Shown here: positions 1-32,651 of the stretch, in pieces
How the letters are laid out: each line of letters opens with the position of its first letter
How positions within the stretch are numbered: position 1 is the stretch's first letter
DNA from: an uncultured Lachnospiraceae bacterium
Lineage (GTDB): Bacteria > Bacillota > Clostridia > Lachnospirales > Lachnospiraceae
Assembly: GCA_947630595.1 (NCBI GenBank)
Contig: CANRIG010000034.1
Span: 1 to 32,651 of the forward strand
Direction of reading: 5' to 3'
Length of the DNA: 32,651 nt
The notes under the pieces: generated by a model
The model's input: only the letters and a program-made list of their open reading frames with translations
Told to the model about the DNA's origin: nothing
Databases searched by the model: none
Program-made: the position numbers and the translations under genes

Positions 1-5
1 GATAA

Positions 6-77
6 TCCTCGATAGCTCAATGGTAGAGCATTCGGCTGTTAACCGAAGGGTTGTTGGTTCGAGCCCAACTCGGGGAG
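6..77 (+). tRNA. tRNA-Asn (anticodon GTT)
   Basis: A complete 72-nt cloverleaf can be folded. The seven-pair acceptor stem TCCTCGA/TCGGGGA tolerates one T-G pair, the anticodon stem is TTCGG/CCGAA around a loop holding GTT, and the T arm is GTTGG-TTCGAGC-CCAAC. The discriminator base is G77. No CCA follows, so the 3' end must be added after transcription. It is the first of three tRNA genes in the same direction. Confidence 0.96.
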
Positions 78-138
78 TTCTGAAATCAGATCAGGCAGTC
101 ACTGAAGCGGCTAACGATAGCCGCTAAGTGTACATCAG

Positions 139-210
139 GGCTCCATGGTCAAGCGGTTAAGACATCGCCCTTTCACGGCGGTAACCCGGGTTCGATTCCC
201 GGTGGAGTCA
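139..210 (+). tRNA. tRNA-Glu (anticodon TTC)
   Basis: A 72-nt cloverleaf with acceptor stem GGCTCCA/TGGAGTC, anticodon stem TCGCC/GGCGG around a loop containing TTC, and a T arm with the GGTTCGATTCC consensus. The discriminator is A210 and CCA is not encoded. The 61-nt spacer from tRNA-Asn shows no promoter I can defend, so the cluster is probably co-transcribed and processed. Confidence 0.96.
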
Positions 211-308
211 TTGTGCTGGACTGTGAAATTTGCGCACAGCATTTTAAAAGGTTCGGCATGCATCGCACGGAATCTGCACGCAATGCTCATTCAGTGCTTT
301 ATCGGTAA

Positions 309-379
309 GGCGCCATAGCCAAGAGGTAAGGCAGAGGTCTGCAAAACCTTTATCACCAGTTCAAATCTGGTTGGCGCCT
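309..379 (+). tRNA. tRNA-Cys (anticodon GCA)
   Basis: A 71-nt cloverleaf with acceptor stem GGCGCCA/TGGCGCC, anticodon stem GAGGT/ACCTT around a loop with GCA, and a T arm CCAGT-TCAAATC-TGG. The discriminator is T379 and CCA is not encoded. It closes the tRNA cluster and is followed at once by an intrinsic terminator. The 98-nt spacer before it shows no other feature. Confidence 0.95.
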
Positions 380-386
380 CTGGAAA

Positions 387-421
387 GACCCGGAAACCAT
401 AGCGTTCCGGGTCCTTTTTTT
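387..421 (+). terminator. Intrinsic terminator of the tRNA cluster
   Basis: A nine-pair perfect stem, GACCCGGAA with TTCCGGGTC, has a nine-nt loop and is followed by CTTTTTTT. It ends the tRNA transcript. In the opposite direction the T tract is weak, so it is not a convincing terminator for the convergent MFS gene. Confidence 0.93.
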
Positions 422-451
422 GCATATTTATCTGTTGATTTGGCAGCGGCC

Positions 452-1648
452 TCAGTCGGCGCTGACCTGCCTGCGCATCAGATACGACAGCGTCACAATC
501 AGGAGAATCGGGAACGCGATGCCGGCCAGCATGCCGGTTTTCATATCGCCGTTCAACTGGCCGGAGACGAAACCGATGACGGCCGGGCCGCCGGCGCAGC
601 CGAGGTCGCCGGCCAGCGCCAGAAAAGCGAACATTGCGGTGCCGCCGCCCGGAATTTTGCGGGCCGAGAGGCTGAACGTGCCGGGCCAGAGCACGCCGAC
701 GGAGAGGCCGCAGAGCGCGCAGCCGAGAAGATTGACGGCCGGCGAGGGAGCCAGCGAGGCCAGCAGGTAGCTGACGAGGCACAGGACTCCGCTGCAGATC
801 ATGTACTGATACAATGGTACTTTCTCACTGAATTTTGCGTACACAATTCTGGAAGTTCCCATCAGCAGGGCAAAGGCGCACGGGCCCGCGAGATCGCCGA
901 CGGTTTTGGACACGTGCAGGCTGGATTCGGCGAAGGCCGACGCCCACTGGCTGATTCCCTGCTCACAGGCCCCGGCGCAGACCATGAGAAGAATCATGAA
1001 CCAGAAGATGCCGGCGGAGGCCAGCTCGCGCACGGACATGCCGCCGCCTTCTTCCGTGAGGGAGGCAAGCGGCGTCTGCGTGAAATAGAGCGCGTCCGCA
1101 AACGGAAGAAGCGCCCACAGACAGGCCAGGACGCGCCAGTGCGCGATGCCGAATACCGTAAAAAACGCGGTGGAGAGCAGGATGACGGACGCGTGCCCCC
1201 AGCAGTAAAAGGAATGCAGCAGCCCCATGGCCGCCTTTTTGCTTTTGGTGGGGCAGGCTTCCACGATCGGGCTGATCAGCACCTCGATCAGTCCGCCGCC
1301 GATTGCGCAGACGGTGCCGGAGAGCAGCAGCCCGACAAACGGGTTCGGCAGCAGAGACGGCAGGAACGCATAGGATATGAGTCCGGAGCCGGAGCACAGC
1401 AGGGCGGCGACCGTACAGACGCGGTAGCCGATGCGGTCGACAAACCCGGCGGCCAGCAGGTCCACCAGAAGCTGAACGCTGAAATTGAAGGTGATCAGCA
1501 GTGCGATTTTTTCCAGCGTGACGCCGAACTCGCGTTGAAAGGTCAGGAAAAGCAGCGGAATAAAATTGTTGACCACCGCCTGCACGATATAGCCGATAAA
1601 ACATGCATAGAGTGTATGATTATAATTTTCGCGAATATTTGTCTTCAT
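452..1648 (-). CDS. MFS transporter
   Basis: A 398-residue integral membrane protein of the major facilitator superfamily, with about twelve hydrophobic segments in two halves, a cytoplasmic loop rich in Lys and Ser near the middle, and a Gly-rich segment (LCGLSVGVLWPG) in the C-terminal half. Its overall look recalls sugar-permease or fucose-permease-like MFS members, but the substrate cannot be read from the sequence. The start is set at MKTNIREN because the minus strand has ACGGAG six bases upstream. The frame stays open for 30 more codons, but that stretch carries the promoter. It is monocistronic, convergent with the tRNA cluster and divergent from the cupin gene. Confidence 0.85.
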   Translation of the reverse strand: MKTNIRENYNHTLYACFIGYIVQAVVNNFIPLLFLTFQREFGVTLEKIALLITFNFSVQLLVDLLAAGFVDRIGYRVCTVAALLCSGSGLISYAFLPSLLPNPFVGLLLSGTVCAIGGGLIEVLISPIVEACPTKSKKAAMGLLHSFYCWGHASVILLSTAFFTVFGIAHWRVLACLWALLPFADALYFTQTPLASLTEEGGGMSVRELASAGIFWFMILLMVCAGACEQGISQWASAFAESSLHVSKTVGDLAGPCAFALLMGTSRIVYAKFSEKVPLYQYMICSGVLCLVSYLLASLAPSPAVNLLGCALCGLSVGVLWPGTFSLSARKIPGGGTAMFAFLALAGDLGCAGGPAVIGFVSGQLNGDMKTGMLAGIAFPILLIVTLSYLMRRQVSAD

Positions 1649-1703
1649 AGAAAACTCCGTTCCGCCGCCCAAACGGCAGCATAAATATGCTTTGATCAGG
1701 GAT

Positions 1704-1732
1704 ATTGTATTAGAGCCGGGCCGGAAAGTCAA
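1704..1732 (-). promoter_or_regulatory. Promoter of the MFS gene
   Basis: On the minus strand TTGACT is followed after 17 bp by TACAAT, about 55 bp ahead of the chosen start codon. This supports the shorter start, since the longer reading frame would overlap the promoter. Confidence 0.75.
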
Positions 1733-1799
1733 ACACACTTTCCCGCCTTTTTGGCGCGGCGTGCCTTACTTAAATTTTTCTGAACAAAAGCATTAGAAG

Positions 1800-1828
1800 T
1801 TGACAATTTCAGGCGATTCTTTTAAGAT
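1800..1828 (+). promoter_or_regulatory. Promoter of the cupin gene
   Basis: TTGACA, 17 bp, then TAAGAT. It lies 56 bp upstream of the cupin start codon and probably also drives the zinc-ribbon protein gene behind it. Confidence 0.8.
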
Positions 1829-1884
1829 GATGGTATCAGAATCTGACAGGAAAAGCGCGTTGTCTGCGCGGAAGGGAGAAGGCT

Positions 1885-2226
1885 ATGGTCAGAAAAACAA
1901 CGACAGAAATCAGAACGAATATGAGGGGCGGAAACGGCGATGTGGAGCTGGAGCACATTCTGGCGGCTTCGGAGCTGAACGGCCACGGCAGGCTGTATGC
2001 GCGCATTCGCCTGAAGCCGGGCTGCAGCATCGGATATCATCAGCACATCGGCGACACGGAGCCGTATTTTATACTGGAGGGCCACGGCATCTTCGTGGAC
2101 AACGACGGTTCCAGAACGGAAGTGGGCCCGGGCGACGTGTGCCTGATCGAGGTGGGCCAGGGACACGCGATAGAAAATAATTCCAGTGAAGATCTGGTGT
2201 TTATGGCGCTTATTTATAACGAATAA
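1885..2226 (+). CDS. Single-domain cupin protein
   Basis: A 113-residue protein with one conserved beta-barrel cupin domain. The metal-binding motif 1 reads GCSIGYHQH with His52, His54 and Glu59, and motif 2 supplies His94 within VGQGHAIEN. A GPGDV turn precedes motif 2. Proteins of this size and pattern bind a divalent metal and act as small isomerases, dioxygenases or sensors; the reaction cannot be deduced here. A GGGAGAAGG site sits just ahead of the ATG. The zinc-ribbon gene follows after 32 bp in the same direction, so co-transcription is likely. Confidence 0.85.
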   Translation: MVRKTTTEIRTNMRGGNGDVELEHILAASELNGHGRLYARIRLKPGCSIGYHQHIGDTEPYFILEGHGIFVDNDGSRTEVGPGDVCLIEVGQGHAIENNSSEDLVFMALIYNE

Positions 2227-2258
2227 TAGAAACGGAATTCAAAAATGGAGGAAGCATC

Positions 2259-3419
2259 ATGAATTTTGACGAGTTCGGCAAGAAAGTAAAAAAATTTAGT
2301 AAAGATACGATGGAAGAAGTCCAGAAGATGAACGAGATCCGGCAGCTCAACGGCAAGGTAAACGACGCCAAGAAGCAGATCAACGGTCTTTACAAGGACA
2401 TGGGCAGAAAGCTCTATGAGCAGTACAGCGAATTTCCACTGGAGGGCTTCGACGCGGAAATCCAGGCCATCAATGAAAAAATCGCTCTGATCGAGAGCAC
2501 GAAGGCACAGATTCGGGACGTCAAGGGCGTTGTTCTCTGCCCGGCGTGCAATATGGAAGTCGCGAAAACCGAGCGTTTCTGCTCCAACTGCGGCAACAAG
2601 ATGCCGGAGCCGGTCTTCGAGGAGACTGAGGCTGAGGAGGAAACCGCGGAAGACGCAGCGGAGGAGGCTGCGGCAGCGGAAGAAACTGCAGAAAAGAAGG
2701 CGGACTCCGTGAAAGACGCGGCGAAAACGGTAGTGGATGCGGCGAAGGAAACCGCGGGAAAAGCGGCGGGCGCAGTGAAGGCAGCGGTGGATGCAGCGAA
2801 GGAAACCGTGGGAAAAGCAATGGGCGCGGTGAAAAACAGCGCGGAGACGGCAGTAGACGCAACGGAGTATGTCGTGGAAGACGCGGCGGAAGCGGCAGCG
2901 GACACAGCGGAAGAAACCGTAGAAGCGGCAGCGGATGCAGTGGAAGATGCTGCGAAAGCGGCAGCGGACACAGCAGAAGAAACCGCAGAGGCAGCAGCGA
3001 AAGCAGTAGGAGATGCAGCGGAAGCGGCAGCAGATACAGTGGAAGAAACCGCAGAAACGGCAGCGGACGCAGCAACGGATGCAGTGGAAGAAACCGCAGA
3101 GGCAGTGGCGGATGCAGTGGAAGAAACTGTAGAAGCAGCGGCGGATGCAGTAGGAGATGTAGCGGTAGCGGACACAGTGGAAGAAATCGTAGAAGCGGCA
3201 GCGGATGCAGTAGAAGATGCTGCGGACGTGGCAGCGGACACAGTGGAAGAAACCATAGAAGCAGCAGAGGATGCAGTGGAAAATACGGCAGAAGCGGCAG
3301 CGGATGTAGTAGAAAATGCAGCGGACGCGGTAACGGATGCAGTGGAAGACACGGCGGAAGCGGCAGAAGATACAGTGGAAGAGACTGCAGAAGCTGTGAA
3401 GGACGCGGCGGAAGACTGA
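2259..3419 (+). CDS. Zinc-ribbon protein with a long 11-residue-repeat (LEA-like) tail
   Basis: A 386-residue cytoplasmic protein without signal peptide or membrane segment. Residues 1-90 are a charged helical region. Residues 94-111 are a zinc ribbon, with CPAC and CSNC separated by ten residues. Residues from about 120 to the end are almost only Ala, Glu, Asp, Thr, Val and Lys. From residue 215 they fall into 11-residue units of the type D-[TA]-V-E-[ED]-[TA]-x-E-A-A-[AV], with one four-residue insertion near 270 and one shortened unit near 296. Before that, units are Lys-rich and less regular. Hendecads of this kind form amphipathic or right-handed coiled helices in LEA-3 proteins and synucleins. 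The function is unknown; a stress, membrane-surface or scaffold role is inference. The start is supported by TGGAGG ten bases upstream. Confidence 0.82.
   Translation: MNFDEFGKKVKKFSKDTMEEVQKMNEIRQLNGKVNDAKKQINGLYKDMGRKLYEQYSEFPLEGFDAEIQAINEKIALIESTKAQIRDVKGVVLCPACNMEVAKTERFCSNCGNKMPEPVFEETEAEEETAEDAAEEAAAAEETAEKKADSVKDAAKTVVDAAKETAGKAAGAVKAAVDAAKETVGKAMGAVKNSAETAVDATEYVVEDAAEAAADTAEETVEAAADAVEDAAKAAADTAEETAEAAAKAVGDAAEAAADTVEETAETAADAATDAVEETAEAVADAVEETVEAAADAVGDVAVADTVEEIVEAAADAVEDAADVAADTVEETIEAAEDAVENTAEAAADVVENAADAVTDAVEDTAEAAEDTVEETAEAVKDAAED
2901..3419 (+). repeat. 33-bp coding tandem repeats (hendecad array)
   Basis: About fifteen degenerate 33-bp units encode the hendecad tail. Units of the DTVEET type often alternate with units of the DAVED type, giving a partial 66-bp superperiod. 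The skewed composition leaves long open frames on the opposite strand, which are not genes. Confidence 0.9.
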
Positions 3420-3491
3420 CGGACAACGAAAGAAGGGCTGCCGCCGGTGGGAAAAGCGCGGCAGAAGAGTATAAAAGCAGGGGGAGCAGGA

Positions 3492-4568
3492 ATGTATTTT
3501 TATATACCGACGAAAATTTACAGTGAGCGGGATTGTGTAAAAAAATACGCTGCGCAGTGGACGGCGCTGGGGAAAAAGGCGCTGATTGTGACGGGGAAAA
3601 GCTCGGCCGGGAATGGCTCTCTGGCGGATGTCACGGAGGCTCTGCAGGAGCACGGCGTTTCCTGGTGTGTATTTGACGAGACGGAGGTGAACCCGTCCAT
3701 CGAGATGGTGATGCGGGTCCGCGACCTCGGCGTTGCGGAGCAGGCGGACTTCGTCATCGGAATCGGCGGAGGCTCGCCGATGGATGCGGCGAAGGCGGTC
3801 GCACTGATGATCGCGCACAAGGACAAAGGCGCGGAGTATCTCTACGAAAAGGGCGACGACAGCGCGCTCCCGGTGGTGGAGGTGGCGACCACCTGCGGCA
3901 CCGGCTCGGAGGTGACGCCGTACGCGATTCTCACCATCCATGCAAAGCGCACAAAATCCAGCCTTCCGCATAAGATATACCCGGCGTATGCGCTGGTGGA
4001 CGGCAAGTATCTGGTCAATGCGAAGCGAAGTATCCTGGTCAGCACCTCCGTGGACGCGCTGGGACATTTCATCGAGAGCTATATCAATACGAACGCGACG
4101 GATTTCAGCCGCATGCTCTGCGAATATGGGCTGGGCGTCTGGAGCAGCGTCAAAAACGTGCTGATCGGCGCAAACGTGACGGCCGAGGAATGTGACCGCC
4201 TGCTGTTTGCGTCCACGCTGGCCGGGATGGCGATCTCGCACACGGGCACCGCGCTGCCGCACGGATTGAGCTATTACCTGACCTATGAGAAAGGGATTCC
4301 GCACGGCACGGCAGTCGGCTATTTTCTGCCGGGCTATCTGGCGCAGGAGGGGCCGCTCGTGAGAAAGAAGATGCTGAGCCTGATCGGTTTCCCGGATATG
4401 CAATATTTTGTGGCATTTATGCACAATCTGATCGGGCCGATGCAGGCCGACGAGGAGCTGATCACCAGAGCGGTGCGGGGCATCATGTCCAATGAGGCGA
4501 AGCTGCGTAACGTGCCGTACAAGGTGACGGAAGATATGCTTTATCAGATTTGCAACATGGCATATTAA
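3492..4568 (+). CDS. Iron-containing alcohol dehydrogenase family protein
   Basis: A 358-residue NAD(P)-dependent alcohol dehydrogenase of the group III (iron) family. The nucleotide-binding motif GGGSPMDAAK spans residues 92-101, the TTCGTGSE segment follows at 133-140, and the metal ligands expected for the family are present: Asp188, His192, His257 and His271. Substrates in this family range from ethanol and butanol to propanediol and glycerol, so the exact one is open. At 358 residues it is slightly short of the usual 380 or so. The ATG at 3492 has GGGGAG close upstream; an in-frame start 15 codons earlier lacks a site. A perfect inverted repeat begins inside its last codons. Confidence 0.9.
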   Translation: MYFYIPTKIYSERDCVKKYAAQWTALGKKALIVTGKSSAGNGSLADVTEALQEHGVSWCVFDETEVNPSIEMVMRVRDLGVAEQADFVIGIGGGSPMDAAKAVALMIAHKDKGAEYLYEKGDDSALPVVEVATTCGTGSEVTPYAILTIHAKRTKSSLPHKIYPAYALVDGKYLVNAKRSILVSTSVDALGHFIESYINTNATDFSRMLCEYGLGVWSSVKNVLIGANVTAEECDRLLFASTLAGMAISHTGTALPHGLSYYLTYEKGIPHGTAVGYFLPGYLAQEGPLVRKKMLSLIGFPDMQYFVAFMHNLIGPMQADEELITRAVRGIMSNEAKLRNVPYKVTEDMLYQICNMAY

Positions 4569-4591
4569 ACTTGTGAAACAAGTTTAATATG
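4561..4591 (+). terminator. Strong hairpin at the end of the alcohol dehydrogenase gene
   Basis: A 13-bp perfect inverted repeat (CATATTAAACTTG / CAAGTTTAATATG) with a TGAAA loop includes the last codons and stop of the gene. There is no T tract, so it may protect the mRNA 3' end rather than terminate. Its right arm enters the first copy of the downstream array. Confidence 0.6.
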
Positions 4592-4830
4592 CCAACGAAA
4601 GAAAATACGAAGTATTTTCTTGAGTCTGGCTTCTAATTACGCAGTAATTCTAATATGCCAACGAAAGAAAATGCGAAGCATTTTCTTGAGTCTGGTTTTT
4701 AATAAAACAAGTTTAATATCCCAACGAAAGAAAATACAGAGTTTTTTCTTGAGTCTGGCTTTGGATTAAAGTAATTCTAATATGCCAATGAAAGAAAATG
4801 TGAAGTATTTTCTTGAGTCTGGCTCATAAT
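4586..4830 (+). repeat. Four tandem hairpin repeats of about 64 bp
   Basis: Four units start with AATAT at 4586-4587, 4652, 4715 and 4779, spaced 63-65 bp. Each has an outer pair of short arms (GCCA / TGGC in copy 1) around a ten-bp inner stem with a three-nt loop. The inner stem of copy 1 is AAGAAAATAC / GTATTTTCTT. Copy 2 changes both sides of one pair, copy 4 uses two G-U type pairs, and copy 3 has one mismatch. This fills the whole spacer between the alcohol dehydrogenase and cysE; no gene or clear promoter is seen in it. Confidence 0.9.
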
Positions 4831-4866
4831 AAATTGTCAGCAAAGTAAAAGAAAAGGGGAGCTGTA

Positions 4867-5811
4867 ATGGAAAGCTCAGAAAAAAATGATATCCGCCTAC
4901 TGGTCGGCGAGATCGTCCGCAGCTATCAGGACCATCCGCAGATCTGTAGCATCAACGAAAGATACCGGCTGAACAAGGAAACCATCATTGATCTTTTGGA
5001 GAAAATCCGTTACATTGTATTCCCGGGCTTTTTTGAGACGAAGAATCTGAAAGAAGATTCCATTGAATATCACATCGGCGAGCTGCTAGAGGATATTCAG
5101 TACCGTCTCACCAAGCAGGTGACCAAGGCGCTGTTCCACAGCGCCGAGCCGCCGGAGAGTGAGGAGGAAGCGCAGAAAAAAGCGGGCCGGATTGTGTACC
5201 GGTTTTTACAGCGGATTCCGGACCTGCGCTCCATTCTGGCGACAGATGTGCAGGCGGCCTACGACGGCGACCCGGCGGCGTTCAATACGGACGAGGTCAT
5301 TTTTTCCTATCCGGGCGTCTTTGCGATCACCGTCAACCGGATTGCGCACGAGCTGCACGTCCTGGGGGTTCCGCTGATTCCGCGTATCATGACGGAGTAC
5401 GCGCACAACCTGACCGGAATCGACATTCATCCGGGAGCGACCATCGGCAGCTATTTCTTTATCGACCACGGCACGGGCGTGGTCATCGGCGAGACGACGG
5501 AGATCGGAAAGGGCGCCAAGATTTATCAGGGTGTGACATTGGGTGCGCTCTCGACGCGCGGTGGGCAGACACTGAGAAATGTTAAGCGTCATCCGACATT
5601 GGAGGACTACGTCACCGTTTATTCCGGAGCCTCGATTCTGGGCGGGGACACGGTGATCGGGGAAGGCGCGATCATCGGTTCCAATGCGTTCATCACATCG
5701 TCGGTGCCGGGCGGTACCAGAGTCAGCATCAAAAACCCGGAGCTTCAGTTCAAGGGCCGTGTGAGCATGACTGAGCTCGGCCAGGAGGGCTTCTGGAAAG
5801 GGAACGGCTGA
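4867..5811 (+). CDS. cysE: Serine O-acetyltransferase
   Basis: A 314-residue enzyme that transfers acetyl from acetyl-CoA to L-serine, the first committed step of cysteine synthesis. Residues 1-160 form the alpha-helical N-terminal domain; from about 185 the left-handed beta-helix of hexapeptide repeats begins. Catalytic residues known from E. coli CysE are matched by Asp200-His201 in FIDHGTG and His242 in KRHPTLED, and DIHPGA at 186-191 is the usual entry into the helix. It has a longer N-terminal domain than the short EpsC-type proteins. An AGGGGAGC site precedes the ATG. No O-acetylserine sulfhydrylase gene is in the window. Confidence 0.95.
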   Translation: MESSEKNDIRLLVGEIVRSYQDHPQICSINERYRLNKETIIDLLEKIRYIVFPGFFETKNLKEDSIEYHIGELLEDIQYRLTKQVTKALFHSAEPPESEEEAQKKAGRIVYRFLQRIPDLRSILATDVQAAYDGDPAAFNTDEVIFSYPGVFAITVNRIAHELHVLGVPLIPRIMTEYAHNLTGIDIHPGATIGSYFFIDHGTGVVIGETTEIGKGAKIYQGVTLGALSTRGGQTLRNVKRHPTLEDYVTVYSGASILGGDTVIGEGAIIGSNAFITSSVPGGTRVSIKNPELQFKGRVSMTELGQEGFWKGNG

Positions 5812-5939
5812 TATGCAAGCGAGTATAATTATAAAGCGCAGATATACAAAACATAGATATACGAAGTGCAGAGCAAACATATAAAAAATACCGGTTACAA
5901 AAACGCAGATATTCAAGATAAAAAAGGGAGGCGCAGGAT

Positions 5940-6125
5940 ATGACAGACGCAGAACTGAGAAAAGAACAGCTGACAGAGGAAAAGACGGAGACGCCGGCAG
6001 GCGCACAGGCGGATACCGGACAGACGGCAGAGGAAAAGGCGGCTGTCAGCGAGACCTGGGCCGAGGAGACCATTGCCGACCTTGACGATTTCATCGAGTC
6101 TCAGGGGATTTACATTCGCCAGTGA
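5940..6125 (+). CDS. Small acidic protein of unknown function
   Basis: A 61-residue protein rich in Glu, Ala and Thr, without cysteine or membrane segment, ending in a more conserved-looking stretch (IADLDDFIESQGIYIRQ). Translation is supported by AAGGGAGG eight bases ahead of the ATG and by the tight 16-bp gap to maf. I do not recognise a family. The 128-bp A-rich spacer before it holds direct repeats of a GATATAC type but no promoter I can defend. Confidence 0.65.
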   Translation: MTDAELRKEQLTEEKTETPAGAQADTGQTAEEKAAVSETWAEETIADLDDFIESQGIYIRQ

Positions 6126-6141
6126 TTCTGCGGAGGACAAT

Positions 6142-6720
6142 ATGAGACAAATCATTCTGGCCTCGGCGTCGCCGAGAAGAAAAGAGCTGCTGGAGCAGAT
6201 CGGACTGGAATTTACCGTGGTTCCGGCGCACGGGGAAGAAATCATAACGGAGCGGGAACCGGCGAAGGTGGTCGAGGAATTGTCGCGGCAGAAAGCGCTG
6301 GAGGTGGCGGAACGGTTTCCGCAGGGAATCGTCATCGGCGCGGACACCGTGGTCTGCCTGGACGGCTGCATCATGGGCAAGCCGGCTGACAGGGCGGAGG
6401 CGCGGGATATGCTGCGCCGCCTGCAGGGCCGCGCACATTCCGTGTTTACCGGGGTCACGGTCATCGACGGAATCTCCGGGCACAGCCGTACTTTTTCCAG
6501 AGAAACGAAGGTGCATGTCAGCCCGATGACCGAGCAGGAGACAGAGGCCTATCTCGACACCGGGGAGCCCATGGATAAGGCCGGGGCCTACGGCATCCAG
6601 GGCAGGTTCGCGGCTTGGATTGAGCGTATCGAGGGCGACTACAGCAATGTGGTCGGACTGCCGGTGTCGGCTGTGTATCAGGCATTGCGGGACATCCTTG
6701 TAATAGAGCAGGCCCGTTGA
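6142..6720 (+). CDS. maf: Maf-like nucleoside triphosphate pyrophosphatase
   Basis: A 192-residue protein of the Maf/HAM1-fold house-cleaning pyrophosphatases, which hydrolyse non-canonical or canonical NTPs (dTTP and UTP in the YhdE type) to the monophosphate. The signature ASASPRRKELL is at residues 7-17, GADTVV at 66-71, MGKP at 78-81 and DKAGAYGIQG at 145-154, the expected order of active-site segments. The start with CGGAGG seven bases upstream gives the normal family length; an earlier in-frame start would overlap the small upstream gene. The last codon and stop lie inside the first copy of a 35-bp repeat. Confidence 0.95.
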   Translation: MRQIILASASPRRKELLEQIGLEFTVVPAHGEEIITEREPAKVVEELSRQKALEVAERFPQGIVIGADTVVCLDGCIMGKPADRAEARDMLRRLQGRAHSVFTGVTVIDGISGHSRTFSRETKVHVSPMTEQETEAYLDTGEPMDKAGAYGIQGRFAAWIERIEGDYSNVVGLPVSAVYQALRDILVIEQAR

Positions 6721-6890
6721 TCTGATGTTTGCGGCATATACTGCAGGTTCACTGATCTGAAAACTATGACATATGCTGCATGGTCACTGATCTGAAAACT
6801 ATGACATATGCTGCATGGTCACTGATCTGAGAACTATGATATATGCTGCGTGGTCATTGATCTGACAGCTGTGACGAACACTTCATGATA
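6716..6890. repeat. Five tandem 35-bp repeats in a convergent spacer
   Basis: Units start at 6716, 6751, 6786, 6821 and 6856. Copies 2 and 3 are identical, copy 4 differs at a few bases, and copies 1 and 5 are degenerate. Each begins with an RYTGATCTGA-like block and most contain ATATGCTGC. The array overlaps the stop codon of maf on the left and that of the minus-strand membrane protein on the right. There are no unique spacers, so it is not a CRISPR array. Confidence 0.93.
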
Positions 6891-7668
6891 TACTACTTTC
6901 TTCCAGCTGGAAGATCACATATGATCCGGCGTGTCCGATCTCATAAAATCCATATTCTTGAAAACGCTTGATTCGTTTTTCCGGCACGGCTGCAACCAGA
7001 AAATTGCAGCCGGCTTTTTTTGCGTATTTGGCGATGCGCTTGTATTTCGGCTTTTCGGCGTTGATGGCCTGATACAGGGTACTGGAGGCCTTGGTCAGGG
7101 CGCCCTTTTTGCGGCGGCCGTAGGGCATAAAGATTGAGGCGTCATACACGCGCACATAGGAAGCCACCGTTTCATCGCCGGCGAGCGTGATCTGCTCGAT
7201 GCCGTCCTTTTCCGCTTCCGCGTTTACCACGTCGCAGATGTGCGCGACCTCGTTGGGAACCTTCTGGTAATTGGCCGCCAGATAGTAATTGCCGGAGCGG
7301 AACATGTCCTCGCCGCTCAGCGCGATCACGCCGGTGAACACGAGCAGCAAAAGCGCCTTTGCGGGCCGCGAACGGCGGGCTTTCAGAAACTGCGTTCCCG
7401 CCAGCGCGATCACGGGCGCGGTCGGGAGCAGCCAGAGGATGCGCCAGTAAACGCTGTCGCCGATGCAGGCGCGGATGATGACCGCGGTCAGAGGGCACAA
7501 GAACAGAAACAGCACAGCCAGCGAATAAAGGAGTATCTGCCGGGTGCTCTTTTCTTTGCGCCGGAAGATCAGCAGGTAGAGCGCGGCGGCCAGAAACAGA
7601 TACTGATAAAATCCGTCGCCCCAGTAATAGCCCCACATGGTGGCGATCCATTGCATTACAGCGTTCAT
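6883..7668 (-). CDS. Membrane protein with four predicted helices and a soluble C-terminal domain
   Basis: A 261-residue protein. Hydrophobic segments lie at about 20-36, 43-66, 76-96 and 103-119, followed by a soluble domain from about 125 to the end. The N-terminus is aromatic (MWGYYWGDGFYQY) and a WRILWLLP motif precedes the third helix. The layout, helices then an extracytoplasmic domain, is like the C-terminal half of GT-C-type membrane proteins, but I do not recognise a named family. The start is chosen for AAGGA nine bases upstream; the frame remains open for 62 codons of hairpin-rich sequence ahead of it. It lies behind the other membrane protein gene on the same strand. Confidence 0.7.
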   Translation of the reverse strand: MNAVMQWIATMWGYYWGDGFYQYLFLAAALYLLIFRRKEKSTRQILLYSLAVLFLFLCPLTAVIIRACIGDSVYWRILWLLPTAPVIALAGTQFLKARRSRPAKALLLLVFTGVIALSGEDMFRSGNYYLAANYQKVPNEVAHICDVVNAEAEKDGIEQITLAGDETVASYVRVYDASIFMPYGRRKKGALTKASSTLYQAINAEKPKYKRIAKYAKKAGCNFLVAAVPEKRIKRFQEYGFYEIGHAGSYVIFQLEESSIS

Positions 7669-7903
7669 AGCGTCACATCCTTCTATAATTATAGGAAACG
7701 ACAAAACGATTTTTGTTTTGCTCGTTTCCCGCGCCGAATTTGCGCTGCGTAAGCAGCATATTTCCGGTGCAAATTCGCGCGCATCCCCCGGAGGGACTGT
7801 AGCAAACGGAAAATATATTTGACGTTTGCTATAAGATATAGTGGTCATGATCATGATATCAGAGCAGACATGCGTTTTTGTCTGCGGTCACAGAACCAGA
7901 ATA
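7669..7903 (-). other. Hairpin-rich spacer between the two membrane protein genes
   Basis: In 235 bp there are several inverted repeats: GGAAACGA with TCGTTTCC near 7694-7728, a GAATTTGC / GCAAATTC pair near 7736-7777, GCAAACG / CGTTTGC at about 7802-7829, the perfect palindrome TCATGATCATGA near 7846-7857, and GCAGACA / TGTCTGC at 7864-7885. A CTATAATTATAG palindrome sits just before the downstream ribosome binding site. A 16-bp direct repeat containing TCACAGAACCAG occurs at 7888 and 7904, the second copy covering the upstream stop codon. No coding sequence is evident. Confidence 0.75.
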
Positions 7904-8965
7904 TCACAGAACCAGGACATAAAACAGACCCAGCAGCACCGAGGGCAGGCAGCAAAGCAGGCCGAGCGCGGTGCGTTTGAAGCTGCGGAAGCGCAGCAGC
8001 CCGGCAAACACGAACAGCCCCATGACAAGCGGCGTGAGGATGATGCCCATCGAGGACAGCAGGCAGCCGCTGAGATTCGCCATGCCGAACAGCAGCCAGG
8101 AGTAGCGCGGATGCTCTTCCATGGTGATCGAGAACGACAGATGAATGAGCAGCGGCAGCATAAACGAGGCCAGCACCGCCTTGCCCTGCCACAGCCTTAC
8201 CATCTGGAAACTGCCGGAATTGTACACCGAATACGCGGAAAACCAGCTGAGTACCGCCGCCAGGAACAGAAAAATGCCGCGCGCATCCGCGTCATCGGGG
8301 AACCACCGTCTGGCAAACTGGTACAGAACCACGTAAACGGCGAACAGGAACACCGCCGGAAACACCGTATGCGCCATGATGGCCGGATGCAGTCCCGCGC
8401 TGAGCTGGCTGACGACCGCCAGAAAGACCGGGAACGGCGATAAAATGTAGCGCCGGTAAGGCACGCGGTAAGGCAGCCCGGTGTAGGCGTTGGTGCTGAA
8501 AATCGTGTCCGTCTCTACGTCCGTGACGGCGGTGGCCACATAGAACGCGTCGTCTGCGTCGTTGTGCGCAAATACGATCACGGCGCAGATTTGAATCAGG
8601 ATTATGATCACTGCGGCTATCAGGAACGGGGAAATGTGCCGGAGCGCCCCGGGCGTGAAGAGCCGCGAACCGCGCTTTTCTGTGGTGTCAGATACCGGCG
8701 CATCCCGAACCGTCAAAATTACGCCCGCCGCAGCCGTCAGAAGCGTGACCGTCCCATAGCAGACGGTCAGCCGGTGCAGCGGCTGATCCAGATAGATCAT
8801 CGGCAGCGTCAGCAGCTCCGCCGCGGAAAACAGGAACAGGTATCCGGCGAGAAAGCTTTCCGCCAGGGAAAACGGGGATTTTTTTCTGAGAAACGGCACT
8901 CCGGCGGCGGTCGGCACAAGCAGCAGCCAGAAGCCGGCCAGGAGGCCCTTTAACGCGAAACTCAT
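7904..8965 (-). CDS. Multi-spanning membrane protein, DUF6077-like
   Basis: A 353-residue protein with about nine hydrophobic segments. After the fourth comes a conserved-looking extracytoplasmic loop with NDADDAFYVATAVT at about 135-148, then LPYRVPYRRY. An acidic DD pair in the first large loop is typical of GT-C membrane glycosyltransferases, and the whole recalls the DUF6077 family of Lachnospiraceae; both statements are from memory. It ends abruptly inside a hydrophobic segment (LLGLFYVLVL), which raises the possibility of a truncated C-terminus. The ATG at 8965 has GGAG seven bases upstream; one two codons earlier is too close to it. Confidence 0.72.
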   Translation of the reverse strand: MSFALKGLLAGFWLLLVPTAAGVPFLRKKSPFSLAESFLAGYLFLFSAAELLTLPMIYLDQPLHRLTVCYGTVTLLTAAAGVILTVRDAPVSDTTEKRGSRLFTPGALRHISPFLIAAVIIILIQICAVIVFAHNDADDAFYVATAVTDVETDTIFSTNAYTGLPYRVPYRRYILSPFPVFLAVVSQLSAGLHPAIMAHTVFPAVFLFAVYVVLYQFARRWFPDDADARGIFLFLAAVLSWFSAYSVYNSGSFQMVRLWQGKAVLASFMLPLLIHLSFSITMEEHPRYSWLLFGMANLSGCLLSSMGIILTPLVMGLFVFAGLLRFRSFKRTALGLLCCLPSVLLGLFYVLVL

Positions 8966-9003
8966 AGGCATTCTCCAGTTTTTTTGCAGAGGATTTATTT
9001 TTT

Positions 9004-9032
9004 ACAATAGCAAGGTTTGCAGAAAAAATCAA
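9004..9032 (-). promoter_or_regulatory. Promoter of the membrane protein pair
   Basis: On the minus strand TTGATT is followed after 17 bp by TATTGT, 39 bp ahead of the start codon. It is back to back with the plus-strand promoter at 9045. Confidence 0.55.
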
Positions 9033-9044
9033 GCCGAAATGCTA

Positions 9045-9073
9045 TTGAAGTGATTCGTAAATTTGGATATACT
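9045..9073 (+). promoter_or_regulatory. Promoter of the DUF2284-like gene
   Basis: TTGAAG, 17 bp, then TATACT. It fires into a duplicated 40-bp leader. Confidence 0.65.
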
Positions 9074-9151
9074 ATAGCAGACGAATCGATACGGAAAGTA
9101 TGCCGGAAAGGCTATAGCCGGCGAAGCGGTACGGAAAATACACCGGAAAGG
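9072..9151 (+). repeat. Duplicated 40-bp leader segment
   Basis: Two adjacent 40-bp units (9072-9111 and 9112-9151) each start with CTATAGC and end with CCGGAAAGG, about 80 percent alike by eye. The second copy leads into the GGAG used by the DUF2284-like gene. Confidence 0.85.
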
Positions 9152-9163
9152 AGCGGGCGGCGG

Positions 9164-9715
9164 ATGGCGGAACAGGAGATGCAGACCTCGGTCGAACAGG
9201 AGCTGCTGCAGCTTCCGATTGTTCAGTATGCATGGCTGAAAATTCAGGATGTGACATTTTCGGAGCGCGTGCGGACGATCTGCCGGCAGGAGTGCCCGCG
9301 CTACGGCAAGAGCTGGGCCTGCCCTCCCGGCGTTGGCAGCGTACAGCAGTGTCAGGAGCGCTGCGGCCGCTACGACGGGCTTTTTGTGTTTACGACGATC
9401 GCCGAGGTGCAGGACATTACTAATATGGAGGAAACGCTGGCAACCCGCGGCGGCCATGAGGAAGTGACGCGGCAGCTGCAAAAGCTGTTCGGCGAATGCG
9501 GCCTGGAGACGCTGGCTCTGTCCGGGGATTCCTGCGCGATCTGCCCGGAGTGCGCTTACCCGGAGCAGCCCTGCCGTTTTCCGGACCGGATGATTCCCTG
9601 CATCGAGGGCTACGGGATTGTGACGCCGCTGCTGGCGGAAAAGGCCGGGATTGTCTTTGACAACGGCGGCAATCTTGTGACCTGGTTCGGGCTGCTCTTT
9701 TACCGGGCGCGCTGA
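9164..9715 (+). CDS. Cysteine-rich metal-binding protein, DUF2284-like
   Basis: A 183-residue cytoplasmic protein with two cysteine clusters: Cys40, Cys44, Cys53, Cys63 and Cys67 in the first (with YGKSWACPPGVG at 47-58), and Cys124, Cys127, Cys130, Cys137 and Cys146 in the second (CAICPECAYPEQPCRFP). This pattern is that of the DUF2284 family of predicted metal-binding proteins common in anaerobes; iron-sulfur or zinc binding is likely, the role unknown. The start is chosen for AAAGGAG about ten bases upstream and because the domain begins here; the frame is open for 49 codons upstream through the duplicated leader. Confidence 0.85.
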   Translation: MAEQEMQTSVEQELLQLPIVQYAWLKIQDVTFSERVRTICRQECPRYGKSWACPPGVGSVQQCQERCGRYDGLFVFTTIAEVQDITNMEETLATRGGHEEVTRQLQKLFGECGLETLALSGDSCAICPECAYPEQPCRFPDRMIPCIEGYGIVTPLLAEKAGIVFDNGGNLVTWFGLLFYRAR

Positions 9716-9776
9716 AATTTCAGGCGCAGAATATTTTGGTGGGATTCTTTGCAGAGTTCACAAAAATACCACAATT

Positions 9777-9806
9777 TTGACACAAATCGGTCAAAAGAGA
9801 TGTATA
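9777..9806 (+). promoter_or_regulatory. Possible promoter of the HtrA-like gene
   Basis: A perfect TTGACA is followed after 18 bp by TGTATA, within a TGTATATACT stretch. The -10 choice is uncertain. Confidence 0.45.
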
Positions 9807-9839
9807 TACTGCAAATATAAAAACAGAGGAGGGATTTCC

Positions 9840-11066
9840 ATGAAGAAGAAAACAATGATTTCGTTACTGGCAGCAGGCGTGCTGACCGTGGGAGCGCTCA
9901 CAGGGCTGACCGGTTTTGCAGATAAAGAAGAAGACAAACAGGCGACCGGTGATTATACTCTGTTGTCGACATCTGAGATTGAAGAGGCGGAGGTGCCGGA
10001 GTCGGTGTCGGCCGACGAGGGCGGCAGCGTGGTTGATGTGGCCAGGGAAGTGATGCCGGCTGTCGTCTCCATCACCAACCGTTCGGTGAAGGAGGTTCAG
10101 AGCCTGTTCAGCAGGTACGGCATGTACTACGGCTTCGGCGGCTACGGAGACCAGCCGTACACCTATGAGAGCGAGAGCCGGGGCTCCGGCATCATCATCG
10201 GACAGAGCGACGACGAGCTGCTGATCTGCACGAACAACCATGTGGTCGAGGACGCGACGGAGATCACCGTCGGATTTGTGGACGACGAAGTGTACGAGGC
10301 GGCTGTGAAGGGCACGGATGCGTCGAACGATCTGGCGGTCGTGGCGGTCAAGATTTCCGATATTTCGGATGAGACGATGGACGCGATCAAGGTAGCCAAG
10401 ATCGGGGATTCCGATACGCTTGAGGTAGGGCAGCAGGTAGTGGCCATCGGCAACGCGCTCGGCTACGGGCAGTCTGTGACGGTCGGCTATGTCAGCGCAC
10501 TCAACCGCACCATCCAGATGGATGGCTACGACAACACGAAGCTGATTCAGACGGATGCGGCCATCAACGGCGGCAACAGCGGCGGCGCTCTGCTGGATAT
10601 GAAGGGCCACGTGATCGGCATCAACTCCGCAAAGGTAGCGGCCAGCGGCGTCGAGGGCATGGGCTATGCGATCCCCATCTCCTATGCACGGCCGATTCTG
10701 GAGGACCTGATGAACCGCAAGACTCGCACGGAGACTGTGGACGAATCCGAGAGCGCATACATCGGCATTTCCGGTGAGGGCGTGACGGAAGAGATGTCCT
10801 CTCTGTACGGCATTCCGAGAGGCATTTATCTGAGAGAGGTCGAGGAGGACAGCCCGGCCGACCAGGCAGGACTCAAACGCGGCGACATCATCACCAAATT
10901 CGACGGCGAGAGCGTCAGCTCGATGGAGGAACTGCGTGAAAAGCTTGCATATTATGCAGCCGGTGAAACGATCAACGTGACGGTCAGCAGAGCGGTAGAA
11001 GGCGAATATACGGAAAACAAAGTCGAAATCACGCTGGGCGCGCTGGCGGATTATACGACGGATTAA
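9840..11066 (+). CDS. htrA: HtrA/DegP-like trypsin-like serine protease with PDZ domain
   Basis: A 408-residue exported or membrane-tethered protease for quality control of misfolded envelope proteins. Residues 1-27 are a signal peptide or anchor (MKKKTMISLL then a hydrophobic core). The trypsin-like domain runs from about 65 to 290 with the triad His134 (TNNHVVED), Asp164 (SNDLAVV) and Ser247 (GGNSGGALL). A single PDZ domain covers about 305-400, with GIYLREVEEDSPADQAGL as its core. The start has GAGGAGGG seven bases upstream and gives a proper signal sequence; an earlier in-frame start would fall on the promoter. Expression is likely stress-dependent in this family, but the sequence shows no operator I can name. 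Confidence 0.95.
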   Translation: MKKKTMISLLAAGVLTVGALTGLTGFADKEEDKQATGDYTLLSTSEIEEAEVPESVSADEGGSVVDVAREVMPAVVSITNRSVKEVQSLFSRYGMYYGFGGYGDQPYTYESESRGSGIIIGQSDDELLICTNNHVVEDATEITVGFVDDEVYEAAVKGTDASNDLAVVAVKISDISDETMDAIKVAKIGDSDTLEVGQQVVAIGNALGYGQSVTVGYVSALNRTIQMDGYDNTKLIQTDAAINGGNSGGALLDMKGHVIGINSAKVAASGVEGMGYAIPISYARPILEDLMNRKTRTETVDESESAYIGISGEGVTEEMSSLYGIPRGIYLREVEEDSPADQAGLKRGDIITKFDGESVSSMEELREKLAYYAAGETINVTVSRAVEGEYTENKVEITLGALADYTTD

Positions 11067-11080
11067 AAAGAAGTGAATAA

Positions 11081-11116
11081 ATATGCATGAGGGTCTGCAT
11101 ATACCTGCATATTTTT
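11081..11116 (+). terminator. Terminator of the htrA gene
   Basis: ATATGCA can pair with either of two TGCATAT copies (11096 and 11106); the second is followed by a run of T. The weak A/T stem makes this a moderate call. Confidence 0.6.
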
Positions 11117-11127
11117 AGAAAAAATAT

Positions 11128-11156
11128 TTGCCAAAACGTCGACCGCATTGTATAAT
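11128..11156 (+). promoter_or_regulatory. Promoter of gdhA
   Basis: TTGCCA, 17 bp, then the consensus TATAAT, giving a start of transcription near 11163 and a 5' leader of about 100 nt. Confidence 0.85.
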
Positions 11157-11158
11157 AG

Positions 11159-12604
<1,446 letters not shown>

Positions 12605-12656
12605 GATACGCCGCAGACAACTGCATATTGAAGAATCAGGCGACAAAGCGATGAAA

Positions 12657-12720
12657 ACCGCCGCGCTGTGGCTTTGCGGGCTCCGATGCCTGCAGTGGTT
12701 CCGGCGCGGCGGTCTTTTTT
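12657..12720 (+). terminator. Terminator of gdhA
   Basis: A ten-pair perfect stem ACCGCCGCGC / GCGCGGCGGT, with a 37-nt partly structured loop, is followed by CTTTTTT. It separates gdhA from sbcD. Confidence 0.88.
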
Positions 12721-12768
12721 ACAGGCTGCAGGGCGCAAAAGGCTCTGCCCTGCGGGAGCGTGAAAGTG

Positions 12769-14139
12769 ATGAAATTTTTCCATATTTCCGACCTGCACCT
12801 CGGAAAGCGCGTCTGCGGCTTTTCGATGCTGGAGGATCAAAAGCACATTTTGCAGCAGATTCTGGAGCTGGCGCAGCAGCAGCGCCCGCAGGGCGTGTGG
12901 ATTGCCGGCGACCTGTATGACAGGCAGGCGCCGCCGGCGGAGGCGGTGGAGCTTGCGGACTGGTTTCTGTCGCAGCTTGCCGGGCTGCGGATTCCGGTGT
13001 GGGCGATCAGCGGCAACCACGATTCGGCGGAGCGGGTCGCTTACGGCAGCCGGATGATGGAGCAGGCCGGCGTCTTTATGTCGCGCGTGTTTGACGGGAC
13101 GCTGCAGCGCTATACCGTGGAAGACTGCGCGGACATCTATCTGATGCCGTATCTGCGCCCGGCGCAGGTGCGCCGCTTTTTCCCGGACAGAACGATTGAG
13201 ACGGCGCAGCAGGCGGCGGAGGCGGTGCTGGAGCGCACCGAACTGCGCGAAAACCGCGTGAATATCCTGCTGATGCACCAGTTTCTGGCGGGGGCGGCGG
13301 TCTGCGATTCGGAGGAGCTGTCTGTCGGCGGCACCGACCAGATCGACGCTTCGGTGGTCGATCAATTTGACTACGTGGCCCTCGGGCATCTGCACCGCCC
13401 GCAGTGCGTGGGGCGGGAGACCGTGCGCTACTGCGGCTCCCCGCTGAAATACTCTTTTTCGGAGGCCGGGCACGATAAGTCGCTGACGGTGGTGGAGATT
13501 AAGAAGAAAGAAGAAATGAGCCGGCCGGGTGTGGAAACCAATGCAGGAAACGGCAGGACGCCGGACGGCGGGGAAACAATGGATGGAAGAGAGACGCCGG
13601 GCGACGGGAAAACGGCGGGCGGAAAAAAGACGCCGGGTAACGGCGAAACAGTGGGCGGAAGAAGAACGCCGGACGGCGGGGATGCGGCAGACGGGAAAAA
13701 GAAGCCGGATAACGAGGATGCAGCGGACGGAAGAAAGATGCTGGAAGGCGAGGATGCAGCGGACAAAATATCGTATGTGACAATTAGTACGATTCCCCTG
13801 AGACCGCGCCTCGACCTGCGCGAAATCCGCGGCCCGATCGAGAAGCTGCTGCAGCCGGAGATTTACCTTGCGGCGAACCCGCAGGATTACCTGCACATCA
13901 CGCTGACGGATGAGCACGAGGTGCTGGACGCGATCGGCCGGCTGCGCGAGGTGTACCCGAACATCATGCGGCTGGATTTTGAGAGCGCCGCTTTTGAGAC
14001 CTCCCCGGAGCCGGAGATTTTACCGGAGGAACAGACGCCGCAGGAACTGTTTGAGACATTTTTCCTGCAGCAGAACGGCAGGAAGCTGGATGAGGAGCAG
14101 CGGGCCGTGGTGGATGAAATTTTGCGGCAGGCGGAATGA
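12769..14139 (+). CDS. sbcD: Exonuclease subunit SbcD with a repeat insertion
   Basis: A 456-residue Mre11-type nuclease subunit of SbcCD, which trims DNA ends and opens hairpins. The calcineurin-like metallophosphoesterase motifs are all present: SDLHLGKR (7-14), GDLYDR (47-52), GNHDS (82-86), LLMHQF (168-172) and GHLHRP (206-211). The capping and C-terminal domains run from about 335. Between them, residues 248-333 are a hydrophilic Gly, Asp, Thr and Lys-rich insertion with six 12-residue repeats that the family lacks; without it the protein would have about 370 residues. The ATG is preferred over a GTG nine bases earlier because GGAG lies ten bases upstream. sbcC is 1.15 kb downstream beyond a toxin-antitoxin pair. 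Confidence 0.94.
   Translation: MKFFHISDLHLGKRVCGFSMLEDQKHILQQILELAQQQRPQGVWIAGDLYDRQAPPAEAVELADWFLSQLAGLRIPVWAISGNHDSAERVAYGSRMMEQAGVFMSRVFDGTLQRYTVEDCADIYLMPYLRPAQVRRFFPDRTIETAQQAAEAVLERTELRENRVNILLMHQFLAGAAVCDSEELSVGGTDQIDASVVDQFDYVALGHLHRPQCVGRETVRYCGSPLKYSFSEAGHDKSLTVVEIKKKEEMSRPGVETNAGNGRTPDGGETMDGRETPGDGKTAGGKKTPGNGETVGGRRTPDGGDAADGKKKPDNEDAADGRKMLEGEDAADKISYVTISTIPLRPRLDLREIRGPIEKLLQPEIYLAANPQDYLHITLTDEHEVLDAIGRLREVYPNIMRLDFESAAFETSPEPEILPEEQTPQELFETFFLQQNGRKLDEEQRAVVDEILRQAE
13555..13770 (+). repeat. Six 36-bp coding repeats in sbcD
   Basis: Six consecutive 12-residue units in exact register, from RTPDGGETMDGR through ETPGDGKTAGGK to the degenerate KMLEGEDAADKI. They sit in the linker after the phosphoesterase domain. 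Confidence 0.93.
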
Positions 14140-14155
14140 CACACAATTGCATGAA

Positions 14156-14590
14156 TCAGTCATTATTGCTTTCAAGAATATGAACCATTTGCCTCGGTGA
14201 TACTACAAAGGGTTTTACAGGAAAGTGTTTTATATTTCCTGTCACAAGATAAGTATTCTCATCAATTTTTCTGTGGGAGAAGGCCACTTCAAAGAAAACG
14301 GCATCATCCAAATCCGGGAATTCTTCTCCTGATGAAATTTTATCTGTGTGAATACCAATTTTTTTAATCTGGCCGATCAGTGTTTTTACATTTGAAAGGT
14401 CGAAATGAAATTTATTCCGACTCAGAACTTCTCCATATTCTTCAAGTATTTCGTTGTTGTAAACGGGTACAAATTGGCCCTGATAGAGATATTCTACGAT
14501 TTTTGCCGGAGCACTCACAGTATTTGTACGGCTCAACAGAGCGGATACAAGCACATTGGTATCGATGACGGCATAGTACAAGTCATTCAC
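14156..14590 (-). CDS. PIN-domain toxin
   Basis: A 144-residue PIN-domain ribonuclease of the COG1569-like group. The first conserved acidic residue is in AVIDTNVLVSAL near the N-terminus, followed by an acidic EEYGEVL segment and the EFPDLDDAVFFEVA motif. TYLVTGNIKHF is the typical last strand. The GTG at 14590 is preferred since it begins the domain and overlaps the end of the antitoxin gene by eight bases (GTGAATGA), which suggests translational coupling; two ATG codons upstream would lie deep in the antitoxin gene. It targets RNA by family analogy. Codon use is more A/T-rich than in sbcD and sbcC, a sign of transfer. Confidence 0.85.
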   Translation of the reverse strand: MNDLYYAVIDTNVLVSALLSRTNTVSAPAKIVEYLYQGQFVPVYNNEILEEYGEVLSRNKFHFDLSNVKTLIGQIKKIGIHTDKISSGEEFPDLDDAVFFEVAFSHRKIDENTYLVTGNIKHFPVKPFVVSPRQMVHILESNND

Positions 14591-14894
14591 CTGCTTTCTT
14601 TTTCCGCTCTGCTCTGGCTGCAGCAATTTCCGCATTGATTTCATCCAGAGTCATATCAGAAAGACCGTTGGCTTCCGCTTCCTGACGCAGAGCTGTAAAT
14701 GCGCGCATTCCCTCAGGGCTTTTGTATGCCGGACGGGAAAGTTTTACTTCAAAAGGAATCCCTCCTTCCGAAAGGCATTTTTTAAAAAATATTTTGATTG
14801 CTGTAGACATATCCAGCCCTAAGCTGTCGAAAAGTTTTGATACATCATTTTTCAGATTTGCGTCAATCCTTGTCTGAATCAAACTTGTTTCCAT
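14583..14894 (-). CDS. RelB/DinJ-family antitoxin
   Basis: A 103-residue protein with the ribbon-helix-helix N-terminus of RelB/DinJ antitoxins: TRIDANLKNDVSKLF, then LGLDMSTAIKIFFKKC, continuing IPFEV. The C-terminal half is helical and charged, ending in AARAERKKKAGE, and would wrap the toxin. AAAGGAGG lies six bases before the ATG. As a rule such proteins bind their own promoter with the toxin as co-repressor. RelB proteins are usually paired with RelE-fold toxins; a PIN partner is less common but known. Confidence 0.88.
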   Translation of the reverse strand: METSLIQTRIDANLKNDVSKLFDSLGLDMSTAIKIFFKKCLSEGGIPFEVKLSRPAYKSPEGMRAFTALRQEAEANGLSDMTLDEINAEIAAARAERKKKAGE

Positions 14895-14928
14895 AGTGGT
14901 CCTCCTTTGTGCCATACTTTTTAATACT

Positions 14929-14957
14929 ATTATATGGATATAGCATATTAAAATCAA
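14929..14957 (-). promoter_or_regulatory. Promoter of the toxin-antitoxin operon
   Basis: On the minus strand TTGATT is followed after 17 bp by TATAAT, 34 bp ahead of the antitoxin start. AGTATTAAAAAGTAT just downstream on that strand could serve the antitoxin as an operator. Confidence 0.75.
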
Positions 14958-15109
14958 GCTTTTGAATGAAAAAAATGTGACAAATCCAGCGTGCAATACA
15001 GACACACCGGAAAGAATCCGGGCAGAAATGTGCGAAAGCGGGCTTGGAGCCGCCCTTGCTTTTTTGGGGCCGACGAAATATAATGCAATATTTCTGTATC
15101 TGTTGCAAA

Positions 15110-15150
15110 TAGGGAACTTTTTAGAGGATAAAAATCTAAAAAGTTCCCTA
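15110..15150. repeat. Perfect 16-bp inverted repeat
   Basis: Arms at 15110-15125 and 15135-15150 pair without mismatch around a nine-nt A-rich loop (TAGGGAACTTTTTAGA with its complement). Neither side has a T tract. It lies in the 335-bp spacer between the antitoxin gene's promoter and the sbcC promoter, which holds no gene that I can see. Confidence 0.9.
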
Positions 15151-15229
15151 TATTTAAAGTCAGAAAATTTTTTTTGCCAAGATATGGGATTGCAGAATTA
15201 CCGGCATCCACCACGCGCGCAAAACTATG

Positions 15230-15258
15230 TTGTGATAAATGCCGCGGTGTATTATAAT
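15230..15258 (+). promoter_or_regulatory. Promoter of sbcC
   Basis: TTGTGA, 17 bp, then TATAAT, 38 bp ahead of the GTG start. It gives sbcC its own transcription, independent of sbcD. Confidence 0.8.
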
Positions 15259-15296
15259 GGAACAAATGTGCTGGCAGAGGACAGGGAGGTGAGCAG

Positions 15297-18200
15297 GTGA
15301 GACCGGAAAAACTGACAATGTGCGCGTTCGGGCCGTATGCGGACCGGGTGGAGATTCCCTTTTCGGAGTTCGGGACGCACGGCATCTATCTGATTACCGG
15401 GGACACGGGCGCCGGGAAAACGACGATTTTCGACGGGATTGTGTTTGCACTGTACGGCGAGGCCAGCGGGGATGCGCGCCGGGCGGACATGATGCGCTCG
15501 GATTTCGCCGCGGCATCCGCGAAAACGTATGTGGAGCTGGTCTTTTCCTGCCACGGAAAGACCTACACGGCGGTCCGCAACCCGGAATACCTGCGGCCGA
15601 AGGCGCGCGGGAGCGGGCTGACGAAGGAACCGGCGGACGCGTCGCTCACTTACCCGGACGGGCGGGTGGTCACGGGCAGCCGCCAGACGACGAAAGCGGT
15701 GGAAGAACTGATCGGGCTTGACCGTAATCAATTTGTGCAGATCGCGATGATCGCGCAGGGCGATTTCCTGAAGCTCTTGCTGGCGGGGACGGAGGAGCGC
15801 GGGCGCATTTTCCGGCGCATCTTTAATACGGAAGGTTACCTGGATTTTCAGAAAGAGCTGAAACGCCGCTTCCTGGAGACAAAGCGTGGCTATGAGGAAT
15901 TGCAGCGGAGCGTCGACCAGTGCGCGCAGGGGATTGTGCTGCCGGAAGCGGAAACTCCGCAGGCGGGAGAAATTTCAGAAGCAGATGCCCCGCAAGTAAG
16001 AGAAATTCAGCAGGAGATTCCGCTGGAAGACACGTCGCAGGTGGGAAAAATTGCGGAAGCGGATGCTCCGCAGGCAAGAGAAATTCAGCAGGAGATTCCG
16101 CTGGAAGACACGTCGCAGGTGGAAGAAATTTCGGAAGTGATTCCGCATAAAAATGCGCCTGAGGCGGAGCAGGTTTCGGAAACAGATGCTTTGCAGGCGA
16201 AAGAAACCCGTGAAAAGATTTCAACGGAAAATACAGATAATCTGAAAAACCTCCTCCAGATGGACAGCGGCGCGGTTTACCGCCTGCCGGAATTAACGGC
16301 GGCCCTGCAGCAGCTGCTGGCCGGCGAGCGAGCGCGCTGGCGCGAGACGGAGCGGCGCGGGGAGGAGCTTCGGCGGGAACTCTCGGCGCTGCAGAAGCAG
16401 CAGGGACGGCAGCAGATGGCGGAGCAGGCGCGCCGGGAGATGCAGAAAAAACAGGAAGAACTGGCACGTTTGCGGGAACAGGCCGGCCTGCTGGAGCAGG
16501 AAGTACGGGAAGCGCAGGCGCGTGAGCCGGCGGCGGAGCAGGCGGAACAGAGGCTGGCGCAGCTTGCGGGGCAGATGGAGCGCTACCGCGAGCTGGAGGA
16601 GCTGTCCGGGCGCATCGGGAATCTGGAAGAGAGCGAAGCGCAGGCGGAGCAGCTGCAGAAGCGGCTTGCGGCCGAGCGCGGCGAGCTGGAGGAACGGCTT
16701 GCGGCGGGCCAGAGGCGACTGCAGGAGCTGGGAATGCCCGAGCGGGAGCTTTCGGAGACGGAGGCGCAGATGCGGCAGCACCGGCAGCGGCAGGAAACGC
16801 TTCTGCAGAAGGAGCAGGAGCTGGACATACTGAAAAAACAAAAAGAGACAATCGACGAAAAAGAGCGGAGCTTTTTGCAGGTCCGGGAGCGCAGCACCGC
16901 GCTGGGGCAGACGTTCCTGGAGATGGAGGCGGCGTTTTTCAGCAGCCAGGCGGGCGTGCTGGCGCAGACCCTGGAGGACGGACAGCCCTGTCCGGTCTGC
17001 GGTTCGCGGGAACATCCGTCCCCGGCCCGCGTCTGCGGGCAGGCCCCGACGCAGGAGGAATTGAAAAGCCTGTCAAAGCGGCGGGAGCAGGCGCGGCAGG
17101 AGCTGGAGGAGGCTGCCCGCGCGCTGGCGCTGGAGAGAGGCCGGCACGAACAGGGCCGGGCGTCTCTGCAGGACTGGTATGCGCGGGATGCCAGGATCCA
17201 TGCCGCGGAAAATGAGAATGCAGAGCGCGGTATGACAGGACATAACATCTCATATTGTGATGCAGGAAGCGACGCCGAAAACAAAACGAAGAATGTGCAG
17301 CGTATCCGTATCGAGTACGGCGCAGCGGATGAAAAAGACGTGGTGCAGCCTGAGATGGGGCTGGAAATGGTCGGCGCATACCTCGCGGAGCAGAAGAAAC
17401 GCCTGGATGCGCAGATGGAGGCGCTGGAAACGCAGCGCGCCGCGCTGGACGAGCGGCTCGGGGAAAAGCGAACGCTGACGGAAAAACTGCCGGAGTGGCA
17501 GCGGCAGGCGGAGCAGCAGAAGCAGGAGCAGGAAACGGCGGGCCGGACGATGCTGCAGGCTCAGACGGAATGCGCCGCGCTGCGCCGGCAGCGGGAGGGC
17601 GTCCGTGAAGGACTGCTCTGCAAAGACCGGCAGCAGGCGGAGCAGGAAATACAGCGGCTGAAAAACGAGAGCGATACGATCCGCGGGCAGATTCGCACGG
17701 CGCAGGAGCGGCGGGACGGCTGCATGAGCCGCAGCGCGGCGGAGCAGAAGGCGCTGGAGGCGCTGCGCCAGCAGGCGGAGCAGGAGCCGGAGACGGAGGC
17801 CGCGCAGCTGGCCGGGCGTATTCAGGAGACGTCTGCGCGCGCGGCAGCCCTGGAGGAAGCGCAGCGGCGCCGCCATACGCTGCTGCAGACGGACGAAAAG
17901 ATTCTGGAGCAGCTGAAAAAGAGCGGGGATGAGCTTGCGCGCATCGGGCGCGCGTACCAGACGCTGTCGTCGCTTTCGGACACGGCGAACGGCGAGCTGC
18001 GCGGACGGCAGAAAATTGCGTTTGAGCAGTACGTACAGATCGTATTTTTCCGACAGATCATCCGCGAGGCCAACAAGCGCTTCCAGACCATGACGGACGG
18101 GCGCTACCTCCTGCTGCGGCGGGAGGAGGCCGGCAATCTGCGCAGCCAGTCAGGCCTGGAGCTGGACGTGCTGGATCATTACACGGGCCGGGTGCGCAGC

Positions 18201-18503
18201 GTGCAGAGCCTCTCCGGCGGCGAGTCGTTTAAGGCGTCGCTGGCGCTGGCGCTGGGACTGGCCGACGTGGTGCAGCAGCACGCGGGCGGCATCCAGCTGG
18301 ACACGGTGTTCATCGACGAGGGCTTCGGCACGCTGGACCGGGAATCGCTGGGACAGGCGCTGCGCATCCTCGACGAGCTGGCCGGGAGCAGCCGCCTGGC
18401 GGGCATCATTTCCCACGTGGAGGAGCTGAAAGAGCGCATCGGCCGCAAAATCATCGTGCAGAGGGGAAATGCCGGAAGCACGGTAATTTTGAGCAGAGAA
18501 TAG
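15297..18503 (+). CDS. sbcC: Exonuclease subunit SbcC with a repeat insertion
   Basis: A 1068-residue Rad50-type ATPase, partner of SbcD. Walker A is GDTGAGKT at 35-42, the Q-loop region follows near 140 (NQFVQIAMIAQGDF), the zinc hook is CPVC at 565-568 in the middle of two long coiled coils, the ABC signature LSGGES is at 972-977 and Walker B ends in Asp1007-Glu1008 (FIDEGFGTLD). Between the first ATPase lobe and the first coiled coil, residues about 215-320 are an acidic insertion with 26-residue repeats. A second, less repetitive, A/T-richer insertion lies after the hook at about 640-680. The GTG start has GGGAGG seven bases upstream. Confidence 0.95.
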   Translation: MRPEKLTMCAFGPYADRVEIPFSEFGTHGIYLITGDTGAGKTTIFDGIVFALYGEASGDARRADMMRSDFAAASAKTYVELVFSCHGKTYTAVRNPEYLRPKARGSGLTKEPADASLTYPDGRVVTGSRQTTKAVEELIGLDRNQFVQIAMIAQGDFLKLLLAGTEERGRIFRRIFNTEGYLDFQKELKRRFLETKRGYEELQRSVDQCAQGIVLPEAETPQAGEISEADAPQVREIQQEIPLEDTSQVGKIAEADAPQAREIQQEIPLEDTSQVEEISEVIPHKNAPEAEQVSETDALQAKETREKISTENTDNLKNLLQMDSGAVYRLPELTAALQQLLAGERARWRETERRGEELRRELSALQKQQGRQQMAEQARREMQKKQEELARLREQAGLLEQEVREAQAREPAAEQAEQRLAQLAGQMERYRELEELSGRIGNLEESEAQAEQLQKRLAAERGELEERLAAGQRRLQELGMPERELSETEAQMRQHRQRQETLLQKEQELDILKKQKETIDEKERSFLQVRERSTALGQTFLEMEAAFFSSQAGVLAQTLEDGQPCPVCGSREHPSPARVCGQAPTQEELKSLSKRREQARQELEEAARALALERGRHEQGRASLQDWYARDARIHAAENENAERGMTGHNISYCDAGSDAENKTKNVQRIRIEYGAADEKDVVQPEMGLEMVGAYLAEQKKRLDAQMEALETQRAALDERLGEKRTLTEKLPEWQRQAEQQKQEQETAGRTMLQAQTECAALRRQREGVREGLLCKDRQQAEQEIQRLKNESDTIRGQIRTAQERRDGCMSRSAAEQKALEALRQQAEQEPETEAAQLAGRIQETSARAAALEEAQRRRHTLLQTDEKILEQLKKSGDELARIGRAYQTLSSLSDTANGELRGRQKIAFEQYVQIVFFRQIIREANKRFQTMTDGRYLLLRREEAGNLRSQSGLELDVLDHYTGRVRSVQSLSGGESFKASLALALGLADVVQQHAGGIQLDTVFIDEGFGTLDRESLGQALRILDELAGSSRLAGIISHVEELKERIGRKIIVQRGNAGSTVILSRE
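15978..16133 (+). repeat. Two 78-bp coding repeats in sbcC
   Basis: Two adjacent units of 78 bp encode nearly identical 26-residue segments, each starting EADAPQ and containing REIQQEIPLEDTSQV. A partial copy precedes them and a diverged one (ETDALQAKETREKIS) follows after 15 residues. Confidence 0.92.
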
Positions 18504-18508
18504 AAAAC

Positions 18509-18539
18509 ATCATATTCCTATCAAAATAATATGATTTTA
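18509..18539 (+). terminator. A/T-rich hairpin after sbcC
   Basis: ATCATATT pairs with AATATGAT around an 11-nt loop and is followed by TTT. The stem is weak. Confidence 0.45.
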
Positions 18540-18657
18540 TATAGCGGGGCGCAAGCCCGGCTTTGAGGCACGCAAAACGCTGAAAAGCAGCCATTTCCGC
18601 GAAAAACGGGCGCAGGACAGCGGATTTGGGAACACAGAATAAAGGAGGATATTCAAT

Positions 18658-19653
18658 ATGAGATATTGTGAAACGTGCGGCCTGCCGGAGACCTACAAAG
18701 GCATTCAGATCGGCGAGGACGGGACATGCAATTTCTGTAAATTTTATGAAAAGCATCAGGCGCGGCTGCGGGATTATGACGCGCTGGAAGCGTTTTTTGC
18801 AAGCAGGGCCGAGGCTGCAAAGGAGGAAGCAAAGCGGCGGGGCAGCCGTTTCGACTGCATCGTCGGGCTCAGCGGCGGCAAGGACAGCACCTATGTGATT
18901 CACCAGCTCCGGAAAAAATACGGCATGCGCGTGCTGGCGTTCACACTGGACAACGGCTTTTCCACGAAATTCGGCACCGACAACGTCCGAAACGCGCTTG
19001 ACAAGCTCGACGTCGAGCACATCCGGGTCACGCCGAGCGAGGATATCCTGCGCAAATATTATGAGAAGTCGCTGCAGCTTCTGAAAAATTTCTGCGGCGT
19101 CTGTTTCCATCTGATGTATTATTATGCGTATATTCTGGCGTCTCAGAACGGGATTCCGCTGATCGTCAACGGCCGCACCCGCGGGCAGATTCTCCAGAGC
19201 GCGGCGGCGGAGAAGGGAATCGAGCCGTTTGAGATTTCGCAGAGCCTGAAGGAATTTGAATACCAGATGTTCGGGCGGCTCGTGGACAAGCTGGACGGGC
19301 ACAGCTGCATCGATCTGCTGCACGGCGCGCAGGCGGAATCGCTGTCGTATTTTATGTATCATAAGGTGAGCACGGAGGAGATGCTGGAGGTGCTGGAGCG
19401 CGACATGGGCTGGAAACGCCCCGAGAGCAGCCTGCCGCACGCGGATTGCTGGGCGCACCCGATCGCGGAAAAGCTCTGCCTGAACAAATTCGGTTATCCG
19501 GTGCGGACCGGCGAGATGGCGGTGCTGGTGCGCGAGGAGGAGCTGACGAAGGATGAGGCGGCGCGGATTCTGCAGGGGGACCGCGATGCGTACGCGGAGG
19601 TGGACCCGGAGCTGCAGGCCAGATTTGACGCCCGCACAAGGCAGAGAAAATAA
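18658..19653 (+). CDS. PP-loop ATP pyrophosphatase, N-acetyl sugar amidotransferase-like
   Basis: A 331-residue cytoplasmic enzyme. An N-terminal zinc ribbon has Cys4, Cys7, Cys24 and Cys27. The PP-loop GLSGGKDSTY is at 70-79; this fold adenylates a carbonyl and lets ammonia or sulfur replace it. Further cysteines at 146 and 149 (NFCGVC), and at 264 and 274 (HADCWAHPIAEKLC), could bind a metal or iron-sulfur cluster, as in TtuA-type tRNA thiolases. The C-terminal KFGYP and LTKDEA segments are like those of sugar amidotransferases of the WbpG/PseA type. Both are from memory; the substrate is open. AAAGGAGG lies nine bases upstream. No sugar-biosynthesis genes adjoin it. Confidence 0.72.
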   Translation: MRYCETCGLPETYKGIQIGEDGTCNFCKFYEKHQARLRDYDALEAFFASRAEAAKEEAKRRGSRFDCIVGLSGGKDSTYVIHQLRKKYGMRVLAFTLDNGFSTKFGTDNVRNALDKLDVEHIRVTPSEDILRKYYEKSLQLLKNFCGVCFHLMYYYAYILASQNGIPLIVNGRTRGQILQSAAAEKGIEPFEISQSLKEFEYQMFGRLVDKLDGHSCIDLLHGAQAESLSYFMYHKVSTEEMLEVLERDMGWKRPESSLPHADCWAHPIAEKLCLNKFGYPVRTGEMAVLVREEELTKDEAARILQGDRDAYAEVDPELQARFDARTRQRK

Positions 19654-19742
19654 ATAGCGGAAAATTGCGTTTTCACAGGAAGTTATGTCCGGGTCAACAC
19701 ATTCTCATCATATTTTTATGCTTAATTATTTACAGATAGATT

Positions 19743-19761
19743 ACGAAAATTTTTCGTTTTT
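19743..19761 (+). terminator. Small hairpin with T tract after the PP-loop gene
   Basis: ACGAAA / TTTCGT with a three-nt loop is followed by TTTT. It separates the PP-loop gene from the two-component genes; the remaining spacer (to 19860) shows no clear promoter. Confidence 0.5.
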
Positions 19762-19860
19762 ATTGCGGAAAATGTTGTAATTGTATTGTTATGAAACAGT
19801 ATTCTATCGCAGATAATGAAAATATATGCAGGCCGAATCGTGGAAAGGATGAATGGCGAC

Positions 19861-20574
19861 ATGGATGACACTTCCGTATACAACAATATGAGAATTTTGC
19901 TGGCCGAGGATGAGGAAAAGCTGCGCAGCACCGTGCAGGAGTATCTCAGCATCAGCGGCTACCGGATTATCGAGGCGCAGAACGGGGCGGAGGCGCTGCG
20001 GGTGTTCGGCCCGGACGAGCGCGAATGGCCCGATCTGGTGCTGCTTGACCTGATGCTGCCGGCGGTGAACGGGTTTGACGTGCTCGCGAAGATACGGGAA
20101 AAATCAGACGTCCCGGTCATCATCCTGACGGCCAGGTGCAGCGAGGAGGAGCAACTGAAAGGCTTTGCCCTGGGAGCGGACGATTACCTGACGAAGCCGT
20201 TTCTGCTCTCGGTGCTGAAAGCGCACATCGAGGCGCTGTTGCGGCGCACGCTGGGCCGCCGGCAGAGGAGGGTGTTCGGCGCGCTGACGCTGGACGAGAA
20301 GGCCCGCAAAATCTGTCTGGACGACAAATTGTTAAATCTGACGCCCCGCGAATATGAGGTATTGCATTTTTTCATGCGAAATGAGAAAATAGTCCTGACG
20401 CGCGACCGGCTCCTGGATGAAATCTGGGGCATCGACTACAACGGCACAGACCGCTCGGTCGATACGATTGTCAAGCAGCTGCGGCTGAAGCTGGGTAGCA
20501 GGGCGGGGCAGTACATCGACACGATCTACGGGGTCGGCTACCGGTTCGAGGTAAAAGAGAATGAAGACGATTAG
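19861..20574 (+). CDS. OmpR-family response regulator
   Basis: A 237-residue DNA-binding response regulator. The receiver domain has acidic residues at LLAEDEEK (13-20), the phosphoacceptor Asp63 in VLLDLMLP, Thr90 and Lys112 in YLTKPF. The winged-helix output domain follows from about 135, with LTPREYEVL and the recognition segment RSVDTIVKQLRLKLG. The start at 19861 has GGAAAGGA about 11 bases upstream; other in-frame starts at 19816, 19849 and 19888 lack a well-placed site. Its last 14 bases overlap the kinase gene, so the two are translationally coupled. Confidence 0.92.
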   Translation: MDDTSVYNNMRILLAEDEEKLRSTVQEYLSISGYRIIEAQNGAEALRVFGPDEREWPDLVLLDLMLPAVNGFDVLAKIREKSDVPVIILTARCSEEEQLKGFALGADDYLTKPFLLSVLKAHIEALLRRTLGRRQRRVFGALTLDEKARKICLDDKLLNLTPREYEVLHFFMRNEKIVLTRDRLLDEIWGIDYNGTDRSVDTIVKQLRLKLGSRAGQYIDTIYGVGYRFEVKENEDD

Positions 20575-22069
20575 CAGGCGTCTCTTTGTGCTGATCGTTC
20601 TGCTGCTGGTGCTGGTGGCGGGCGGCATCGGCGTCCTCTACACCAGCGGGATGCGCAGCCTCTATATTTCCGAGCAGTGCAAAATGGTGGACGAGGTCTA
20701 CGCGCTGCTGCTGGAGCAGGACATTCCGCAGCTCTGCGAGGAGGAAAACCGCATCAAGGAGCGGGCCGAGGAGGACGAGTGGGAGGAGCAGACGGGCAGC
20801 CTGCTTGAGCCCTACGAAAACAACAACCTCCGCTTCCGGATCCGCGACGAAAATTTCGACCTGCTCTACGCGACCAACAAGATGCCGCAGATCGAAGGCG
20901 GGGCTTCCGGCTCCGGCGGCTGGTCCGGCTTTGACCGTCAGCGCATGCTCAAATACAGCGACGACGCCCGCGCCGTCTACGAGAAAAGCGGCTCCGTGGG
21001 GCGCGTGATCCTGCGCGGCAGGCATGTTCTTGACGGTGTCACATATTATATTATGATAACAGAGTCCACGTACGTGATCGACCGCAGCGCGGATTACGCG
21101 GAGCATGTGCTTTTGATTGTGCTGCTGGTGTTTCTGCTGCTGGGCACCGTCTGCGTGCGCATTCTGGCGCGCGGCATCGGCCGTCCGGTCGCGGATGCGG
21201 CCAGGATTGCCCGCAAAATCGCGGACAAGGATTTTTCGGAGCGGATTGAGGGCCAGACCAAGTATCAGGAGCTGAACGAGCTGGGCGAGAGCATCAACGA
21301 GATGTCGGATCAGCTGCAGAGTTATATCCGCGATCTGGAGACTTATAACCGCCTCCTGCAGGAGGACAACCAGCGCCGGGCCGAGCTGGAACAGCACCGC
21401 AAGCGCTTTGTGAACAACGTCTCCCACGAGCTGAAGACGCCGCTGGCGATCATTTCCGGGCAGACGGAGCTTCTGTCGCTCTCCCGGGATGACGAAAAGC
21501 GGCAGCAGTACTGCGCTTCCGTGCTCGAGGAGGTCAACCGCATGAGCGACATGCTGTCCAGTATGCTGCAGATTTTCTCGGTCGAGGAGAGCATGGAGCA
21601 CATTCCCATGGAGCGCCTGGATTTCGGGGCGGCCGCCGCGGCCGCGGTGCAGGATTTTATGCCGCTGTTTGCGAGCCGGGAGCTGCGGGTGGAGCAGGAG
21701 TATGCGGACAATTGTTACGTTATGGGCAACGCCGAGAACCTGCGGCGGGCGGTCAGCAATTATCTGATGAACGCGTTCCGCTATACGCCGGCGGGCGGCC
21801 TGATCCGCGTGTCTGTCGCGCCCAGCAATCAATATGTGCTGTTTATGGTGTACAACGAGGGCTCCGCGATCGGGGAGCGGGAGATGGACAAGATCTGGAA
21901 CCGCTTTTACCGCGGCGAGTCCGCTGAGGATGAAAACCGGCCCGAGGGCACCGGCCTCGGACTGTATATTGTCAAGAGTATTGTGCTCCAGCACGGCGGC
22001 GTGTACGGGGCCGAAAATAAAAACCATGGCGTGGAGTTCTGGTTCGGGATTACGCGGAGCGTGGACTGA
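20561..22069 (+). CDS. Sensor histidine kinase
   Basis: A 502-residue membrane kinase, partner of the upstream regulator. Membrane segments are at about 7-28 and 182-202, enclosing a sensory domain of some 150 residues that is acidic and has a Gly/Ser-rich stretch at 113-122. A HAMP linker follows, then a coiled coil and the dimerisation box with His289 in VSHELKTPL. The ATP-binding domain has an N box NYLMNAFRYT, a G1-like box reading YNEGSAI in place of the usual DNGxGI type, and a regular G2 box GTGLGLYIVKS. The signal sensed is unknown. Its position upstream of the adenylation gene suggests, but does not prove, control of it. Confidence 0.93.
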   Translation: MKTISRRLFVLIVLLLVLVAGGIGVLYTSGMRSLYISEQCKMVDEVYALLLEQDIPQLCEEENRIKERAEEDEWEEQTGSLLEPYENNNLRFRIRDENFDLLYATNKMPQIEGGASGSGGWSGFDRQRMLKYSDDARAVYEKSGSVGRVILRGRHVLDGVTYYIMITESTYVIDRSADYAEHVLLIVLLVFLLLGTVCVRILARGIGRPVADAARIARKIADKDFSERIEGQTKYQELNELGESINEMSDQLQSYIRDLETYNRLLQEDNQRRAELEQHRKRFVNNVSHELKTPLAIISGQTELLSLSRDDEKRQQYCASVLEEVNRMSDMLSSMLQIFSVEESMEHIPMERLDFGAAAAAAVQDFMPLFASRELRVEQEYADNCYVMGNAENLRRAVSNYLMNAFRYTPAGGLIRVSVAPSNQYVLFMVYNEGSAIGEREMDKIWNRFYRGESAEDENRPEGTGLGLYIVKSIVLQHGGVYGAENKNHGVEFWFGITRSVD

Positions 22070-22138
22070 TTCTGCGGAGCGGGCGAAAAGGGGATTGTGG
22101 TTCCTGTGAAATGAAATGCGCGGTCGTGACGGAGAATG

Positions 22139-22225
22139 GAATGGAAATTTCTGTGGAGTATGTGAGAAATAGAATGGAAGTTTCCGTGAAGCATGGCTGA
22201 AAACAGAATGAAAGTTTCTGCAGAT
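22139..22225 (+). repeat. Imperfect 33-34 bp tandem repeats ahead of the adenylation gene
   Basis: Three units starting at 22139, 22172 and 22206 share GAATGGAARTTTCYGTG followed by an AGYATG-like block; a more diverged unit may lie near 22106. They fill most of the 190-bp spacer after the kinase gene. Confidence 0.8.
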
Positions 22226-22259
22226 GTACGGCCGTGGCGGGGAATTTGAGGAGGAAAAA

Positions 22260-23933
22260 GTGCAGAAAAGTGTACTGGAATATCTGGAAAACGCATTGCG
22301 TCTGGTTCCGGAGAAACTATTGTTTACGGATGACAGGACGGAGTGGACGTATGCGGAGTTTGCTGGCCGCGCAAAACGCATCGGCAGCGCGCTCGCCCGT
22401 GTGATGGAGGGCCGGACCCGGCAGCCGGTGGCGGTGATGTCAAACCGTTCTGTGCAGCCGCTGGCCGGTTTCTTTGGCGCGGTTTACAGCGGGAATTTTT
22501 ATGTTCCGATCGACAGCCGCATGCCGGCGGAGCGGATTTCCCTGATGCTGAAAACGCTCGGCGCAAAAGTGCTGGTGGCCGGAGAGGGCGACCGGCGCCT
22601 GCTGGGCCAGCTGGATTTTGACGGAAAGGTCTGTTTTCTGGACGAGCTGGCGCAGGAGCCTCTTGACCAGCCGCTGCTGGACCGGATTGCCGGACGGCAG
22701 ACGGACACGGACCCGCTGTATGCGATTTTTACGTCCGGTTCCACCGGAGTTCCCAAGGGCGTGCTGGTATCGCACCGCTCCGTCATTGACCTGACGGATC
22801 AGTTTTTGCGGGAGTTTGCATTTGACGAGACTTCTGTTTTCGGCAATCAGGCCCCGTTCGACTTTGACGTTTCGGTCAAGGATATTTATTCAGCGCTGTG
22901 TTGCCGCGGCACCATGCATGTGATTCCGCAGGTGAAATTTTCGTTTCCGGTGAAGCTGATTGAATATTTAAACGAAAAAAAGATCAATACAATCATATGG
23001 GCCGTATCGGCGCTGCGGATCATAGAAAATCTGGACGGATTTTCGACGCGCGAGCCGGAGACGCTGCGGCTGATTATGTTTTCCGGTGAAGTGATGCCGG
23101 TGAAGGTGCTCAATTACTGGAGACGCCATCTGCCTCAGGTGCAATATGTGAACTTATACGGTCCCACGGAGATCACCTGCAACTGTACGTTTTACAAGGT
23201 CGACCGTGAATTTGCGGACGATGAGACGCTTCCGATCGGAAGGCCGTTTGCAAACTGCGAAGTCTTTTTACTGAACGGCGATGAGGCGGTGGAGGCGGGG
23301 ACCGGCAGACTCAAGGACAGTAAATCGGAAGATGGTGGATGCGGGAATGGTGAGCCGGGGAACAATGGATACCAGGACGGCGAACCGGGAGATGGAGGAC
23401 TCAGAAACAGTGAATCCGAAAGCAACGGCGAGTCGTTGGAAAGCAGAGGCCGGGAGAGCGCGCAGGGGGAAATTTGCGTGCGCGGCACCTGCCTGGCGCT
23501 CGGCTACTACAACGCGCCGGAAAAGACGGCGGAGGCATTCTGTCAGAATCCGCTGAACCAGAGTTACCCGGAGCGGATTTACCGCACCGGAGATATTGGC
23601 CGTTACGACGCGCAGGGTCTGCTGTACTTTGTCTCGCGAAAGGACGCTCAGATCAAGCACATGGGACACCGCATCGAGCTCGGCGAGGTGGAGGCCGCGG
23701 TCAACGCGCTGCCGTACATCGACGCGGGCATCTGTTTGTACCTGGATGACCGGATCGTCCTCTGCTATCAGTGCGGCGGGGCCTGTGAGAAAGAACTGCT
23801 GCGCGACCTCGGGAAGAAGCTTCCGAAATACATGCTGCCGACGCAGTGCCTTTGGTACGGGAGGCTGCCGCTGAACAAACACGGCAAGATCGACCGTGTG
23901 CTGCTGAGGCAGGAGCTGTCCGGCGAAGGCTGA
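22260..23933 (+). CDS. Stand-alone amino acid adenylation enzyme, DltA-like, with a repeat insertion
   Basis: A 557-residue AMP-forming ligase that would activate an amino acid and load it on a carrier protein. Core motifs are in order: FTSGSTGVPKGV (157-168), NQAPFDFDVSVKDIY near 196-210, NLYGPTEI (298-305), YRTGD (441-445) and NKHGKIDR with the catalytic Lys543. Several segments are like DltA, but motif A8 (HMGHRIELGEVE) is as in NRPS domains, so the substrate is uncertain. Residues about 346-402 are a Gly, Glu, Ser and Asp-rich insertion with 10-residue repeats ahead of the GEICVRG strand. The start is a GTG with GAGGAGG five bases upstream; an ATG 12 codons earlier has no site. Confidence 0.88.
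   Translation: MQKSVLEYLENALRLVPEKLLFTDDRTEWTYAEFAGRAKRIGSALARVMEGRTRQPVAVMSNRSVQPLAGFFGAVYSGNFYVPIDSRMPAERISLMLKTLGAKVLVAGEGDRRLLGQLDFDGKVCFLDELAQEPLDQPLLDRIAGRQTDTDPLYAIFTSGSTGVPKGVLVSHRSVIDLTDQFLREFAFDETSVFGNQAPFDFDVSVKDIYSALCCRGTMHVIPQVKFSFPVKLIEYLNEKKINTIIWAVSALRIIENLDGFSTREPETLRLIMFSGEVMPVKVLNYWRRHLPQVQYVNLYGPTEITCNCTFYKVDREFADDETLPIGRPFANCEVFLLNGDEAVEAGTGRLKDSKSEDGGCGNGEPGNNGYQDGEPGDGGLRNSESESNGESLESRGRESAQGEICVRGTCLALGYYNAPEKTAEAFCQNPLNQSYPERIYRTGDIGRYDAQGLLYFVSRKDAQIKHMGHRIELGEVEAAVNALPYIDAGICLYLDDRIVLCYQCGGACEKELLRDLGKKLPKYMLPTQCLWYGRLPLNKHGKIDRVLLRQELSGEG
23316..23435 (+). repeat. Four 30-bp coding repeats in the adenylation gene
   Basis: Four 10-residue units in register (DSKSEDGGCG, NGEPGNNGYQ, DGEPGDGGLR, NSESESNGES) form the core of the surface-loop insertion. 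Confidence 0.8.
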
Positions 23934-23943
23934 GGTATGCCAG

Positions 23944-24155
23944 AACCTGTATCAAGAAGCTATGCGACAGATTTTGGCCTGTGGACTTATGTTGGTAAGC
24001 ATACAGGTTAAAAAGTGAGATAAAAGACTGAAAATATAGGATAAAGAGTGACGGGAAAACTACAGGAGAAAGATGTAAGAAAAGATAGAAGAAAAAAGCT
24101 ACAGGAAAAAAGGTACAAGAAAAAAGATACAAGAAAAAAGATACAAGAAAAAAAC
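23944..24155 (+). repeat. Polypurine 14-bp repeats and an inverted repeat in the spacer before the carrier gene
   Basis: From about 24084 at least four 14-bp units follow one another, the last three being variants of GRTACAAGAAAAAA. The strand is almost pure A and G. Further left, AACCTGTAT (23944) and ATACAGGTT (24000) form a 9-bp inverted repeat. The 286-bp spacer holds no gene. Confidence 0.85.
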
Positions 24156-24219
24156 AGGATGACAAATAAAATAAGGATAAGAAATGCGTAAGCGCATATA
24201 AAGAAAGGAGATTGCGGCA

Positions 24220-24453
24220 ATGAAAGAAAAACTGATGGCAATTTTGGAGGAACTGAGACCGGATGTGGATTTTCCGGCCCAGACCGCGTTGATCGACGAC
24301 GGAGTGCTGGATTCCTTTGACATTGTATCTCTGGTCGGAGAACTGAATGACAATTTCGAGATCGAGATCAATGTAGAGGATCTGCTGCCGGAGAATTTCA
24401 ATTCAGTGGAAGCGATGCTGGCCCTGATTGAAAAGATGCAGAGCGAAAACTGA
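24220..24453 (+). CDS. Phosphopantetheine carrier protein, DltC/ACP-like
   Basis: A 77-residue acidic four-helix carrier. The attachment motif is DDGVLDSFDIVSLV, with Ser32 to carry 4'-phosphopantetheine. The size, the DSF motif and the lack of an extended C-terminus fit D-alanyl carriers and small acyl carriers alike. AAAGGAG lies nine bases upstream, preceded by a small ATGCG / CGCAT hairpin. It is the obvious partner of the adenylation enzyme encoded 286 bp before it. Confidence 0.88.
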   Translation: MKEKLMAILEELRPDVDFPAQTALIDDGVLDSFDIVSLVGELNDNFEIEINVEDLLPENFNSVEAMLALIEKMQSEN

Positions 24454-24535
24454 AAAAATTCCGGCAGTTTTTCGGCAGCAGTCATTTTTCCGTGTACAGG
24501 CGCATATACTGAATGACGGAAGGATGTGTTGCCGA

Positions 24536-25927
24536 ATGCCGGAGTACAGAAGGTTTATCGCTTATTTTTATGAGTACATAAATGGCAGAAAACAGAAAAA
24601 TGCAGGCTTTGCAAAAGTGGAGCTGCGCAACGGAATGTGGAGAATCCTGTTCCGGTTGACGATGGAGTATGCGCCTGACCCGCCGATTCAGATGTTTGGA
24701 TTTGTGCGGGAAAACGGGTATCTGTTGGGGATTCCGATGGGCGTGATGCGGGAAGGCCGGGAGATTTCGGAGGAATGGGCTTACCGCGCGGACGCGCCGA
24801 TTGGGGACAGCCCATATTATCTGGAAAACCTGGCGGGAATATGGATTCAAAGCGGAGACGGGCGCAGCTTTTTGACGGTCTGGGACGACGAGGCGATTGA
24901 TCCCGCAAAATTTGTGCTGAAGCTGCCGGACAGGCGGAAAACTGCCGGGAAGGCTGCGGCGGGTGAACAGTCGGCGGATGATGTACAGACAGCGAGGAAG
25001 TCAGCGGATAATGCGCAGGCGGTGAAGAAATTCGCAGACGATGAACAGACGGCGAAGAAATCAATAAGTGATGCAGAGGCCACAAAGAAGCCGGCAGATG
25101 ATATGCAGACGGCAGAGAAATCAGTAAGTGATGTAAAGGCTGCGAGAAAGGTGGCAGATGACGCACAGACAGCGGAGAAGTCAGCGGATGATACGCAGGC
25201 GGTGAAGAAATTCGCAGATGATGAACAGACGGTGGAGAAATCAATAAGTGATGCAGAGGCCGCAAAGAAGCCGGCAGATGATGCGCAGACAGCGGAGAAA
25301 CTCACAGGCGATGCGCAGATGACCAAAAAAGATGCAGGCGACACGCCCCCGGAATCCTCAGAAAAGAGTGAAACAAACGACCCCGCGAGAATGGAAGCCC
25401 CTGTAAATAATGTACTGACCTCAGAAAAAGCTGCGAAATCAGAAAGCCTCGCAGAATCTCAAAATCCTGATACAGAATTTGCCTCTGACACAGAATTTGC
25501 TTCCGATGCAGGAATAGGAAATCCCGAACCCGGCATCCGGGCGACTGCCGTAAAAGAGCCGAAGTCCTGCGTTCCAGACAGAGCAGAACAGGTGATAGAG
25601 GAACTTTTTCGGAAACGGCCCGGTTTTCAGCCGTTTTCCGATGAGGAAATCACAGACTGCGTGATGCTGATGCCCTGCGACATCATCCGCATGCAGCAGG
25701 AGCACTGGCAGGTGGGACGCAGCAGTTTCCTGCAGCACGGATATTACCGCTATCAGCATCTGCTGCTGGGGAAGCGGCAGGGCAGCTATATTCTGGGCGT
25801 GCCGGGCGTGCGCAATCCGCAGGAGGAATATATGGCGGGGATGTTCGGCTACCGCCAGTTCAAAAAGTCCGGCGTCTGCAAATGCGGCAAACTGTTCGGC
25901 TACTGGTACCGCGCGCTGGAACGATGA
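24536..25927 (+). CDS. Repeat-bearing protein of unknown function, DUF6128-like
   Basis: A 463-residue protein, apparently cytoplasmic. Residues 1-135 (starting MPEYRRFIAYFYEY) form a beta-rich domain with many aromatics, and residues about 355-463 a second conserved domain with aromatic and Gly-rich blocks (HGYYRYQHLLLGKRQGSYILGVPG) and two late cysteines in CKCGKLFGYWY. Between them is a linker of about 220 residues, of which 146-265 are twelve exact 10-residue repeats. The end domains recall DUF6128 proteins of Lachnospiraceae, from memory. An ATG four codons upstream sits on top of the AAGG site, so the later one is used. It follows the carrier gene by 82 bp. Confidence 0.72.
   Translation: MPEYRRFIAYFYEYINGRKQKNAGFAKVELRNGMWRILFRLTMEYAPDPPIQMFGFVRENGYLLGIPMGVMREGREISEEWAYRADAPIGDSPYYLENLAGIWIQSGDGRSFLTVWDDEAIDPAKFVLKLPDRRKTAGKAAAGEQSADDVQTARKSADNAQAVKKFADDEQTAKKSISDAEATKKPADDMQTAEKSVSDVKAARKVADDAQTAEKSADDTQAVKKFADDEQTVEKSISDAEAAKKPADDAQTAEKLTGDAQMTKKDAGDTPPESSEKSETNDPARMEAPVNNVLTSEKAAKSESLAESQNPDTEFASDTEFASDAGIGNPEPGIRATAVKEPKSCVPDRAEQVIEELFRKRPGFQPFSDEEITDCVMLMPCDIIRMQQEHWQVGRSSFLQHGYYRYQHLLLGKRQGSYILGVPGVRNPQEEYMAGMFGYRQFKKSGVCKCGKLFGYWYRALER
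24971..25330 (+). repeat. Twelve 30-bp coding repeats with a 180-bp superperiod
   Basis: Twelve consecutive 10-residue units of the type SADDxQTAKK. Units 2-5 (SADN, FADD, SISD, PADD) recur in the same order as units 8-11, showing a later duplication of a six-unit block. Register is exact throughout. Confidence 0.95.
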
Positions 25928-25931
25928 ATGT

Positions 25932-26642
25932 TCAGATACCCCTCAGGGCAGCCTGAGGGATATTTTTCTGCACAATTTTCAGGAAATGCTGCATTTCCTC
26001 CTCAGAAAACGCGGAGAAAGAATGGTTTTGGCGCAGCACCTCCGGGCAGTCGCGGAAGGACTGCAGGAAATAGCCGGAACAGCCGGACAGCCAGCCGCCG
26101 ATATCCTCAAAATCCTGTTCGGTGTGCAGGCCCTTGACTACGGTGGTGCGGAATTCATACTCGGCTGCCGAACGCATCAGGAGCGCGGCTGACTGTTCCG
26201 CATGGCCCAGCAGCCGGTCCGAGACGGACGGGTCAAGGCCGCAGACCTGCGCGTAATTCCGGCGTCCGGCCTTGATGTCCATGGCCACGTAATCCGCCAG
26301 ATGTTCGTCCAGGATGGCCTGCAGCATCTGCGGGTTGGAGCCGTTGGTGTCGAGCTTGACCAGGTATCCGGCTTCCTTGATGGAAGCAAGGAATTCCGGC
26401 AGGTCTGCGTGCAGCGTCGGTTCGCCGCCGGTCACGCAGATGCCGTCCAGGATGCCGGAGCGTTTGCGCAGAAACGCGGCGAATTCTTCCGGGCTGACCG
26501 GGGGCAGCGCCTCCGGCGTCAGCACCAGGGAGCTGTTCTGGCAGAACGGGCAGCGGAAATTGCAGCCGCCCAGAAAAACGATGGCGGCCACGCGGCCCGG
26601 GAAATCGAGAAGAGTCAGTTTTTGCAGTCCGAGTATGTTCAT
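25932..26642 (-). CDS. Radical SAM protein, anaerobic ribonucleotide reductase activase-like
   Basis: A 236-residue radical SAM enzyme. The cluster motif CxxxCxxC is at Cys27, Cys31 and Cys34 (GGCNFRCPFCQN), GGEPTLH follows as the SAM-binding segment, and AMDIKAG and the later strands fit the group annotated as anaerobic ribonucleoside-triphosphate reductase activating protein (the TIGR02495 type, somewhat longer than classical NrdG). The opening LQKLTLLDFPGRVAAIVFLGGC is typical. No nrdD-like gene is in the window, so the partner, a glycyl radical enzyme, must be elsewhere. It converges on the preceding gene with a gap of four bases. Confidence 0.9.
   Translation of the reverse strand: MNILGLQKLTLLDFPGRVAAIVFLGGCNFRCPFCQNSSLVLTPEALPPVSPEEFAAFLRKRSGILDGICVTGGEPTLHADLPEFLASIKEAGYLVKLDTNGSNPQMLQAILDEHLADYVAMDIKAGRRNYAQVCGLDPSVSDRLLGHAEQSAALLMRSAAEYEFRTTVVKGLHTEQDFEDIGGWLSGCSGYFLQSFRDCPEVLRQNHSFSAFSEEEMQHFLKIVQKNIPQAALRGI
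25940..25967 (+). terminator. Terminator of the repeat-bearing gene, inside the 3' end of the activase gene
   Basis: CCCTCAGG / CCTGAGGG with a four-nt loop, then ATATTTTT. The convergent radical-SAM gene ends at 25932, so this terminator is part of its last codons. Confidence 0.85.
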
Positions 26643-26671
26643 GGCGGCCTCCGTTTCGTGTATTGTGTACT

Positions 26672-26699
26672 ATTATAATACGCATGGCGCGCATTGGCA
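26672..26699 (-). promoter_or_regulatory. Possible promoter of the activase gene
   Basis: The minus strand has TATAAT about 30 bp ahead of the start codon. The -35 is unclear: TGCCAA at 16 bp is the nearest fit. Confidence 0.4.
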
Positions 26700-26754
26700 G
26701 GCAAACATTGCTGGGAAAGTTACGTTGAGAGAATTGATCCGGGCGCAAAGTAAA

Positions 26755-26799
26755 AACCGGCCAGGGCCGGTTGACATTTTGCACCTGAATGTTTATAAT
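26755..26799 (+). promoter_or_regulatory. Consensus promoter overlapped by a perfect palindrome
   Basis: TTGACA (26771-26776), 17 bp and TATAAT (26794-26799) are a full consensus promoter. AACCGGCC and GGCCGGTT (26755-26772) form an 8-bp perfect inverted repeat that overlaps the first two bases of the -35 element. It may be an operator; on the minus strand the same stem is followed by TTTA and could act as a terminator. Confidence 0.85.
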
Positions 26800-26805
26800 G
26801 GGTTT

Positions 26806-26896
26806 AACGAGAGAGCCGGAAGCCGGATGCACCTGGCCGATGGCAGTCCTAAGCAAAAATAGCGCCTAGTTTGTCAAACGGGGGGCGCTATTTTTT
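26806..26896 (+). ncRNA. Candidate small RNA with its own promoter and terminator
   Basis: The transcript from the consensus promoter would be about 90 nt and end at a strong terminator: AAAAATAGCGCC pairs with GGCGCTATTTTT (26855-26895), ending in six T. It does not match tmRNA, SRP RNA, 6S RNA or a riboswitch that I know. It holds one tiny frame, MHLADGSPKQK (26827-26862), whose TAG lies in the terminator stem, so a leader peptide is the alternative. The spacer around it (26643-27243) has no longer gene. Confidence 0.6.
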
Positions 26897-26953
26897 GCGT
26901 GTGACAATTGTAACAACAAGAGTTATCAGTCTCTGGTGATCGCCCTCCGGCTC

Positions 26954-26987
26954 CCCGGTTAAACATATTATAACCGGGTCTTTTATT
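26954..26987 (+). terminator. Second terminator in the regulatory spacer
   Basis: CCCGGTTA pairs with TAACCGGG around a nine-nt loop, followed by TCTTTTATTT. It would stop read-through from the small RNA or an unmapped transcript starting near 26897. Confidence 0.75.
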
Positions 26988-27243
26988 TCATTTTATCCGT
27001 TTTCCCGGTCAGGGCGGCCCGTTTTTACTGACGTTTACTGCGTTTTTTCATATCTGCAGGCACTTTGTTCCCTCACGCCGGTGCGTCTATTATATCTGAT
27101 ATGGAAATAGTGCGCATTATTTATTATGTACAAAAATCGCGTGAAATTTTTGGAGAAGTTTCCGCATTGACATAATGCGCGCTATGAAATTCTGCGGCAT
27201 ATTCAGACAGCGCAAAAACAATGACGGCAGAGGAAATAATCCC
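26988..27243. other. Spacer without genes
   Basis: Between the second terminator and the proS promoter I see no gene. GCGCATTAT (27112-27120) and ATAATGCGC (27172-27180) form a 9-bp inverted repeat 51 bp apart. No promoter pair with acceptable spacing is convincing. Confidence 0.6.
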
Positions 27244-27272
27244 TTGACAAACATTCCCGCCTCTCTTAAAAT
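27244..27272 (+). promoter_or_regulatory. Promoter of the proS T-box transcript
   Basis: TTGACA, 17 bp, then TAAAAT. Transcription would start close to 27279, at the foot of the T-box stem I. Confidence 0.85.
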
Positions 27273-27278
27273 AAGCTC

Positions 27279-27508
27279 TAATCGGGCGATGAAGAAGATC
27301 AGTAGTCTCAAAGCGCTTTTCAGAGAGGAATCGGCGGGTGCGAGATTCCAGGCAGCGGGGATGAACCGGCTTTGGAGCCTCCGCGGGAAACCGCGGCGCG
27401 GTCCGGCGTTAACGGATAATGAAGAGAGCAGCAAAAGGCTGTTAATGAGGGTGGTACCGCCGGTATTCCGGTCCCTTGCGGACTGGGGCGCCGGCGGTAA
27501 ATTGTTTT
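27279..27508 (+). promoter_or_regulatory. T-box riboswitch (proline) upstream of proS
   Basis: A 230-nt leader with the hallmarks of a tRNA-sensing T-box. Stem I starts with the AGATCAGTAG block, then AGAGAGG and the GCGGGTGCGAG region. The specifier region reads GATGAA-CCG-GCTTTGGAGCC, where CCG (27366-27368) is a proline codon. The T-box sequence AATGAGGGTGGTACCGC is at 27444-27460. TACCGCCGG (27455-27463) pairs with CCGGCGGTA (27491-27499), with an inner CCGGTCC / GGACTGG hairpin; an AATTGTTTT tail follows, so terminator function is likely though the T tract is imperfect. Uncharged tRNA-Pro would favour the antiterminator and raise proS expression. Confidence 0.9.
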
Positions 27509-27524
27509 CAGGAGGAGAGAAGAA

Positions 27525-28964
27525 ATGGCTAAGGAAAAGAAACTGGTAGAAGCGATTACTTCCATGGAAGAAGATTTCGCGCAATGGTATACGGACGTCG
27601 TCAAAAAGGCGGAGCTGATCGACTACGCCAGCGTCAAGGGCTGCATGGTGATCAAGCCGGCGGGCTATGCGATCTGGGAAAATATTCAGCATGAGCTGGA
27701 CCGCCGCTTCAAGGAGACCGGGGTGGAGAATGTGTATCTGCCGATGTTTATCCCCGAGAGTCTGCTGCAGAAAGAGAAAGACCACGTGGAAGGCTTCGCG
27801 CCGGAGGTGGCGTGGGTGACGCACGGCGGGCTCGAGCCGCTGCAGGAGCGCATCTGCGTGCGCCCGACCTCGGAGACGCTGTTCTGTGATTTCTATGCAA
27901 ACGATATTCATTCCTACCGTGATCTGCCGAAGGTTTACAACCAGTGGTGCTCCGTGGTGCGCTGGGAAAAGACGACCAGGCCGTTCCTGCGCTCCCGCGA
28001 GTTTCTGTGGCAGGAGGGGCATACCGCGCACGCGACCGCGGAGGAAGCGGAGGAACGTACCATTCAGATGTTGAATGTTTATGCAGATTTTTGTGAGGAA
28101 GTGCTGGCGATTCCCGTGATCCGCGGGCGCAAGACGGACAAGGAAAAATTTGCGGGCGCGGAAGCGACCTACACGATCGAGGCGTTGATGCACGACGGCA
28201 AGGCGCTGCAGTCCGGCACCAGCCACAATTTCGGCGACGGCTTTGCAAGAGCGTTCAACATCCAGTATGCGGATAAGGACAACACATTAAAATATGTACA
28301 TCAGACGTCCTGGGGCTTCTCCACGCGCATGATCGGCGGCCTGATCATGGTGCACGGGGACAACAGCGGCCTGGTGCTGCCACCGCGGATTGCGCCGGTA
28401 CAGGTGATGGTGATTCCGATCCGCCAGCAGCAGGAGGGCGTGCTGGAGAAAGCGCGGGAGGTCATGGACGCGCTGAAGGCGGCCGGCCTGCGGGTGAAGC
28501 TGGACGATTCCGAGAAGAGCCCGGGCTGGAAATTTGCCGAGCAGGAGATGCGCGGAATCCCGCTGCGCATCGAGCTGGGACCGAAGGACATCGAGGCCGG
28601 GCAGGCCGTGATCGTGCGGCGCGACACGCGCGAAAAGATTGCGGTTCCGATCGCGGAGCTGGCGGCGAAGATTCCGGAAGTGCTCGAGACCATGCAGAAG
28701 GAGATGCTGGAGCGGGCGAGGGCGCACCGCGATGCGCATACTTATACAGCGACGACGAAAGAGGAGTTCCAGGACATCGCCAACAGCAAACCGGGCTTCA
28801 TCAAGGCCATGTGGTGCGGCTGCCAGGAGTGCGAGGACGCGATCAAGGAGGAGCTGGCCGTGACCTCCAGATGCATGCCGTTCGACGGGGAAAAGATCGC
28901 AGATACCTGCATATACTGCGGGAAACCGGCGAAAAAACTGGTATATTGGGGAAAAGCGTATTAA
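27525..28964 (+). CDS. proS: Prolyl-tRNA synthetase, archaeal/eukaryote type
   Basis: A 479-residue class II synthetase. Motif 2 is in [20 protein letters not shown] (split around residue 150), [14 protein letters not shown] opens the anticodon-binding domain near 285, and the C-terminal zinc-like domain ends with [15 protein letters not shown] and the terminal YWGKAY characteristic of this type. The length and the absence of the editing insertion of bacterial-type ProS place it in the type 3 group. Clostridia often carry this form. CAGGAGGAG lies 12 bases upstream of the ATG. It is controlled by the T-box leader. Confidence 0.96.
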
Positions 28965-29010
28965 ATCCGCGTCAGACGGACAGATGTATTTTAAAAAAGC
29001 ACAAAATCGC

Positions 29011-29039
29011 TTGACAAATCCGGGCGAAATGAGTATTAT
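29011..29039 (+). promoter_or_regulatory. Promoter of the branched-chain amino acid importer
   Basis: TTGACA, 17 bp, then TATTAT, 74 bp ahead of the binding-protein start. Confidence 0.82.
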
Positions 29040-29113
29040 TTGCAGTATGGGCGCGATATTTCTGCATATTTTGCATTCATATTTGCGCATAAAATTCAAG
29101 GAGGTAGGATACT

Positions 29114-30265
29114 ATGAAAAAATTTTTCAAACTTACAAGCCTTGCCTGCGTACTCGCAATGGCAGTGTCAGGGACGGCGTTTGCTGAGAGCGAAGCTCCG
29201 ACCTTTAAGATCGGCGGCATCGGACCGATGACAGGCGCGGCGGCGGCTTACGGCATGGGCGTTATGAACGGCGCACAGATCGCTGTGGATGAGATCAACG
29301 AGGCGGGCGGCGTGAACGGCGTGCAGCTGGAGTTCAATCCGCAGGACGACGAGCATGACCCGGAGAAATCCGTGAATGCATACAATACGCTGAAGGACTG
29401 GGGCATGCAGCTTCTGCTCGGTTCCGTTACTTCCGCTCCCTGCACGGCAGTCAAGGCTGAGGCAGTGAACGACAACATGTTCCTGCTCACCCCGTCAGGT
29501 TCCGCAGTTGAGTGTATTTCGGATGCTGACAACGCATTCCGCGTATGCTTCTCCGATCCTTCCCAGGGTACGGCTTCCGCACAGTACATCGGCGAGCATG
29601 AGCTGGCGACGAAGGTCGGCGTGATCTACGACAGCTCCGACGTATATTCTTCCGGCATCTATGCAACGTTCAAGGCTGAGGCGGAGAACCAGCCGTTCGA
29701 GATCGTTGCAGAGGAAGCGTTCACGGCTGACAGCAAGACCGACTTTACGGTACAGATTCAGAAGGCAAAGGATGCGGGCGCAGAGCTGGTATTCCTGCCG
29801 TTCTATTACAATGAGGCTTCTCTGGTGTTCACACAGGCTGCGGCTATGGACTACGCTCCGCTGTGGTTCGGCGTGGACGGCATGGACGGTATCCTCACAG
29901 CGGTTGAGGGTTTCGACACCTCTCTGGCTGAGGGCGTTATGCTGCTGACCCCGTTCAGCGCGGACGCTGAGGACGATCTGACCAAGAATTTCGTTACCAA
30001 GTATCAGGATCTGTACGGCGAGGTTCCGAACCAGTTCGCAGCGGATGCTTACGACGGCATCTACATCATGAAGGCTGCACTGGAAAAGGCTGGCGCTACG
30101 CCGGATATGGATCCGAGCGCGATCTGCGACGCGGTGAAGGTTGCCATGACAGAGATTTCTGTAGATGGTCTGACCGGCGCAGGCATGACCTGGAACGCAG
30201 AGGGCGAGCCGTCCAAATCCCCGAAGGCTGTCGTCATCGAGAACGGTGCATATAAGGGCATGTGA
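29114..30265 (+). CDS. livK: Branched-chain amino acid ABC transporter substrate-binding protein
   Basis: A 383-residue type I periplasmic-binding protein of the LivJ/LivK group. Residues 1-24 are a signal peptide (MKKFFKLTSLACVLAMAVSG, then TAFA and ES). The mature part begins TFKIGGIGPMTGAAAAYG, the typical ligand-domain opening, and continues with DEINEAGGVNG and the SAVE and YYNEAS segments of the family. There is a Cys at 12 but not in a regular lipobox position, so the signal looks like type I, unusual for a Gram-positive binding protein. AAGGAGG lies nine bases ahead of the start. Codon use is more biased than in its neighbours, suggesting high expression. Confidence 0.92.
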   Translation: MKKFFKLTSLACVLAMAVSGTAFAESEAPTFKIGGIGPMTGAAAAYGMGVMNGAQIAVDEINEAGGVNGVQLEFNPQDDEHDPEKSVNAYNTLKDWGMQLLLGSVTSAPCTAVKAEAVNDNMFLLTPSGSAVECISDADNAFRVCFSDPSQGTASAQYIGEHELATKVGVIYDSSDVYSSGIYATFKAEAENQPFEIVAEEAFTADSKTDFTVQIQKAKDAGAELVFLPFYYNEASLVFTQAAAMDYAPLWFGVDGMDGILTAVEGFDTSLAEGVMLLTPFSADAEDDLTKNFVTKYQDLYGEVPNQFAADAYDGIYIMKAALEKAGATPDMDPSAICDAVKVAMTEISVDGLTGAGMTWNAEGEPSKSPKAVVIENGAYKGM

Positions 30266-30338
30266 TAATTAAGTTTCGCCATGCAAGTCCGTAAAAGGCA
30301 GACCATGCAGATTTATCTGCAATGGGCTGGATTTTGCG

Positions 30339-30622
30339 GACGCAGATGTGCGGAACGCACATCAGCCGCAGACGGGAGCTGCGGAGCAGCGGACAGCCCG
30401 AGAGGGCGGTCTGCGGCGTGCATGGCGAAACGTTAAGCCGTGTATATCTGCGACGGGTCAGGCTTTCGTGGACGCAGATGTGCGGAACGCACATCAGCCG
30501 CAGACGGGAGCTGCGGAGCAGCGGACAGCCCGCAAGGGCGGTCTGCGGCATGCATGGCGAAACGTTACGCCGTGTATATCTGCGACGGGCTGTGCTTTCG
30601 TGGACGCAGATGTGCGGAACGC
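30339..30622 (+). repeat. 132-bp tandem repeats with conserved RNA folding
   Basis: Two full units (30339-30470 and 30471-30602) and the first 20 bp of a third; a degenerate one may precede. Each unit has the hairpin GATGTGCG-GAA-CGCACATC, then an outer stem GCCGCAGAC / GTCTGCGGC enclosing GCTGC-GGA-GCAGC and GCCC-NNNN-GGGC. The last loop is GAGA in copy 1 and GCAA in copy 2, both GNRA tetraloops. The frame is open across the array and into livH, but ribosome binding and homology place the livH start after it. Confidence 0.93.
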
Positions 30623-30653
30623 GAATTTATATTGACACACGGGAAAACCCGAC

Positions 30654-30681
30654 AGGGGGTTGCAGGCGCAACCCCCTTTTT
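30654..30681 (+). terminator. Intrinsic terminator between livK and livH
   Basis: AGGGGGTTGC pairs with GCAACCCCCT around a four-nt loop and is followed by TTTTT. No promoter is seen between it and livH, so livH and livM would be made by read-through. Confidence 0.92.
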
Positions 30682-30729
30682 GCCATAAGATACGGGTGCC
30701 CGGTTTTCAGGACAGGAAGAGGTGCATGT

Positions 30730-31614
30730 ATGAGTTTATTATCCTATTTGATTAACGGCATAAGTCTCGGCAGTGTATATGCCATAATCGCATTGGGTTA
30801 CACCATGGTTTACGGCATCGCGCGGATGCTGAATTTTGCCCATGGTGACGTCATTATGGTGGGCGGATACGCGGCGCTCACCGTCATGCTGAATTACAGC
30901 GCAAATCCGCTTGTTGCGGTTCCCGTGGCGATTGTGGTATGTACAGTGCTGGGAATCGTGATCGAGAGGATTGCCTACCGCCCGCTGCGCGCGGCGGCGT
31001 CCCCGCTGGCGGTGCTGATCACGGCGATCGGCGTCAGCTATCTGCTGCAGAACGTCGTGCTTCTGATTTTCGGGCCGAACCCGAAGAGCTTTCAGTCCGT
31101 CGTTCCGTTCCCCGATCTGAAGCTGGCGGACGGCGCGCTGAACATTTCCGCGGAGACGATCGTGACGATCGTCAGCTGCATCGTGATCATGATCGCGCTG
31201 ACGACGTTTATCAATAAGACGAAGGCCGGGCAGGCCATGCTCGCGGTTTCCGAGGACAAGGGCGCCGCGCAGCTCATGGGCATCAATGTCAACGGCACGA
31301 TCGCGCTGACCTTTGCCATCGGCTCCGGTCTCGCGGCAGTCGCGGGCGTGCTGCTGTGCTCCTCGTATCCGTCCCTGTCGCCGTACACGGGCTCGATGCC
31401 CGGCATCAAGGCCTTCGTGGCCGCGGTGTTCGGCGGCATCGGCTCGATTCCCGGAGCGATGATCGGCGGCATCGTACTCGGCGTGATTGAGATTCTGAGC
31501 AAGGCGTACATTTCTTCCCAGCTGGCGGACGCCATCGTGTTTGCAGTGCTGATCGTCGTGCTGCTCGTGAAGCCGACCGGCCTGCTCGGCAGGAAGATTC
31601 AGGAGAAAGTGTAG
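30730..31614 (+). CDS. livH: Branched-chain amino acid ABC transporter permease LivH
   Basis: A 294-residue inner-membrane permease with about eight hydrophobic segments. Family features include the opening LLSYLINGISLGSVYAIIAL, MVYGIARMLNFAHGDV near residue 26-41, the cytoplasmic EAA-like loop with AVSEDKGAAQLMGI, and FGGIGSIPGAMIGG near the C-terminus. The start has GAGG seven bases upstream; the frame is open for 136 codons upstream through the repeat array and terminator. livM follows after nine bases. Confidence 0.95.
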   Translation: MSLLSYLINGISLGSVYAIIALGYTMVYGIARMLNFAHGDVIMVGGYAALTVMLNYSANPLVAVPVAIVVCTVLGIVIERIAYRPLRAAASPLAVLITAIGVSYLLQNVVLLIFGPNPKSFQSVVPFPDLKLADGALNISAETIVTIVSCIVIMIALTTFINKTKAGQAMLAVSEDKGAAQLMGINVNGTIALTFAIGSGLAAVAGVLLCSSYPSLSPYTGSMPGIKAFVAAVFGGIGSIPGAMIGGIVLGVIEILSKAYISSQLADAIVFAVLIVVLLVKPTGLLGRKIQEKV

Positions 31615-31623
31615 GTGCGTGGG

Positions 31624-32651
31624 ATGAAAAAGAACAAAAACCTCAAAAACAATCTGATCACCTACGGGATGGTCATTGCGGCGTTTATTCTCGTACAGAT
31701 TATGCAGGCCACGGGCCATCTGTCGAGCCTGATGCAGGGCCTGCTCGTGCCGATCTGCGTCTATGTGATTCTGGCGGTTTCCCTGAACCTTGTCGTCGGC
31801 ATTTCCGGCGAGCTGAGCCTCGGACACGCGGGCTTCATGTGCGTGGGCGCGTTCGCGTCCGCATTCTTCACGAAGTGCACGCTGGAGGCGATTCCGGCGG
31901 CGGGCCTGCGCTTTGCGCTTGCGATTCTCATCGGCGCGCTGGCGGCGGCGGTGTTCGGGATTCTCATCGGCATCCCGGTGCTCCGCCTGAAAGGCGACTA
32001 TCTGGCGATCGTGACGCTCGCGTTCGGCGAGATTATCAAGAATGTGATCAACGTTTTCTATGTCGGAAGAGACGCAAACGGCTTCCACTTCTCCATGAAG
32101 GATCAGTTTTCCCTCGGGATGGAGGCGGACGGCAAAATGCTGCTGGGCGGACCGCAGGGCATCACGGGCCTTGCGAAGCAGTCCACGTTTCTGATTGGCA
32201 CGATCCTGATTCTGATTACCCTGTTTATCGTGCTGAACCTGATCGATTCGCGCGACGGGCGCGCGATCATGTCCATCCGCGACAACCGGATTGCGGCGGA
32301 ATCCATCGGGATCAACGTCACAAAATACAAATTGATGGCGTTCACGGTTTCCGCGGCCCTGGCGGGCGTGGCCGGCGCGCTTTACTCGCATAATCTGGCG
32401 ACGCTGCAGGCGACAAAATTCAATTTCAACACGTCGATTCTGGCGCTGGTGTTCGTCGTGCTGGGCGGCATCGGCAATATCCGCGGCTCGGTGATCGCGG
32501 CGGTCATTCTGACGGCGCTGCCGGAGCTGCTGCGTTCCATGGCGGACTACCGCATGCTGATTTATTCGATCGTCCTGATCGCGATGATGCTCTTCAACTG
32601 GGCGCCGAAGGCGCTGGAGTGGAGGGAGCGCTATCTCGGGCGCATCTTCCG
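31624..32651 (+). CDS. livM: Branched-chain amino acid ABC transporter permease LivM (partial)
   Basis: The gene runs off the right end of the window; 342 complete codons are visible. The N-terminus is Lys/Asn-rich (MKKNKNLKNN), followed by membrane helices and the family blocks LNLVVGISGELSLGHAGF, LRLKGDYLAIVTLAFGEI, and the EAA-type loop SIRDNRIAAESIGINVTKYK. LGGIGNIRGSVIAAV lies near the end. The start is nine bases after livH, with only a weak GTGGG ahead of it, so coupling to livH translation is likely. livG and livF are expected to follow beyond the window. Confidence 0.94.
   Translation, partial: MKKNKNLKNNLITYGMVIAAFILVQIMQATGHLSSLMQGLLVPICVYVILAVSLNLVVGISGELSLGHAGFMCVGAFASAFFTKCTLEAIPAAGLRFALAILIGALAAAVFGILIGIPVLRLKGDYLAIVTLAFGEIIKNVINVFYVGRDANGFHFSMKDQFSLGMEADGKMLLGGPQGITGLAKQSTFLIGTILILITLFIVLNLIDSRDGRAIMSIRDNRIAAESIGINVTKYKLMAFTVSAALAGVAGALYSHNLATLQATKFNFNTSILALVFVVLGGIGNIRGSVIAAVILTALPELLRSMADYRMLIYSIVLIAMMLFNWAPKALEWRERYLGRIF

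Follow-up and report, generated by a model that had tools for sequence, protein, structure and literature searches.

A probable MITE family of Lachnospiraceae with a conserved branched fold, represented by a decayed copy between livK-like and livH-like genes

The window, that is, the whole stretch of 32,651 nucleotides that was analysed, comes from an uncultured Lachnospiraceae bacterium. The spacer between its livK-like and livH-like genes contains two units of 132 nt (30324-30455 and 30456-30587), identical in 123 of 132 positions (93%), and the beginning of a third (30588-30622), identical to unit 2 in 31 of 35 positions. The original prediction described this as a tandem 132-bp element. 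The two near-identical units are real, but the true unit is longer and starts earlier: the complete element is represented by copy 1 alone, of approximately 170 nt (about 30267-30436), whereas units 2 and 3 are partial tandem duplications lacking the left half. The following features were observed, with R1 denoting the covariance model described below.

29114-30265, forward strand: livK-like binding protein gene (PF13458, E 2.4e-54); its stop codon is 6 nt from the R1 match
30267-30436, forward strand: copy 1, the complete element, a probable MITE with decayed ends; it comprises the terminal stem, the P2 arm, the P3 hairpin and the three-way unit P4 (cmsearch with R1, 30272-30431, 154.1 bits, E 1.3e-34; fold z -11.3)
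30273-30285, forward strand: 5' strand of P1, GTTTCGCCATGCA; its complement occurs at 30419-30431 and again at 30551-30563 (inverted repeats, 100% complementary)
30287-30341, forward strand: P2 arm, with outer stem 30287-30296/30332-30341 and inner hairpin with GCAGATTTATCTGC (copy 1 fold; consensus helices 2 and 3)
30345-30363, forward strand: P3 hairpin GATGTGCG-GAA-CGCACATC (copy 1 fold; consensus helix 4)
30365-30417, forward strand: P4 three-way unit, with stem GCCGCAGAC/GTCTGCGGC, P4a at 30378-30390 and P4b at 30396-30407, loop GAGA (consensus helices 5, 6 and 7)
30419-30431, forward strand: 3' strand of P1, TGCATGGCGAAAC (inverted repeat)
30456-30587, forward strand: tandem unit 2, without the left arm; P3 at 30477-30495, P4 at 30497-30549 (loop GCAA), right end at 30551-30563 (93% identity; R1 match 30431-30563, 89.2 bits)
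30588-30622, forward strand: start of the third unit, ending inside P3 (31 of 35 identical to unit 2)
30655-30681, forward strand: terminator-like hairpin GGGGGTTGC/GCAACCCCC followed by TTTTT (by reading; the pattern occurs in 27 of 39 upstream regions of livH homologues)
30730-31614, forward strand: livH-like permease gene (PF02653, E 8.1e-46)

Elsewhere in the window, an ordinary T-box leader (RF00230, 113.6 bits) was found at 27280-27479, upstream of a gene at 27525-28964 that was named proS-like by reading.

In copy 1, a 13-bp terminal stem encloses the long P2 arm with the GCAGATTTATCTGC hairpin, the GATGTGCG/CGCACATC hairpin, and the three-way unit. The region 30266-30436 folds at -98.3 kcal/mol (z -11.3), and none of 200 shuffled sequences folds as well. 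The complementary strand of copy 1 also folds (z -10.1). Both a stem enclosing two hairpins and a separate GAA hairpin had been predicted. Both are present, but the minimum-energy fold of copy 1 alone pairs the P4 region differently, and thus the three-way form assigned to it comes from the comparative consensus. Units 1 and 2 have nine differences, none of which breaks the stems of P3 or P4. Two of these differences, at 30401 and 30402, change the terminal loop from GAGA to GCAA, exactly as originally noted. Reading frames are open across the units, since 132 is a multiple of three, and in the ORF list of the window the livH frame is open back to 30322. Neither clean ends nor a target duplication are left in the window copy. 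Thus its assignment to the family described below rests on the fold and, by analogy, on the ends. A tandem or partial second copy beside a full one, as in the window, was also observed at five other loci (L055, L011, L032, L013, L039).

Of the 47 genomes of the genus, 46 have a LivH homologue (E <= 1e-60), and 39 upstream regions were considered; these include one short region (L182, 204 nt), a more distant liv gene (L216, 50% identity) and a 63% homologue (L213). At E <= 0.01, R1 matches only one of the 39 regions, that of G035, and there the copy is antisense. The 38 regions in which no R1 match was observed include those of the close LivH relatives G003, G005, G015 and G067. A copy at the same place and in the same orientation as in the window was found in G022 (L006). 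These two copies may go back either to a common ancestor or to repeated insertion at the stop codon. The element is thus an exception in livK-livH spacers, occurring in one of the 39 regions plus the window and L006, and the homologous spacers lacking it speak against a livK-specific role. A commoner feature of this spacer is the terminator-like hairpin, seen under a strict pattern in the 27 regions listed above; a consensus scan did not list the window hairpin at 30655-30681. This hairpin is a better candidate for control of the dosage of livK versus the permeases.

The consensus fold was derived from alignment A1, which contains 35 sense copies. They come from 45 rows (the window and 44 others), which had themselves been picked for the P2 core and for the P4 stem on both strands; A1 therefore overstates how well these stems pair. 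The ten rows dropped were nine antisense copies and one disrupted copy. Model R1, built from A1, has 166 positions and 60 pairs. A larger alignment, A3, contains 101 copies (98 distinct rows) and did not depend on this filter; its rows were, however, fitted to the model, with a cutoff of E 1e-18. Antisense matches to the model, of 24 to 47 bits, were attributed to the palindromic nature of the fold and not counted.

The same helices emerge from RNAalifold and from the pair count. In A1, 92.1% of 2090 cells are standard pairs, against 80.8% after shuffling, and 41 of the 60 pairs have changed on both sides. The covariation score is 0.334 versus 0.133 in shuffled alignments (none of 500 as high), and at most 0.091 with one side slid. 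Covariation in homologues, whose absence had been named as refuting the original prediction, is therefore present. The values for A3 are 95.0% standard pairs versus 82.0% shuffled, 50 of 60 pairs changed on both sides, and covariation 0.364 versus 0.130 (none of 500), at most 0.077 slid. Double changes occur in every helix of both alignments. Two pairs of A3 perform poorly, that of columns 166 and 271 (unpaired in 42 of 98 rows) and that of columns 177 and 189 (47 of 98). The P4b loop varies, having 3 nt in 22 of the 35 aligned copies, 4 nt in 12 (of which 5 are GNRA) and 11 nt in one. Thus the GNRA class is not conserved in the family, and the earlier argument from the loop swap to selection at the RNA level cannot be extended to it. 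Fifteen further copies, mostly from other genera and several of them weak-scoring, were folded singly. Most share the architecture of terminal stem, long first arm, small hairpin and branched second arm, although their stem sequences are quite different, and three (L130, L136, L137) match it only roughly; single folds are weak evidence.

In the genome of the window, blastn at E <= 0.001 finds only this place, and R1 finds the window locus twice plus a weak match on contig C31 (26.9 bits). In a search of 60 genomes including this one, matches were observed in all 35 other genomes of the genus at E <= 1 (29 of them at E <= 0.001). Other families were represented by 24 genomes, of which 13 have a match at E <= 1, the E values being 0.04 or higher throughout. 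With R1 at E <= 0.001, the genus has matches in 41 of 47 genomes, at least 2 to 45 in each of the 41; these counts are lower bounds, as 61 candidates per genome were scored under strict filters. Among 150 genomes of the family, one per genus and own included, 26 have R1 matches, many of them weak, and six, or five besides the own genome, reach E <= 1e-15. Among 295 genomes of the order, own included, five have matches, and three of these five belong to a single genus of a second family. A scan of genome contigs with the core pattern gave 35 stretches, all in MAG records titled Lachnospiraceae or Clostridiales. Thus the suggestion of a dispersed structured repeat was borne out, as the fold recurs in genomes of the genus and the family. 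Viral contigs do not seem to carry the element: the core pattern and one end pattern match none of them, and the other end pattern matches four, none with the fold. Nor was carriage by plasmids or phages supported, as blastn with one copy each found nothing among phages and, among plasmids, three matches that cover 13-16%.

The best-preserved copies have 176 bp, start with GTAACAGTTCAG and finish with CTGAATAGTTAC, which form an imperfect inverted repeat, and are flanked by 8-bp target duplications. Allowing one mismatch per end, both GTAAC-type ends are recognisable in 68 of 169 copies. Directly outside the ends, an exact 8/8 duplication was found in 28 of the 169 copies and one of at least 7 of 8 in 33, while 101 copies have no duplication score, mostly because their ends are unrecognisable. 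With homologous sites merged, 32 of 144 independent loci have a duplication of at least 7 of 8. One site was observed both filled and empty. The livK-livH spacer of G035 (L198) contains a complete copy in the opposite orientation with GGTCATTT on both sides, and G014 (L215) has GGTCATTT once and no insert.

Shorter elements share these ends. Elements of 58 bp (L157) and 142 bp (L022) have exact duplications and an interior that is different or small, and end pairs about 60-70 bp apart were found in G062 and G001. A palindrome of 27 bp, GTAACTGTGAAGGTACTGAACAGTTAC, occurs in the livK-livH spacers of G030 (L217) and G065 (L218), in the former with GAACAGGG on both sides; it is perhaps the smallest mobile form. 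Judging by these short elements, mobility seems to require no more than the ends, so that the branched interior would be dispensable for it. Variants of 215 nt (L156-L163, L172) carry a module of approximately 54 nt, GGCGCTG..CCAGTGG..TTAGCGCCGACCGAAGTGGAACGGAGAC, in the P3 loop. The module was also found apart from these variants, in the livK-livH spacer of G061 (L203) and partly in the 58-bp element (L157:1840-1897), and its 16-nt core matches four viral contigs.

The 3' end of ftsY is another site of the element. By reading, its copies are intact in G015, G022 and G009, have an internal deletion in G005, G034 and G028, and are absent from G068 and G069; judged by these sequences, the element at ftsY is not essential. 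In the intact copies (L026, L027, L029), all from one clade, the left end overlaps the last FtsY codons (LFNQTEK).

No transposase with matching ends was found, either with PF03050 in 12 genomes or among the end pairs of three genomes. Elements of the IS66 family have ends beginning with GTAA and generate 8-bp duplications, and the same is observed in the present family. Its mobilisation by IS66 is, however, not supported. The IS66 domain PF03050 matched in three of the 12 genomes and in full length in one, and after the last gene of this full-length element (L174), where the end is expected, the sequence reads GCGCTTAC and not GTTAC. No end resembling GTAACNNTTCAG (GTAAC[AT][AG]TTCA[GA], up to one mismatch) was observed in L174-L178, and thus the inverted repeat is not shared with the IS66 element of these genomes. 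Fragments of IS66 transposases occur in the genome of the window (G000:C146 and G000:C113), two of three with an internal stop. The only end pair of about 2 kb in the three genomes, in G062, was considered as an autonomous element; by reading it encloses an amylase-like gene and no transposase.

The orientation of copies was analysed relative to neighbouring genes. At 144 independent loci, 53 copies between genes of the same direction are sense and 53 antisense; a first count, made before loci were added and homologous ones merged, was 42:38. Here genes were called by a simple ORF rule, which is rough and misfiled the window itself by taking an ORF of the opposite strand in place of livH. A sense excess had been seen by eye among the first loci, which were selected by similarity. 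The absence of orientation bias speaks against a directional mRNA role. The positions of copies relative to stop codons are asymmetric. Among copies without a duplication, the left end lies within 15 nt of a stop codon in 33 of 112 and the right end in 15 of 112; for copies with a duplication the numbers are 4 of 32 and 1 of 32. A neutral MITE does not predict such an asymmetry. The end sequence contains TAA, and this may account for a part of it.

The fold appears to be maintained after insertion. One hand-chosen pair of copies was compared in each of 13 of the 18 groups of inherited sites, both flanks being alignable. Three more usable groups were added, giving 16 pairs; of the remaining two groups, one has no alignable left flank and the other contains the same locus twice. 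The 13 pairs differ at 98 of 572 unpaired positions and at 155 of 1530 paired nucleotides. Both sides have changed in 49 base pairs, with 10.9 +- 2.9 expected and a maximum of 21 in 2000 shuffles, and the 16 pairs give 50 double changes versus 10.9 +- 2.8. Watson-Crick pairs are retained in both copies in 39 of the 49 cases, compared to 1 to 4 cases when the partner is slid, although the alignment, as a result of model fitting, is biased in favour of the model. Some double changes may also have come by re-insertion or by conversion from other copies. Still, such strong covariation even between copies at one inherited site argues for the maintenance of the fold.

One explanation is that the fold is selected as RNA for the benefit of the element itself at any site, for instance by shielding read-through transcripts or by binding a host protein. 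Indeed, double changes are seen in all helices and persist at inherited sites, and single folds from distant genera have a like architecture with other stem sequences. If RNA from one strand is selected, A-C pairs should be much rarer than G-U pairs. In the model-fitted alignment of 59 non-redundant copies, 3491 cells comprise 3237 Watson-Crick, 61 G-U, 41 A-C and 152 other combinations, and the single changes at inherited sites comprise 22 to G-U, 12 to A-C and 23 other; these ratios stand without a known-RNA control, as the loci contain only nine tRNAs, which were dropped. The G-U excess is thus slight and unclear, both strands fold, and sense and antisense copies are equally frequent. Hence a role of the sense strand in mRNA is not supported, and RNA selection for the element as such is possible but on the doubtful side. 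Pairing may instead be kept at the DNA level, either because transposition involves recognition of single-stranded DNA or of a cruciform, or because template switching corrects one arm by the other. The near-symmetry of G-U and A-C changes, the balanced orientation and the high share of Watson-Crick pairs in the same fitted alignment agree with this, as does some clustering of the 39 Watson-Crick double changes, with 7 neighbouring pairs of changes versus 2.3 expected. However, 7 neighbouring pairs are few, the 39 double changes comprise 29 transitions and 10 transversions, pairing is kept at inherited sites as well, and the interior seems unneeded for moving in view of the elements of 58 bp and 27 bp, which share the ends and have duplications. 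We regard the DNA-level explanation as a serious possibility, although short of an even chance.

The original prediction also offered stabilisation of the livK 3' end as a role of the element. In this case a cis-acting structure in the 3' untranslated region would protect the livK mRNA and yield more binding protein than permease. A similar role was proposed for REP in malE-malF. The position directly after the livK stop codon and ahead of the terminator-like hairpin, the very stable fold, and the G022 copy at the same place and in the same orientation are all compatible with such protection. Transcript repeats of B. cereus can correlate with the decay rate, although among bcr1, bcr2 and bcr3 this was so for bcr3 only (PMC3446304). 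On the other hand, 38 of 39 livH upstream regions lack the element, the single match is antisense, and no orientation bias was observed at the 144 loci. This role is thus unlikely as the selected one, although an incidental effect on the livK mRNA is possible. Even less probable, indeed hardly credible, is a riboswitch, T-box-like leader, ribozyme or other catalogued RNA. A multi-helix fold with conserved loop sequences would suit such an RNA, but copies occur in both orientations to their neighbours, and no Rfam family of 4227 reaches its gathering score in this part of the window, in agreement with the earlier remark that no named class has this layout. A search of four loci with copies against Rfam at E up to 1 gave only two matches, far below gathering.

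The data show dispersal, terminal repeats, target duplications, an empty site, and a branched fold kept by paired changes. We conclude, with a probability of roughly 0.83, that the feature next to livK belongs to a non-autonomous MITE family of Lachnospiraceae, of about 165-176 bp, with 8-bp target sites and imperfect inverted ends that begin with GTAAC, and that it is an old copy which no longer moves and has in part been duplicated in tandem. A putative transposase acting in trans on the ends would have moved the element. Insertion of the livK copy at the stop codon may have been followed first by loss of its ends and later by partial duplication, and its presence in the liv transcript would be incidental. 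The fold would be kept at the level of the element and not for liv expression, be it as RNA, as single-stranded DNA or a cruciform, or through arm-correcting replication. A broader and rather speculative reading, which we consider somewhat improbable, is a new class of mobile structured RNAs: a MITE with a working RNA interior that is selected in place after each insertion, in at least two families of one order and whatever gene precedes it.

Several known families are similar. Like the bacterial MITEs Correia/NEMIS, ERIC/IRU, RUP, CIR, YPAL/RU-2 and RU-3, as they are reviewed in PMC2229807, the present element is shorter than 200 bp; those families encode no protein and mostly have terminal inverted repeats, and they have target duplications and stable folded transcripts and can fuse to reading frames, compare the FtsY tails above. 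However, most of them form one long stem-loop (CIR has two arms) and have TA ends, whereas our family has GTAAC ends, an 8-bp duplication, and a multi-branched covarying interior. The repeats bcr1-bcr18 of the Bacillus cereus group are also dispersed between genes, often in UTRs and operon spacers; bcr1-bcr3 are MITE-like, and bcr10 and bcr18 have conserved secondary structure (PMC3446304). They belong to another lineage, and the likeness is drawn from their description. REP/RAYT systems share with the present family palindromic repeats that are thought to be mobilised in trans, but REPs have 20-40 bp, a GTAG tag at one end and, as hypothesised in PMC3733652, tyrosine transposases. In contrast, our element has 176 bp, two inverted GTAAC ends and 8-bp duplications. 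Short and dispersed copies, terminal inverted repeats and a target duplication of fixed length place it with the MITEs.

No report recognisable as this element was found in the open PMC papers searched, and as far as this search goes, a MITE family with such a conserved branched fold is new. None of the 4227 RNA families searched matches it. Folded repeats are well known in bacteria, but it is difficult to test whether selection keeps their folds or whether these follow from the inverted ends as by-products. In the present family the question becomes directly testable, thanks to numerous copies, inherited sites, a covariance model, and short relatives that share the ends but have little interior.
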